A stretch of DNA of 64,000 nt from Yponomeuta sedellus (lineage: Eukaryota; Arthropoda; Insecta; Lepidoptera; Yponomeutidae). The notes beneath the pieces are model-generated. The model did not search any database. It saw only the letters and a list, made by a program, of their open reading frames with translations, and was not told the origin of the DNA. The stretch spans positions 1,473,535 to 1,537,534 of the forward strand of contig OW203726.1 of the NCBI GenBank assembly GCA_934045075.1, given 5' to 3'. Position 1 is the first letter of the stretch, and every line of letters begins with the position of its first letter. Positions 1-64,000 of the stretch are shown piece after piece. Both the position numbers and the translations under genes were made by a program.

Positions 1-235
1 GTGATTGGATTCAATCACTTGGATTATGCAACAGCAGGCGCGGTCGAGTGCTGGAGGGGCCACCATCCCGTGACTAACACTAGTGGCATTTTTTCCGAGC
101 GCGACCGTGCTTCACAGGGCACGTTAAGCCGTTGGTGCCGGCCCTCATGTAATGGCAGTCGTTAAGCCATGTTAGAGGCCTAAAGGCCTTATAGGTGGCT
201 TTATAACTATTACATGACTTGTAATAACTATGTGT
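1..235 (+). repeat. 5S-rRNA-like SINE copy, left-truncated by window edge
   Basis: This is the first of about 15 copies of one interspersed family. A full copy carries a segment resembling the 3' half of the 5S rRNA internal promoter (AAGCAAC, a spacer, then GCGCGGTCAG followed by ATGGGTGACC). A conserved body of about 250 bp follows and ends in CCCCAGCAGTGGGGACA-like sequence. Such 5S-derived elements are known as SINE3-type; the assignment is by eye. This copy keeps the promoter-like part and most of the body. Confidence 0.7.
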
Positions 236-469
236 ACAAGTCGCGAAAGTTTAAAATATGTTATTACATAACGACAAGTGCCTGTATGTAAATGTAATGT
301 TAGGTATATTAGAGGCAAATAACCTCTCATTTTCTAAGAAGTCAATTAAAACCCCATTAGGTACGTGAAGCGTACGTGAGTCCCGCATTTATCCAGTTTT
401 TATCGTTATATCCTACGATATGTATTAACAAAACAGTGTCTAACGACAGCACCATCTTAGTTAGACCTG

Positions 470-715
470 AGATTTCCGCACTTAGCCTCATAGTTAGGCC
501 ATTGTACGTAGCAAGCGCTGAGGTACGCTAACACCTCAGACACTAGGGTTTCCTTACGATGTTTTCCTTCACAGTCAGCGAGTAGTATTGCTACCATAAT
601 TTCACAAATGTATATAACTTAGAAAACAAAGTCATTGGTACATGCCGGGGTTCGAACCCACGACCTCCCGATTGAGAAGCCAGCGTTCTACACCGCTCCG
701 CTACCACTGCTCTCA
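470..715 (-). repeat. tRNA-derived SINE (family C)
   Basis: Read on the minus strand, a tRNA-like head with a B-box (GGTTCGAACC core at about 648-660) is followed by a tail containing a GTGAAGGAAAACATCGTAAGG-like block. The same head and tail recur at about 8.6, 21.4 and 37.3 kb, and tail-only copies occur elsewhere. The head does not fold into a complete functional tRNA, so this is a SINE and not a tRNA gene. Confidence 0.65.
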
Positions 716-720
716 GCGCC

Positions 721-1290
721 ATCTTTTGCATATCACTGTAGTTAAATCATATATCGCTATGTGTACATTCGTCATTGTACCAGTGTAACCAAGGCAACGA
801 AATATAGTCGATTCGTAAATAACATTACCAACAAAAAAACCTCTCGTCTTTGAATATGCTCCACTAAATCGGGCCTGTATCTGGGGACGATCAAGCAGGT
901 ACCACAAAACAATACAAAAATTTACATTATACGTAGCCCCGCAAACGCAAACATAACAAATCGCTGTTTTAGGAAATTGCTTCTTGGCCGAACATAAATA
1001 TCATTAGTGCGAATAAATAAAACGTACGAGTTTCAATAATATTGCTTTGGGATAAGACGTGACTGTGAGCAAGTTCATTGCACAACGGCAGGAAGTTCAA
1101 TAATCTATCGTAAGTCATCCGTACGAAGGGTGGATTTACTTTGTGATATTGCTATGGATATGCCAAGGGTCGTTGGACCACCGAGGCTTTGTACTTTAAT
1201 ATCCGAGCTCATTTTTGTAAAGCGAAACGGCACTTAAAGATCTACACGTTATAAATGCTAACTACACGTTACGTTGTTATGAATCCTGTC
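721..1290. other. Unannotated AT-rich stretch
   Basis: No splice-bounded exon, conserved coding segment or recognised repeat was seen. The short open frames here have no recognisable protein features. It lies downstream of the last visible lebercilin exon, so it is probably intron of that gene. Confidence 0.4.
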
Positions 1291-1294
1291 GATA

Positions 1295-1650
1295 TCAACC
1301 CTTGTATGTCCCCACTGCTGGGCCACGGGTCTCTTCCTGTATCGCAGGAAGGCTAGGCCATACTCTACCATGGGGGTCAAATCCGGGTTGGTGGAGAATT
1401 GTAAGACAGTGGCGGGCCTTACTGTCAGAAGTTATCAAGCCGCCCATAAGGCCTCTGACATGGCTTAACGACTGCCATTATATGACAGCCGGCACCAACG
1501 GCTTAACGTGCCTTGCGAAGCACGGAAGCGCTCGGAAAAATGCCACTAGCGGTAGTCACGGGACGCTCACCCATCCCGTACCTGTTCGCGCCTGTTGTTG
1601 CTTAACCAAGTGATTGATTCCAATCACTCGGGACGCCTAGGCCACGAGCG
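1295..1650 (-). repeat. 5S-rRNA-like SINE, near full length
   Basis: Minus-strand copy running from a GCTCGTGGCCTAGGCG-like head at the right end, through the ATGGGTGAGC promoter-like part, to the GGGGACATACAAGGGTTGAT tail at the left end. The reading frame across it is incidental. Confidence 0.75.
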
Positions 1651-1674
1651 CTCCATGAGTTCTATGTTTTACAA

Positions 1675-1815
1675 TAATTATCTAAACTCTGTTCTGGAGT
1701 TTTTTATCCATTTTTTCTCAATATGATCTGGATTTTGAAATGGAAACCTAGTTTGAATTCTAACGTTCACTAAGCCGCAGTTTCTGCGGTACTTGGAATA
1801 AAACCTTTTCATTTC
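1675..1815. repeat. Interspersed repeat tail
   Basis: A segment with TTTTTTATCCATTTTTTCTC, then TTTTGAAATGG and a TTAAGCCGCAGTTTCTGCG-like part, ending in AAAACCTTTTCATTTCA. Related copies lie at about 6295-6460, 22590-22710 and 42620-42750. It looks like the 3' tail of a non-LTR element; the parent family is not identified. Confidence 0.5.
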
Positions 1816-1829
1816 ATTTCGATTATATT

Positions 1830-1935
1830 AAGTTTTTTTTAGTCAGCCATGTTTTTGTCCCATTGCTGGGCAAAGACCTCCGACATGAGGTTCCACTCCT
1901 CCCTGACTTGAGCAGTCATCAAACTAATACTGCTC
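1830..1935 (-). repeat. LINE 3'-tail fragment (CCCAGCAGTGGGAC type)
   Basis: Antisense fragment with TCCCATTGCTGGGCAAAGAC next to a poly-T run, which is a poly-A tail on the minus strand. The same tail recurs at about 3945-4070 and, in sense orientation, at about 17810-17925. Confidence 0.5.
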
Positions 1936-2220
1936 TTATTATGTGTAAGTTAAGGTTTATTTAAGTTTGTATCATTGCGACCGCCCGCCGCCGGCGCACT
2001 GTAATTTAATCCGGTTCATCTGCTTGTAATTTCACGAAAAACTACAATCGTGTTTCTCTACAATTGTGAAGCTCAAAGGATTGTTTCTATTTTAATTCAC
2101 CAAGCAACGAAAATATTTTGCGCGTTGAAGACAAAAGCCTGAATTGAATTTGTTTTACTTTCAAGCTTTTCAAGCATGCTTTACATGGAGGCAGAATAAA
2201 ATAGAGACGCCAATAGCCTA

Positions 2221-2430
2221 TAGTCAGTTTGCTTTTAGAATATACCTCGGTCTATAGGATTCGGCTTTCGCCGAAAGCACACGAGTGTAATACTACTTCC
2301 TGTTCTGTTTAAAACTTTTCTTCACTATTTTGAAAAGTTAAAGTGAAGCATCATATTAGTTCCGATATTTGTATTACAAGAATATATCCCATAGTAGCCG
2401 AGGTCTTTTATAAAACCTAACAGACTGTAT
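2221..2430. mobile_element. Tc1-type MITE with CAGTCTGTTAGC inverted ends, copy 1
   Basis: A short element of about 210 bp with terminal inverted repeats of roughly 35 bp (TACAGTCTGTTAGCTTTTAG ... AGCTAACAGACTGTA in the best copy). There is no coding capacity. TA at both borders and ends starting CAGT suggest mobilisation by a Tc1-like transposase. Two more copies are at 6882-7104 and 60757-61046. This copy is partly degraded at its left end. Confidence 0.65.
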
Positions 2431-2491
2431 ACGTGTAAGGGATAGCAATGTTTTTGGGGTTTTTGCAGTGGGCGCGCGTGGTAATAAGCCC

Positions 2492-2492
<1 letters not shown>

Positions 2493-2526
<34 letters not shown>
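2493..2526. repeat. (CT)n microsatellite in a SINE tail
   Basis: About 17 CT units follow GGTAATAAGCCCATA. This is the expanded CT run that typically ends the family C SINE tail and is seen shorter at about 17.1, 46.6 and 63.2 kb. Confidence 0.85.
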
Positions 2527-2528
<2 letters not shown>

Positions 2529-2724
2529 GAGAAGGCCTGTACTTTTATTTCATTCATACAGTAAAACATTACATCACATAACCTCAAACCTGTATCCCAG
2601 TGGGGTAGGCAGAGACCGTTTTCCTCGTTGTGGTTTTTCATACGCGTCCCATCCTAACAGTGGGTGGGCACATCTCATGGATAGATTGGTAATTTGTAAA
2701 AATTCCGAACTAAATAAAAATACA

Positions 2725-2970
2725 CATAACATAACCTCACGCCTGTATCCCAGAAGGGTAGGCAGAGACTAGCGAGTGCCACTTGCCGCGATCCTGACAG
2801 AACACCTTCGCTTCATCAACTTTCATTAGTCGTTGCATGCACATTTTGCTAATACATCCCCTATGTGGTCGAACTGTGTCCGTCTGGGACGTCTTTGACC
2901 GGCCCTTTAACCCACATTCGTTAGATATATGTAATAGTAACCCAAAAAAATTACTGAACAAATGTACGAA
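2725..2970 (-). repeat. RTE-like LINE, 3' end, antisense
   Basis: The minus strand encodes the C-terminal end of a non-LTR retrotransposon protein: a segment like MKVDEAKVFCQDRGKW, then LVSAYPSGIQA and a stop, followed by the 3' tail. Similar fragments are at about 4970-5168, 16960-17060, 21503-21682, 22725-22995, 24470-24575 and 59360-59460. The clade is inferred from the RWFGHVERM motif of the longer copies. Confidence 0.6.
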
Positions 2971-3526
2971 ATTATACGCTTATCAAATGTACGGTGCTTT
3001 CTAATTTCCTTCAACCTTTCCTTAATTTCCTCAAAGCAACTTTCCATCGTAAGGTTGTCTGGAAGAAACTGCTCTTAGCAATAACTCCGCTAATTGTACT
3101 ATGTGCAATTGTAATTATTTTGTATTTGGGGGATTTTCCACTTTTTTCACGAATATTGTATCTTAAGCTTTTGGCATCTCTTCTATGCTACTTCTACGTA
3201 GAGCACACTTAAAAAGCATGGGAATAAAGCAAATGTAAAACTGGCCCTACTATCTTATCTCTAATACTAATTATTAGTGTCAGTTTAAATACCTTATCTG
3301 TGGATACATGTTTACTATTAGCGCAGACTATCATCTGAAGAGTGTTTTAAGGAGTCGTGTCTCAAACAGTAAGACTTTTTTTTGTTTTATGTATGTAATG
3401 TTCTGTAGCAGAAAGCGCGTCTTCATGTACACAAGGTATCGATCTTCGGTTGTCTGAATACATCTGTTCGCGTGCAGTTGTCCTCACAGTGTTTCAAGAG
3501 CTGTTTAAAGTGTTTAAGGGACTCAC

Positions 3527-3589
3527 CTCGATGATGGTGGAGAGCTTGTCCGCGTTGGTGATAGCCAGGTCCAAGTCGTGCCGGGTGTC
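3527..3589 (-). CDS. LCA5: Lebercilin exon 6 (last visible)
   Basis: 63 nt, phase 0 at both ends, residues 229-249 (DTRHDLDLAITNADKLSTII and a final E). The acceptor TTTGTAG and donor GAG/GTGAGT are good matches. It corresponds to the part of the lebercilin domain after the NxFQRQL-like segment. The pyrimidine-rich stretch before the acceptor is formed by a (TATC)n microsatellite. Confidence 0.75.
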
Positions 3590-3593
3590 CTAC

Positions 3594-3618
3594 AAATAGA
3601 TAGATATATAGATAGATG

Positions 3619-3660
<42 letters not shown>
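3594..3660. repeat. (GATA)n microsatellite next to a splice acceptor
   Basis: About 15 imperfect GATA/GATG units directly upstream (on the minus strand) of lebercilin exon 6. They end within 6 nt of the exon. Confidence 0.9.
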
Positions 3661-3770
3661 GAACACTTTATTGCACAACCAGAAAAATATTACAACAATG
3701 ATTCTTAAATTTAAGTAATGTTATACAATTGGCGGTCTTATCGCTAAGAGCGATCTCTTCGATTTTAATA
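3661..3770. repeat. Interspersed repeat (TTTATTGCACAAC / CAATTGGCGG type)
   Basis: A segment with ACTTTATTGCACAACCA, then TATACAATTGGCGGTCTTAT and AGAGCGATCTCTTC. It recurs at about 18000-18110, 28600-28710, 40230-40345 and in part at 46640-46700. It is probably a retroelement 3' end in antisense, since TTTATTG is a reversed poly-A signal. Confidence 0.55.
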
Positions 3771-3799
3771 GAAAATTGGACCCATTGTCACGGTCGTCA

Positions 3800-3907
3800 C
3801 GGTCGCCCATTAGCTCAGTTATAAAGTGCGCTGGCACGGATAGCCGGAGGTCACAGGTTCGAATCCCGGCATGGGTGGAATTTTTAGAATCTATATAGGT
3901 TTTTAAA
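3800..3907 (+). repeat. tRNA-derived SINE (family A)
   Basis: A tRNA-like cloverleaf (GCCCATTAGCTCAG A-box, GGTTCGAATCC B-box, CCCGGCATGGG) followed by the TTTTAGNCTCTAAATAGGTT tail. This is the commonest SINE in the window, with about 15 copies or fragments. In full units the tRNA-like core sits in the middle of a repeat of about 330 bp and not at its 5' end. Confidence 0.8.
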
Positions 3908-3944
3908 AAAATACTTTTAATATTATTCACTTAATTAAAAAATA

Positions 3945-4070
3945 GGTTTTTTTTTTATGTAGCCTCGATTGTGTCCCACTGCTGGGCAAAGGCCTCCCCT
4001 TTTGTCTTCCATTCCTCCCTGTTCATGGCCACTTCCTGCCAGTCCGGCAGGAAGTGGTTAAAAAATAGGT
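3945..4070 (-). repeat. LINE 3'-tail fragment
   Basis: Antisense copy of the tail seen at 1830-1935, longer here. It contains GTCCCACTGCTGGGCAAAGG and TCTTCCATTCCTCCCTGTTC, ending in a small GC hairpin (CTTCCTGCC...GGCAGGAAG). Confidence 0.5.
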
Positions 4071-4199
4071 TAGTAATAACTAATTAAAAGTAGGTTATGT
4101 ACCTTAAAAATTATAATTATTATTGGTCTAAAAGAGTGGACGCCTTTGCTTTTTAGTGTTGTCACCCATATTATATAGAGTACATAAAAAAGACTATGA

Positions 4200-4380
4200 T
4201 TTCATTATCAGAAATATAATGTCACTTGTGCAATATCCTTAAAGAAAAACATCATGAGGAAACCTGAGTGTCTGAGTATTCACAAACTACGGCGGTTGAA
4301 ATTGCCATGCGCAGTGGACACGCGTGGTAATTAACCCTATACTCTCTCGTCGGGAGAAGGTTTGGGCCCAATAGTCTTTT
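4200..4380 (+). repeat. SINE family C tail
   Basis: Starts near AAAACATCATGAGGAAACCT and runs through GCGCAGTGGACACGCGTGGT to CTCTCTCGTCGGGAGAAGG. No tRNA-like head is attached. Confidence 0.55.
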
Positions 4381-4384
4381 GTTT

Positions 4385-4535
4385 TACTTTATTAAGGGCT
4401 GATTTTCAGTAGTCAGATAACTTTTATCCGAGGAATAAAAATGGCGGTTTGACATAATTTTCATACATAAGCTGTCAAACCGCCATTTTTATTCCTCAGA
4501 TAAAAGTTATCTGACTATTGAAAAATCAGCCCTAA
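4385..4535. mobile_element. Palindromic MITE of about 150 bp
   Basis: Near-perfect inverted repeat: AAGGGCTGATTTTCAGTAGT at the left and ATTGAAAAATCAGCCCT at the right, with arms of about 65 bp (GATAACTTTTATC, AATAAAAATGGCGGTTTGAC) around a short AT-rich loop. There is no coding capacity. It lies in a lebercilin intron 176 bp downstream (on the coding strand) of exon 5. Confidence 0.8.
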
Positions 4536-4710
4536 GCCGCCATTCTTCATTGGAGAAGTATCAAGGCACCGAATTTTGTATTCACCTAGCCCACAGGAGC
4601 GACTAGTCAGTAGGTATGGACCCAACCACAAGTTAGCGTGTGGTATTGCGACTACAAATTCGTAAATGTACGTTACTACACCTGTACTGTTTAACTATAC
4701 ATAACTATAC

Positions 4711-4867
4711 CTTATGTTTGTTGATCTCGTTTTGAAGCTGATGCCGGAAGTTCTTGGCTTCCAGTGCCAGTCGACGCTGCAGTGTGCTGATGGTCTCGCC
4801 CTGCTGTTGGACCTTCAGAGACAAATCAGCGACTTGTGCTTGAAGCTTCTCCCTCTCGAGTAGGTTT
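4711..4867 (-). CDS. LCA5: Lebercilin exon 5
   Basis: 157 nt. The first base completes Arg176, then residues 177-228 begin NLLEREKLQAQVADLSLKVQ and end NFRHQLQNEINKHK. Acceptor CCTCACAG, donor AAG/GTATAG. The region is a heptad coiled coil. The FRHQLQNEINK segment corresponds to the FQRQLLAERKR block of vertebrate lebercilin. Confidence 0.85.
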
Positions 4868-4969
4868 CTGTGAGGAAAAAACATAGTGGGACGCACTATT
4901 AAGACAATCTACCTACTTAGTGGGAACAGGCATATTTTTTTACTTGGCCTCTTTTGTGTCCCACTGCTG

Positions 4970-5168
4970 GATCAGGGAATGAATGACGGGATACGCAATA
5001 GTCTGATTAGAGAACGTTGTAGACTGAAAGAGGATGTACTCGTAGTGACTAGAATTGAGAAAGGAATGTTGCGTTGGTTTGGACATGTGGAAAGGATGAA
5101 GGAAGAATTATTGACGAAACAAATATATGCTGCGAATGTGAGTGGACGGGCTGGTAAGGTACGTCCCA
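4970..5168 (+). repeat. RTE-like LINE fragment, C-terminal coding
   Basis: The plus frame encodes GIRNSLIRERCRLKEDVLVV, then TRIEKGMLRWFGHVERMKEE and YAANVSGRAGK. This is the conserved C-terminal region of non-LTR (RTE-type) elements. It is truncated at both sides. Confidence 0.7.
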
Positions 5169-5429
5169 TTATTTATTTGAAGAGTTTTAATTTTTTTTGG
5201 AAAGTGGCCAGCCAGGGGAGCACAGCGTCACGATGAAAGTTTTATCCCATTAACGGTAACACCATCTTGCTTTATTTTACCGCGTAGAGCGAGATAAAAG
5301 GTTTATCACACCCTTGTGCTTCCCTAGCTGAACCCTAGCAGAACCTTTGTTAAATTGAGCGGAACCGATCAAACAGTTGTTTGATTGTTTCCCTTCACAA
5401 CTCTTTAAGCAGCTACGGCGATTCAGCGA

Positions 5430-5770
5430 TTATTCAGAGGTACGGGTTGCTTCCCGGAGGAGGGTACCTATAGGCCATACTCCACCACGGGGGCCAAGTC
5501 GGGATTGGTGGAAGCTTGCAAGACTAGAGATTGGACTTACTGTCAGAAGTTTTCAAGCCGCCCTAAGGACTCTGACATGGCTTAATGACTGCCATCTATC
5601 GACGACCGCCGGCACCAACCGCTGCCTTGCGAAGCACGGTACCGCTCGGAAAAATGGCACTAACGTTAGTCATAGACGGTTTATACATTCATGCACTGAA
5701 CGCGCCCTGTGTTGCTTAACCTTTATGATCGTTAAAATCACTCTAAGGCAGCTGGGGCTACGAGCGTTTC
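5430..5770 (-). repeat. 5S-rRNA-like SINE, diverged
   Basis: Minus-strand copy with the body and a diverged promoter-like part near 5700-5765. A long incidental open frame crosses it. Confidence 0.65.
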
Positions 5771-5855
5771 AGCGATTTTTATAGCTGGCGAAAAAATATA
5801 GTTGGTTACCTCTATTTCTAAAAGAAACTAACATCCTGATAGTGACAAGTAAGTA

Positions 5856-6055
5856 GACGACCTCTGTGGCGCAGCGGCAGTACTTTTGCCTACCATGCGA
5901 GAGGTGCCGGGTTCGAACCCCGGCTGGGAACAAAAAAAACCCAGGTCTTGGATGTTTACATGTTTATGATGTCGGGGTTTCTGGTTCCCACAACACAGGG
6001 TATCCTAGTGTGGGGCCAGAAGCAATTAGTGCCTGTATGTAAATGTTATGTTAGA
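5856..6055 (+). repeat. tRNA-derived SINE (family B)
   Basis: A tRNA-like head (TGTGGCGCAGCGGCAG A-box, GGGTTCGAACCCCGG B-box), an A-rich run, then a body with GACACAGGGTATCCTAGTGT and GTGCCTGTATGTAAATGTTA. The acceptor stem is not complementary, so it is not a tRNA gene. Further copies are at 23351-23560 and 36646-36846. Confidence 0.8.
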
Positions 6056-6294
6056 AAAAATATAACTAACTTTAAGACTGTAAGCAGCCAACACAATGTA
6101 AATACTAAACTTTTGATTTCCATGATATAGGCTGGCAAAGGTTAATACATCCTTTATAGGGCATTGTATACGTGCTTACTAGAAACGCGGTTGAAACACT
6201 ATGTAAAGCACGCGTGCCAAATAGGCTCGAATAACATTACAGATTATTTAAATGACAAAGAAGTCTGGAATTAATGGCAGTTTAATATATTAGT

Positions 6295-6460
6295 CCTAGT
6301 TTCAAGAAGAATTATCTAAACTCTATTTGGAGTTTTTTGTACAGTTCGCTCCGAAATCATCTAGATTTTGAAATGGACACCTAGTTTTACTTTTAACGTT
6401 TATTATGTGACCGTTTCTGTTTTTTTAGACTAAAATACTTTGATTTGATGTGATTTGATT
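6295..6460. repeat. Interspersed repeat tail (as at 1675-1815)
   Basis: Contains AATTATCTAAACTCT, GGAGTTTTTTGTACAG and ATCTAGATTTTGAAATGGAC and ends in a TTTGATTTGATGTGATTTGA repeat. Confidence 0.45.
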
Positions 6461-6881
6461 TGATAGGTACGTAGTAGATATTCCTGGAAAGTGGGCCAAT
6501 CAGTACAGTCAATTGACTGTATATCAACAATAATAAAGTTAATAGACCATCAACTTAATGCTCATCTGAGCATAATTACCAACTAATGATTGCTCATGCT
6601 CAAGCACGGTAATTCATTCTTCCAACATCGGTGGCCGATCAAAGGAAGCTTTTGCCTTAATAGACCCTCAATCCACCTCATTAGCCAGGATTTTGTCAGA
6701 CAAATACATTCATTACCTAACAAAGTACGCTGAAATTACTATCCGGTCGATAAACTCATGAAAGCTACGTGAACCACCAGCATCGATAGTATCTAGAATC
6801 TCATTCATAATATGTGTAAATATTTGTGACCAATTACCGGAGTCTTCCATAAAAGAATCATAAATAATTTTGTTATGTAAG

Positions 6882-7104
6882 TACAGTCTGTTAGCTTTAA
6901 GAATATACCTCGGGCTTTAGAGTAGGCTTTGGTTATCCCCGAAAGCACACGAGTGTAATACTATAACTTTTCTTCACTATTTTGAAATGTTGTGAAAATT
7001 TGTGTAATGTTAAGTGTCATATTAGTTCCGATATTTTTGTTACACGAATATAACCGTTCCTGTACGATAGTAGCCGAGGTATATTCTAAAAGCTAACAGT
7101 GTGT
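6882..7104. mobile_element. Tc1-type MITE with CAGTCTGTTAGC ends, copy 2
   Basis: The left end TACAGTCTGTTAGCTTTAAG and the right end AAAGCTAACAGTGTG are inverted. Length is 223 bp, with no coding capacity. Confidence 0.75.
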
Positions 7105-7169
7105 CAAAATTATTATATATACTTATGGCCGCTTACTGAATTGAGAATTTCACTAAGTAAATACACTTA

Positions 7170-7325
7170 AAAACCTATTTAGAGGCTAAAAATTCCACCC
7201 ATGCCGGAATTCGAAGCCGCGACCTCTGGCTCGAATCCCGGCATGGGTGGAATGTTTAGCCTCTAAATAGGTTTTTAAATTTTTCGTTAGCACGGGTTAG
7301 TGCATTAAAAATTAACACAGTATAA
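7170..7325. repeat. SINE family A pieces in inverted arrangement
   Basis: AACCTATTTAGAGGCTAAAA on the left mirrors TTTAGCCTCTAAATAGG on the right around a collapsed tRNA-like centre. The result is a fold-back of about 100 bp made from two head-on SINE ends. Confidence 0.65.
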
Positions 7326-7503
7326 TAAATACACTTAACTGACATTCTGTCACGCTCTTTGCTGAGAAATTCGAAGAGACAGCACTACAGTTAAGATTTA
7401 TATTTTAGAATATTATATTAATTCTAATTTATTACTGTTTCCATTAAACACATAAAAGTATTATGTGAAGGATGGTGATTCTTATTTTATTTTCAATAGC
7501 AAC

Positions 7504-7934
7504 TGTCACCAAGCGCCCTTCGGTGAGCAAGGGCGCGAGACGCCGGGTGACGCGGCGTTGGCAGAAATACATAGAAAACACCACAAGCTAGCTTCACGAA
7601 ACTTTATTGTCTAACTTTCATACAAACAAACACTTCTTACAACTGACTGAAACATTTAAACAAACTGAATTTCTTATCTTAACTGAAAATCTACGCTTCA
7701 CTCAAACAATGGCGGACTGACCTTACGCCCTCCCAATGACCTCGAAACACAAAAACCCCGCGCGCGGTGTGACCCGCCCCCGCGCGCGCCTTGCAAATCA
7801 AGCGATGCCGCGACCCCTAGCGCCATCTTAGTTTAACCTCAGTACTAAATATCGACCTGCGTAGAAGGTCGCAGCTCGCCTGTTTACCTAAATTGCCACT
7901 AGGTGGCGCTACTAGTAGCAGCCGGTTGGCGACA
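7504..7934 (-). mobile_element. Solo LTR with 5-bp target duplication
   Basis: Starts TGTCACC and ends GGCGACA, so the termini are TG...CA with an inverted TGTC/GACA. It is flanked by a perfect direct repeat GCAAC at 7499-7503 and 7935-7939. A minus-strand AATAAA at about 7600-7607 gives the orientation. There is no internal retroelement sequence, so it arose by LTR-LTR recombination. A 5-bp duplication fits Copia or BEL/Pao types but does not decide. Confidence 0.8.
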
Positions 7935-7961
7935 GCAACTGTTACTGCTAAATGTTACTGT

Positions 7962-8382
7962 AAAGCCCATTACACAATGAAAAAAATAAGGTATAAGAGA
8001 TAAGGAATAAGGAACAAGCAATAAGGAATAGCGGAATCCAGCGATGGCAGCACCGTTAATCAATTCATAATTCAAAAATAAGGAATAATAAATAAGAAAT
8101 AAGAATAAAATTTCCGTCACCGTGGGAATTTGTTTCTTATTTCTTATAGCCAGCCAATCGCAGGGAATTTTTTCAACGAAGTGTCGTGAGTCCACATAAC
8201 CTTTCACACACACTCGTGCTTCGCGCACACACCAGCTGCAGGTATTCAACCGCTGTGATTGGTTGAATATTGTAGCCTATCGCCTATTGTGTTTTGATTT
8301 CTGTGCTATTCCTTATTCCTTGTTCCTTATTCCTTATTCCATAACTCTTATACCTTATTTTTTTCATTGTGTAATGGGCTTA
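7962..8382. mobile_element. Fold-back MITE with 3-bp TAA duplication
   Basis: Inverted arms of about 80 bp. The left arm reads AGCCCATTACACAATGAAAA followed by AAATAAGGTATAAGAG; the right arm is its reverse complement, ending TGTAATGGGCT. Both sides are flanked by TAA, which suggests a PIF/Harbinger-type mover. The GGAATAAGGAACAAG sub-repeats make the arms A-rich on one strand and T-rich on the other. Confidence 0.75.
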
Positions 8383-8559
8383 ACCGATGTCAACTCTCAT
8401 ACTATATACCTACATACGTAAAGTGAGAAATATATTTTTTTAAGTAGGCTATAGTATATTTCTCACTGCATAGCACAGGCCTTGTCTCAGAAAGAAAGAT
8501 GGGTTTCATTACCACGCGTGCCCATCGCCGGATTGGCCAATTCAAGCGCTGTATAGTTT

Positions 8560-8870
8560 CACTGCTGTACATCGGCTCCTCAATTGCGAGGTCGTGGGTT
8601 CGAAGTCATTGGTACACGGCACGTGCCCAAAGTGAAAATATAGTAGCAACACCACTTGCTAACTGTGAAGGAATACCTCGTGAGAAAACCTGAGCGCTTT
8701 AGATTGCCAATTCACGTTGAGCACGCGTGTCGTGGTCGCGGGTTCGAATCACGTCATGTACCAATGACTTTGCTTTCTCGGTTCGGTAGGTACATTTGTG
8801 AAATTAAAGTAGCAATACCGCTCACTAAGGAAAGAAAACATTGTGAAAAAACTTGAGTGTCTGAGGTGCT
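8560..8870 (+). repeat. SINE family C, two partial units
   Basis: Two B-box-like motifs (GTCGTGGGTTCGAAG at about 8591 and GTCGCGGGTTCGAATC at about 8734), each followed by the CATTGGTACA / AACTGTGAAGGAA-type tail. It looks like a degraded head-to-tail pair. Confidence 0.6.
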
Positions 8871-8875
8871 CCACC

Positions 8876-8906
8876 ACAAAATAATAACTGTATACAGTTA
8901 TTATTT

Positions 8907-8910
<4 letters not shown>
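8876..8910. repeat. Short perfect palindrome
   Basis: CAAAATAATAACTGTATAC followed by its complement. It lies immediately before the TA microsatellite. Confidence 0.8.

Positions 8911-8957
<47 letters not shown>
8911..8957. repeat. (TA)n microsatellite
   Basis: About 23 TA units ending in TATGTATGTATA. Confidence 0.95.
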
Positions 8958-8964
<7 letters not shown>

Positions 8965-8965
<1 letters not shown>

Positions 8966-9515
8966 ATAGGGTGGTGGGCAGCAGGGCCCCCTGCACTACA
9001 ATTCCATCGAACTGCGATCCCCAACCCGTATGCCCAGTGTGGGGATTATGGGCATTACCCCCTATGATAGCACAACGTGGCGCTCTTTAGGGGAGGGCTA
9101 TGTCCAGCAGTGGACTAGAATAGCCTGACGACGACGATAGATATAGATTTATTCGTTTATTTGCCAATTCCACCGAACTGCGATCCCCAACTCGTATGCC
9201 CAGTGTGGGGATTATGGGCATTACCCCCTATGATAGCACAACGTGGCGCTCTTTAGGGGAGGGCTATGTCCAGCAGTGGACTAGAATAGCCTGACGACGA
9301 CGATAGATATAGATTTATTCGTTTATTTGCCAATTCCACCGAACTGCGATCCCCAACCCGCATGCCCAGCGTGGGAATTATGGGCATTACCCCCTATGAT
9401 AGCACTACAGCACAACGAGGCGCTCTTTAGGGGAGGGCTATGTCCAGCATAGCCCTCCGTGTGGACTAGAATAGCCTGACGACGACGATAGATATAGATT
9501 TATTCGTTTATATGC
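8965..9515 (+). repeat. Triplicated LINE/SINE tail
   Basis: Three tandem units of about 166 bp (starting near 9001, 9167 and 9333). Each carries AACTGCGATCCCCAAC, ATTATGGGCATTACCCCCTA, GGGGAGGGCTATGTCCAGCA and GACGACGACGATAGATATAG. Single copies of the same tail occur at about 18690-18865 and 33180-33430, and a fragment at 32120-32200. The tandem state is specific to this site. Confidence 0.75.
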
Positions 9516-9900
9516 CTTTTAGTATATTCAGGGTTACAAATGGGTTACAAAAAAAAAACCTAAAAAAAACTAGAAATATAAGAAGGATTCCGAGATTCCT
9601 TGAGTTAGTGGCCTACTGAATTCAACCCGTAATTAGTAAGTACCCTGGTCCTGTTCTTTGCGTTCGCTTTATTTGTGAAAGCACGGTGGTTAAAACTTCC
9701 ACTTGGCTGTTTATTTTTTACATTAACCATGTCAATGAGGCGTCAGAATATATTAAAAAGTAATCAGTCATATCTGCGTTATTGAGTTGCCCGCGAGGCA
9801 TAAATAACGTTCAGAAATTCCGATAGCAACAGGTGACAAGAAAGACGTATCGCCGTTGTTACGTTGGGAAGTCTTCTTTTTTTCGCTTAAATACCAAAAT
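9516..9900. other. Unannotated AT-rich stretch
   Basis: No recognised gene or repeat. It holds short A runs (ACAAAAAAAAAACC at about 9548). Confidence 0.4.
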
Positions 9901-9904
9901 ATGT

Positions 9905-9985
9905 AGGTATGTAGCCAGAGGTCACGGGTTCGAGTCCCGGCATGGGTGGAATTTCTAAAAACCTCTAAATAGGTTTTTATGTATG
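9905..9985 (+). repeat. SINE family A fragment
   Basis: The 3' half of the tRNA-like core (AGAGGTCACGGGTTCGAGTC) with the CTCTAAATAGGTTTTTA tail. Confidence 0.7.
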
Positions 9986-10189
9986 TAGCTATTATATAGA
10001 ACGATCCGATTTATTTCTAAGGTAATAGGGATTCGTTAAGGGAATTTTCTATAGAATCTAACATCTTAACAGTTGCAGGTCAATACATTTACGAAAATAT
10101 AATGTATGTGAATAATTCCAACTTACACTGTGTTGGCTACCTACAGTTTTAAAGTTAGTAATTTATTGTATGCCACACCTGGCAATAAA

Positions 10190-10232
10190 GTGGCTTTTTC
10201 CGCACGCTGCGCGTACGGAAAAAGCCACTTTC
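10190..10232. repeat. GC-looped hairpin
   Basis: AAAGTGGCTTTTTCCG and its exact complement around CACGCTGCGCGTA. Together they form a 16-bp stem with a 13-nt loop. Function unknown. Confidence 0.7.
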
Positions 10233-10379
10233 TGGCCAAGTGTAGACATAAAAAGATGTACACAACACGGGAGGTAATAAAGAAAGCTCTCGATCGCATA
10301 TTTACGTCCCTCGCTTGCAGCTCGGGCCGCAAACTTCTGCGATCTCGGCCTTTCTTTGTATTACCACCCTAGTTGTGTA

Positions 10380-11370
10380 ATGTACTATAACGTACTTATT
10401 TTATTTACCTTCCACAAATAAAATAGAACAAAAGTATATTTACTTACGAACACAATACTAAAAACGAACATACAGAAAAGGACTAATAACAATGAGATTA
10501 ATTACGAACACAAGTAAAAACAATAGAAACATATATACGTAAAAAAATTAAATAAAAACCACAGTAATAAACATTCAAACAACAGAAATACATACCATTA
10601 TAAGCTTAGCGGAATGCGATATGTATGCTATTTATACTAGACAATAATATCTTAATTCTGATTTACCAAATTTTTAACTACCTACTTTTAAGTGAATTGG
10701 AACGACATTTTTTTTATTTTAAACTTTTTGGACTAAAACACGGATGCATGAGTACGTAGATCCAGACGCTTGTTCATAAAAGCCTTTTTTAACCTATAAT
10801 AAGTATTCCATATAACACAACGCAGGTATATTTTTAACAGGCATAATAATATTCTCATAGATGTACTGTCTATGTAGGTATGACTGTTTAATATTTTGGA
10901 AGTTAGATTACACGTTGATACCACCGGAATAATAAGAAGCCGTAAAGCTTAAAGAAAATGAGAGTTAAAACGAAACGAGAAATAGAAATTATTTTCACGG
11001 GACCGGGCTTTTACCTAATTATTTTACTGTAAAAGAGATCGGGTGAAGGGAAAATTGAGTATTATATTCCTCGTAAACGATGAAATTTTGCGTCGCCGAA
11101 ATTCGAGACTAAGAACACTAATGTGAAGTAGGAAGATCCTTAGCGTTTTTTCCGCCATTTTCCTTAGTCAAAAAGTAGGTACAGGTTAACAAAAGTACAC
11201 ATATTTTTCGGGTATTTATTTTCTAGTAGAGCGCCAGTAGATTATATTTAGACACCGTATAAAGCCGTGAACTAGGTCTTAGTACAATCTTAGTACACGA
11301 GACGCATTTAGACAAAAAAAAAATATAAAAAATTGTCTAATTGTTATTTCAGTTACGTCTATTTCTGATG
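10380..11370. other. Unannotated AT-rich stretch
   Basis: About 1 kb of lebercilin intron with no recognised exon, SINE or transposon end. Confidence 0.4.
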
Positions 11371-11374
11371 CCCT

Positions 11375-11510
11375 AGTAGCAATACCTGTCGCCAACTGTG
11401 AAGGAAAACATCGTGAGGAAACCTGAGTGACGGAGGTATTCCTCAGCGCTTGAAATAGCCAATCCGCGGTGGGCAGCGTGGTAATTAAGACATACTCTCT
11501 ATTCTCACTT
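11375..11510 (+). repeat. SINE family C tail
   Basis: Contains CAACTGTGAAGGAAAACATC, GTGAGGAAACCTGAGTGACG, CGCGGTGGGCAGCGTGGTAA and a short TACTCTCTAT end. Confidence 0.6.
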
Positions 11511-11524
11511 TATTCACCCGGATT

Positions 11525-11690
11525 TTATTGGCAGTCGGAAGTTGGAACAGTCGATTCCTTAATATGTTTTTCAATTTCTATCCGTAAGAACCATTCTCGT
11601 ACTTCAAGGAATAAATTCTAAAAAAAGAATCTGCGAAATCAGTTCAGCTGTTCTCGAGATGTGAGTTAGAGGCCGATAGTTGCCCAAACG
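11525..11690. repeat. Interspersed repeat fragment
   Basis: Contains TCAATTTCTATCCGTAAGAA, TTCTCGTACTTCAAGGAATA and AATCAGTTCAGCTGTTCTCG. Related copies are at 34550-34700 and, reversed, 56905-57030. Confidence 0.5.
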
Positions 11691-11817
11691 ACTTCTTCAA
11701 GTATCCGTGTTACAGAATAAGGAATGTGAAATGCAGCAGCACGATCTGAATGTACGTGGGACACTCAGAAAGTTTTGAGGAACTAAAAAACAAACTTCTA
11801 TGAAAAAAATATTTTTA

Positions 11818-12168
11818 TTAAATATTTTCAAAGAACTCTCCACCAGCCTCTATACAAAGTTTCATGCGTCTGAACCAATTTTCAAAACATTTTTTCCAGT
11901 CCTCCGCAGACACCTCATCCACGGCCTTCTCAAACGCTGCTAGCGCGTCTTCCGGCGATAAAAACTGTATCCCTTCGAGCTGATTATTAATTTTAGGAAA
12001 TAAAAAGAAGTCACACGGAGCCAAATCAGGACTGCAAGTAGGGTGTCCCAAGACTCTGACCGGTGTGGAGTCCAGGAAGTCCCTCGTTTCGATCGTAGGG
12101 TGCGCGGGCGGTGTTCGGTCGCTTGTTGCTGAATTCAGAAAAAACTTCTGACAGGCATTTTGTGCCAT
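11818..12168 (-). pseudogene. Mariner transposase, C-terminal part
   Basis: The frame contains AIETRDFLD-like sequence (here TIETRDFLDSTPVRVLGHPT), then CSPDLAPCDFFLFPKINNQL with the third catalytic aspartate. It ends CIEAGGEFFENI and a stop. The HDNA-type block that should carry the second aspartate is scrambled by frameshifts in the 137-nt gap and the start of this frame. The element cannot make an active transposase. Confidence 0.9.
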
Positions 12169-12305
12169 TCAGCGTTGATGCTGCTTTGGTCTCGAAGTGG
12201 AATTGAAATTAGGTACCCCGTCAAAGTGAAGAAACTAGCGATCAAAATTTTTCCTGCGGTCCTCGATCGCTTCACTTTCGTAGGCGTTGGTTCATTTTGA
12301 AACAG

Positions 12306-12839
12306 CTAAACTGTCGATTGACGCTTTGTTTCTGGATCATATTGATAAATCCAGGATTCGTCACCTGTCACAATGACGTAAACGCGCCGTGACGAGCCAG
12401 CATAAAATTTTTGTAACATTTCACGGCACCAATCCACACGGGCCTGCTTCTGAGCTTCGGTGAGGTTGGGCGGCATCCAGCGGGAAACTATTATCATTAC
12501 GCGAAGGTGCTCGTGCAAAATCTTGTGAACACTTTCTGAACCAATTTGCAGTGTATGATGAATCTCTTCGCACGTAATTCGTCTGTTTTGTTGAGTTAAT
12601 TTTTTTACTGCCAGCACACTTTCTTCGGTGACAGCCGTCGTAGGACGACCACTCCTTTGTTCATCCCCCAAAGTAAGACGACCGCGTTTGAACTCGCTAT
12701 ACCAGCGGTAGATGGTTGCTTTTGAAGGTCCTTCATCCATAAAAGCAATTCGAAGTCGATCAAATGACTCATCAGGTTTTAAGCCACATTTGAAATCGTA
12801 AAAAAGCATAGCACGAAAATGTTCTAGTTGCAGATCCAT
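12306..12839 (-). pseudogene. Mariner transposase, N-terminal part
   Basis: 177 codons starting MDLQLEHFRAMLFYDFKCG. The paired helix-turn-helix region includes TIYRWYSEFKRGR and the linker GRPTT. The first catalytic aspartate is in VTGDESWIYQYDPE, near residue 159. The frame stops after TKRQSTV, where an intact mariner continues, so the gene is disrupted here. Confidence 0.9.
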
Positions 12840-13013
12840 TTTTTAATGAGACAAGAAAATTTGATTGGCTCTCAAAAAAATGCGGAGGTAAATTTAGAAA
12901 TCGAACAGTAGTATTTTTACTTTTAAATAATCGACGTTTTCAAAACAATTACAAGTGGCCAGTGTCTTATACATAAAATCATTTTTTCGCAAAACTTTCT
13001 GAGTGGCCTGGTA

Positions 13014-13880
13014 TTGTAAACGAGACTGCTCCCACAGTCAAACCAAGTAATTGGTTTTGTGGGGGCTTATTTATAAGATGTAATGTGTTCTTTTTATATT
13101 AATAAATAAATAAAATATTATGTTCTTTTTATATTAATAAAATGTGTGTGGGATGTACTGAGTAATAGGTATACACCGCGAAAAGGGTTCTCCCCAGGCT
13201 GCTGCAGTGAAACGTACTAAGTATACACGCTGATTACATTCTAAAAGGTCGTTTGCAGTTTGCGGGTACCTTGTCTACTCTAGAGTTCTAATTGGAATCA
13301 TTTCAAGCTTAAATATTGCTCTGAAGCAATTTGAATTCAAATATTCTCCTGTCCACCCGACTGCGCTTCAAAAGGGAAAGCAGCAAGTGTTCTAGAGTCT
13401 GGCTGGCTAGCGTAATACAAGAGCTTTTATCCGTTCTAAGTGGCTTAAAGAAAACCACCGGGATTCTAAATTGAATATTTCAGTTACTAAATAGTAGTTA
13501 GCCAAGATCTGTTTTGAAAAATCTTTATTTTCATAATTTAATAATCTCGTTTTATATATAATTAGCTGTGCCCCGCGGTGTTACCCGCGGTTTATCGAAT
13601 TAGTAAGAATAAGATACTATCCCGCAGTAGCACGTAGCCTATGTGTTATTACCAGATTTTATTAAAATCGCTTCAGATTATTAGACGTGAAGAAGTAACA
13701 AACTTTCACACTCACAAACTTTTGCCTTTATAATACTAGTATGATGTGATGTAGTGTGAATTGTGATTAGTGTTATGATGTGATGTGAAGTGTGATAACT
13801 ACAGAGCGAGCTCCCAGTGTGCTTACGCGCACCAACCCTCAGTCACTCCGAGCTTTGCTCTCCGCGACGCTCGGCCCAGG
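13014..13880. other. Intron with repeat scraps
   Basis: Around 13565-13690 is a fragment of the repeat with GCCCCGCGGTGTTACCCGCG. At 13735-13800 is a short GATGTGATGTGA-like repeat. No gene is seen. Confidence 0.4.
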
Positions 13881-14030
13881 GAGCCAATTCTCACTTCACT
13901 AGCAAATAAGTCGTATACGACTCTTAAGGCTTATTACTTTGAATTCTAGGTAAAACGTCGAGCGGCAGCCAAAATCTGTATTCGGAACGCCATGCTAGAT
14001 TGAATTCGAATGAGAAAATAAGGGTCTAAA
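13881..14030 (+). repeat. Unnamed interspersed repeat, copy 1
   Basis: GGGAGCCAATTCTCACTTCA through AACGTCGAGCGGCAGCC to TTGAATTCGAATGAGAAAAT. A second copy lies at about 24257-24405, also in a lebercilin intron. Family unknown. Confidence 0.55.
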
Positions 14031-15080
14031 GACTCTGTATATTTATGTTATCTTATTTTTATGCCACTAATGTCTATATTTTGCGACTTCGCTTTCAATT
14101 CGCATGGGCGAGAATCGGCCTCCAGGGCCTCGATAGACACTTATTGTTAGGACTTATGCGTGGAAACATTGTATGTCTCAGCCACCTCCACTTCGCCGTG
14201 GCGGGGTTTGCTTTGTGGAGTACGGCCTTCGGCATCAAAATTTTGTCATCTGGCGCTCACGCACCTCAGCCCGAACGGAGCTCGGCCTTCGGCCTGGCCT
14301 TAATCATAATAAATTTATTTACACACACACTCAAAGCGTAATCACATATAATTGAATACTATAACCATATAGATTTGTTATATATAAATATAATTCTCAA
14401 ATGTGTGTACACATTACATTCAATAAAATCTTAAATAAAAATGGTAGGTATTCTTAAATTACATTCAATTTCAATCATAACAATAAATAAAAATAGAATT
14501 CTTCAATTGCATTCGTTTTAAATCATATCAAATAAATTTATTGTATTATACAAAAATAAAGAATTCTACCCATTAATACAAACAAATAGAGGGATATATT
14601 AGCAAAGGGAAAAATAAAAGTACCCGGAAGCAGTATGCATACGTCGACTAATGTTGATGAAGCGAAAGAGATCTGTCAGGATCGTGACAAATTCGAAACA
14701 TGGAAAAATAGCGACTGTTTTTTTAACAGCTCCACGAAATTTATAAAATTTTCTTTAGGGCAAATATCATAATTTTGTATGGAACAGGTGATATTTTTTC
14801 AATATTATGTTTTGGAGTTGCTCTCTATGATAAAAATGGCTTACATTAAACGGTAGAATAACCCTTAAGTTTCACCGGACCTTTCTGAAACACCAAATGT
14901 TTCCTTGTTTGGACAGGACCACGTCCTATCGGGTCTGATAGTAAAAATAAATAAGCGAGATTTACGTTCGAGAGATCGGGGCCTGTTTCATAAAACTACA
15001 ATACAAGGTTTTTAATGACAATCAATTTACTTAGTTATTTATTTCTTTCTTTACAAATTTGGTATATGTATTCAAATAAA
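14031..15080. other. Unannotated AT-rich stretch
   Basis: Contains a short segment TTTCAATTCGCATGGGCGAG (about 14093) that also occurs near 25020. Otherwise I see nothing recognisable. Confidence 0.35.
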
Positions 15081-15087
15081 ATAAAAA

Positions 15088-15190
15088 AGTGATTGGAATC
15101 AATCGCTTGGGTTAAGCAACAACAGGCGCGATTAGGTGCTGGGTGGGTGACCATCCCGTGACTACCGCTACTGGCATTATTTCCGAAAAC
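15088..15190 (+). repeat. 5S-rRNA-like SINE fragment
   Basis: Only the promoter-like head (GTTAAGCAACAACAGGCGCG, then GGTGACCATCCCGTGACTAC). The body is missing. Confidence 0.7.
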
Positions 15191-15334
15191 GGCAGCGAAA
15201 GAAAAAAACTCTATTCTGACCGTTTTCTCTCAAATCATCTTAAACTCAATTCATCAGTTGCTACCTGATAAGATTCAATAATAAATAAATAAATAAATAT
15301 TCATGGTGCTAACTCGACGATAGATTTAATACAA

Positions 15335-15480
15335 TAAATACATAGATAACATCCAAGACCCGAGACAAACTAGAAAAGTTCGTTTCCTAGTTTGACCCGG
15401 CCGGGAATCGAACCCGAGACCTTCGCGTGTTACAGTCAGCGTGCGAAACGACTGCGCCACCGACGCCGTCAATCACGTCG
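15335..15480 (-). repeat. tRNA-derived SINE (family D)
   Basis: On the minus strand GGCGTCGGTGGCGCAGTCGT (A-box) and TCTCGGGTTCGATTCCCGGC (B-box) are followed by an AAACTAGGAAACGAACTTTT tail. It is the only copy seen. The T-arm is intact but the acceptor stem is not. Confidence 0.65.
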
Positions 15481-15683
15481 TCTGTAATTATCGTCTGTTT
15501 TGACAAGTACATCGAATTTGATGTGCAACGTACAATATCACTATAAATTAGGAATTGAGGTGTTATGAAACTCGGCCCTCAGCTGCGGTCCGCAGCCAAT
15601 CGAACACTTGTCCTATATTGAACAGATCGAGATTCGTTACATGTCTTGGTTTATTATTTAAAGATATTTTTGTTAAGGAGATA

Positions 15684-16176
15684 GAGTGCTTAGTGCGAGT
15701 TTTTTAACTACTCGATCGCGTTAACGTAAACTCATATTTCTATGGCATCGAGGAAGCGCCACCTAGCGACAAGTATGGAAATTAAAATTGCTGAGTGCGA
15801 GTTGTAATGGTTTACGTTGAGAAGTGAACACGTTCACCAGCCAAAACACGAATAAACGCGAGTGCGAGTTGTACTGTGACAGCGTTTTGCCAGTTCGAAC
15901 GGTTAACTTACTCATACTCACTACTCAATGCTCGATTAACGCAGTAGTAAAGTTATTCGATTGGATCTGTCAAACTCACACTAAGCACTCAGGGCGTCGT
16001 CTCAGAGTGAGTATGAGTAAGTTAATCGTTCGAACTGGCAAAACGCTATCACAGTACAACTCGCTCTCAGTAATTTTAATTTCCATACTTGTCGCTAGGT
16101 GGCGCTTTCTCGATGCCATAGAAATATGAGTTTACGTTAACGCGATCGAGTTGTTAAAAACTCGCACTAAGCACTC
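15684..16176. mobile_element. Fold-back element of about 493 bp
   Basis: Long inverted arms start GAGTGCTTAGTGCGAGTTTT on the left and end with its complement on the right. The arms (about 220 bp) include CGATCGCGTTAACGTAAACT and GAGGAAGCGCCACCTAGCGA. The centre has further AGTGAGTATGAGTAAGTTA inverted sub-repeats. No coding capacity; a non-autonomous palindromic transposon is the simplest reading. Confidence 0.8.
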
Positions 16177-16499
16177 AGGAACCGTGGCATAGACTAGTGC
16201 TCAGGAGCATTTTTGATACAAAGTATATCCCTCGCTGTGCGGCGAGGTAATGCTGCCAGTGTCATCATGGGTACCTTTGGGTCGGCTTTGTCTCGGGGCC
16301 GTTTATTTGATTGACGTTTTTTGTATATTTTTTTTATTAATTTTGTTTGGCTTTGCGGGCGAAACCTTTGTGAATTAATTTTTTGATTGTTGCTTACGTG
16401 TATTATATACATGCAATACTTTAAAGAAAAATCACCCATATTAAATATAATAATTATATTATTTTTGTTGTACTAACCCGTGCTAGGGACAATTTTAAA

Positions 16500-16680
16500 A
16501 ACCTATTCAGAGGCTAAAATAAATAAACAGAGTATATTGTAAAGAGGTTCGAAATTTCGCTGATGCCGGTACTTGCTCATTAGCTAAGTTGGAAGAGCGC
16601 TGGCACGGTTAGCCAGAGTTCGCGGGTTCAAGTCCCGGCACGGATGGAATTCTTAGCCTCTAAATTGGTTTTTGAAATGT
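16500..16680 (+). repeat. SINE family A copy
   Basis: Includes the AGAGGTTCGAAATTTCGCTG leader, the tRNA-like core (CTCATTAGCTAAGTTGGAAG, GTTCAAGTCCCGGC) and the CCTCTAAATTGG tail. Confidence 0.75.
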
Positions 16681-16959
16681 AATAATACATTTGTGTTTTT
16701 TTTAGTAACAATTGGAACTTTGAACCTGTCAGCCTTTGAACTATGCGATGCTATTGCTCAACATTTGACTGCCTTGATGGCCTAGCAGTTCACTTTTGTC
16801 CAAAAAGCGTCAGTCTAGGCCTATTTGCATAGTTTTGATGTCTTTGCCTGGTTACCATAGCATAGATTTTCCTAGTTCGCGACCGGGATCTGTGAATGAT
16901 TTGTGTGGAAGTCATTGATGTCTTATTTATGAAGAAAAATATCGTAGCAAAGCGGGTTT

Positions 16960-17065
16960 CCGAAGTCCGCTTAATGGTGAAGAATGTGATCTGTCAGGAT
17001 CGTGGCAAGTGGCAGCCCCTGGTCTCTGCCTACCCCTCTGGGATACAGGCTTGAGGTTATGTATG
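16960..17065 (+). repeat. RTE-like LINE 3' end
   Basis: GATCTGTCAGGATCGTGGCA to TACCCCTCTGGGATACAGGC, followed by TGAGGTTATGTATG. This encodes the final CQDRGKW...PSGIQA residues of the LINE protein. Confidence 0.6.
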
Positions 17066-17364
17066 TATGGAAAAAAACTCGTGAGCACTTAATTGACAAT
17101 GCGCGCAGGGCACGCGGATTCAGCCCTAACTCTCTATCGCTCTCTCTCTCTCTGTCTGAGAGAAGGCCTTTGCTCAACAATATAATTTAGAGATTCACAA
17201 GGTAAAAAGATCACAACTATGAAAATTACGGTACTGTCCTGTAGGTACGACTACCAAGTAACTAGTTCTTCCAAAATAGCAACTTCTAGTTTTGTTTGTG
17301 TTTCCCGCCTATTTGTCCCTAAACTGCCTTCTGCGAGCATATTTTTTTTCTTTGTGTAAAATCT

Positions 17365-17665
17365 ATATACGTAAATAAAATTCTAAGTCCTAACTGACTG
17401 ACTCACTCATCAACGGCTAGCCCAAGCCGTTAGACTTAGGAAGCTGAAATTTCGCACAGGGGGTCTCTATATAATGTAGGCAAGGAATAAGACCGTATGT
17501 TTTAAAATTCAACCCCTAAGGGGGAGAAAAGGGTTGCCAAAATGATTATGAGAGGTATAATAATTTTCTTGAAACTTAAATAAATAGTCTTCAACACAAT
17601 TGATTGAGCACGTGTTTCGCCGTTGCAAAAACTCCACGCGGACGGAGTCGCGGGTAAAAGTTAGT
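17365..17665 (+). repeat. Interspersed repeat (CTGACTGACTCACTCATCAA type)
   Basis: ATATACGTAAATAAAATTCT, then GACTGACTCACTCATCAACG, GCACAGGGGGTCTCTATATA, AACCCCTAAGGGGGAG and a GGACGGAGTCGCGGGTAAAA end. This layout is common in insect genomes. I do not know the parent element. Confidence 0.55.
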
Positions 17666-17809
17666 AAAGTATAAAGTTCCATTTCAATAAGCGATTAAGA
17701 ATGTGAATAACATACTCCACAGAGAGTGTGCGGTCGATGGCACAGCAGCATTATTTGTTCAAATTTAAATCATTAATTTAATATTATTTGTATTTCTTAA
17801 TGACTCACG

Positions 17810-17930
17810 GGACGACCTCACGACCTTTCTGCCGGTGGAGGTGGCCATGAACAGGGAGGAGTGGAAAACAATAGGGGATTTGCCCAGTAGTGGGACACAA
17901 TCGAGGCTACATAAAAAAATGACTCGCGAT
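17810..17930 (+). repeat. LINE 3'-tail fragment, sense
   Basis: GTGGAGGTGGCCATGAACAG, GGAGTGGAAAACAATAGG and CCCAGTAGTGGGACACAATC, ending in poly-A. Confidence 0.55.
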
Positions 17931-17989
17931 GCTCATACATAGTTAGATATTAATTGGGTCTAATCGCGATGATTTATTAGGTTAAACGT

Positions 17990-18110
17990 AAGATAAGATA
18001 AGATAAGAATATTCTTTATTGTACACCAGAGCACATATTATAAAACATGTAAAGATACAAAGTACAATTGGCGGCCTTATTGCTAAAATCAATTTCTTCC
18101 AGACAACCTT
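17990..18110. repeat. Interspersed repeat (as at 3661-3770)
   Basis: AGATAAGAATATTCTTTATT and CACATATTATAAAACATG, then ACAATTGGCGGCCTTATTGC. It is nearly identical to 40230-40345. Confidence 0.6.
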
Positions 18111-18114
18111 AATG

Positions 18115-18365
18115 ACAGTACAGCGAGTATCATTGCGATGTAAAACCTAACTGCAAAGTAAGATACTTGGGCCTGCAAGTGATGCAAATTACTTCAGCCA
18201 GATGTTGCTGCCTATACGTAATACTTCACTGATGCCGGTAAGTCGCCCATTGGTTCAGTTGGGAGAGCGCTGGCTCGGTTAGCCAGAGGTCGCGGGTTTG
18301 AGTTCGAGGGGCATGTGTGGAATTTTTTGCCCCCAAATAGGTTTTTAAAATTGTCCTTAGCGCGG
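18115..18365 (+). repeat. SINE family A copy with leader
   Basis: The leader (AACTGCAAAGTAAGATACTT, CAGATGTTGCTGCCTATACG) is followed by the tRNA-like core (CGCCCATTGGTTCAGTTGGG, GTCGCGGGTTTGAGTTC) and the tail. Confidence 0.7.
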
Positions 18366-18464
18366 AAAAGAATATAAAAACGTAATTACCTTATTTCCCG
18401 ACGTTTCACGGTCACGGGTAGACTGAAGTAGCGAGTACAGTCAATTATTGCAGTTTGTGTTTCT

Positions 18465-18585
18465 TTCTAAGGTAAACATCATGAGGCAACCTGAATACCT
18501 CAAGCCTCAACCCTTGAAATTGCTAATCCGCGGCACGCATGGTAATTAAGTCTCTGAGAAGGCCTACGCCTTACTGTGGGACGTA
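18465..18585 (+). repeat. SINE family C tail
   Basis: AAACATCATGAGGCAACCTG, then CGGCACGCATGGTAATTAAG and GAGAAGGCCTACGCCTTACT. Confidence 0.5.
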
Positions 18586-18689
18586 CATCTACTACATAAA
18601 TTGAGAAAAAATGTGTGTACAATAGAAGATAGAAGTATACACAGTAACCCAATTCTTCCCGCGGGTGTCGTAAAAGGCGACTAAGGGAC

Positions 18690-18865
18690 ACACACCGGGG
18701 GGTGGGCAGTAGCGCCCCCTGCAGTACAATTCCACTGAACTGCGATCCCCAACTCGCATGCCCAGCGTGGGGATTATGGGCATTACCTCCTATGATAGCA
18801 GAACGTGGCGCTCATTAGGGGAGGGCTATGTCCAGCAGTGAGTATAGCCTGACGACGATGATACA
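18690..18865 (+). repeat. LINE/SINE tail (as in the 9-kb triplicate)
   Basis: GGGGGGTGGGCAGTAGCGCC to GGGGAGGGCTATGTCCAGCA and TAGCCTGACGACGATGATAC. Confidence 0.65.
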
Positions 18866-19144
18866 CAGTAATGTGCATAAAGATGAAAATTACGCAGATA
18901 TTAGTACAGACGGCGGCCTTAACACTAAAAGTAATCTATTCCAGACAACCTTTGGATGTAAGTAGTTATAATATTAAACGGGTCGAATCGAGATTATTTA
19001 TAAGCTAACTCCTCTGTCCGCGTAAAATATCTAGTCGCGTAAAATTTCTGCATAAAAATTTAAATTAAACAAATATTTCTTAACCTAAAAGAGCCTTATC
19101 AGTATCACTCTCTAAAGCGCTCTCTTCCAGACAATCGTTCCCTT

Positions 19145-19345
19145 CTTTTTTTTAAGTAGGACAAGTTACACTTGACCCCAGTCACGCCTGATGGTAAGCG
19201 AAGACGGGGTCTACGATGTTACGTGCTCACCTGTTAAATGCCGGTTAACTCTACTTTTAAAGACACCCAGGTTACATGTCTCCGGAAAGACAGACGATGG
19301 CAGCGTGTTCCAAAACTTTGCTGTTCTTAGTGTAAAAGAATTCGC
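19145..19345. repeat. Interspersed repeat, probably LINE 3' region
   Basis: CAAGTTACACTTGACCCCAG, then TGATGGTAAGCGAAGACGGG and GGAAAGACAGACGATGGCAG. It ends 27 bp from lebercilin exon 4. The assignment rests on recall of a common lepidopteran repeat and is weak. Confidence 0.4.
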
Positions 19346-19371
19346 GAATCGCTTGGTTCACTTTCACTCAC

Positions 19372-19563
19372 CTATCCTTGCTTAGCTCCATCAGATGCTG
19401 GTGCTCGTCCCTCAACTGCTGTAGCTGCATGTCCCGCTCCTTCAGCTTCTGTGTGGCCTCCTTGAACTGCTGCTTCAGCTGCTTGTGCTTCGTCTGCTGC
19501 ACTCGCATCTCCTCGTTGTGGGCGTTCAGGACCGTCGGCAACTCCGCGTTGGAGTTCTCGTAT
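19372..19563 (-). CDS. LCA5: Lebercilin exon 4
   Basis: 192 nt: one base completing Arg112, 63 codons (residues 113-175, starting YENSNAELPTVLNAHNEEMR and ending HLMELSKD) and two bases of Arg176. Acceptor CCCTTCAG, donor ATAG/GTGAGT. It is rich in Lys, Gln and Glu with clear heptads. NAHNEEMR corresponds to the SRHNNEVRALREK region of vertebrate lebercilin. Confidence 0.85.
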   Translation of the reverse strand: MRELQRGVADGPERPQRGDASAADEAQAAEAAVQGGHTEAEGAGHAATAVEGRAPASDGAKQG

Positions 19564-19974
19564 CTGAAGGGAAGACTTTACCTCAGAGACATTTGTGAGT
19601 GAAGTATGGGGTAAGCTTTGATCCACTTAATTTGAGATTTTGACAATCGGATGTCAAATCAAATCAATAAGGTCATAGTCAAAGTAACATTGAGACTGAA
19701 ACTTGAAGAATGTTACAAGTTAAACTCGGTAGGTTGTATCAGAAATGGACAAAAAACTGCATATTTTGTCTTTTCATGCTCCTGTTTTTCTTGTTCTCTT
19801 TTATTTAATTATACTTTTATTGTACTTGAATTTAAAAATAAAATCGTATAATGTAGCGCACTTAATGTCATAAGCATGTTCTGACAGTCAACCGCAGGAG
19901 GTAGTAGAAAGGATTGGTAGGGGTGCAAAGCATGTCGTTATCTTTTCTTATTTTCCTGTCTCCTCATCTGTTAA

Positions 19975-20345
19975 CCCTTTCGGGCGTGTTGGTTCGGAAT
20001 CGATCGTAGTCCCGGCTGCCTGAGTGATCTCAAACGATTACGAAGGTTAAGCAACATAGGGCCGCGTTCAGTGCAGATGGGTAACTGTCTGTGACTAACG
20101 CAAGTGGCATTTTTCCGAGCGGTTCCGTGCTTCGCAAGGCACGTTAAGCAGTTGGTGCCTGCTGCCGTCGATAGATGGCAGTCGTTAAGCAAAGTCAGAG
20201 GCCTTAGGGCGGCTTAAAAACTTTTGACAGTAAGACCAGCCACTAGTCTTGCAAGCCTCCACTAATCCGGACTTGGCCCCCGTGGTGGGGTATGGCCTAT
20301 ACCTTCCACAGGCAGAGACCCGTGCCCCTCGGTGGGGACATAATT
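19975..20345 (+). repeat. 5S-rRNA-like SINE, near full length
   Basis: The head is diverged (GAAGGTTAAGCAACATAGGG, then AGATGGGTAACTG). The body is complete and ends GTGCCCCTCGGTGGGGACAT and a TGATGATGATGATG run. Confidence 0.75.
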
Positions 20346-21350
20346 GGTTGCTGATGATGATGATGGGCCTGTAGGTTTGTTTATACTTTTCTTGTTTATA
20401 CTTGACTCTATACTTTTCAGATGACTGTTATGTAACTGAGGACTGAGTCTCTAAATCTACTTTATAAATAGGATTTTACATTCCATATCGATCTTCATAG
20501 TACCTAACTGTACCCCAAGGTTAAAGCTTCAGATGCTTCTGCTATACCTAAACTCTGTGTCAAAAAATAGACGCTACCCGCATCCGTACCGCAACCTTAA
20601 TGATTGTGATTTGAAGCTCTTGCCAGCTCTTTCAATTTCGGGGTTCGTTATTTTTGGAGCAAGACAATAGAAACGGAGCAGGCCTGAACCAAGAATGTAA
20701 AAGTTTTCCCTCTTAAGGGGCCGTTACTTGAACTTATTTCGGATTGCACTTAGTGAGCTTAGAGAGAGAGGATTGGCTGGGTGTTTCCCGTTCATCCGAT
20801 TGGTCAACCGATCAATTTCAGTTTTTTTACTGATTTATATTATTTTAGTTAAACTTAAAGATTTCAAAAGTCGCTTCTAAAATTTTTGTTTAAATTTTAG
20901 TCGCTTCAAAAATTTTTGTTTTAATTTTTATTTTATGAGGTGTATAACACTAGCGCAAAGACGACGAATCGACTAAGTTCTTACTAGTATATCCGACTAT
21001 TTGTCAAAAAAATCAGACAGAACATAGAATCCTATATACTTACCACAAACATACGAGGTAAACACATTACCCTCCTTTTGAGCTGCGCCGCAATAAGGTA
21101 AAAACAGCAACCTTAAAATACAAAGTGATTGTTTTGTGTTATGTACCTTTTTTTTTAGTCATAAGGCCTCCAATTCCACTATATTTCGACGTATTAAATT
21201 TCTGTTACTGTAATTTGTGTACTATATAGAATAATCCATTAATCTATGTTTTATACTCAAAACATTTTAAACTCATAAATTCGCTACGTATGCAATCAAA
21301 AGAATTACCTACCTTAACTATATAAATCCACAACAGTAGATATTAATTGT
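20346..21350. other. Unannotated stretch
   Basis: AT-rich lebercilin intron. Around 20875-20930 a TCGCTTCAAAAATTTTTGTT segment is duplicated. No gene or known element is seen. Confidence 0.35.
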
Positions 21351-21354
21351 TCTA

Positions 21355-21500
21355 CCCACAGAGCTACCACCTCTCGGACACTGCGGGTATGTACCAATGA
21401 CTTTGTTTAATTTCAAAGTCACATACATTTGCGAATTTCACATATACATTGTCGCAATACCACACGCTAACTGTGAAGGAAAACATCGTGAGGAAACCCT
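21355..21500 (+). repeat. SINE family C copy
   Basis: Head truncated (CGGGTATGTACCAATGACTT), then CATACATTTGCGAATTTCAC and AACTGTGAAGGAAAACATCG. Confidence 0.6.
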
Positions 21501-21502
21501 TT

Positions 21503-21682
21503 TTATCTTACCCTTTGCTAATACATCCCCTGTTTGGTCGATGAATGCCTGCCTGAGACGTCCCTTACCAGCCCTTCCACTCACATTCGCAATCTATATT
21601 TGTTTCGTCAATCTTTCTTCCTTCATCCTCTTTTAGTCCACAACGTTCTCTAATAAGACTATTGCGTATCCTGTCATTCAAA
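21503..21682 (-). repeat. RTE-like LINE fragment, antisense
   Basis: The minus strand encodes RIRNSLIRERC-like, then ANVSGRAGK-like sequence with frameshifts. It joins the SINE at 21355-21500 directly. Confidence 0.55.
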
Positions 21683-21779
21683 GTAACACTATACATACTT
21701 CTCAAGGACCTCATTTCTACTGCATTAATTCTACTTTCTTGCTTTAGTAATAATCAAGAAATGAAATTGTCATTGATAA

Positions 21780-22310
21780 CAAAAACCGGCCAAGTGCGAG
21801 TCAGACTCGCGCACCGAGGGTTCCGTACAAACCTGTATTATAGACCTGAGTATTTGGTATGAATTTCAATTTAATACCTCTACGCGTTTATGAGGAAGTG
21901 GGTAGTAAGTTTAAAATTATTAAAAAAATATATATTATGTGATGTAACTAAAAATTTATGGTTTTCGTAATTTTTCCTTTATCTATGCTATAAGACGTTG
22001 CTTCGTACCAAATTTCAAGATTCTGAGTTCACGGGAAGCACCCTGTAGGTTTTGATTCCCTTGCAAGTGTCGAAAATTTGCGGCATAAACGGCTGTATCT
22101 TTTGATTGCGTTGGCTTAGAAGTTTAATTTTTTCACAGCTTCAAGGGACAGTAGACCTGAGTAATTGATATAAATTTCAGCTTCATACCTCCACGCGTTC
22201 CTGAGAAAAAGGGTCTTGACAGACGGACGGACGGACGGACAGACGGACAACAAAGTAATCCTATAAGGGTTCCGTTTTTTCCTTTTGAGGTACGGAACCC
22301 TAAAAACTAC
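21780..22310 (+). repeat. Interspersed repeat (GGCCAAGTGCGAGTC type)
   Basis: Starts GGCCAAGTGCGAGTCAGACT and GGGTTCCGTACAAAC. It ends with ACAGACGGACGGACGGACGG, then TAAGGGTTCCGTTTTTTCC and GAGGTACGGAACCCTAAAA. The ends are partly inverted (GGGTTCCGTA/TACGGAACCC). A fragment of the start is at about 31410-31455. Widespread in Lepidoptera; I cannot name its class. Confidence 0.6.
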
Positions 22311-22589
22311 GTATTGAATATTTCAAAGGCAACATTTTCTGACCAAAATGTCTCGACAACCTTCCCCTTAACACAAACTTCTCCACAAGTCTCTGTTTTT
22401 CACAGTCATTGCGTAAATTGAAACAAACACTAAACAAAGAAGCTGCTTCCTTTCGTTCCCGCTGATTGTCATAATTATTATTGTTAAGATCTGTACTTCC
22501 GTTAAGTACAGCCGACGGTACATTGACCTTTACAGTTTCATTCCAGTTGTTTCTATCATCACTATGAACCCAAATGAAACCAAAAAGTT

Positions 22590-22710
22590 TGGTGTTTTTT
22601 TGTCCATTTTTTCTCTACAATTATCTGGATTTTGAAATGGACACCTAGTTTGAATTGTAAAGTTCATTAAGCCGCAGTTTCTGCGCTACTTTGAATAAAA
22701 CCTTTTCATT
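22590..22710. repeat. Interspersed repeat tail (as at 1675-1815)
   Basis: TTTTTTGTCCATTTTTTCTC to TTAAGCCGCAGTTTCTGCGC and AAAACCTTTTCATTTCAAA. Confidence 0.5.
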
Positions 22711-22724
22711 TCAAAATGTGACAT

Positions 22725-22995
22725 GTGGAGAGGATTAAGGAAGAAGAAGATTGACGCAACAACTATATACTGCAAATGTGAGTGGAAGGGCCGGTAAAAG
22801 ACTTACCAGGCGGACATACATCGACCAAATAGGGGATGTATTAGCAAGGGGTAACAACATAACAATAAGCCCGGAAACGGCGTGCGTGCACGACTTATGA
22901 ACGTGGTTGAAGCGAAGGTGATCTGTCAGGATCGTGGCAAGTGGCAGTCCCTGGTCTCTGCCTACCCCTCTGGGACACAGGCGTGAGGTTCTGTT
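22725..22995 (+). repeat. RTE-like LINE 3' fragment
   Basis: Encodes, with frameshifts, a series like YTANVSGRAGK, TYIDQIGDVLARGNN and AKVICQDRGKWQSLVSAYPS, then the GGGACACAGGCGTGAGGTTC tail. This is the longest sample of the LINE C-terminus here. Confidence 0.65.
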
Positions 22996-23350
22996 ATGTT
23001 TATGTTATAAAAACTAAATGTTTAGGTACTTAATGAACGTCAAAGCTGTTAGATTATCGTTACTTTTCAGCTTTTTTTTCGTCACTATAGAAACAAAATG
23101 CTTACTTACTGAAATGCAAAGCTGTTAGTTTTACAATTAAAAGATTATGTGGATAAGAAGGTAACAAAGAAACTGCGCGTTATATTCTTTTCAAGACACG
23201 TTTCAACTTAATTAACAAAGTTTTCAACTTAATGTTTAATATTTTAATACCAGACATTCTTTGTCTTCTAACTAATCTTTAATGTTCTGATTTATTATTC
23301 CATTGGTGGTGCTACTTAGCTCCTTCAAGGACCTTAACAAGTAACAAAAT

Positions 23351-23560
23351 GACGACCTCTCTAGGGTAGCGGTAGCGCATCTACCTACCATGCAAGAGGT
23401 CCCGGGTTCGAATCCCGGGTGGAAGAAAAAAAACCCTAAGTCTTGAATGTTTACACGTTTTGTGATGTCGTTGTTTCTGGTTCGGACGACACAGGGTATC
23501 CTAGTGTGGGGCCAGAAGCAATGTATGTGCCTGTATGTAAATGTTATGTTGAAAGTTATA
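23351..23560 (+). repeat. SINE family B copy
   Basis: GACGACCTCTCTAGGGTAGC head, GGGTTCGAATCCCGGGTGG B-box, A-run, then CACAGGGTATCCTAGTGTGG and CCTGTATGTAAATG. Confidence 0.8.
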
Positions 23561-23814
23561 TATTAATAAAATGTAGGTCCTTAATGGTAGGCTAGTGGTA
23601 AACTAGGTCCAACCAAACCCTAATGGCTTATATACTCATTTGTAAACCGCGTCGATGGTAAGTCTAATTTATCTTGAGGAATCTTATTGTAGAACCGCAT
23701 ACAGTGCCCCAAAGGGTGTATTAACTTTTCCAAGTCTGAATGACATGGATGAATGAATGAAAATGACAACTTACGAGTATGCCTAATTTCAGAAGGGCTG
23801 TTGCCTATAGGAAT

Positions 23815-24185
23815 TTGTCAACGGCTAAGTAAAACTGCTCCCCACTGCTGGCGCACAGGTTCTTCTTGCATCGCAGGAAGGTAAGGCCATACTCCACCAC
23901 GGGGGCCAAATCCGGGTTGGTGGAGGATTGTAAGACAGTGGCGGGTCTTACTGTCAGAAGTTATCAAGCCGCCCGTAAGGCCTCTGATATGGCTTAACGG
24001 CTGCCTTTACAATGGCAACCGGCACCAACGGCATAGCGTGCCTTGCGAAGCCCAACCGCTCGGAAAAATGCCACTAGCAATAGTCACGGGACAGTCACCC
24101 ATCCTGCACCTGAAAGCGCCTATTGTTGCTTACCTCAAGTGATTGATTCCAATCACTCGGTTCGACTAGGCCACGAGCGCCTGGC
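23815..24185 (-). repeat. 5S-rRNA-like SINE, near full length
   Basis: Minus-strand copy from GCTCGTGGCCTAGTCG-like sequence at the right to GTGCGCCAGCAGTGGGGAGC at the left. Confidence 0.75.
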
Positions 24186-24256
24186 TTCTATTTTGCAAGA
24201 AGTGGTAGACAACTAATAAATAAGCTGCAATATTAAAATACCTACTGGCCCAAAAT

Positions 24257-24405
24257 CAGGGAGCTAATTCTGACTCCATTAGCAAATAATTCGTATACGA
24301 TTCTAATGCTTATGACCTAATTCTACATAAAAAGTCGAGCGACAGCCTAAATTTATATTGTGAATGCTATGCTACATTGAATTTGAATGAGAAAATAAAT
24401 GTTTT
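24257..24405 (+). repeat. Unnamed interspersed repeat, copy 2
   Basis: Matches 13881-14030 from GGGAGCTAATTCTGACTCCA to TTGAATTTGAATGAGAAAAT at roughly 80 percent by eye. Confidence 0.55.
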
Positions 24406-24464
24406 ACGGCTCTGTTGAGTTAACATTAAAATGTGAATATAACTTTGCTGAAGTCCGCGCGTGC

Positions 24465-24580
24465 GTGCAACGACTTATGAACGTTGATGAAGCGAAGGTT
24501 ATCTGTCAGGATCGTGGCAAGTGGCAGTCCCTGGTCTCTGCCTACCCCTCTGGGATACAGGCGTGAGGTTATGTATGTAT
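24465..24580 (+). repeat. RTE-like LINE 3' end
   Basis: GAACGTTGATGAAGCGAAGG, TCTGTCAGGATCGTGGCAAG and CTCTGGGATACAGGCGTGAG. Confidence 0.6.
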
Positions 24581-24884
24581 GTGAAGACCGCCAAAAATCC
24601 CACAAGCACCATGGTGTTAGTTAATGCACCGCCCTCCCTCCCACTTTTTCAAGCAGCAGCGAGACACGAACACACCACCACCGACACCAATACTTGTGTG
24701 AGAAATTACGCGACGCATTTCGCCTCTAACACGAAGCATCATCAGGCTCACAAGTGAGGATGCCTTGTGGTAGAGGCGGGATTTTTGGCTTAATTTAGTA
24801 AAATGATTTTCACATGATTGTAGTCATCAACTTCGAACCTCTTTACAAAACTCTCTGTATGACGAGGCACAGACAGCAACATCT

Positions 24885-24995
24885 GGCTGAAGTAATTTGC
24901 ACTAATTACTGGCGCGGTTGGCGGGAGGCCGCGGGCTCGAGTCCCGGCATGGGTGGAATTTTTGGCCTCTAAATGGGTTTTTAAAAATGTCTAAT
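24885..24995 (+). repeat. SINE family A, core partly deleted
   Basis: The CAACATCTGGCTGAAGTAAT leader runs directly into the second half of the tRNA-like core (CGCGGGCTCGAGTCCCGGC) and the tail. Confidence 0.65.
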
Positions 24996-25073
24996 CTTTC
25001 GAATATTCTGCGTCTGTGCTTTCAATTCGCATGGGGGCGAGAATCGGCTCCCTGATAAGTTTCACTCACTGAC

Positions 25074-25138
25074 CTTTGCAGTGCGATCTCGTGTTTCTTC
25101 TGAACGGCTTTCAGAATACGGTTCTCATTGCTCAGCTC
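25074..25138 (-). CDS. LCA5: Lebercilin exon 3
   Basis: 65 nt: 21 codons (residues 91-111, ELSNENRILKAVQKKHEIAL and Q) plus two bases of Arg112. Phase 0 entry. Acceptor CCAACAG, donor AAAG/GTCAGT. It matches the LQKENRVLRKLQYRHEKALN block of vertebrate lebercilin. Confidence 0.85.
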
Positions 25139-25254
25139 CTGTTGGACAAAATCGAGTTTTATTACCAGTTAAGCCCCTAAAGGAGCCTCCGCGAACGACG
25201 TACTTGCGGAAACTGTGGGTCCAAGAATGTAGGACTTAAGAGCAGTTTGCAAAA

Positions 25255-25530
25255 ACGGCTGTTTAAAAACCTATTTAGAGGCTAAAAATTTCACCCGTGC
25301 CGGGATTCGAACCCGCAACCTCTGGCTATCCGTGCCAGCGCTCTACCAATTGAGCCAATGGGCGACTCACCGGCATCAGTGAAATTTCGAACCTCTTTAC
25401 ACTATTCTCTGTATTACGTACAGGCAGCGACATCTGGCTTAAGCAAATTGGATCACTTATAGCCCCGACTACCTACTTTGCAGTTAGGTTTTACATCGGA
25501 ACGATATCACTGTACCCACATGATTATACT
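25255..25530 (-). repeat. SINE family A, long unit
   Basis: Antisense unit with the tail, the tRNA-like core (ATTCGAACCCGCAACCTCTG, CTCTACCAATTGAGCCAATG) and the leader (CCCCGACTACCTACTTTGCA, GATATCACTGTACCCACATG). It is nearly identical to 28081-28420. Confidence 0.8.
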
Positions 25531-25589
25531 ATTTTTATTTTTAATGCACTAACCCGTGCTAAGGACAAATTTAAAATCCTATTTAGAAG

Positions 25590-25960
25590 CTTGGGCCGTA
25601 AACTAAATTCCCCAAAATGTTTTTCACACCTGAATTTCGTCCATGTTTCTTTTTCTGTAGGGCTGTCGCGTAAAATTAATGTCGATAATTTTATAGTTTT
25701 TCGAAATAACAAGGTAATATGCGTGTATTTTGAGTGATTATAGTGAAATATGCTGCAATAGGAATTGTTAATAAATAATAAGCATGTAAAAGGCTATAAT
25801 CATGTAAACAATAGAAGATTTGTAAAACGTGAGTTGTGATAACCCTAAATTGGTTTGTTTACCTCTATTCTTTATCGAATTTGGCGTAAATGTAGTTAAG
25901 ATTTTTTTTCCATTGGTGGGGCTAGTTAGCAACCCCAAGCGCCATAACAATTAACGTAAT
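25590..25960 (-). pseudogene. THAP-domain remnant
   Basis: The minus strand encodes ILRDSPTEKETWTKFRCEKH and FGEFS, the C-terminal half of a THAP zinc finger with the C-x2-H pair (CEKH). Just upstream is a stretch shared with 57930-58290. It is probably a piece of a P-element-like or other THAP-bearing transposon. Confidence 0.55.
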
Positions 25961-26277
25961 GAAATGTAGGTCCTATGGTGGACGGTGCCCTTGATTCGCG
26001 AGGCCCACCTACAATTGGCCGGCTTTTAATAGATAGGTACCTATCTAGAAGATGGAAGAGATTGCATAATTAATTCGTTTCCTTGATTAATTCTGATTTA
26101 AGATCACTTCACGAGGAGTTGTGTAAATTGCCTGCTCAAAATGGAACCTATCTACCTTCTTGGCAAGTTTTAAATTATGCATTGAATTTGTTATCCCGCA
26201 GAGCGGCTATGAAATTTGGTCTAGTTTATTTCAGACGGAGCTAAGGTAGGACAATGGTCCTATTCATAAAACTGAAG

Positions 26278-26590
26278 CGCTCGTGGCCTAGCCGAACCGA
26301 GTGATTTGAATCAATCACTTGAATAGTTAAGCAACAACAGGCGCGGTCAGGTGTGCGATGGGTGACCGTCCCGTGACGAGCGCTTCCGGCACGTTAAGCC
26401 GTTGTTGCCGGCTGTTACGTAATGATAGTCGTTAAGCCATATCAGAGGCCGTATGGGCGGCTTGATAACTTCTGAAAGTAAGGTCCGCCACTGTCTTACA
26501 ATCCTCCACCGACCCGGACTTGGCCCTGTTGAGGCCTTACCTTCCTGCGACGCAGGAAGAGCCGTGCCCCAGCAGTGGGGAAAAAATTTG
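26278..26590 (+). repeat. 5S-rRNA-like SINE
   Basis: The clearest 5S-like head: GTTAAGCAACAACAGGCGCG, then GGTCAGG and CGATGGGTGACCGTCCCGTG at 26326-26378. The body has small deletions and ends GTGCCCCAGCAGTGGGGA. Confidence 0.8.
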
Positions 26591-26861
26591 GTATCGATAG
26601 ATATCGATTCAAGTCATTTCATTACTATGTCAATACGATGTACACACGGATGTTTTACATCCGTGGATGTACATTGTATAGTCGATTAAAATCCAATGTA
26701 TGAATTCTAGCTTCATGTAACTTGCCCCACGACACTCAAACAAAGTACTTAATTGAAAAGGTTCCGTCGTTGACAAGAAGATAGAAGGGGAGATTGATTG
26801 TACTTAGAAACTTAAAATAATCAGGTAACATATTATGAACTTAAAACGAAAACTATCACTT

Positions 26862-27412
26862 CGGGCGATTGTGCACTACAAGGGTCCGAGGATCCGATTT
26901 TTTACGGTCCGAAGTGGACACGTTTTTCATTGCTGTCATTTCGGACAGGAAAAAACCGTTCCGGAATGGCGAAAAGTAAAATGTTCGACGATAAAGTTAC
27001 GTATAGTGCACAAACTATAGTATATACATATAGGCGTGCCATATAATGTATATACTAGTTTGTGCACTATACGTAATTTTGCCGTCCGACATTTTACTTT
27101 TCGCCATTCCGGAACGGTTTTTTCCGGACCGAAATGAGAGCAATGAAAAACGTGTTTATGCTTGTGCACTCAGAACAATATATTGTTCTGAGACGTTTTG
27201 TAACATCCTAACATAGTCGGGTTGTAGTTTACGGGCGTTTCGTACATTGCTTTTTTCTTTTGAAGTTTCGCCAGACTGCCCTAAACTGAGGCGTTTCATC
27301 CGAGTAAGGACGGACAAGTGCACAAGCCAATCATCCGTTTTTTTCATGCCACTTCGGACCGTAAAAAATCGGATGTTCGGACAGTAAAATTCCTTGCAGT
27401 GCACAATCGCCC
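26862..27412. mobile_element. Fold-back element of about 550 bp
   Basis: The outer ends are GGGCGATTGTGCACTACAAG and its complement CAGTGCACAATCGCCC. The inner arms of about 130 bp include AAAAAACCGTTCCGGAATGG and TTACGTATAGTGCACAAACT, mirrored around 27035. One arm has an insertion at about 27165-27345. Non-coding and non-autonomous. Confidence 0.75.
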
Positions 27413-27532
27413 TAAGGAAGCTTTACAAACAAGTAATAGGCAACCAACTTATAAAAGGAAAACTTCGTAGAAAATCACACGGAAAATTACGTTGATCAAA
27501 AAGTGTAAGTAAAAAAAATCTCCTAAGCCGTG

Positions 27533-27540
27533 TGTGTGTG

Positions 27541-27575
<35 letters not shown>

Positions 27576-27612
27576 GTACGAGAGAGAGAGAATGTATGTG
27601 TGTGTGTATCCA
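27533..27612. repeat. (GT)n/(GA)n microsatellite
   Basis: Two GT runs separated by GTTTGTG, then GAGAGAGAGAG and a third short GT run. The long frames through it are low complexity. Confidence 0.95.
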
Positions 27613-27639
27613 GTAATACCTTCGGATTGGGCGTATTTT

Positions 27640-28080
27640 TTTTAATACCCTGTATAGTGGTTAAAACTTCAGCCAACACGACAAAATGCCGAGTTGCAAA
27701 GTGCAGACGAACGACGAACACTATGCGCCAAGGGAGACGCCAAGGCTCGGTCCATCCACAGAACCAATTACACTTAAATGAAAAATGTCAAGCAAGAATA
27801 AAGTTTTAATAGCAAAAGCGCGTCATCCGTCAGAGGCGGGACAGGCAAGGCGTCCCGAGTGAGGCAAATAGGACCTTAGTGTCACTTTCCTAAAGTTTTT
27901 GAGTGCACTGCGCTACGATATGCCACGTAAGTCCTCCACTGTATTTTTTCAAATTTTTTTAAGCCCCGGAAACCCTCCGGATGCCATTTTCTTAAACTAG
28001 ACTCTTTCCAAACTATTCTCTTTTTTAAATTGCCATCTCTTTACTTTGTCTCTTTCCTAACTCGTCTCTTTTTAACCTCA
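27640..28080. other. Unannotated stretch
   Basis: Contains AATACCCTGTATAGTGGTTA (27643-27663) and a C/T-rich TCTCTTTCC part near 28010-28075. No gene is recognised. Confidence 0.35.
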
Positions 28081-28420
28081 AAAATATTTTGACAGTACTA
28101 TTTTTATTTTTAATGCACTAACCCGTGCTAAGAAACAAATTTAAAAACCTATTTAGAGGCTAAAAATTTCACCCATGCCGGGATTCGAACCCGCAACCTC
28201 TGGCTATCCGTGCCAGCGCTCTACCAATTGAGCCAATGGGCGACTCACCGGCATCAGTGAAATTTCGAACCTCTTTACACTATTCTCTGTATTACGTACA
28301 GGCAGCGACATCTGGCTTAAGCAAATTGGATCACTTATAGCCCCGACTACCTACTTTGCAGTTAGGTTTAACATCGGAACGATATCACTGTACCCACATG
28401 ATTATACTATTTTTATTTCT
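28081..28420 (-). repeat. SINE family A, full unit
   Basis: Full antisense unit of about 330 bp from AATGCACTAACCCGTGCTAA, through the tRNA-like core, to ACCCACATGATTATACTATT. It defines the unit structure of the family. Confidence 0.85.
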
Positions 28421-28429
28421 AATGCACTA

Positions 28430-28560
28430 GCCCGTGCTAAGGAACAAATTAAAAAACCTATTTAGAGGCTAAAAAGGTTGCGTTGCAGGCCAGAGGTTGC
28501 GGGTTCGAATCCCGGCATGGGTGAAATTTTTAGCCTCTAAATAGGTTTTTATATTTTGAT
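28430..28560 (+). repeat. SINE family A, inverted fragment
   Basis: A tail piece in antisense (AACCTATTTAGAGGCTAAAA) followed by the sense core and tail (GTTGCGGGTTCGAATCCCGG, TTAGCCTCTAAATAGG). It forms a fold-back. Confidence 0.7.
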
Positions 28561-28599
28561 AAGTTTTCTTTTTTAATTTTTCTTGAGTTAAATAGATAG

Positions 28600-28715
28600 A
28601 GAACACTTTATTGCACAACCAAAAAAAAAAATAACCATGATTCTGAAATCTAAGTTATACAATTGGCGATCTTATCACTAAGAGCGACCTCTTCCAGACA
28701 ACCTTTGGATGGAGT
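28600..28715. repeat. Interspersed repeat (as at 3661-3770)
   Basis: GAACACTTTATTGCACAACC, then ATACAATTGGCGATCTTATC and CTCTTCCAGACAACCTTTGG. Confidence 0.55.
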
Positions 28716-28719
28716 GGAT

Positions 28720-29590
28720 TGAATGAATAATAAGTATATAGTCGGTACGTGGTGCATGTACATAAATAATTAAATCCAAAATATATTGATAGCAAACAGC
28801 AAAAGAGTGCGATAATATAATTACTTATAATTATCTACGATGTAATGTACTACATATTATTAGTTTTTAGATTTTTTAGGAGGAAGAGTATGAAAATAAA
28901 ATGTGTTTTTTTCTGTACTATAACACCAAATTGAACACAATGTGAAATGGCAACATTTGTATGTTGCCATTTCTAGGCTAGTATCAAAAAAAATACTCGT
29001 CGTTTTAGACGTCTTCTATGGTATAAAAGCAATGCCACTTGAATGTAAATTTGACGCAAGTTCCGATGCTAACGGTGAAATCAAAATGTGTGCCCAGTAC
29101 CGACTCAATTACGTCACAACCTTTTCATTTCTGTTGACGAAGCAACAGAAATGTAGGTAAAGGTTGTGGTGCTTCGACTACATATGACATGACATTACCC
29201 CTAAGCTGGCCGCATACCTACATTATTTTTTTGTTTTCGTATACGGATTCGTAATATCGTGAGCTAAGCGGAGACGTTGTTTTTTCTTCATTCGGAATAA
29301 TTATAGCTGTGCGGTATGTGCGTGTTAGTATCATGGCGCGATTCGGAACCGAAATTTCCGCATGTGTAAAATGTGTGCAAGCGTTGTGTTCCTCGTGAGA
29401 CGTTACTAGGTTTTTTTCCGAATAGTATCTCCAAAAGCGTCGGCTGACATTCGAAACGTAAGTGCAGAAAACTGTGCGTGCGGGAAAAAACGTATGTAAA
29501 GTTGACGACAGGTCGACATGGCAATCGGGGCATGAGGTGAGCCGCGGAGGCGGGGTCGCCCCGCACACCCGCACAATCCCCGCGTCGTCT
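28720..29590. other. Unannotated stretch
   Basis: Holds a small palindrome AAATGGCAACATTTGTATGT / TTGCCATTT (28945-28974) and a short inverted pair around 29108-29155. The open frames at 29218-29574 have no recognisable features and are probably chance. Confidence 0.35.
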
Positions 29591-29591
29591 T

Positions 29592-29863
29592 AGTCTAAGG
29601 GCGAGATAAATAGTCGTTGCTTAGCCCAAGTCCGTACTCATGCTTCCCTAAGCATTACTTCAGGCTAACTTAGCTAAGTATCAATGCGTTACTAATATAT
29701 ACATTTGCTTAGCTACGCATGTTCTTAGGCCAATGCTAAGAATTAGTCCGGGTTTCGCGACTTAGAGAGTGCCAAAGTACTGTCTGTGATAGACAAATCG
29801 ATTCTTAAGCAAGTGCTTTCGCTAAGACTCGTTCTTAGAAGCGACTATTTATCTCGCCCTTAG
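29592..29863. mobile_element. MITE-like inverted-repeat element
   Basis: CTAAGGGCGAGATAAATAGT at the left is mirrored by CTATTTATCTCGCCCTTAG at the right, with GCTTAGCC/CTAAG-rich sequence between. No target duplication could be assigned. It ends just before the leader of the transposase frame at 29941, so it may be the 5' end of that transposon and not a separate insertion. Confidence 0.65.
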
Positions 29864-29940
29864 TGTCGCACGAGTCCGTATCGACCGCGTTTATCGATTA
29901 TAATCTCGCTCACATAATTTATTGCTATTGTGTTTTAAAA

Positions 29941-30942
29941 ATGGCTACGGTTGCATCTTCGTCCCGTGTTCAAGCAAAAAAACCAATAATTCACTCTCAA
30001 GCTCGAGAACTAGCTAGAAAAGTGTTAGAAAATTGTGACATTGAACGGAAAAATAATTGTTACAAATTTTCTGTCAATCAGACATTAGACAGGGCTGTGT
30101 TTTATACAGGTCTATCGAAAAGAACTATGTCTAGGATAAAATCAGTGGGAGCAGAGGAAAAGTTAAAATCACCCAAAAAACGGAAGAAGACAGGTCTAAA
30201 ATTTTGTGTTGATGATTTTGATCGTACAGTGATTCAGAACACCATAACAGAATTTTATTTACAAAAGAAGATCGTTTCGACATGTCCTAAGTTACACGTT
30301 GCTTTACGTGAAAAAATACCTTTTCCTTGGGGTATTCGTACATTACAACGGCTGTTAAAGAAAATGGGATACAGATGGCGTCAATGTCAAAATAAACGAT
30401 CTATTTTAATTGAAAAGCCAGATATAGTTTTCAAACGGTATCAATACTTAAAAAAAATGAGAGGATTCCGACAACAAAATAGAAATATTTTTTATTTAGA
30501 TGAAACATGGGTGGATAATAATTTAACTTTCAAAAAGTGTAGGCAAATGATTGGAACAAAAGGAATTCTCACAGATACTAGTTCTGGAAATAGACTTATA
30601 GTTGTTAACGCAGGAGGGAAAAACGGATTTATACCTGGAGCTTCTTTAATTTTTAAGGCCGGTACTACGACTGGCGACTATCATGTTCAAATGAATGGCG
30701 AGAATTTTGAAAAATGGGTAACGGAAAAACTTTTGCCGTCTCTTCCTGAACGCATTGTCGTGGTAATGGGTAACGCACCTTACCATAGTGTCCAGCTCAA
30801 CAAACCCCCAACAAAAAGTTCTCTAAAATCAGTTATGATGAATTGGCTGGAAGACAATAATATATCGTGCGATAGATCAATGAGAAAGCCAGATTTATTT
30901 AAAATTATAGAACAACATAAACCCGTTGATATCAATTGTTAA
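29941..30942 (+). pseudogene. IS630/Tc1-type DDE transposase, 3'-truncated
   Basis: 333 codons from the ATG of MATVASSSRVQAKKP (an in-frame ATG at 29863 adds 26 unlikely residues). The N-terminus is a helix-turn-helix region (SVNQTLDRAVFYTGLSKRTM), followed by a GIRTLQRLLKKMGYRW block and the first catalytic Asp in FYLDETWVDNN. The second catalytic position is Gly (VVVMGNAPYHS, where the family has MDNA). The C-terminal part with the final catalytic Glu is missing. The frame stops after KPVDINC, where a SINE family A copy begins. Both defects predict no activity. A related C-terminal piece lies at 58370-58703. Confidence 0.8.
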
Positions 30943-30943
30943 A

Positions 30944-31375
30944 TTTCACTGATGCCGTGAGTCACCCATGGGCTCAATTGGTAGAGCTGGCACGGATAGC
31001 CAGAGGTTGCGGGTTCGAATCCCGGCATGGGTGAAATTTTTAGCCTCTAAATAGGTTTTTAAATTTGTTCCTTACCACGGGTTAGTGCATTAAAAATAAA
31101 AATAGTATAATCATGTGGGTACAGTGATATCGTTCCGATGTTAAACCTAACTGCAAAGTAGGTAGTCGGGGCTGTAAGTAATGCAATTTGCTTAAGTCAG
31201 ATGTCGGTGCCTGTACGTAATACAGAGAATAGTGTAAAGAGGTTTGAAATTTCACTGATGCCGTGAGTCGCCCATTGGCTCAATTGGTAGAGCGCTGGCA
31301 CGGATAGCCAGAGGTTGCGGGTTCGAATCCCGGCATGGGTGAAATTTTTAGCCTCTAAATAGGTTTTTAAATTTG
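30944..31375 (+). repeat. SINE family A, head-to-tail dimer
   Basis: Two tRNA-like cores (30966-31035 and 31269-31340) in the same direction, joined by the standard tail and leader of about 240 bp. The first core lacks two bases at GTAGAGCTGGC. The first unit begins exactly where the transposase frame ends. Confidence 0.85.
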
Positions 31376-31609
31376 GACCTAGAAATGTTTAAAAGATGTC
31401 CGTTTGCCAAAGGGCCAAGTGCGTGTTGGGCCACGAGCAGTGTAGGGTTCCGTAGATATATGGGATTTAAAACCCCACTTATAAATAGATAAAACCCTAC
31501 TTTACCGAACACTTCACCAACGTAATTTTCGACCAACACGAAGTTTTCCTTTTATAAGTTCGTCGCCTATTACTCGTTAACTTGTAAAGCCAACTTAACC
31601 GTGATTGAT

Positions 31610-31900
31610 TGGTGATGCTCTTTATTCAAATACAGAAAAATATAAAAGTGGTTTCTGCCAAACTCCATTCAAGTTTGTTGGCAGATAGCTACTCTCGGTT
31701 TTGCAATTATAATATAGGTAAGCATCATCAATCAATCAATCACGGTTAGATTGATTGATTGATGATGCTTTTTATTCAAATACAATTTATAAAGAAAAAT
31801 ACAAAAGTGGTTTCTGCCAAAATCTATTCAAGTTTGTTGGCAGACAGGTACCTACTCTCGGTTTTGCAATTATAACATACTTAGGTATGAGTCTTTAAAA
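31610..31900. repeat. Tandem duplication of about 150 bp
   Basis: Two copies of TTTATTCAAATACA, then AAAGTGGTTTCTGCCAAA and CTCTCGGTTTTGCAATTATA, with a palindromic join (ATCAATCAATCAATCACGG / GATTGATTGATTGATGATG). Confidence 0.75.
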
Positions 31901-32375
31901 TTAGGTAGGTACAAATTCTTCAAAATACCTATATTTAAAAACTCACTTCTCACTACTAGGGCATTAAGGCAAACAAGAGGATGCCCTACGCTCAAAGCTA
32001 GGGCAAGCAAGATAGGTAGTTTTCTTTTTAAGTTCATTATACGTGAATTATCACGTTTTTTACAATCAACCGCTTAGCCAATTAAGCAGAGCTAGTATAT
32101 TTCTTAATGATTCGCGATACTCATATTCTTCTTCAGGCTATATTAGTCCACTGCTGGACACAGCCCTCCCCTAATGAGCGCCATAGCGCCCTGTCTTCAG
32201 CTACATACATACTCATACATAGTTATATATTAAACGGGTCAAATCGCGATTATTTATTAGGTAAAAGTAATTACCCTATTTCCCGACGTTTCGGCAGCGT
32301 TACAGTTGCCGTGGACTCGGAAAATGAGGCAATTACGTTTTACCTAATAAACACTCGGGATTAGACCCGCTTAAT
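31901..32375. repeat. Repeat mosaic
   Basis: Contains a LINE/SINE-tail fragment (TATTAGTCCACTGCTGGACA, 32140-32165). A segment with TAAACGGGTCAAATCGCGAT, CCCTATTTCCCGACGTTTCG and CAGTTGCCGTGGACTCGG (32230-32320) also occurs at about 17940, 18380, 45850 and 60880. Confidence 0.45.
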
Positions 32376-32379
32376 AATA

Positions 32380-33118
32380 GGGGTTAAAGTATGAAATTGC
32401 CGTTTTATTGCAATAGGTTCTTTGAATTGACATAGAATCATCATGGTTTGAGGTTTTCGAATGAAACTTTTTTCAAATGGTTTCTATGATGTTCTTTTTT
32501 TAAAAAATGTAAAACATTTGAATATCGACTTTCAATTGTTTTTGTTATTCAATTTAGACAAGAAAGTCAAATCATGAGGCACCCATTTTTCGTATTTTTT
32601 TTTTTTATTGATTTGACGTACCTAATGAGTCAATATTGTGGGTAAGGTAACGTTAAACCATGCCACTAATTCCTAGGTAGTTTGACTAGGATCGGCTTCC
32701 ACTATCTCTCTTAATTCATCGTTATTCACCTGTGTGGGCGGTCTTCCTCGTGGCTCGTTCTTTAAGTCGAAATTACCATCACGAAAGCGTTTAAACCAAA
32801 ATCGCACGGTGCGTTCATTAGTAGATCCCTCTCCAAACGCAGCATTGATATTGCGGGCTGTTTCTGCCGCGTTAGTTCCGCGTCGGAACTCCAATTCAAT
32901 AATCACTCGAATTTTCGCAGTACCTATGCATCTTTCTTGTCTAAATTGAATAACAAAAACAATTGAAAGTCGATATTCAAATGTTTCACATTTTTTAAAA
33001 AAAGAACATCATAGAAACCATTTGAAAAAAGTTTCATTCGAAAACCTCAAACCATGAAGATTTTATGTCAATTCAAAGAACCTATTGCAATAAAACGGCA
33101 ATTTCATACTTTAACCCC
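32380..33118 (-). mobile_element. Mariner-like element with long inverted repeats
   Basis: 739 bp flanked by TA (32378-32379, 33119-33120). The ends are near-perfect inverted repeats of about 190 bp that begin GGGGTTAAAGTATGAAATTG. The centre encodes only a transposase N-terminus. It is an internally deleted, non-autonomous element in a lebercilin intron. Confidence 0.9.
32673..32906 (-). pseudogene. Mariner transposase N-terminal fragment
   Basis: 77 codons. The first helix-turn-helix domain is visible: EFRRGTNAAETARNINAAFG, VRFWFKRFRDGNFDL and the GRPPT linker. It ends in a stop close to the inverted repeat, without any catalytic domain. Confidence 0.85.
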
Positions 33119-33179
33119 TATTATATAACTATAGCCCTTAGCTAATATATAACTATAATTATATGCTGTATGGTGTCGA

Positions 33180-33430
33180 CCTAGAGATTAGCACCAACCC
33201 AAATTCTTACCGCGGGTGTCGTAAAAGGCGACTAAGGGACACAAACCGGGGGGTGGGCAGCAGCGCCTCCTGCAGTACAATTCCACCAAACTGCGATCCC
33301 CAACCCGCATGCCCAGCGTGGGGATTATGGGCATTACCCCCCAATGATGGCACTACCTTGGGCTATGGCGCTCATTAGGGGAGGGCTATGCCCAGCAGTG
33401 GACTAATATAGCCTGAAGAAGAAGATAGCC
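33180..33430 (+). repeat. LINE/SINE tail (as in the 9-kb triplicate)
   Basis: GCGGGTGTCGTAAAAGGCGA, CTGCGATCCCCAACCCGCAT and GGGAGGGCTATGCCCAGCAG. It ends about 100 bp from lebercilin exon 2. Confidence 0.65.
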
Positions 33431-33526
33431 CTCAGCTATCACGGGCGAAAGTAAGTTTGACACACGTCACTGCACATACTTTACCCGGTTTTCGCGAGAC
33501 CAAAAGTTGGAGCTTTCACCACTCAC

Positions 33527-33749
33527 CTGCAAATGATAATGCGCGTCGGCCAGTTGATTCTGGAGCTGCTTCACCCGGTGGGTCTTAGCCGACAACACCC
33601 GCTGAGTGACGTATCTGTCGCCTGTCTTGCTGCCTTTACTCGTCAGCGACGCATTCGACATGTCCATGGTCAACGGAACCAACTTCTTTCGCTTCTGCAG
33701 CAGACTCAGCCGCGAATTGCTACTGTACACGTTCTCTAAGCTTTCCTTT
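33527..33749 (-). CDS. LCA5: Lebercilin exon 2
   Basis: 223 nt: one base completing Arg16 and 74 codons (residues 17-90). A basic, Ser-rich N-terminal part (KESLENVYSSNSRLSLLQKR) is followed by the conserved start of the lebercilin domain (RVLSAKTHRVKQLQNQLADA, HYHLQ). Acceptor AATTTCAG, donor CAG/GTGAGT, phase 0 exit. Confidence 0.85.
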
Positions 33750-33910
33750 CTGAAATTCACGCACATTGTACGGTCAATTTCGCTGCCAAGTGGCAGGAAT
33801 CCTAAGTGTGATCGCCTTATCTAAATCTATGCGATTACATACATGTTACCGTTTCCAAGGTAGCTACAGTAAAAAAACTAGGGTCGCTAGAGCTTTGAAA
33901 ACAAGTTAAC

Positions 33911-33957
33911 CTTGACACGTCCCAGCGCTTGTCAGAGAGAAGGCTCAGGGTAGACAT
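33911..33957 (-). CDS. LCA5: Lebercilin exon 1 with inferred start codon
   Basis: 47 nt: MSTLSLLSDKRWDVS plus two bases of Arg16, then donor AAG/GTTAAC. The phase fits exon 2 exactly. Two upstream ATGs (at 33978 and 33966) open short frames that end quickly, which supports the third ATG as start, or those two act as uORFs. The call rests on phase, donor and the X-box upstream; no homology supports this short peptide. Confidence 0.6.
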
Positions 33958-34095
33958 GTTGCCTCATTGAGAGACCATGATACGCTGTGAGATAGGATAG
34001 TAAAAATCGACTCAAAAGTGAGCCGTTTCTCGTAGAAAAAATGCAATTTCTAAGTTCCACTTTGACACTTGACTTGACAATATTGTGGACGTCGC

Positions 34096-34109
34096 GTTGC
34101 TATGGCGAC
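34096..34109 (-). promoter_or_regulatory. RFX X-box in the lebercilin promoter
   Basis: On the gene strand GTCGCCATAGCAAC fits the X-box consensus RYYNYY-N2-RRNRAC at every position. It lies about 140 bp upstream of the inferred start codon, the range typical for RFX-driven ciliary genes. Two CCAAT boxes on the same strand (34112-34116 and 34142-34146) sit just upstream. Confidence 0.7.
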
Positions 34110-34159
34110 GGATTGGAATCGATTCTTTCGAATAGCCTCTGATTGGAACTGGCTGGATT

Positions 34160-35120
34160 AGGGTGCGTTGCGAGTTTGAGACATTGTTTATTTGGGTATG
34201 TACCCAAACAAGTTCGGGTCATTCCCATAATAGACAATATTTAAATCCGCGATTAACTCCCAATGCGTGGAAACCTCGGAATAGGAGAAAACTGAAATTT
34301 TATGTGACCAAGAGTGACATAAAACCTAAAGTTAATTGCCTATAGACGAAGATAATTTAAAATATACTCATAGTTGATTGCAGTAGGTACCTAACTTGCC
34401 TTTAACCATCCAAAGGTTGTCTGGATGAGATCAGGTTTAGTGATAAGGCTGCCGTCTGTCCTCTGAGGTTAAGAAATATCTCTGTAATTTCCATTTTTAT
34501 GTACCTACATCTAGCTGACCCAGCGAACTTCATACCGCCTAATAGTCGATTCTTATATTTTTTTATTTTCTCTCTGTAAGAACTATCCTCGTACTTCCAG
34601 GAATGTTCTAATGAAAGAATCAGTTCATAATAATAATGAATGAAATCGGTTCAGCTGCTCTCGAGTTTTCGCTTACCAATACATTCTGCGCTTCATTTTT
34701 ATATTATAGAGAAGATAAAGTCTCTATCTATATTTTTTTACCTCTGTGACCATTGTAAATGATATGCCAATTTTATGCAGTATCTCACGCATTTGAGCGT
34801 ATTAAGGTAGGTATGAAATAAAAGGCAGTTTTGTAACAAAATTATATTCTTATTCAACGTATTTTTGCTGTACACCTGTCATCGAAGTTACGTTTACTGC
34901 TTACAACATTATTTCCGGAGAATATTTTGAAAAATATTTCTTTCTTGGTAATTTCATCCGCGCTCACAGTAGGTACTACAGTAATATTATATTTACAAAA
35001 GTCAACGACTAAATGGATGAATTATTCATACATTAATTCATTCATGCAATGACCAGGAAGTGAACCTATATACACAAAAAATATAAAATAGTTAACAGCA
35101 ATATCAATATGTATCTCAAG
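34160..35120. other. Intergenic, mostly unannotated
   Basis: Between the lebercilin promoter and ABCB7. Contains a fragment of the repeat seen at 11525-11690 (about 34550-34700: TCTGTAAGAACTATCCTCGT). No gene is seen. Confidence 0.4.
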
Positions 35121-35124
35121 CATA

Positions 35125-35560
35125 TACTATTTAAAAATCTATTTAGAGGCTAAAAATTTCACCCATGCCGGGATTCGAACCCGCAACCTCTGGCTATCCG
35201 TACCAGCGCTCTACCAATTGAGCCAATGGGCGACTCACGGCATCAGTGAAATTTCGAACCTCTTTACAATATTCTCTGTATTACGTACAGGCAGCGACAT
35301 CTGACTTAAGCAAATTGCATTACTTACAGCCCCGACTACCTACTTTGCAGTTAGGTTTAACATCGGAACGATATCACTGTACCCACATGATTACACTATT
35401 TTTATTTTTTTAATGCACTAACCCGTGCTAAGGAACAAATTTAAAAACCTATTTAGAGGCTAAAAATTTCACCCATGCCGGGATTCGAACCCGCAACCTC
35501 TGGCTATCCGTACCAGCACGGTACGGTACGGTACGGTAGCACGGGTTAGTGCATTAAAAA
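35125..35560 (-). repeat. SINE family A, head-to-tail dimer, antisense
   Basis: A full unit (35125-35420) and a second tail plus half core (35420-35510). The core breaks at TACCAGCACGGTACGGTACG, a short CGGTA expansion. Confidence 0.8.
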
Positions 35561-35864
35561 TAAAAAAATAGTGTATGATTACACTATTTGTGAAGAAAAC
35601 TTATGTATTATTAAAGGACTATAACTCAAGAATCGTATAAAAAGTATAGATGTCTAGAGTAGGCAGTGGACTCGCTAGACATATTTTCAGCAAAATTATT
35701 GGACCAACGCACTCAATGGGCAGCTTTCATTCAACTTAGATTGGAGTGTTATTGTTTTAACCGTAGAGTACGTTGAAAAAGTGGGATTTTTACAGGTCTG
35801 GGAAAAATGGGAAAAACCAAGTTATTCTTGAATATTAAAGTATGTTTTGGTATGTATACCTACA

Positions 35865-36230
35865 TCGTTATCAACCCTTGTATGTCCGCACTGCTGGGGC
35901 ACGGGTCTCTTCTTGCATCGCAGGAAGGTAAGGCCATACTCCACCACGGGGGCCAAGTCCGGGTTGGTGGAGGATTGTAAGACAGTGGCGGGCATTACTG
36001 TCAGAAGTTATCAAGCCGCCCATATGGCCTCTGACATGGCTTAGCGACTGCCATTATATGACAGCCGGCACCAACGGCTTAACGTGTCTTGCGAAGCACG
36101 GAAGCGCTCGGAAAAATGCCACTAGCGGTAGTCACGGGACGCTCACCCGTCCCGTACCTGACCGCGCCTGTAGTTGCTTAACCAAGTGATTGATTCCAAT
36201 CACTCGGTTCGCCTAGGCCACGAGCGTGAT
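35865..36230 (-). repeat. 5S-rRNA-like SINE, near full length
   Basis: Minus-strand copy from GCTCGTGGCCTAGGCGAACC at the right to GGACATACAAGGGTTGATAA at the left, with only minor changes. It is the best-preserved copy here. Confidence 0.85.
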
Positions 36231-36281
36231 TTATGTTTTGGTATGTACCTATACCTACATACCAAAACATAAATCACGCTC
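36224..36281. repeat. Palindrome at a SINE border
   Basis: GCGTGATTTATGTTTTGGTA and its exact complement around a short TACCT-rich centre. It begins inside the last bases of the 5S-like SINE. Confidence 0.75.
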
Positions 36282-36645
36282 TTGTTGTCTGCGTTTTTGT
36301 ACCACGTAACTAGAATGACTTCGATAGGAAAAACGCACGGTTATTTTTCTTCTTAATTGATCTTTGCAATAAGATTAAAAAATGTTTGCAATTTCTCCAT
36401 TGTAACGCTGTCGCTAATTGACTAAATTAGCATCAAAAAATTCGAGGGCCAGAAATAAGTAGTAGGTATATTAGTTATAGGTCCGACGGACATTGCAACG
36501 CCTAAGAATTAATAAAATAAAAAATCGTGTATTTTTCTGGTGTTTTAATAGTGTTTATGCTATTCGGGCTTAGAGAAAATAATCAAAGATCGTAAAATAT
36601 TGATACCAATCTCTCGGTATGACTAGGCCACGGCGCTTCAACATT

Positions 36646-36846
36646 GACGACGTCTGTAGCGCAGCGGTAGCGCATCTGCCTACCATGCGAGAGGTCCCGG
36701 GTTCGAACCCCGGCTGGGGACAAAAAAAAACCCAGGTCTTGGATGTTTAAATGTTTGTGATGTCGTTGTTTCTGGTACCCACGACACAGGGTATCCTAGT
36801 GTGGGGCCAGAAGCAATGTATGTGCCTGTATGTAAATGTTACGTTA
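36646..36846 (+). repeat. SINE family B copy
   Basis: GACGACGTCTGTAGCGCAGC head, CCGGGTTCGAACCCCGGCTG B-box, an A9 run, then the usual body. The flanks do not pair to an acceptor stem. Confidence 0.85.
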
Positions 36847-37333
36847 TTACTATCAACATGAACTTTAACTAATAAACAACCTGCCAAATGTATGATTGGT
36901 CAAATGAATATCGAAACACATCGAAAATGCACATCTGAAGACTGTCGCAATGTTCATGCTGCGTAGAGAAAAGGAGCGGTGGTAGACTGGTGATGGCTGA
37001 GCACGTTATGCTCGTGAACGAGTGCTGTTCGTGTGTCTGGCCGCAGCACAGTTTTCCCCTATTATTGTGAGACATTTGACGAATGCTTTGGTATTTAGGG
37101 TTGTTAATGGCAATCATGAAATCTTATTAGGTTTACATATGGCAACTGATGTATTTGGTTTTAAGATGATTTGAGAAAAGATGGTCAGAGTGGAGTTTTT
37201 TTTTCCGCTGCCTTTTTCTCCACTACAATACGGCCCGAAGGCGGCGGCTTACATTTTACATTGTACATTGACATTCAGCAAACAGAATGTAAATTCTTTA
37301 CGTTAAAATAAAATGATTTGAATTTTGAATTTG

Positions 37334-37505
37334 AATGTAGCTCAGTGGGTAGAACCATGGACTCGCAAGCGAGAGCCCCAGGTTCGATCCCGAGTGGGGG
37401 CATGTACCAATGACTTTGTTTAATTTCAAAGTTACGTACATTTGCAAATTTGTAGTCGCAATACCACACGCTAACCGTGAAGGAAAACATCGTGAGGAAA
37501 CCCGC
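37334..37505 (+). repeat. SINE family C, full head
   Basis: AATGTAGCTCAGTGGGTAGA (A-box), an anticodon-like arm with GACTCGCAAGCGAG, CAGGTTCGATCCCGAGTG (B-box), then the tail. It is the most tRNA-like member, but lacks a matching acceptor stem. Confidence 0.7.
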
Positions 37506-37509
37506 GGCT

Positions 37510-38330
37510 TGGTTGGCTCCGCACGTATTGACCTATATTTCCTGTGGGCTAGGCCGACTAAGCTGTCAGGATGGTATAGGTCCTGGGCAAGCCTACACCA
37601 TCTATAAAACCATGTCCCAGGCTGTATAAATCATCTCATTAAGTAGATGCAAAAAGGCCAATATTATTATTATTTAAAGAAAAGGTAAGTCAATACGAGC
37701 GGAGACTACTAAGCCGCGGGTTTCCTCACTATGTGTGTGCTAAGCTACTACAAACTCCCAGTAAAAACCCCCACTGGCTGTCCTCAGTACAATAATTGAC
37801 TGTACTCGCCACTTCAGTCTACCGACAACTGCAACGTTGCGGAAACGTGGGAATTATGTTTTAACCTAATAAATAGTATAAAGAAAGGTCACACGTGTTT
37901 ATTGTTCTTACAATAGTGTCCATTATTGAGGTACAAAGTGCGCGCCAGCGCGCATATATTATTTCTTTACAAGATTAAATACTCCTGTAAACATTTTACA
38001 AATCTCTAGAGTCGTAAACGACAATTTTATATTACAACAATCAATTCAGTAACAATAAAATAAAAAATTTTTGGTTGGCCCTATAAAAGAAAATACTTAT
38101 CATTGACAAAATTGGCCGTTTCATGAACATTGTTTACTCTATGGACCACTGAAATCGTCAAAAAAAACAGCTGTTCAGCTAATCTTAGTGTGCTTGTTTA
38201 CATAACGGAACGATGTAAATCGACAATCCGCATTGGCCATGCTTGGTGGTTGATTTTAAGCCCATACAATCATTACCAAACATATAAATTAAAGTATAAC
38301 GATTTGTGTTAATCAAAACGTCTTTCACTT
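37510..38330. other. Intergenic, unannotated
   Basis: Between the last SINE and the array at the ABCB7 3' end. At 37740-37870 there is a CAGTCTACCGACAACTGCAA-type repeat scrap. A possible ABCB7 3' UTR and poly-A site should lie here or inside the array, but I could not fix it. Confidence 0.35.
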
Positions 38331-38348
38331 CACTCTCTTTATTAGGTA

Positions 38349-38942
38349 TTACCACCGTCTACTTGGGATCCTTATTTGTATTCTTCGCAGCCGTCTACTT
38401 GGGGGCCTTATTAGTAGTCTTCATCGCCCTCTACTCAGGATACTAATAAGTAGTTGTCACTCGGAATCCTTATTAAGTCATTTGGGATCGTTATTAATAG
38501 GTGTTACTGCAGTCTTCTTAAGATCCTTAATAGGAGTCGCTACTGCCGTTTACTTGGGATCCTTGGGTGCCTTATTAGCAGTCAACGCCCTCTACTCGGG
38601 ATCCTTTTAAGTAGTCGTCACTCGGTATCCTTATGAGTATCTTTGGCACCGTCTACTTGCGTGCCTTATTAGTAGCCGTTACTGCCGTCAACTTGGGATC
38701 CTTATTAAAAGTATTCACCGTTCTCTGCTTGGGATCCTTATTTGAAGTTGTCATTGCTCTCTACCCGAGATCGTTATGCGTAATCGTCATCGCCCTCTAC
38801 TCGGGATCCTTATAAGAAGTCGTCATTCAGGATCCCTATAAGTACTCATCAGCCGGGATCCTTATTGTATAGTAGTCATCACAGCCGTCACTTGGGATCC
38901 CGATTAGTAGACGTCATCCTTGTTAACAGTCGCTACGGCCAC
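38349..38942 (-). repeat. Array E: minisatellite continuing from the last ABCB7 exon
   Basis: About 16-18 imperfect units of 30-45 bp, on the gene strand like AATAAGGATCCCAAGTAGAC followed by GGCGATGACGACTACT. The first units lie inside the coding sequence (from AATAGTGATCCCAGCGTGGC at about 38990) and include the stop codon. The array occupies the expected 3' UTR. Confidence 0.85.
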
Positions 38943-39176
38943 CTACTTGGGCTCCTTATTACCAGTCGCCACGCTGGGATCACTATTCTGCTTGTCCCAA
39001 AGCCGCGAGTACAGTGAGCTGGTGTTTTTGAGCAGCTGGTTGTGGCTGCCTCTCTCGGAGACGGCTCCGTTCTCCAGGACGAGGATCTCGTCAGCATCAG
39101 CGACGGTGGAGAGGCGGTGCGCGATGCAAATGGAGGTGCGGCCCACTGTCGCCGCTTTCAGGGCCTGGAGGATTGC
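38943..39176 (-). CDS. ABCB7: ABCB7 last exon: H-loop, C-terminus and stop
   Basis: 78 codons including TAG. It begins AILQALKAATVGRTSICIAH, with the H-loop His in IAHRLSTVADADEI, and ends YSRLWDKQNSDPSVATGNKE, PK and stop. Acceptor CGTCCCCAG. The last 15 or so codons (from NSDP) belong to the repeat array that continues downstream, so the tail is probably not ancestral. The Cys-containing end of vertebrate ABCB7 is absent. Confidence 0.93.
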   Translation of the reverse strand, partial: AILQALKAATVGRTSICIAHRLSTVADADEILVLENGAVSERGSHNQLLKNTSSLYSRLWDKQNSDPSVATGNKEPK

Positions 39177-39429
39177 CTGGGGACGATTAGGGGTTTATGT
39201 AGGGCTGGCGATTTAAGCTGAGTAACTGTTTGCCAGTTGAATGAGCGAGAGACTAATAGTTATAGGTACTGATAATAATAGTACAAAAGAACCGAATTAC
39301 TTATTGCAACATTTAACCTAAATAAGATAAATACTAAATAGAAGTATTTTTAATTTAAACCTAGTTTTAACCTAAAGGACCTACAAGATCAACAATTTAA
39401 AACCAAATCCACACAGAACACACATTTCA

Positions 39430-39752
39430 CTTTATGTCACTTTCACTCTACACCGCTTCCGTTCTATTTAGCTTTCGCTCTATGTAGCTTTCGCTTTATG
39501 TAGCTTTCGCTCTATGTCACTCACGTTCTTTGTAGCTTTCGCTCTGTGTCGCTTACGTTCTTTGTAGCTTACGCTCTGTGTCACTTACGTTCTGTGTAGC
39601 TTTCGATCAATGTCACTTACGTTCTATGTAACTTTCGCTTCATGTGCTTACGTTCTATGTAGTTTCTTTGTCTCTCCTTACACTCACCGCTTCAGTCGGA
39701 GTCCAGACTGAAGGCGGCTTGCTCAAACACAATAACGGTCGCGCCCGCTGCT
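39430..39752 (-). repeat. Array D: duplicated exon end plus short donor-like repeats
   Basis: At 39688-39752 is a diverged copy of the 3' end of the exon at 39952-40098, with its donor (GAAGCG/GTGAGTGTAAGG; real donor GAAGCG/GTGAGTGTTAGG). It is 264 bp downstream of the real site. Further downstream, at 39430-39665, is a run of roughly 20-40-bp units that repeat CGTAAGTGAC or CGTGAGTGAC, again donor-like. Confidence 0.75.
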
Positions 39753-39951
39753 TCTTTTCGTGAAGAGTTTTAGGTCACATAGTACATAAAAACTAATTGC
39801 CAAAATACAGGACCACCTAGTTTGGCAATTAGTTGAATTGATGTACCATTAGCCTTCTAGTGATTTTGTTTACTTACTTTACACTCTCTCGGAGATTTTA
39901 GGTCACACTCTCTCCAGTGGCACTCTTCACCTGTCTCTCCCTAACACTCAC

Positions 39952-40098
39952 CGCTTCAGTGAGCGAGTCCAGACTTGACGTGGCCTCGTCAAACACTATG
40001 ACGGGCGAGTCCTTAAGTATGGCGCGCGCGATGGCTACCCGCTGTTTCTCGCCGCCCGAAAGCTTCAGCCCGCGCTCGCCCACCTGAGTCTCGTAGCC
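39952..40098 (-). CDS. ABCB7: ABCB7 exon: signature motif and Walker B
   Basis: 49 codons, phase 0 at both ends: [40 protein letters not shown] and SSLDSLTEA. Acceptor CTTCCCAG, donor GCG/GTGAGT. The ABC signature, the Walker B Asp-Glu and the D-loop are all intact. Confidence 0.95.
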
Positions 40099-40229
40099 CT
40101 GGGAAGGTTAGATAAAAACATAAGACAATGCTTTCTTATTGCAGTAAGGCACGCTTACCTCACGCTTAGCTAGCTCACGCAAGTTAGGGTAAGAAAATGA
40201 CAAATACTCATTGTACCATTTTATTAAGA

Positions 40230-40345
40230 TAAGATAAGAATATTCTTTATTGTACACCAGATCACATATTATAAAACATGTAAAGATACAAAGTACAATT
40301 GGCGGCCTTATTGCTAAAAGCAATTTCTTCCAGACAACCTTACGA
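40230..40345. repeat. Interspersed repeat (as at 17990-18110)
   Basis: AGATAAGAATATTCTTTATT to TACAATTGGCGGCCTTATTG and TTCTTCCAGACAACCTTACG. It is almost identical to the copy at 18 kb, so probably a recent insertion. Confidence 0.65.
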
Positions 40346-40824
40346 CGGAAAGTTGCTGAAGGAAATTAGATTAAATATTATTATTGTACGGGCATCCTTT
40401 TCCTTCCCCTCACACCTAATCAAATTTGCCGCCGACCGGACATAGACAATGCGCGCGACGCTAGCGCCGCGGACGAGTACTCTGGTGTAAAAAAAAACTA
40501 CTGTTTCCGAACCCCATGCCGGCTCGCGAAATAAATTAGAATGGAATGGAAATATAGTTGATCATACTGGACACTTATCCTGGACGTTCCTCGTGCCATA
40601 AAAACTGAACATTGAGTTGGCGAAGGTTGTGGGTGCACCCCAGCATCAACTTAGCGGTTTGCCGGTGAGTCCTCGCTTCCTTACCTATCCAGCTCCGTGT
40701 ACTCTCTGCTCAGGAATTGCTAGGGTTCAAGCAGCCAGACAGATTTAACTTCTGTATTCCTCCACCACAGCGGTTAACCTTTTCCAATTATTTTTATTAT
40801 TACCGTCATAAGAAAGGATGATAT

Positions 40825-41307
40825 TGTCGCGGTCCTATCCCGAACCATCTAGAATAGAGCCTTCTGGAAGCCTATCGAATAGTCGCCGCATGCTGCGTTT
40901 TAGTAAACAATAAAACGCAGCAAGCAATAGTGACTCGTATGTCCACTAGTATAAGGTTCAAATCTCTTTGACAAGGACTTTGTTCTAGAGTCGTTGTCGC
41001 GTGCACCGAGTGTAGGTACGTACTTGAATGTTCTAGAACCCTTGCCGGCGGATATAAATAGCGGTCGCCGCGGCGCGCTGTCAGTTCTGTTTGGAAGAGC
41101 GATGAGTGAACTTCGAGCGAACATACCTGCGATACGAGCGATAACCTACGACCTCAGCGATACTATTGGACTTCGATTGGACCTGCGATTAGAATCTACG
41201 TGTGGACTTCGTGTCGTGAAGACCTGCAGACCAGACCCTGCGTGAATAAATCCTAAGAAGTTGTCATTGGCGTTTTACATCCAAATCTAGAACCCTAGCC
41301 TGTAACA
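40825..41307 (+). mobile_element. Solo LTR with TATA promoter and heat-shock elements
   Basis: 483 bp with termini TGT...ACA and a 4-bp direct repeat ATAT (40821-40824, 41308-41311). It carries TATAAATA at 41053, an initiator TCAGTT 30 bp later at 41081, and AATAAA at 41245, the order expected of U3-R-U5. No internal retroelement remains. It lies in an ABCB7 intron, antisense to the gene. The 4-bp duplication suggests a Gypsy-type parent. Confidence 0.75.
41025..41039 (+). promoter_or_regulatory. Perfect trimeric heat-shock element
   Basis: TGAATGTTCTAGAAC fits nGAAn-nTTCn-nGAAn without mismatch and ends 13 bp before the TATA box of the solo LTR. A second, gapped site (AGAAT, 5-nt gap, CTTCT, GGAAG) lies at about 40851-40870. 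Confidence 0.7.
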
Positions 41308-41314
41308 ATATTAT

Positions 41315-41560
41315 GACAGGATGGGAGACCGTCCCGTGACTACCGCTAGTGATTTTTTTCCGAGCACTGCCGTGCGTGTCATGTAAAGGCAGTCGTTAAG
41401 CCATATCAGAGGCCTTATGGGCGGCTTGATAACTTCTGAAAGTAAGGCCCGCCACTGTCTTACAATCCTCCACCAACCCGGACTTGGACACCTTGGTGGA
41501 GTATGGCCTAACCTTCCTGCGATGCAGGAAGAGACCCGTGCCTCAGCAGTGAGGACACAT
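41315..41560 (+). repeat. 5S-rRNA-like SINE, head truncated
   Basis: Starts GACAGGATGGGAGACCGTCC right after the solo LTR and runs to GTGCCTCAGCAGTGAGGACA. Confidence 0.75.
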
Positions 41561-41686
41561 AAGGGGTGATATCGATCTATAGTTCAATCGGCGGTCTTCA
41601 ATGCAAAACTTAATGGGAAACATGCTTCAAACGCAGATTATTTCTTGGCGTGCGTGGCGTGACTAACGTCATCTAGTATGAAACAC

Positions 41687-42115
41687 GTACCTTGGAGCCA
41701 CGTAACTATACATTTGTGTAACTTATAGCTTATATGACGTCAGCATGGAACATATAACTTGGAAAGGTACAACGGACTGGTGTAGCTTAAAGCTTACGAG
41801 TAGATGACGTCAGTTTGGCACATATACCTTGGGCCATGTGAAAACGGACTGGTGTAGCTTATAATCTAGAGATGAGGTCAGTATGACACATTTACCTTGG
41901 GCCACATGTCATCGGACTGGTGTAGCTTATAATCTAGATACCGTCAGTATGACATATGTACCTTGAGCTACGTGAAAACGGACTGGTGTAACTTGTAATC
42001 TAGATGACGTCAGTATGACACATGTACCTTGGGCCACGTGACAACGGACTGGTGTAGCTTAGAGCCTAGATTGGAGTAGCTTATAGTCAATATGACGTCA
42101 GCCTGGAACATGTAC
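41687..42115 (-). repeat. Array A: six tandem copies of an exon end with its splice donor
   Basis: Units of 66-70 bp, one of 88, directly downstream of the exon at 42116-42244. On the gene strand each begins like the exon end (CACCAGTCCGTTGTCACGTG, GCCCAAG) and continues with the donor GTACATGTG and intron. Five of six copies keep AAG/GT. The copy nearest the exon is identical to it over 27 exonic bases. Putative donors lie at last-exon-base positions 42028, 41962, 41896, 41828 and 41691. Confidence 0.9.
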
Positions 42116-42244
42116 CTTGGGCCACGTGACAACGGACTGGTGAAGCTCGGCCATCTTGCTGGCCTGTATAACGTCTTCGTGAGGCCTCGATAGATCGCCG
42201 TAGTGGAGGTTGTGTAGTATCGTGTCATGGAATAGAACACAGTC
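42116..42244 (-). CDS. ABCB7: ABCB7 exon after the Q-loop
   Basis: 43 codons, phase 0: DCVLFHDTILHNLHYGDLSR, PHEDVIQASKMAELHQSVVT and WPK. Acceptor CTTCTTCAG, donor AAG/GTACAT. The D of the Q-loop VPQD is its first residue. It covers the helical part of the nucleotide-binding domain. Confidence 0.95.
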
Positions 42245-42389
42245 CTGAAGAAGACAAGAAAAGAGATTTTGTAAATATAATTTGTAGATTATTATAATAA
42301 TTTACAAACATTATATTAATTTACGAACATTGTAATAAATTCGTTGCATGCGTTTTTAGGAGCTCCTACTACCGAACGTTTTTCGCAGG

Positions 42390-42610
42390 GTAAAGTAAAA
42401 CCGTTGGTGTCGGCTGTCATGTAATGGCAGTCGTTAAGCCATCTCAGAGACCTTATGGGCGGCTTGATATCTTCTGATAGTAAGGAGCCACTGTCTTATA
42501 ATCCTCCACCAACCCCGACTTGGCCCCCGTGCTGGAGTATGGCTTGACCTTCCTGCGATAAAGGAAGAGACCCGTGCCCCAGCAGTGGGGACAAACCAGG
42601 GGTTGATATC
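42390..42610 (+). repeat. 5S-rRNA-like SINE, head missing
   Basis: Body only, from GTAAAACCGTTGGTGTCGGC to GTGCCCCAGCAGTGGGGACA. Confidence 0.7.
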
Positions 42611-42619
42611 TACTAACGA

Positions 42620-42750
42620 ACAAATCAAATCAAAGTATTTTAATTAAAATAAGACAGAAACTGTGACTTATTGAACGTTACAAGTTAAACTAAGTGTGTA
42701 TTTGAAAATCTACATTATTTTGGTGAAAAAAATGGACGAAAAATCCCATA
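42620..42750. repeat. Interspersed repeat tail, antisense (as at 1675-1815)
   Basis: AAATCAAAGTATTTTAATTA, then CAGAAACTGTGACTTATTGA and GTGTATTTGAAAATCTACAT. Confidence 0.45.
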
Positions 42751-42901
42751 CGTACTTAGTTAATGAATGAATTATTTAATGAATGAAAAATTCTTTATTA
42801 CACTAAAACCAATTTGTACAAAGGCGATTAATTAATTAATTAACGGGGTTTACATATTATTCGAAAAATTACTGAAAGACGTTTCACGTCAAAGAACTCA
42901 C

Positions 42902-43031
42902 CTGAGGAACTATAGCGATGGATTTTCTTAGACTGAGTAGGTCGACGTCACGAATATTCTGTCCGTTGATCAGGATCTGACCAGACTGGGGCTCGAAGAA
43001 CCGGAATAGCAATCGGACCATCGTGGATTTG
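42902..43031 (-). CDS. ABCB7: ABCB7 exon: end of Walker A to Q-loop
   Basis: 130 nt: one base completing the Gly before KST, then [40 protein letters not shown] and VPQ. Acceptor GTCTCCAG, donor CAG/GTGAGT. The intron before it splits Walker A between Gly and Lys. Confidence 0.95.
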
Positions 43032-43519
43032 CTGGAGACAAAAAGGATGGCTTAAGAGGGAAAACACACAAGGCGATACTGGAGAATAATACCAGTTTTC
43101 ATCGACTTTAAAGGCCCTCAAGTTGGAACGTTTTATAACTTTTATAATAATAAATAAACTCTGGAACGACTTTAGGTGTGGTTTTATTTGTAGAATTGTA
43201 GTAGAAAACTGGATGAAAACGGATAAACGGAGAAGCAGATAAAAAGTCAGATCTGGTCAAAGCGTAAAGTAGTAGTCAATGAAAATGAGGGAAATCGAAA
43301 AATGAGTGACAAAATTTAAATATTTGAAAATGATAGATAGAAAAACAAATAAAAATGGTGTGTTACAAATAAACCTTGTAAAAAAGGTTTGCACCGTTAC
43401 AAAGTTACTTTTGGCTTTATTTTATTTGTTTGGGGTACCAATGAGTGTGTTTGGTGTTATAACAACGTTGATCTGTCACTTACGGCATCACGAGCTATAA
43501 TATCAAACATGGTATTTAA

Positions 43520-44049
43520 ACGCTCCCGTGCCCCTAATCAACCGCTTAGAACACCCGCACTCGCCTGCTCCGAACCCCCGCTCTTACCTTCTCCGAACCC
43601 CCGTACTCACCCGTTCCAACCTATGTACTGTAACTATCTAATATTTAAAACGAAATAAACTTTTGGTTTTCTCTTTTCATCGAAAGCCTAGCCAAGCTCG
43701 TAGCGGTTTCCTTTAAAATTAACTAGACGGCTGCGCCGGCTAGCTATTATAAAGAAGTATCGTTACGATACTCACCCGCTTCGGATTCCTGCACTTGCCC
43801 GCTTCGAAACCCCGTACTCGCCCACTGCAACCCTCAGTCTCACAGAAACACCTCACTCACCCGCTGCCCGAGCCGCGGACTGTGCCGAACTTCTTGAAAA
43901 TAATTCAAACTTGACTAGACGGTTGCGTCGGCCATCTATTATAAAGAAATCGTAACAGTACTCACCCGCTCCTAACACCCGTACTCGCCGACTTAGATTC
44001 CGAACCCTTGTACTCGCCCACTTCAACCTTCAGTCTGACACAAACTCAC
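43520..44049 (-). repeat. Array C: exon-end copy and donor-rich repeats after the Walker A exon
   Basis: On the gene strand the intron repeats a block of about 189 bp. A diverged copy of the exon end with donor lies at 43894-43855 (GGCTCGGGCAGCGGGTGAGT, identical to the real junction at 44050). Between and beyond are about ten 20-bp units like GCGGGTGAGTACGGGNGTTC, each with a GTGAGT or GCGAGT donor-like core. The block also repeats TTCTTTATAATAG and CCGTCTAGT. Confidence 0.8.
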
Positions 44050-44213
44050 CCGCTGCCCGAGCCGCCCACAATGCCGATCTTCTTCCCGGCCGGTATCACG
44101 AAATTGAGGTTATTCAATATCGGCTTGCCGTTCACGTATTTGAAGCTGACGTCTCTGAACTCTATCGTTGAAGACTTCGCGTCAATCTGGAGGGGCGGCG
44201 CCTTGTCGATCTC
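44050..44213 (-). CDS. ABCB7: ABCB7 exon: start of the nucleotide-binding domain
   Basis: 54 codons plus two bases: EIDKAPPLQIDAKSSTIEFR, then DVSFKYVNGKPILNNLNFVI and PAGKKIGIVGGSGS. The A-loop Tyr is in FKYVNG and the first part of Walker A is GGSGSG. Acceptor CTTTGCAG, donor GG/GTGAGT. Confidence 0.95.
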
Positions 44214-44684
44214 CTGCAAAGTGACGTTTACATTACATCATATCACACTATAATGGTGATGATAGTCCCGACCGATTTCGGTCACCGCGACTACTTCAAC
44301 TCCCATTTTGGTGGCGTTGGTGCGCTCGCATAACCTACCTTTTTTGCGAAGGTTCTGCCACATTTCATACATGAGAGCACTCCGTCGATATAAGTATAGT
44401 CGATCGCAGCACTATTATATACTAGAGGCGAAAGGTTGTAAGTGTGTAAGTTTATTGCTTCAATATGTTATTCCCATGGAAAAATCGATAAAACGCGGGT
44501 AACATCGCGGGGCACACCCAGTCAGTTATGAAATTACCGAGTTTGCGGGGTGGGTCATAACGTAACGCGGAGTTCGATCGTGATGAAATTAAAGAGTTTG
44601 TGGAATTAATCTAATCTGAGTGGACCGCTACTTTCGACACGAAAAAAGAAGCTAACCGGGATCTGTATTCGATATCGATATCAA

Positions 44685-44745
44685 CCCTTGTTTGTCCCCA
44701 CATTTGGGGCACGGGTCTCTTCCTGCACCGTAGGAAGGTTAGGCC
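44685..44745 (-). repeat. 5S-rRNA-like SINE end fragment
   Basis: Only TATCAACCCTTGTTTGTCCC to GGGTCTCTTCCTGCACCGTA. It breaks off at the border of array B. Confidence 0.6.
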
Positions 44746-44765
44746 AGACATATGGTCTGTATGTT

Positions 44766-45587
44766 GAATAACTAATTGACATATTCATGAGCGTGAACAT
44801 GGTCTGCACAATGAGTGACTAATTGCTAACCTTGATCCGACTTTGCACGGTCATGAGTGTGAACAAGGTTTGCATAATGAGTTACTAATTGCTAAACTTG
44901 ATCCGACTCTTCACGGTTATAAGCGTGAACCTGGTTTGTATAAACACTAATTATGACCTTGATCCGACTCTGCACGGTCATGAGCGTGAACATGGTCTGT
45001 ATAAAGACTAACTGCCAACCTTGATCCGACTCTGCACGGTCATGAGCGTGAACATGGTCTGTATAAAGACTAACTGCCAACCTTGATCCGACTCTGCACG
45101 GTCATGAGCGTGAACATGGTCTGTATAAAGACTAACTGCCAACCTTGATCCGACTCTGCACCGTCATGAGCGTGAACATGGACTGTATAAAGACTAACTG
45201 CCACTAACTGCAACTGAACATGGTCTCTAATAAGACTACCTGCTAACCTTGATCCGACTCTGCACGCTCATAAGCGTGATCATGGTTTGCATAATGAGTG
45301 ACTAATTGCTAATGCATAATGAGTCTGTATAAAGACTAACTGCCACTAACTGCAACTGAACATGGTCTCCATTAAGACTACCTGCTAACCTTGATCCGAC
45401 TCTGCACGGTCATAAGCGTGATCAAGGTTTGCATAATGAGTGACTACCTGCTTACCTTGATCCGACTCTGCACGGTCATAAGCGTGATCATGGTTTGCAT
45501 AATGAGTGACTACCTGCTTACCTTGATCCGACTCTGCACGGTCATAAGCGTGATCATGGTTTGCATAATGAGTGACTACCTGCTAAC
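44766..45587 (-). repeat. Array B: about ten tandem copies of an exon end with its splice donor
   Basis: Units of 62 or 66 bp, with a few longer compound ones, directly downstream of the exon at 45588-45745. On the gene strand each carries CATGTTCACGCTCATGACCG and TGCAGAGTCGGATCAAG, the last 40 or so exonic bases, followed by the donor GTTAGCAGGTAG or GTAAGCAGGTAG. Three consecutive 62-bp units (about 44957-45142) are identical. Two copies (45456 and 45522) have AAG/GTAAGC, closer to consensus than the real AAG/GTTAGC. Confidence 0.92.
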
Positions 45588-45745
45588 CTTGATCCGACTC
45601 TGCACGGTCATGAGCGTGAACATGGTCTGCATATCGATGAGCGCCTGTCGCACCTCGCGATATACAGAGCCGAGGAAGCCCAGCGGGATGGATAGTTGAA
45701 ACAGTAGCCCGTTGACCATCACCAGGTCACCAACTGTCATGTTGC
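45588..45745 (-). CDS. ABCB7: ABCB7 exon: last transmembrane segment
   Basis: 158 nt: two bases completing Gly, then [40 protein letters not shown] and [12 protein letters not shown]. Acceptor CCATTCCAG, donor AAG/GTTAGC. It holds the final membrane helix and the coupling region that leads into the nucleotide-binding domain. It is the most diagnostic ABCB7 exon in the window. Confidence 0.96.
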
Positions 45746-45749
45746 CTGG

Positions 45750-46160
45750 AATGGATTAGTATGTTGGTGAATATTATTAGTGTATTTTCTAAAATTAACA
45801 CGAGCACTCGACATAATAAAATCTGTATTTGCACATTTTACAATTTTCCGACGTTTCGGCACTTGTGCAAGTACCGTGGTCCCGGAAGACTTTGGTGACA
45901 GGAGTCTTTTTGAAAGCATTGACTGTTAGTTTACTACCCTCAGCAAAAATTACAAAAGAAAATTGTAAAGTTACGTTCCAAAATAAGCAAACCAATTATT
46001 TTATATTAAGTCAATAATATTGATTATTAGTAATTTAAATTAAAATTAAATCTATTAACTAAATATTTTACAGGAACTCAAAAATATTGTTTATCGGAAA
46101 ATTGTAAAACTTAAAATTAAACGAGTAAATATCCGTCCAAATACAGTTTATTTTTATTAC
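45750..46160. other. Intron with a repeat scrap
   Basis: At about 45835-45895 is a TTTTCCGACGTTTCGGCACT / GTACCGTGGTCCCGGAAGAC fragment of the repeat also seen at 32290. The rest is AT-rich and unrecognised. Confidence 0.4.
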
Positions 46161-46164
46161 TAAA

Positions 46165-46400
46165 CTATGTCAACCCTTGTATATCCTCACTGCTGGGGCA
46201 CGGGTCTCGAAGCCGACCATAAGGCCTCTGACATGGCTTAACGACTGCCATTACATGACAGCCGGCACCAACGGCTTAACGCGCCTTGCGAAGCACGGAA
46301 GCGCTCGGAGAAAATGCCACTAGCACTAGACAGTCCCGTGACTACCGCTAGGGGCATTTTTCTGCACCTGACCGCGCCTGTTATTGAACGTGTCGAATGT
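46165..46400 (-). repeat. 5S-rRNA-like SINE, rearranged
   Basis: The body pieces are present. A GACAGTCCCGTGACTACCGC segment appears inverted inside the copy, so the element was internally rearranged. Confidence 0.6.
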
Positions 46401-46489
46401 TCGACTAGGCGCTTATTAATAAACAAAGGGTGCTTAATGCTAAGTAACATTTTCTTACAGCCGGCCTTTGATATTACATTACTCATGTG

Positions 46490-46620
46490 ATTCAGTGAGG
46501 AAACCTCAGGTGTCTGATGTGTTCAAATACCTCAGCGCTTCAAATTGCCAATCCACGGTGGGCTCGCGTGGTAGTTAAGCCCCATACTCTCTCTCTCTCT
46601 CTCTGAGGCTTGTGCCCTAC
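46490..46620 (+). repeat. SINE family C tail
   Basis: GTGAGGAAACCTCAGGTGTC, CAATCCACGGTGGGCTCGCG and a (CT)n end. Confidence 0.6.
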
Positions 46621-46929
46621 ATTGGGACGTTTATTATTTTTATTAATAATACGTTTATTGCATATAACTTAAAAGAAATACAATGGCAATATGGCGGACT
46701 TAATGCTATAGGCTACATAAAAAATGGTATGTCTAAGAATAGGTCGTAGCTTAAAATCCGCTATTTGACTCTCTTTTCAGCAACATAAAAATATATTTTA
46801 AAACTTTATTTTCCTAAACAGCCAAAAACGCGGTCAGCCATTTTTGTCTATTGTTTGAAGTCCAAAAAATCGTAAACAAAGTTTGACATTAAATTTTCTG
46901 TAAGTGATCTCTGAGCATAGTGAAATAAC

Positions 46930-47165
46930 AACAACGCAACCATGATTTCATCGAATTTACATCCAAAATATGCCAATTATCATTATTGAATTGTTTGACA
47001 ATGATAAAAACACGTCAATAAAGACCCCCGGGAAGTTGTGGATTCGTGTACCCAGTGAAATTAAAATTCGAAAAACTTGGCTCAAACTGAGAAAAAATGA
47101 GACCCCGACTCTTTATGAATTGAAACTCGCGTATGTTTATGTGAACATCACTTTCATGTAACTCC
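46930..47165 (+). pseudogene. THAP-domain remnant
   Basis: The frame reads KLWIRVPSEIKIRKTWLKLR, KNETPTLYELKLAY. In the next frame TGTGAACATCACTTT gives CEHHF, the conserved end of a THAP finger. A frameshift separates the two. It is probably a fragment of a P-element-like or other THAP transposon. Confidence 0.5.
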
Positions 47166-47169
47166 TATA

Positions 47170-48310
47170 ATAATCAATGTCCACTGGCTCTGGCTGAAAG
47201 ATGTTTGTTTACATACTTTAGATGCTTTCAAGATGGCGGATAGCGTTTTCGCCGTTACGAATTGAACGAGGAAATTTTTTTTTTACTTTGCAAATTTTGC
47301 AGTCATACTGCATACTTACTTAGCACAATCATAGACAAAGAAGGTATAAGACCATCATAGCCTATACAAAAAGCGTAGCTCGGAATTTAGTTATGAGTAA
47401 GTCTACTAGATGACGCTAGAGGTATTCTTGAAGCCTTTATTGACCATTTTAACGATAATCATAGAAACTGCTCGTAAGCTTAACATGCAAGCTCTTGTAA
47501 AAGTTCACATTAGTAGCGCAAGATGGCGTTACCACATCTCCGAAATAGGTATTTCGTTCCCCAAACGGAAATTTTCTTTGGTTTTAGCTTATAATTTAAT
47601 GTACGTTTTAACCCATAACTCATTTGCAAAAAAATTGGTTTCAGTAGGTTGATAGTGCGAAAGTTGTAAGTGTTTTTCACTGCTTTGTGTGTGACCCCGT
47701 GTTTGAACCTGGACTCCGTTACTCCCGCCTACCCTGTTACTTATGCTATCTCGACCTGGAATCCGATCAAAGCCTTCAATGTTTATTTTGTGTTTTTTTT
47801 TGTCCAATCTAAATGAAAATGGGCGAAAATGATCTTAGTCAAAATTTATGAAACACTTATTTCACCGTTTTTCGAAATTCACTATTCAGCTCCAAACGGG
47901 GTAAACAGGTGTACGAAAGTGTCGGACGTAATCCTGTTAGTCCGACTTTTATCAAATCAAACATAATATCAAAGCAATCGATGAAATACGTACCTTCTAC
48001 CTATTTCACCGTTTTCCACAGGTTATATTTTTACACTAATCCGACCAAGGTCACGTTGGTCAGCACATCGTGTGCGTTGAGTTCGCGGTAAATCCGCGGC
48101 GGACTTTTTACTAGCGGAGCGTGTACCTATTACTCCACCGCAGAGAAAAGTCTTTCGGTAACTGTAGTCAGTACAGTCGACAGTAGGTCAACTTTTAGTT
48201 TCCCGAGAGTTGCATAAAAATACTTACAATTACTTATTATAAATCAAGTGATTTATTGACGTTTACGAAACCCAAATCGTGCTTTTTATTTTAGCAATTA
48301 ATCACAGTGT
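47170..48310. other. Unannotated intron
   Basis: A segment near 47320-47400 (AGACAAAGAAGGTATAAGAC, GACGCTAGAGGTATTC) resembles one in antisense near 59935-59985. No gene is seen. Confidence 0.35.
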
Positions 48311-48314
48311 ATTA

Positions 48315-48412
48315 TGTATGACAATTCGGTATACATTGCGTAGTCGATTAACTAGAAGGAAGGCTAGCTTAATAAATGGCTACGCAATGTAGGTACATAT
48401 CGAATTGTCATA
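48315..48412. mobile_element. Small palindromic MITE
   Basis: TATGACAATTCGGTATACAT and GCGTAG at the left, mirrored by CTACGCAATGTAG and ATATCGAATTGTCATA at the right. About 98 bp. Confidence 0.7.
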
Positions 48413-48963
48413 ATATACTAATAATGGTATTATTATGATTGTTATGAAATAGGGTCCTGTTGACGACTAAACACAAAAAAGGTACCTACTGGACTACGAT
48501 ATTGGTTTTTCTTGAGTTTTTTTTTAATTGTTAATGGTAAATTGAGCGCTAAATAAGACGCGCTGCCTCCTTTTTAACCGACTTCAAAAATAAGGAGGTT
48601 CTCATTGCTTGATACACTCTCATTATTATGCCGTGCACCGAGCGCAAAAGAACTGCAGTCGTCCGTCCGCCGATATCCAATGCAATTCATGCAATCGGCA
48701 ATTTCGAAAAATCCCACACCTCAAGTTTAGATAAATTCCGATGGACGGTTGTCCGGCTCGCGTTGACAAAGTCGCGTAGCCAAAGTCGCGCAAAGTCGCC
48801 CGTAATGCAACGGGGTAGAGTGCATGGGATGATATGCTGTCGACTGTACTGTGCTCGCGCTTCGCGGTCGTTGCGTGTGAATACAGCGACTATAAAGAAA
48901 AGTATCATAAGGGCAGGTTTCTGAGTTGAGAATTTCACTAAGTAACGTTCTGTCATGCTCAAG

Positions 48964-50357
48964 GGGTTATTCCACTAATCCCCATTGAAAATCCCCATTG
49001 ATGGGGATTTGTGAACTTTTTGTTCACTAATCCCCATTGTCAATACTAAGACACGCCAATGGGGATTTGTGAACAGAAAGTTCATAAATCCCCATTCGTA
49101 TAAAAACAAATTTAAAGAACAACAAATGAGGTACGAATCACAAAGTATTAATTTTCTAATACTAATACCTACATTATACAGATTTACAAAATTAATAAAA
49201 TCACATTTGCTTAGATATTCTCCTTACCTAAATAGAACATAAGTTTTATATTTATTAAGTAAATCACCGATTCTAATTACCTATTACAATTCTCCTAACC
49301 TAAATAGAACATAAGTTTTATATTTATTAAGTAAATCACCGATTCTAATTACCTCAATATTTTGACAGTCAAAATTAACAAAAAAATAACTTTTTAAGAG
49401 TTCTTATTACCAACATAAAATCGCAGTTTTACATTTAAATCACAGATTTTTCCATTTCCTTTTATCTAAACAAATTTAATAAAATAATTATAAAAGTTAA
49501 GATGATCGAACTTAAGAATTATTTTTTTGGAATTTCGCATAAAAAATTTGGTTAAAAATTGATTTTATTAGATAATACGAAATTAAAAAAATCAGTGTTT
49601 TGATCAATGATTGCAAAACTGTGATTTTATTTGGTATCAACCCTTTGCATGTCCCCACTGCTGGACTTGGATCTCTGCCATAATGCCATTACATGACAGC
49701 CGGCACCAACGGCTTAACGTGCCTTGCGAAGCCCGGAAGCGCTCGGAAAAATGCCACTAGCGGCAGTCACGGGATAGTCACCCATCCAGCACCTGACCGC
49801 GCCTGTTTGTGGCTTAACTTTTGTGATTGATTCCAATCACTCGGTTACACTAGGCCACGAGCGCTTCTCGTTTATATAGAAAATATAAAATCTGTGACAT
49901 TATTAATGATAGTGAAAATGTGATTGTATTGTAATGATTGATTGTATCGTATTGTACCTAATGAGTGGCATCTTCACTCACACTAGATGTTTGAAGGGAC
50001 CACTCGGATGACACTCGGACCACAGGCCCTGCCTGGGACACTGTTTTAGATGTTGTAGGCTGGATTGTGTACGTAATACGTAGATAATTATAATCTGTGA
50101 TTTACTTAGTGTAAAACTCATGTTCTATTTAGGTTAGGAGAACATCTAAACATCTGTGATTTCATAAACTACTGTAAAATCGTGATTGTGTAATGTAGGT
50201 ACCTACCTATTAGTATTAGAAAAAAAAACTTTTTGATTTATAATAATGTGTTGTTCTTTATACCAATGGGGATTTATGAACTTTTTGTCCACAATCCCCA
50301 TTGCCAATACTAAGATACGCCAATGGGGATTTTCAATGGGGATTAGTGGAACAACCC
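48964..50357. mobile_element. hAT-like non-autonomous transposon with perfect 8-bp duplication
   Basis: 1394 bp with inverted ends GGGTTATTCC...GGAACAACCC that extend over about 100 bp and are built of CCCCATTG units. It is flanked by TGCTCAAG at 48956-48963 and 50358-50365. The interior is AT-rich and non-coding. It holds a 78-bp tandem duplication (about 49220-49365) and a later 5S-like SINE insertion. An 8-bp duplication is the hallmark of the hAT superfamily. Confidence 0.85.
49640..49865 (-). repeat. 5S-rRNA-like SINE inside the hAT-like element
   Basis: Minus-strand copy with part of the body deleted (GGATCTCTGCCATAATGCCA join). It is nested in 48964-50357. Confidence 0.75.
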
Positions 50358-50580
50358 TGCTCAAGAATGTTAACTAATTTTGATTATTAGCACTACTAAT
50401 TTTGATTATTAGCACTGTCAAAAATAAAAAATACTAGTGAAAGAATTACTTCGATACGTCAATGAGTTTCCGATTTAGAAGTAAAACAAGTTGTATGGTT
50501 GTAACGTGGTTGTAATGGGACTATGGTTAAAGGTAAGGAAACGGAACAAATACGAAAGGTTACACGGAATTTGGAAAAAG

Positions 50581-50830
50581 GAATTTTAAAATCAGGTAAT
50601 AATAACATTAGGATCACAAATAAAGATATATGTACAATAAATCTTAAACAAAATTTTTATGTCGTTTTTACTTAAATAGGTACTTAGCAATACAAAAGGA
50701 ATTTTAAATTCAGGAAATAATAACATTAGGAATACAAATAAAGATATAGGCATAATAAAATGTTACACTAAATTTTTATATCATTTTTACTTAAATGCTT
50801 AGCAATACAATTATAAATATTTACATCAAA
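50581..50830. repeat. Tandem duplication of about 117 bp
   Basis: Two copies of AGGAATTTTAAAATCAGGTA, ACAAATAAAGATATATG and TTTTTACTTAAATAGG. Confidence 0.7.
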
Positions 50831-50929
50831 ATTATATAAAAGGCAGGATTCGCAAGTAGGAAAGGAGACACCAAGGGAAGTCAGGGAAGAAAGAAAGGTG
50901 TAACCGTAAGAGGCGGGCCACCGGATACG

Positions 50930-51196
50930 CTGTGACGTCATCGCACAACACGCTCAGCCTGGCCAGGCGTCCGTCACTCGCTCAAGGTCACGCGTTATAT
51001 ACCTGCCGCCCGGCGTATCGTCCACGATACAACCGACAAAGGGCCGCTACGCCCCCCTGAGCGCTTGCACCGCACGTTTCCCGCGTTTACTACTCGAAAT
51101 GCCGAAAACACGTAATTATTATGCAGTGGATGGGGGTAAAAGTAAAAAAACTAATGAAGAATTATCATTTTTTTCACTGCCGAGAGACGAATAAAG
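50930..51196 (+). pseudogene. THAP-type first exon remnant with GC-rich leader
   Basis: A GC-rich leader (CRE-like TGACGTCA at about 50934) leads to ATG at 51099 and MPKTRNYYAVDGGKSKKTNE, ELSFFSLPRDE. This has the outline of a THAP finger start, but the zinc cysteines appear replaced (YYAV, DGGK). A stop precedes a good donor (TAAAG/GTAAGT). It is probably a decayed first exon of a THAP transposon gene. Confidence 0.45.
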
Positions 51197-51517
51197 GTAA
51201 GTAGTATTTTAAATCTTATATTTATTTCTTTAAACATTTAGATAAGTAGGTACTATAAAAGTAAAATAAATACACAAAGGTAACTGTTTTTTTTTGTGGA
51301 CTTGTTAATTTTGATTCTAAATAACCACATCCGTTCTAACATTATTATACGTAAGTGTCTCTGTCTGTGACGTTTTCACGGCTGTACTGTGGCGATACCG
51401 AAAAATTTTAAAAATGCACAACTATCGTAGTCGTAAATAAGTTGATGGAAAATGCCAAAAACAACAATTTTGTAATAGTTCGCTCCATGACTTTAAATAA
51501 AAGTCGTGGAGTCGTAA

Positions 51518-51629
51518 AAACAAATACATGCTCGACAAAGATGGTAGTTACCATCGAGAAAATATTACTACTTTAGTAATATTTTATCGATGGTAGTTAC
51601 CCATCTTTGTCGTGCGTGTATTTGTTTTT
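51518..51629. mobile_element. Palindromic MITE of about 110 bp
   Basis: AAAACAAATACATGCTCGAC and AAAGATGGTAGTTACCATCG, mirrored to TCGTGCGTGTATTTGTTTTT. The TAGTAATATTTT centre is symmetric. Confidence 0.75.
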
Positions 51630-52250
51630 AATGTTAATTTAATTTAGGATCAACTAAATTGGCTTTTTAGTGTTTCGTAGTACGCATTAGAAACAAAACA
51701 TGTCAAACAAACATGGATGTCAAATATTTACGTATTTCTCGAATTCAAACCAATATAATGTGGTCGACTCTGACCGCCACGCCCAATCCAAAAACTAAAA
51801 TCAGTTTTGTCTGTCCCCTTCTTTTTAGATATTTGTCTAGGAATAGAGAGGGACAAATAGAACCCATTCCAATTTCAGGATTAAACGTGGCAGTCAAAAT
51901 CGCCCACAATGACGAAAAAATAAGTTTGATACCTTAATATTTACTTTTCAGACGCTTGAGATAATAGGGAGGCCTGATCTAATAACAACTCAAACAAATC
52001 CTGCCTGTCATTTTATATTACATATTTTTGACAAATAAATAAACAATAATATATGGTTCTTTCACAACATTCGTTTTATTACAGTAATAATCATCATAGG
52101 TAACCCTAGCGCATTCGTGCGATGACGCGCTTGCACGTGAGTCGCACGGTGGGCAACACAATCTCGACTCTTTGAGCGGGTACTTATGGTATATTTCTCC
52201 TCGCTGTGAACAGTAGTTATTATTATTAAGATTTTGTAGGCTATTATAGC
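51630..52250. other. Unannotated intron
   Basis: An open frame at 51713-51937 (74 residues) has no recognisable motif. I do not regard it as a gene. Confidence 0.35.
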
Positions 52251-52251
52251 G

Positions 52252-52293
52252 TACAGTGTATCCGTTCTTAAATGGCATAACGAGTAAACAAAC
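52252..52293. repeat. 42-bp inverted repeat, left copy
   Basis: TACAGTGTATCCGTTCTTAA through to GAGTAAACAAAC. The exact reverse complement lies at 56320-56361, on the other side of the Transib gene. The outer TACAG resembles Tc1-type ends with a TA target. Confidence 0.85.
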
Positions 52294-52917
52294 ATGGCTG
52301 ACCAATAAAATGTGACATTTCATAGTGTTGGTTTATTACTAAATGAATGACGGATTTCATTATTGAATGAACGAAGTTTAAGTCATAAAATAAACTAAAT
52401 AATTATGTAATATTAGTATCGCAATCCATCTGCTACACTGAACTCGACCCATACATACCTACAAACTGGGACCAAAAAATTAAGAAAATTCCGCTTATAA
52501 ATGTTGGCGGTAATGCTATCTCCTCAATAAAGAGTTCTTAAGATAATTATGGGGAAAAGTAGAATCAAAAAACGTGTAGAACATTAAAGATATTGGACCA
52601 TTTAAAATGGGGGTTTGTGCTGCGAAAGATATCCTTTTTAGTTTTTTTTATACTGATTTGGAGATATTTAGGAAATCTCATCTGGCAACCGTGGCTACAG
52701 CAACGTGAAAAAAACTGTTTGCTCGCTGGCTCGGCTGATCCACTGGCAGTTTTGTATACCGCATTAAAACTGACAGAATTACAGGCATGCTCGAAGAATC
52801 AACGGTATAACCCACAGAGTAAAATTTGAAAACAAAATCGCCGGATTTTGGGGTGATGTAGTTGCGTTCTATACCGTTGGCTCGCAGAAAATAAAAAACT
52901 GCGGTAAAGAAAACTGG

Positions 52918-53037
52918 CATCATGTGGGTACAGTGATATCGTTCCGATGTTAAACCGAACTGCAAAGTAGGTAGTCGGGGCTGTAAGTAATGCAATTTGC
53001 TTAAGTCAGATGTCGCTGCCTGTACGTAATACAGGTG
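52918..53037 (+). repeat. SINE family A leader fragment
   Basis: CATGTGGGTACAGTGATATC to GTCGCTGCCTGTACGTAATA and CAG. It is the leader only, without the tRNA-like core. It is interrupted where GTGGCTCGCTAATGGAAC begins, possibly the edge of the Transib insertion. Confidence 0.7.
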
Positions 53038-53494
53038 GCTCGCTAATGGAACACCCGCTTAACATGCAAGGTTTTAGAAAAAAAATCAATCAAACTTTAA
53101 TTCTTTATTCAATACCCACCGCAGCACACTGGTTCCACGCCCTAAGAGTAGCGGTCATAGGGTTTCGCGATAATAATGACTGTCGTTGTCATAGCTGATT
53201 ATTATTATTATGGTGTTTTGTAATACTTTAAGCCATAACACAATAAAAAAAAAACAAAATAATCTTAAAAAGCTTATTTTATTTACAAAATTATGCATTT
53301 TTATTACACTTAAAAGAAGGTTTGCAACTTAATAACTATTAAACCTTACTATTTACATTTTATATTACAAATAAAGTAAATACTTAACTAACATCTAAGT
53401 ACAAACACACAATTGGACAAAAAATATTATATTTACATAATAGGAGTTATGTAAAAAATAACATAAATACCTATCTTATTTTTTACATTTTTTC

Positions 53495-55440
53495 CTAAAC
53501 CGACAACAAATTTAATACTTCTTTTGATAGAATAGACTTCTTCTTCTGTGGTAACCTTCTTAAACTAGAAATATAAGGATCCGAATTAAGGAGAAGTCTA
53601 TGTATCAAGTCGGTGTTTGTGACAACCCGAGACATTTTCCTCGTGTTGTCACGCCTGAAGAGTTTGATTAATTTATTGCAAGATTCGGCGGCCTCTTCCG
53701 AAAGCTCACCTATTGACAATAATGCGTGTTCAATTACTTCCGACCCATGAATGAGGACCTTATGTACAGACGATGGCAAGTTGTACCATGGATAGGTAGC
53801 AACAAGTTTACGTGCTGTTTCTAGAGAATACTCTTTAAAAGTGGCGTTATTAATTTTGTATCCCGACGAAAGACACTGCAGCAGATTATGACATCTGTCA
53901 ATAAGGATTTTATCTAATCCAGTAATTTCCGCTGAAACCGCTGAGTTAGAAAAAAACTTTCTGGCAGTGTTTCCGTCGTTAGATGTGCCACTTCCTCCAC
54001 TTCGCGGTTTGTCGACTATTAGACCAAGTTTCTGCCTAAACTGTTGCTGCACATGTTGTTTTTTTTGTGCAAGAAGAGCTTTTTCGTCTGAAGAACGTAC
54101 CTGCCATTTCTTTATGTCTAATCTATAAGAAACGTGAATTAAATATTCGAAGAATCGGATATACGAGTGAAGAGGAGATAGTCCAAATTGATAGGTACCA
54201 CTATCTGCAGTTTTGCTCAGCGATTTATCAATGTCATTCATCTCTTTTGGAGTTGAACCACAAATATAACATCTACTACAAGATGTATCGCTCAGAGCAC
54301 TGCACACTTTACCATCAACCATGGTTAATTGTAAAGAATGCTGCACTTTTATTTCATATTCACCGTGAGTGAAAGAAGTCGGTTGTAAACTATCAATTTT
54401 AGTCTTGAAATAAGCTTCTTCTTGCACAGAAAGGTCTTTGGATTCTTTGGCAAATTGGAATCGAATAGGCCTACAATACCTGGTGGAAGAAGGGCGCGGA
54501 TTTTTCCAAACTATTTGATCTGGGTCGGAGGTATTGGACTTACAAACCAATTGAAGAGGACAATATGAAGTAACAAACATACTGCCATCATCATCGATAC
54601 CAGAATCTCCAAAAATCTGTTTATATTCGCTGTGCCCCGTACTCCCATCGAAACCCCATTTTCCAATCAAAACAAATTCTTTATTAGGGTCAATATTATT
54701 CAAAACGGGTTTTTGGGATTCTAGTATCCGGCAAGCAGTATGATCTAACAATGATTGTAATTCTACTTCAGCAGATGATTCCGTGATAAACTCTTGCGAT
54801 GGATAGCACCGCTTCTTAGCTTCTAACACTTTTTGATAAGATGGTAATGCATTAGGTGATTTTGCATTAACGAAGTCTTTCACCAAAAGATACTGATGTT
54901 TAGTCAGTTTTGTCTCATTTATAAGAGACAAGACTTCGTCAGTGCTGAAATTTAAAGATGCAGCGGCGTTAGATAGACTAGAATCGTCCAACAAAGAATT
55001 TATCGCAGAACTGTCTACTTTACTTAACTCTGCAAGCCTGCGGCGTTTTGATCTCTTGCTACATTCCTCAAAGTCCTTCCTGTGCTGGTGCTGTTGGGTG
55101 CTTGTCGAAGCTTCTGCTGCTGGCCGTTGGGTGTTGTGGCTCCCTACTGTTGCACAAGTTGGCAGAACGCAAACTTCAATTTCGTTCAGCCAGTCTCCGT
55201 ACTTAGAGACCATGCGAGAATGGTTGCACGTGACTTGCTTCCAAATTGCTACCAATCTTGTACAAACTTTAGTAACTCTTTTTTCCAAGTCATCAGCAAT
55301 GTAATTCTCAACATCAGGCAGCAATTGTATTAGGTCTCGAAAAACTCGATGCCAACGCTCCAGTTCAGATTTGCTGTCTTTAATAGACAGCCAAGTATCT
55401 AGTACAAGCATTCTTTTGAAAGAACACTTAATACTAGTAC
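53495..55440 (-). CDS. Transib (RAG1-like) transposase, main exon
   Basis: With the short first exon this gives 654 residues without interruption; numbers below are for that protein. It has the RAG1/Transib core layout. First catalytic Asp271 lies in KWGFDGSTGHSEYK and Asp382 in QLTMVDGK. A zinc-binding CYIC pair lies at 397/400 and its partner H-x4-H (HKVLIH) at 566/571. Glu592 lies in LSEEAAESCNKLIKLF, aligned with RAG1 Glu962 in ESGNKLFRRF. GGSGTSNDGNTARKFF matches the MRMNGNFARKL block. The N-terminal 200 residues are not recognised. These enzymes cut and paste DNA by the hairpin route that RAG1 shares. It lies in an ABCB7 intron, same strand. A poly-A signal AATAAA is near 53275-53300. 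Transposon ends were not found. Confidence 0.88.
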
Positions 55441-55786
55441 CTAAAACAAAATAAAAATACGTTAAAAGCGGATCAAAATAGATACATGTTTCGTAGCAAG
55501 TGCTACGCGCCTGCTACGCGTTCAGGCGCGCGGCGTAGCACCTGGCTGCACCTTACAGACGCAGCATGACGCAGCTAAATTTGGAGAGGCCTAGTAGTAG
55601 ACATTGTAACCCATATTTCTATACCAAATTGAATGGTACAAGTAGGTACAAACATAAGTAAAAGCTTCAACGTAAAAAATATACAGACATAAATACATAA
55701 AAAATGCCACGTTGGCGTAGCACTCTATTTAAAAAAAAAATGTAGGAGGAAAAGGCAAAATAGTAAAGTAAATTAATAATACATAC

Positions 55787-55805
55787 CTGTGACTTCAAAT
55801 TCCAT
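55787..55805 (-). CDS. Transib transposase, first exon
   Basis: ATGGAATTTGAAGTCACAG, then donor GTATGT. It joins in frame to the acceptor TGTTTTAG at 55441, adding MEFEVT, a split Gly and TSIKCSFKR before the internal Met of the main frame. The phase match and good splice sites support it. There is no transcript evidence. Confidence 0.65.
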
Positions 55806-55849
55806 TGTAAAATAGCAGGTCACAGACAAGTTGGAACTTAAACACACGC

Positions 55850-56310
55850 GTCGCGTCTTGGGCTAATTAAAGCACTTGGTGATAACAGGTTGATGACTAA
55901 TTACTTGTGTTCACTTCGGATGCCGAAAAAGGAATGTTGGGAACAATAGATTGCGAAACCTTTTATACCCTCAGGTAGTATGACAATTAGTGGGTAACTG
56001 AGCCAGATATCATGGCTTAGCTCAGTCATTGCCATCCGAGTCCTATGACCTACTACGGTACCACCGTGCGCAGTACCTACTCTATTTTGTTATTTTTATT
56101 ATTCCGGTGCTATGTGCACTGATTAAATAACATAAACAGCGCCTGTGATCAGAAAATCAGTGTATTTAGAATTTCGGCAAAAAATCATAGTTTTAATCAC
56201 AAATTCAGCCAGTTTTCGGTAAAATATGATGCCCCTGTGTCTTAACTAGTGTCTACAACTAAATGTGGTAACCTATATCGAGTGATGCTTCCGGAATTCG
56301 TGTTTTGTGG
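55850..56310. other. Transib upstream region
   Basis: Presumed promoter side of the transposase gene. It contains CCTATGACCTACTACGG near 56041. No TATA box or transposon terminus could be fixed. Confidence 0.3.
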
Positions 56311-56319
56311 TTGAGTAAG

Positions 56320-56361
56320 GTTTGTTTACTCGTTATGCCATTTAAGAACGGATACACTGTA
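56320..56361. repeat. 42-bp inverted repeat, right copy
   Basis: Exact reverse complement of 52252-52293, ending GGATACACTGTA. Confidence 0.85.
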
Positions 56362-56489
56362 GGTATTTTCGCTTTAGTATGGGAGTGATGTATCTGTTAC
56401 GTAGTAACTATTATCTAATCTGTGGCCTGGCTCACTCAGCCCGCCCGTAATCGCGCGCCCTTGCCGTCGATACTTAAATACTTTTAAAA

Positions 56490-56605
56490 ATGTCCAATCC
56501 AAATACTAGGTGTTGCTGTGCCTAAATGTAAAAATACAACTACTAATTCGACGGAAAAGTTGTTTTTTATAGTTCCAGAAGATGTTGCGAAATGAATGGA
56601 AAATG
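56490..56605 (+). pseudogene. THAP-domain remnant, N-terminal half
   Basis: The frame reads VAVPKCKNTTTNSTEKLFFI, VPEDVAK, then a stop and MENA. The PKCKN and KLFFIVPED segments are typical of the start of a THAP finger. A preceding ATG is out of frame. Confidence 0.5.
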
Positions 56606-56904
56606 CGAAAAAAATTGATATTTATAGTTTTAATAAAACTATATTGCATTAGGACAATGTTATTTTATTATTTTTGTCAAAAATATTTTTTTCCAAAACT
56701 TTACACATTTTTCAAAAAGATCATCACAATATTTTTTCTTATAAACTACTTCATGCACATCAACATTCCTTGAGGTTTCAAAGTCAACGTGAGCAATACA
56801 AAATAGGGCTTTTCTCTTTCCGGTCATTTGTGTTTGTATCTGAGCCTAATATTTTTTACCTAGTTTACCTTTACCAATCTATAATATGAAAATTAATCAG
56901 TGAA

Positions 56905-57035
56905 TGTTGGTAAGCGCAAATCTCGAGAGCAGCTGAACCGATTTCGCTAATTATTTTTTTAGAATATTCCTTGAAGTACGGGGATGGTTCTTACGAAGAG
57001 ACTCTTAGGCGGTACGAAGTTTGCCGGGTCAGCCA
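56905..57035. repeat. Interspersed repeat fragment (as at 11525-11690, reversed)
   Basis: TCGAGAGCAGCTGAACCGAT, AATATTCCTTGAAGTACGGG and GGTTCTTACGAAGAG. Confidence 0.5.
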
Positions 57036-57039
57036 GTAC

Positions 57040-57925
57040 GTAATAAAAGTGTTTGCCTTGGTTGGACACTTTACTTCTATAACGCAGTCATCAGTACGCC
57101 CGTCAGGCGAGGCACCGATCATAGGCCACTCATTCTCTAAAAAAGACCATATTCCACTATCTTTATAAAATGTATCTTCGCGACTTCCTTAAATAAATCC
57201 TTTTCTAATATTTTTCCTCTTTTGATAGCATTCGTAGCACAACACAGATAAGAAATATTCGCATATCGAGTCGATGAATGAAAACGTTCCGTTTCATTAT
57301 ATTCGTTCAATAACCTAACAAAGGTGGAATATGCAGAAATTTAGTGGCTACTTGTCAAAATTCAGGGGATTTTACTCAATTCTACAAAGAAAACAGTAGA
57401 TCAGGAGACAGTGCTTAAAATAAGAAAATCTCCTAATAAATTAGTAAAGTTTCGGGCCCGCGCCGCGCGGGTCCGAGCTCGCGTGGCGCGTTGTGACATG
57501 ACCTCACAACGCGCCGCGCGACTGTTAGCGGGGCTCGATATTTTTCGTAACTTTGAATGCAAAATCAAAATTACAAGGTATTTTTGACTAAAACAAAAAC
57601 TAGTGTATTTGTATACATACAGGCTTTACTGAGACAAGCGATTTCAAGCGATTTGGCATACCTAGTAACATTCTTTAGTTACTGATATATTACAGTGCTA
57701 CACAAGAAATAAGTCTCGCGGATGTACCTGCGCAGATGACCAAATTTTGGATGTGCGGCAAGTTGATCGAGCAATCAGATAGTTTCATTTTATGACAGGC
57801 CGCGCGCCTTTGTTGCTATTGGTTGATTCAACGTCATCGATGCAGGTGACTATTAGTTTGGCAATATTAGCGTGAGCGAAATAGGTAGCGCTACTACAGC
57901 AATCAATTCTGCACCTTAACCGTAT
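57040..57925. other. Unannotated intron
   Basis: Holds a GC-rich hairpin region at 57455-57540 (GGCGCGTTGTGACATGACCT / CACAACGCGCC). No gene is seen. Confidence 0.35.
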
Positions 57926-57929
57926 CGGT

Positions 57930-58295
57930 TAAAGATCATGTTGAATGTACTTGTAGCTTCGGGTACTTTCGTTACACTTCTTCCTACACTTAAGCCAAAT
58001 TCGATAAAGAATAGAGGTAAACAAACCAATTTAGGGTCATCACAACTCACGTTTTACAAATTGTCTATTGTTTACATGATTATAGCCTTTTACATGCTAA
58101 GTATTTATCAACAATTCATATTGCAGCATATTTCACTATAATCACTCAAATAACATGCATAATAATATTACCTTGTTATTTCGAAAAACTATAAAAAATT
58201 CGACATTAATTTTACGCGACAGCCCTACAGAAAAAGAAACATGGACGAAATTCAGGTGTGAAAAACATTTTGGGGAATTTAGTATAATGCCAACG
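57930..58295 (+). pseudogene. THAP-domain remnant, C-terminal half
   Basis: The frame reads LILRDSPTEKETWTKFRCEK, HFGEFS, the same as the antisense copy at 25590-25960. The preceding segment (PNSIKNRGKQTNLG, QLTFYK) is also shared. These two are copies of one element. Confidence 0.55.
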
Positions 58296-58369
58296 AGTGA
58301 AGTTTAGAGTCGTTTGTCAGTATGTGTATAATTTTATATGGCATAAGTATATAGCATATATGTGTGAAA

Positions 58370-58703
58370 AAATGGCACAAGACAAAAATATAGAAGTGCT
58401 TAGATTGCCCTCATATCATTGCGAATTAAATCCGATAGAAATCATATGAGGGCAAGTAAAAGGCCATGTTGCTGCCAAAAATAAAACTTTTTAAATGGCT
58501 GAACTAAATAAAGGTCCTGTTAGATGAGGCAAGAAGTAAAATTACTCCAGCAGCATGGCAACGTTGTGTTAAACACGTAATTAAAGAGAGAAGAAAACGC
58601 CGAATTTGATGGTGTAATGGATAATGTCATTGATGAATTTATAATTCAAGTCTCCAGAGACTTAAATTCATCCTCCTCTTTGGCCAGTGACAGTGATGAT
58701 TAG
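58370..58703 (+). pseudogene. IS630/Tc1-type transposase, C-terminal remnant
   Basis: The frame reads VLRLPSYHCELNPIEII, where the Glu is the third catalytic residue. A TGA stands where Trp is expected, then QVKGHVAAKN, a frameshift and TPAAWQRCVKHVIK. It ends in a Ser/Asp-rich tail and stop. It corresponds to the part missing from the copy at 29941-30942, but they are separate copies. Confidence 0.7.
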
Positions 58704-58709
58704 TGTGAA

Positions 58710-59350
58710 CATATGAATAAAAATATATACAAAGAACTTTCTTTTATTGCAATATTCGCAGGACCTAGGTCCTAATCTCCTCATTTTCATAGTAGCATCT
58801 ATAGGTACTTATTAATATTATAAAGTTGAAGTGTTTGTATGTTTTTTGCTTAAACGCGCTTAATTCTATTTGGAAAATCATGCGGCATGGCTCGCGTGGA
58901 TGATTGTTACATCTGTGTGTCATATTTCAGTGTTGTCATATTATGTCATATTCAAATCGGTTAAGCCTTTCACTTTATAGATTTTATAATCATAAACATA
59001 TAAACATAAATAAGCATTTTACATTAGTAGGAGGAACGATTATTATTTGTATGAAAATGATTTCTAGAAAAGGTTGTTAACATCTGCCTTTTAGGTGTAA
59101 ACAAGTCGTTGCCTAGCAACAAAGGGACTTTTATGACGTGTAGTACTGTACGTACACCGAAGTATTTTCCTGATTTGTTTCTTGACTGTAGGTACTGTGC
59201 TCGCGCTGCGTGTTCATGCGTATCTATAGTATAGCGAGTACATAATCTTGTTTTGTATTAGGTACCTACTCCAAAGTAATTGCGTGATTTGTTTCGCATG
59301 GTATATACTCGAAACAGAATTTTAATATAATAGGCAGTAGGAAAATAAAT
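58710..59350. other. Unannotated intron
   Basis: AT-rich; no recognised feature. Confidence 0.35.
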
Positions 59351-59359
59351 AAATACATA

Positions 59360-59460
59360 CATACATAACCTCACGCCTGTATCCCAGTGGGGTAGGCAGA
59401 GACCAGGGCCGCCACTTGCCATGATCCTGACGGATCACCTTCGCTTCAAATAAATAATAG
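59360..59460 (-). repeat. RTE-like LINE 3' end, antisense
   Basis: CATAACCTCACGCCTGTATC to GCCATGATCCTGACGGATCA and CCTTCGCTTC. Confidence 0.6.
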
Positions 59461-60200
59461 AAACATATTATTATCATTCTTAAATACCAATAAGTACCTA
59501 CCTATTAACTTTATTTTTAACCTCACCTTAGGTTTCCTCACAATCTTTCAGTAGTGATATTACAAATAATAAAAGATAGGTAACTAACATAGAAAATCAT
59601 CGGTAAATGCGGCGGGATTACACCCGTTTTCAAGTTTTTGCGAATCAGACGGTCTCTCCCATGTAGGTACCTACGTACGTTACTTTGTGTTTTATAGCTT
59701 CTCCTGCGAGAAAAGAAATTGACAAACCATTTTGATATTGAATCATTTTTGTCTGCTGCCATCTGTTATCTTTTTGAAGAGTTATTTGTCTGCTGCCATC
59801 TATTATCGTTTCAAGTATTATTTGGTAATTTTCTTTCCTCAAAGTGGCGCTTTTCGTCGTGGAATTTTTTGGAAACCTACAATTAGCTCAAAGTACAGCG
59901 CCATCTGGATTTAAGACGGTTTTTTGATGCTACGCTCTCTTGTATGGGCTATGGTGGTCTAATACCTTCTTTGTCTATGGCACAATCAATATATTTCGGT
60001 TTCTTACGTTAAATACTATAGGAAATAGTATCGCGTCAAATTTGATACGTGTCAAATAGCGGAATAATTCAATCCAACGCTTGCGGGGCCAGTCTTTCTA
60101 CAGTATACTAAGGTTCAAAAAGAATGTTAAACCAATAAAACTTTTGGGCAATTTCCGTTCTTTTATTCGATTTTCGCTTAGAAAAAAAACGTCGCCTTAC

Positions 60201-60375
60201 CTTTGGCAATCTCGTTGGCGGCCATGATCATGATGAGACTGAGTCCGCCGCTGAATATGGCGTGCTGACCGAAGTTGAGGAGCGCCAAGCTCGAGGCAGT
60301 CTTCAGAGACGCCGTCTCGTACTTTTGGAGGCTCTCGTCGTACTTTTTCAGTTCGTAGGCTTCGTTGTTGAAGTA
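60201..60375 (-). CDS. ABCB7: ABCB7 exon: transmembrane domain
   Basis: 58 codons plus one base: YFNNEAYELKKYDESLQKYE, TASLKTASSLALLNFGQHAI and FSGGLSLIMIMAANEIAK. Acceptor ATTTTCCAG, donor AAAG/GTAAGG. YFNNE and the LNFGQ segment are characteristic of ABCB7. No repeat block derived from this exon is seen downstream. Confidence 0.95.
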
Positions 60376-60399
60376 CTGGAAAATATGATATTTATATAA

Positions 60400-60716
60400 G
60401 GGGCCATCCATGAATTACGTCACACGAATTTCGTAAGTTTTTGACCCATCCCCCGTCCTTGTCACAGGTGGTCAAATTTGTGTGACTCACATATTTTACA
60501 ATTTTTAAATTATTGTATTCAGACAGCAGTATAGAAATTAGAATTATATCAAAAGTTGCAAATGTTTTCAGAATTTCGTTAATAGTGCACTTCGTGTTTT
60601 AATACAAGATTTGGAATAGTGACGTTACAAAATTTAGGACATCTCCCACCCCCCTGTCACACTTCGTCGACCCCCTCCCTCCCCCTTAACGTGTGACGTA
60701 ATTTATGGATGGTCCC
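60400..60716. mobile_element. MITE (GGGGCCATCCATGAATTACG type) beside a splice acceptor
   Basis: The ends AGGGGCCATCCATGAATTAC and GTAATTTATGGATGGTCCCT are inverted over about 27 bp, with C-rich/G-rich parts inside. Its left end lies only 25 bp upstream of the acceptor of the exon at 60201-60375. This element type is common in insect genomes. Confidence 0.8.
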
Positions 60717-60756
60717 TAAATAAAAATATTTCTTAATGAGTCGCGATGCTCATAGA

Positions 60757-61046
60757 TACAGTCTGTTAGCTTTTAGAATATATCTCGGACTCTAGAGTAG
60801 GCTTCGGTGTTCGCCGAAAGCACACGAGAGTATAAAACTGCTTTGTATAAAACTTTTCTTTACTAGTATTAATATATTGAACGGGCCTAATCGCGATTAT
60901 TTATTAGGTAAAACGTAATTTTCTTCACTATTTTGAAAAGTTATGTAAATTTAAGTGTCCAATTAGTTTCGATATTTTTATTACACGAATATATACGATT
61001 CTATCCGATAGTAGAAGAGGTATATTCTAAAAGCTAACAGACTGTA
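60757..61046. mobile_element. Tc1-type MITE with CAGTCTGTTAGC ends, copy 3, with insertion
   Basis: Both ends are intact (TACAGTCTGTTAGCTTTTAG ... AAAAGCTAACAGACTGTA). About 60 bp near 60865-60925 (TTGAACGGGCCTAATCGCGA) are inserted relative to the other copies. Confidence 0.8.
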
Positions 61047-61309
61047 GTTACTTATTGAACTGGTCCAATCGCGATGATTTATTAGGTAAAACGTAGTTAT
61101 CTTAATTATGAAGGTGTTGCAATCGCTAGTTGCAATTCACGCTTGACTTGCATTTTCAACCATAGACATGTTTATCAAGCGAGACCAGCCTTCGCAAACA
61201 CTATCCCATCTGTCTAGATGGGGTAGAAGCCTCATATCTCATAAGATCATTTTTGTACTTTAAAAATAATGTTTCTATCTGTAAATGTCAACATCATCGT
61301 CATCAAGCC

Positions 61310-61445
61310 ATTATGTCCCCACCGTGGGGCATGGGTCTCTTCCCTAAGGAAGGTATAGCTCATACTCCACCACGGGGGCCAAGTCAGGATTGGTGGAGGC
61401 CTGCAAGACTAGTGGCTAGTCTTACTGTCAGAAGTTTTCAAGTTT
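61310..61445 (-). repeat. 5S-rRNA-like SINE tail fragment
   Basis: ATGTCCCCACCGTGGGGCAT to GCTAGTCTTACTGTCAGAAG. The promoter-like head is absent. Confidence 0.65.
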
Positions 61446-61449
61446 AGAT

Positions 61450-62300
61450 GTATGCTGATAAAAATTCATTGACTATGTCTTTTTCAAATTAACCAATAAA
61501 TTTATGTTATTTATCCAATCAATTATGTCCTTAAGTATGTCATTTATTTTGTTTTCATAAACGTCAAGTTCATTCAATTACAGCAGTCTTCAGCAAATAA
61601 AGTCACGGGACTGGAGGTATATTTGGTGAGATAATTAATGTAAATGATAAAGAGAAGGGGCCCCAAAACGCTTCCCGAGGCACGCCATATTTTACTTGCC
61701 TTGAGTTTGACAAGATCTTTAACTCACTTTTAGATATAATGTTGACTCAAGATGTTCGCGCGAGAATCGATCGTGCGACGTAATCATGAATCTGTGGTCA
61801 CTCATTCATTACTCATTCGTTCCGGTGCAGGCGCTCGTCGCTCCCGCCGCCGTTATCCATCCATCTGCATACACATACGCACTGTGACATACGCGCGTGG
61901 TAAGTGCTCGAATTCTCGTGAAGTGATAGACATTTGGTAACCAATAAACTTTATCAGTTCAAAGAACAATATATTGACGATATTAGACCATACGTGAACA
62001 GTGCAGGAGTGCTCTCCGCTCGCCGGACGCATCAGCTCATCCGTCACCGCTCATCATCTGCCCATCAGTTCAAACCGATAAATAATCCACCATCACCAGG
62101 TAAGTCCATTCATATCACCTCCCATTCCACTCATATCTCAATCAGCCCATCCATCGTGAGGTAGAACTAGCCGAACTAGCATTTTTGGTCCTTCGAGCCG
62201 GACTACCACTAGATATTTCAGTGGACTGACTTCTGTCGCTTAGGCATGATTCGATAGCATTTAGAATCCTTGTGTAGTTATTATTATCTTCACTATTATT
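61450..62300. other. Unannotated intron
   Basis: A moderately GC-rich part at 61750-62130 has several short open frames on both strands and a donor-like GCGTGGTAAGTG at about 61895. I cannot connect it to a gene. It could be part of an LTR or a non-coding exon. Confidence 0.35.
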
Positions 62301-62309
62301 AAGGCTCAC

Positions 62310-62458
62310 CTTGACAGTCTCATAGTTGATCAGCGAATCGACGGCTTTGTTCCCAGCCTCGTTCTCAGCCCGGTTCATGTAGACCCGGAACTTGGTCCGC
62401 CACTGCGTTATGGCCAGTGTGAATACTGCGTACACTCCCACGCAGCCGAACGCGATGC
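62310..62458 (-). CDS. ABCB7: ABCB7 exon: transmembrane domain
   Basis: 149 nt: two bases completing Gly, then IAFGCVGVYAVFTLAITQWR, TKFRVYMNRAENEAGNKAVD and SLINYETVK. Acceptor CGTTCAG, donor AAG/GTGAGC. It contains one membrane helix and the conserved WRTKFR and NYETVK segments. Confidence 0.95.
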
Positions 62459-62514
62459 CTGAACGATAGGAAACGGGAAACTTTCACTAAAAAAATACTG
62501 TAGAATATATTATT

Positions 62515-62785
62515 TTTAATGCACTAACCCGTGCTAAGGAACAAATTTAAAAACCTATTTAGAGGCTAAAAATTTCACCCATGCCGGGATTCGAACCCGC
62601 AACCTCTGGCTATCCGTGCCAGCGCTCTACCAATTGAGCCAATGGGCGACTCACGGCATCAGTGAAATTTCGAACCTCTTTACACTATTCTCTGTATTAC
62701 GTACAGGCAGCGACATCTGACTTAAGCAAATTGCATTACTTACAGCCCCGACTACCTACTTTGCAGTTAATATAGAGAATATTGT
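62515..62785 (-). repeat. SINE family A, antisense unit
   Basis: Tail, core and leader as at 28081. It ends CCCCGACTACCTACTTTGCA and abuts the sense copy that follows. Confidence 0.85.
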
Positions 62786-62930
62786 AAAGAGGTTCGAAAT
62801 TTCACTAATGCCGGTGAGTCACCCATTAGCTCAGTTGGAAAGAGCGCTGGCACGGATAGCCAGAGGTCGTGGGTTCGAATCCCGGCATGGGTGGAATTTT
62901 TAGCCTCTAAATAGGTTTTTATCAGTTTAG
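62786..62930 (+). repeat. SINE family A, sense copy
   Basis: ATTGTAAAGAGGTTCGAAAT leader, tRNA-like core (CACCCATTAGCTCAGTTGGA) and tail. With the preceding antisense copy it makes an inverted pair of about 400 bp. Confidence 0.85.
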
Positions 62931-62934
62931 AAGT

Positions 62935-63240
62935 TTTAGTTAGACCGCAGATTTCCCCACTTAGCCTGAGTTGGGCATTGTACGTAGCAAGCGCTGAGGA
63001 ATTTTAGCTCCTCAACACTTGGGCCTCCTTACGATGTTTTCGTACACCGTTAGCGAGTGGTATTGCTTCAATAAATTCATAAAATTAAATGTACATATGA
63101 CATAGGAAACAAAGTCAAAGAAAATACCAAACAATCAACTACCTCAGCGCCTCAAAATTGCCAACCCACGGTGGGCACGCGTGGTAATAAAGCCCATACT
63201 CTCTCTTTATGAGAGAAGGCCTGTGCCCTGCAGTGGAAAG
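62935..63240. repeat. SINE family C pieces
   Basis: A segment in antisense (TTAGTTAGACCGCAGATTTC, CTTACGATGTTTTCGTACAC), as at 470-640, followed by a sense tail (GCCAACCCACGGTGGGCACG, TACTCTCTCTTTATGAGAGA). Confidence 0.6.
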
Positions 63241-63299
63241 CATATAGGCTGCATAAAATAAAAGTAATACAAGATAAAAAAAATTATATACCTTTTACA

Positions 63300-63445
63300 T
63301 AATGGCTTAACATGGAAGCACGGAAACACTCGAAAAAAATGTCACACGGGACGGTCACCCATCCTGACCTCACCGCGCCTGTTGTTGTTTAACTTAGATG
63401 GTTGATTTCAATCACTCGGTTCGACTAGGCCACGAGCGCACGAGG
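63300..63445 (-). repeat. 5S-rRNA-like SINE fragment
   Basis: Head and part of the body: GGCTTAACATGGAAGCACGG, GACGGTCACCCATCCTGACC and CTCGGTTCGACTAGGCCACG. Confidence 0.7.
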
Positions 63446-63595
63446 TATGTATGTGTGGAACAAATAACTTTTTTAGGGTTCTGTATGCAAAGGGTGTCTA
63501 ACTGGACCCCAATACCGTGGCCTCAGGCTGCGATTTCTTACATGCGCGACGCCAAGGCTTAACGTGTTTTGCAAAGCACGGAGTCAAATATTTAC

Positions 63596-63725
63596 CAGTA
63601 AAAGCGAGACCGCCTTTCAGTCCCAATATGGTGGAGACGAGGCACAACTCGAATAGTGTTGGTACCACATTGAACACCATGGCTGACAGGACAAAGTTGA
63701 TGGCACGGGAGCCACGGTCTATCGT
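63596..63725 (-). CDS. ABCB7: ABCB7 exon: transmembrane domain, first visible
   Basis: 43 codons plus one base: TIDRGSRAINFVLSAMVFNV, VPTLFELCLVSTILGLKGGL and AFT, with a split Gly. Acceptor TTGCCCACAG, donor ACTG/GTAAAT. It matches the AIDRGTRGISFVLSALVFN region of human ABCB7. Earlier exons lie to the right of the window. Confidence 0.95.
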
Positions 63726-64000
63726 CTGTGGGCAAACGGTTACTGTTAATGTCTGTCTAAAAATTTGGCAAGGTCGAGAGCAAGTTTGCTTTTATAAATA
63801 ACAAATTATTTTCTCATTTTACATTGAAATTTAACTTGCGACTGTATTAAATACATTTTATTTATTTTATTTTTTTATTTTCGACTTTTTTAATCGACTT
63901 CGTACTATTTTGGTCATGACCACTATAAAACTTTCGTAGCTATGTGGTAAATTTCACTTCATGAACGATATTTCTAGATGGAGCAGGAACACGTGACTTA
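63726..64000. other. ABCB7 intron, unannotated
   Basis: AT-rich, no further exon recognised before the window edge. Confidence 0.4.

Follow-up and report, generated by a model that had tools for sequence, protein, structure and literature searches.

Diverged copies of exon ends behind the last exons of ABCB7 in the moth Yponomeuta sedellus look like recurrent, mostly harmless mutation

Why should several exons at the end of one moth gene each be followed by copies of their own last bases? The iron-sulfur transporter gene ABCB7 has 14 exons in Yponomeuta sedellus and lies on the minus strand of the 64,000-nucleotide stretch of contig OW203726.1 analysed here (the window). An earlier note on this DNA proposed a recurrent, exon-end-anchored amplification, and its coordinates, splice sites and reading frame for the last six exons proved correct on re-check. 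The coding sequence is unbroken across exons 9-14, as followed exon by exon in alignment to relatives: exon 9 (45588..45745, donor AAG/GTTAGC), exon 10 (44050..44213, containing the end of Walker A, donor CGG/GTGAGT), exon 11 (42902..43031), exon 12 (42116..42244, donor AAG/GTACAT), exon 13 (39952..40098, donor GCG/GTGAGT) and exon 14 (38943..39176), which carries the stop codon; these exons and the ABCB7 copies and arrays behind them are on the minus strand.

Diverged copies of the exon's own 3′ end were present behind exons 9, 10, 12, 13 and 14, on the downstream side only, and were 75-95% alike to the exon end in question. The copied unit starts within the exon and finishes beyond the junction, taking in the 5′ splice site at exons 9, 10, 12 and 13 and the stop codon at exon 14. 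The units differ from exon to exon, which bears out the claim that the arrays are independent. The description of 'five consecutive exons' needs amending, as five exons do bear copies but they are five of the last six, interrupted by exon 11, which has none downstream. Equally, 'directly downstream' holds for arrays 9, 12 and 14, which abut their exons, but not for exons 10 and 13, where the copy begins approximately 155 and 211 bp past the exon, respectively.

Arrays 9, 12 and 14 consist of imperfect head-to-tail units of minisatellite size (roughly 10-100 bp). Array 9 (44785..45587) has ten further units, spaced mostly at 61-66 bp, each made of about 45 bp of exon end and about 20 bp of intron start. 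Array 12 (41675..42115) has five clear copies and one weak copy of about 66 bp each, comprising about 33 bp of exon end and 33 bp of intron start. Array 14 (38336..38942) is degenerate, with a stop codon in many units; it gave six downstream matches (E from 5e-5 to 0.1) and was clearer in tandem-repeat calling, as units of 36 and 26 bp. Exons 10 and 13 each have a single clear copy of exon end plus intron start (43814..43895, 80% over 82 columns; 39669..39741, 79% over 76 columns), accompanied by mini-arrays of short units. Behind exon 10, the stretch 43549..43823 holds two short arrays of 23-bp units with donor-like cores, at 43549-43611 and 43769-43823. The 16/32-bp-unit array at 39455..39666, with donor-like GTAAGTGA motifs recognized partly by eye, lies behind exon 13 and is at most a putative derivative of that exon. 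If exon 9, 10, 12 or 13 is read on past its native donor, a stop follows in no more than 18 codons. The argument that the exon must be the source, as the copied parts encode conserved residues, fails at exon 14: the copied tail is not conserved in relatives, so exon 14 need not be the source there.

When the last 60 coding bases of exons 9-14 were compared with the next 1.5 kb, the best local scores were 87 (exon 9), 45 (exon 10), 59 (exon 12) and 43 (exon 13), with 31 for exon 14 and 20 for exon 11; the top score among 200 dinucleotide shuffles per exon was 24-33 (24 for exon 14). The same probes scored only 14-16 against the upstream 1.5 kb. Exons 1-8, searched with 70-base probes over 2.5 kb, scored 15-25 downstream and lacked exon-end copies. 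Among them are exons 6 (63594-63725), 7 (62310-62462) and 8 (60199..60375), the starts of exons 6 and 8 being read by eye, in agreement with the earlier observation of nothing similar at 60-63 kb. Exons 1-8 are not entirely without repeats, the exception being exon 5. The intron behind it holds a 637-bp array of 11-bp units that starts near intron base 9, and on the upstream side there is a diverged copy of the exon's acceptor and beginning (75% over 115 bp).

Nor is the structure confined to ABCB7. Downstream copies were found at 4 of 28 short kinase exons (L062, L069, L088 and L083) and 1 of 20 ABC-domain matches (L026), so that recurrent exon-end-anchored arrays do occur in other genes of this moth and an effect special to this part of ABCB7 is disfavoured. 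At the PKA-like locus L062, the downstream array has an 85-bp unit of 73 bp of exon and 12 bp of intron; L026 has a downstream copy that scores 65, starts 671 bp beyond the match and contains a stop and frame breaks. Acceptor-side mirror arrays were present at L009, at an Ig-like exon in L006 and at ABCB7 exon 5. None of the 30 highest-ranking kinase loci (L031-L060), most of which are long matches, had a copy on either side (0/30). One of them, L054, has a 93% copy of an 84-bp internal exon piece some 1.1 kb further downstream, beyond the flanks counted. A kinase-motif pattern search gave 17 matches, without clusters. A p450 list of 94 matches lies outside the exon sample. GC content alone explains little, the positive kinase exons ranking 1, 4, 8 and 15 of 28 by GC. 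Comparison with orthologues, as the earlier note had advised, showed that a Manduca sexta ABCB7 protein model also has a repeated exon-9 end, in three copies and with another unit length; among the 120 ABCB7 proteins listed, repeated peptides turned up only in P0001 and as one glutamine run.

We lean, with moderate confidence, towards nearly neutral tandem duplications that have arisen locally, time and again, at exon edges, with ABCB7 exons 9-14 as a local hot spot. Overall, the exon-end arrays have the look of a mutation that recurs and mostly does no harm, not of a dedicated system. Replication slippage or template switching would duplicate short segments straddling the exon 3′ edge, and the additional copies would land in the intron or past the stop codon. 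The copies would be tolerated because the first donor would still give normal mRNA and they lie outside the coding sequence. Being nearly neutral, they would diverge and then re-amplify into minisatellites, the exon itself, held constant by selection, forming the fixed end of the array. Exon starts would undergo the same duplication, less often in this sample, and the process would act in several genes of this moth. Of template switching, suggested in the earlier note, there is a single sign, a 47-bp inverted copy in L062, one of ten arrays examined.

The leading rival to local duplication at exon edges is ordinary background: the genome is rich in repeats, and almost any stretch of 200 bp would have a similar chance of a copy close by, so that the cluster in ABCB7 would be the striking tail of a distribution and would have been picked for being striking. 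The comparison with background depends on how the samples were drawn. From 137 kinase matches, those with an open frame of ≤200 aa were chosen by hand (73) and the first 28 taken; eight of the short kinase loci have flanks of 305 bp only. The exons do not form a fully independent sample, since several ABC and kinase loci overlap or sit side by side in a single gene. The score cut-off of 32, above the top shuffle of 30, was chosen after inspection. Background probes were drawn from the same 104 kb, and some may lie on exons that lack annotation. The dispersed-repeat filter flagged L062 (one match) and L088 (two matches), both of which were retained because their matches were assumed to be related kinase exons.

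With dispersed repeats removed, exons outside ABCB7 had copies in 4/48 cases, against 9/433 for background (P=0.03). Without the filter, the background within 305 bp rose to 20/433 (P=0.28), and with 700-bp flanks the figures were 5/48 and 25/427 (P=0.21), so that unfiltered non-exonic probes are not significantly below exons outside ABCB7. Applying the filter strictly to exons too left 2/48 (P=0.30), and adding the 30 large kinase matches gave 4/78 (P=0.12). GC-rich background probes had copies in 5/52 cases downstream and 3/52 upstream. An excess at exons outside ABCB7 is not established, P running from 0.03 to 0.3 according to the repeat filtering. However, dispersed repeats make up 20 of the 37 background matches at 305 bp, and all 62 exons, the discovery gene ABCB7 included, exceed the unfiltered background (8/62, P=0.016; 9/62 at 700 bp, P=0.027). 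Within ABCB7, exons 9-14 had copies in 5/6 cases, counting exon 14 despite its score of 31, against 4/56 other exons at 305 bp (P=0.0001) and 5/56 at 700 bp (P=0.0002), P values that are qualified by the pattern having been discovered in ABCB7. A rate of 5-10% would hardly yield copies at five of six adjacent exons, each with a unit of its own, and we regard ordinary background as unlikely.

Also unlikely is a bolder proposal, in which a moth mutational process tied to the transcribed exon's 3′ edge would copy the exon end and 5′ splice site into the intron, lengthening introns with exon-derived minisatellites that occasionally re-enter the protein. The Manduca ABCB7 model with its three exon-9 ends would be such a case, and perhaps so would the lengthened C-terminus here.

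If the exon 3′ edge were copied into the intron by a process coupled to transcription or splicing, through an R-loop or a pause at the donor, this would account for the preponderance of downstream over upstream copies: 8:1 at 305 bp (P=0.039), 9:2 at 700 bp (P=0.065) and 10:2 when exon 14 is counted (P=0.039), ratios from which the Ig-like acceptor array in L006 is absent, having come from outside the exon sample. This downstream bias is suggestive, but the numbers are small, acceptor-side arrays occur (ABCB7 exon 5, L009 and the Ig-like exon) and exon 14 has no donor, which together make such coupling improbable.

We consider it very unlikely that the copies were selected as extra 5′ splice sites, for U1 binding, as decoys or in premature-termination control, because the acceptor-side arrays and the stop-codon array of exon 14 lack a donor. 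The donor 9-mer of array 12 does show less mismatch to its own unit (0.067) than the exon part (0.152) or the rest of the intron part (0.330), that of the PKA-like array shows 0.032 against 0.282 for the exon part (intron rest 0.020), and the mini-units behind exons 10 and 13 look donor-like. In array 9, however, the 9-mer (0.100, rank 37 of 55) shows no advantage over the exon part (0.071), so superior conservation of the donor motif is not general to the arrays. Least credible of all are an assembly error and a satellite or transposable element dispersed through the genome: tandem repeats are generally prone to misassembly, but the ABCB7 copies have diverged, the same kind of structure stands on other contigs, and array 9, used as a query in a search that passes over the commonest words, matched its own place in the genome only, not the satellite elsewhere that the earlier note had named as fatal to its reading.

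If a few percent of exons seed arrays at their edges, this would be a concrete source of intron growth, and also of spare donor sites and occasional protein repeats. Exon-edge arrays are countable wherever an insect genome has been annotated, and their donor-to-acceptor ratio tells coupling to transcription or splicing apart from mere tolerance.

Among the papers listed in a literature search, titles and the beginnings of abstracts revealed no arrays founded by exon ends. For human genes, Zhuo et al. (2007) reportedly described 'introns from tandem arrays'. Tandem duplication of exonic sequence underlies intron gain in Drosophila, where it involves a proto-splice site (PMC2891723), and in the potato RdRp gene (PMC4974935). 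As outlined in these reports, that process shares with ours local exonic tandem duplication with splice signals, and leaves one copy as exon while others turn intronic. In contrast to intron gain, the intron in ABCB7 pre-exists, what is duplicated straddles an exon edge already in place and expands into many copies, and no new intron has arisen inside a former exon, the arrays lying in introns or after the stop. Human gene-associated minisatellites and VNTRs (PMC8096271) share with these arrays tandem units of 16-85 bp, variable copies and a position within genes; the outline of that survey describes repeats overlapping exons and introns but none that the edge of an adjacent exon has founded. 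The earthworm metallothionein genes (PMC12783039) have exon-4 duplications that are missing from the final transcript and a repeat-filled first intron; unlike the arrays here, its units are not described in the outline of that report as adjoining exon-end copies, and what the two systems have in common is intronic units of minisatellite size and duplicated exon sequence that stays out of the mature transcript.

Copies of the exon's own 3′ end were present downstream of Yponomeuta sedellus ABCB7 exons 9, 10, 12, 13 and 14. None was found after exon 11 or after any of exons 1–8, which bears out the earlier claim that the exons at 60–63 kb lack downstream arrays, and no above-chance match to the 3′-end probes of the five affected exons lay upstream of them. 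The gene occupies the minus strand of the window, itself 64 kb of a 657.5 Mb genome in 57 contigs, and its 14 coding exons, placed with moth ABCB7 proteins, span coordinates 38943 to 69989, continuing into loci L003–L006. Once joined, exons 9–14 have an open, ABCB7-like frame; exon-14 DNA has a single full genome match and one partial match (72%) on a different contig. Within intron 8, a 672-aa open frame (window:53495–55513, minus strand) has a weak RAG1 match of 22.9 bits, below the curated cut-off of 25 bits.

The array after exon 9 comprises 11 recognized units, exon counted, with 8 of 10 spacings at 61–66 bp, each unit combining 45 bp of exon end with approximately 20 bp of intron start. 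Five clear copies and one weak copy of about 66 bp each follow exon 12. Exons 10 and 13 each have a single downstream copy (80% over 82 columns and 79% over 76 columns, respectively), together with mini-units of 23 bp at exon 10 and 16/32 bp at exon 13, and the array after exon 14 consists of degenerate 36/26-bp units, many containing a stop codon. No unit was seen in common between the arrays, and so we take them to be the probable products of separate events, as the earlier note had proposed. Among the arrays at window:41675–45633, the mismatches of array 9 to its exon fall mostly at third codon positions (0.143 per site, against 0.057 and 0.014 at the other two); despite this bias, the copies are unreadable as protein.

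The earlier note regarded the exon as the source, on the grounds that the copied parts are conserved. This view stands for exons 9, 10, 12 and 13: because their copied ends encode residues kept among the moth relatives compared, copying evidently ran from exon outward. It fails for exon 14, where most relatives stop shortly past LW(E/D)KQN; the Y. sedellus protein continues as LWDKQNSDPSVATGNKEPK, and this extended tail is itself similar to the array 14 units. The array may have shifted the ABCB7 stop codon.

Other genes in the same genome showed the pattern too, as the earlier note had suggested checking. Three sets of matches were each compared with their own flanks on the correct strand: short kinase exons (n=28), loci with an ABC domain (n=20) and the top kinase loci (n=30), the last being long matches for the most part. 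Downstream copies within 305 bp followed 4/28 short kinase exons, 0/20 ABC loci (1/20, L026, within 700 bp) and 0/30 top kinase loci; the corresponding upstream counts were 0/28, 1/20 (L009) and 0/30. The PKA-like locus L062 (kinase names of this type are readings of translations) has approximately eight donor-anchored units at L062:884–1670, native one included, each of 85 bp (73 bp exon end plus 12 bp intron start), in an array that extends past the sequenced piece examined. Copies are scattered through about 680 bp of downstream intron at L069, follow an insertion as two diverged copies at L088, and are old and degraded at L083. At L054 (minus-strand match), 84 bp from the interior of a kinase exon recur about 1.1 kb downstream with 93% identity.

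Mirror-image arrays occur at acceptors. An ABC exon (L009:1291–1533) has three 80-bp units, native one counted, each running from the intron end through the acceptor into the exon start, and units of about 119 bp comprise intron end, acceptor and first bases of an Ig-like exon (L006:3624–3933, minus strand). ABCB7 exon 5 has one diverged acceptor-side copy. In ABCB7 intron 5, a 637-bp array of 11-bp units starts at approximately base 9 (L003:928–1564), and a 52-bp-unit array begins approximately 12 bp beyond an apparent donor (L024:217–560). Elsewhere, three 166-bp tandem units, 92% alike, lie at window:8999–9516 with no known exon attached.

As background, we drew 433 probes, each 200 bp long, from the same 104 kb, leaving out ABCB7 exons. 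Copies lay within 305 bp downstream of 20 probes and upstream of 17, or of 9 and 8 with dispersed repeats removed; GC-rich probes gave 5/52 downstream and 3/52 upstream. Non-ABCB7 exons gave 4/48 downstream (P=0.28 unfiltered, 0.03 filtered) and 1/48 upstream, and all 62 exons, ABCB7 included, 8/62 downstream (P=0.016 and 0.0004). Applying the repeat filter strictly to exons too left 2/48 (P=0.30) and 6/62 (P=0.006), adding the top kinase loci gave 4/78 (P=0.12), and at 700 bp, unfiltered, 5/48 compared with 25/427 (P=0.21). An excess at exons beyond ABCB7 is thus not established. ABCB7 exons 9–14 (5/6) differ from other short exons (4/56 at 305 bp, P=0.0001; 5/56 at 700 bp, P=0.0002), in a comparison for which ABCB7 was picked because of these arrays. 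The downstream bias, 8:1 at 305 bp (P=0.039), 9:2 at 700 bp (P=0.065) and 10:2 once exon 14 is included (P=0.039), is suggestive only.

We lean, with moderate confidence, towards recurrent local tandem duplication spanning exon edges, ABCB7 exons 9–14 being a hot spot. Short segments across an edge would duplicate in tandem, locally and repeatedly; copies on the non-coding side would be tolerated while the exon is held constant, making the arrays visible. Template switching is indicated at L062 by an inverted copy of the unit (47 bp, 83%), since slippage makes no inverted copies; among the ten arrays examined, L062 alone has an inverted unit. We read an inverted pair (73%) near exon 13 as a probable inserted palindrome. 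Reading through the native donors of exons 9, 10, 12 and 13 meets a stop within 18 codons, so normal protein is predicted from the first donor only, and tolerated by-products would fit these stops better than a function does. Selection for extra U1 snRNP sites, raised in the earlier note, accords with the mismatch of array 12 and L062 to their own units (donor 9-mer 0.067 and 0.032, exon part 0.152 and 0.282), but is rejected as a general cause because the donor is no better kept than the exon part in array 9 (0.100 vs 0.071) and is lacking in the acceptor-side and stop-codon arrays.

The titles and abstract openings covered, with most subscription journals outside their scope, contain no description of exon-edge arrays. 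A parallel case is seen in a moth orthologue, the other place where the earlier note proposed to look: the predicted Manduca sexta ABCB7 model P0001 (isoform X2) has its 47-residue exon-9 end three times in tandem, with VTT between, whilst isoform X4 (P0005) has it once. Such a repeat was found in P0001 only, among 120 proteins listed of 7,993 matching. The VTT joints look like nine intron bases read through. As the unit is 150 bp in M. sexta vs 66 bp in Y. sedellus, we read the repeat as a probable independent event at the same exon-9 end.
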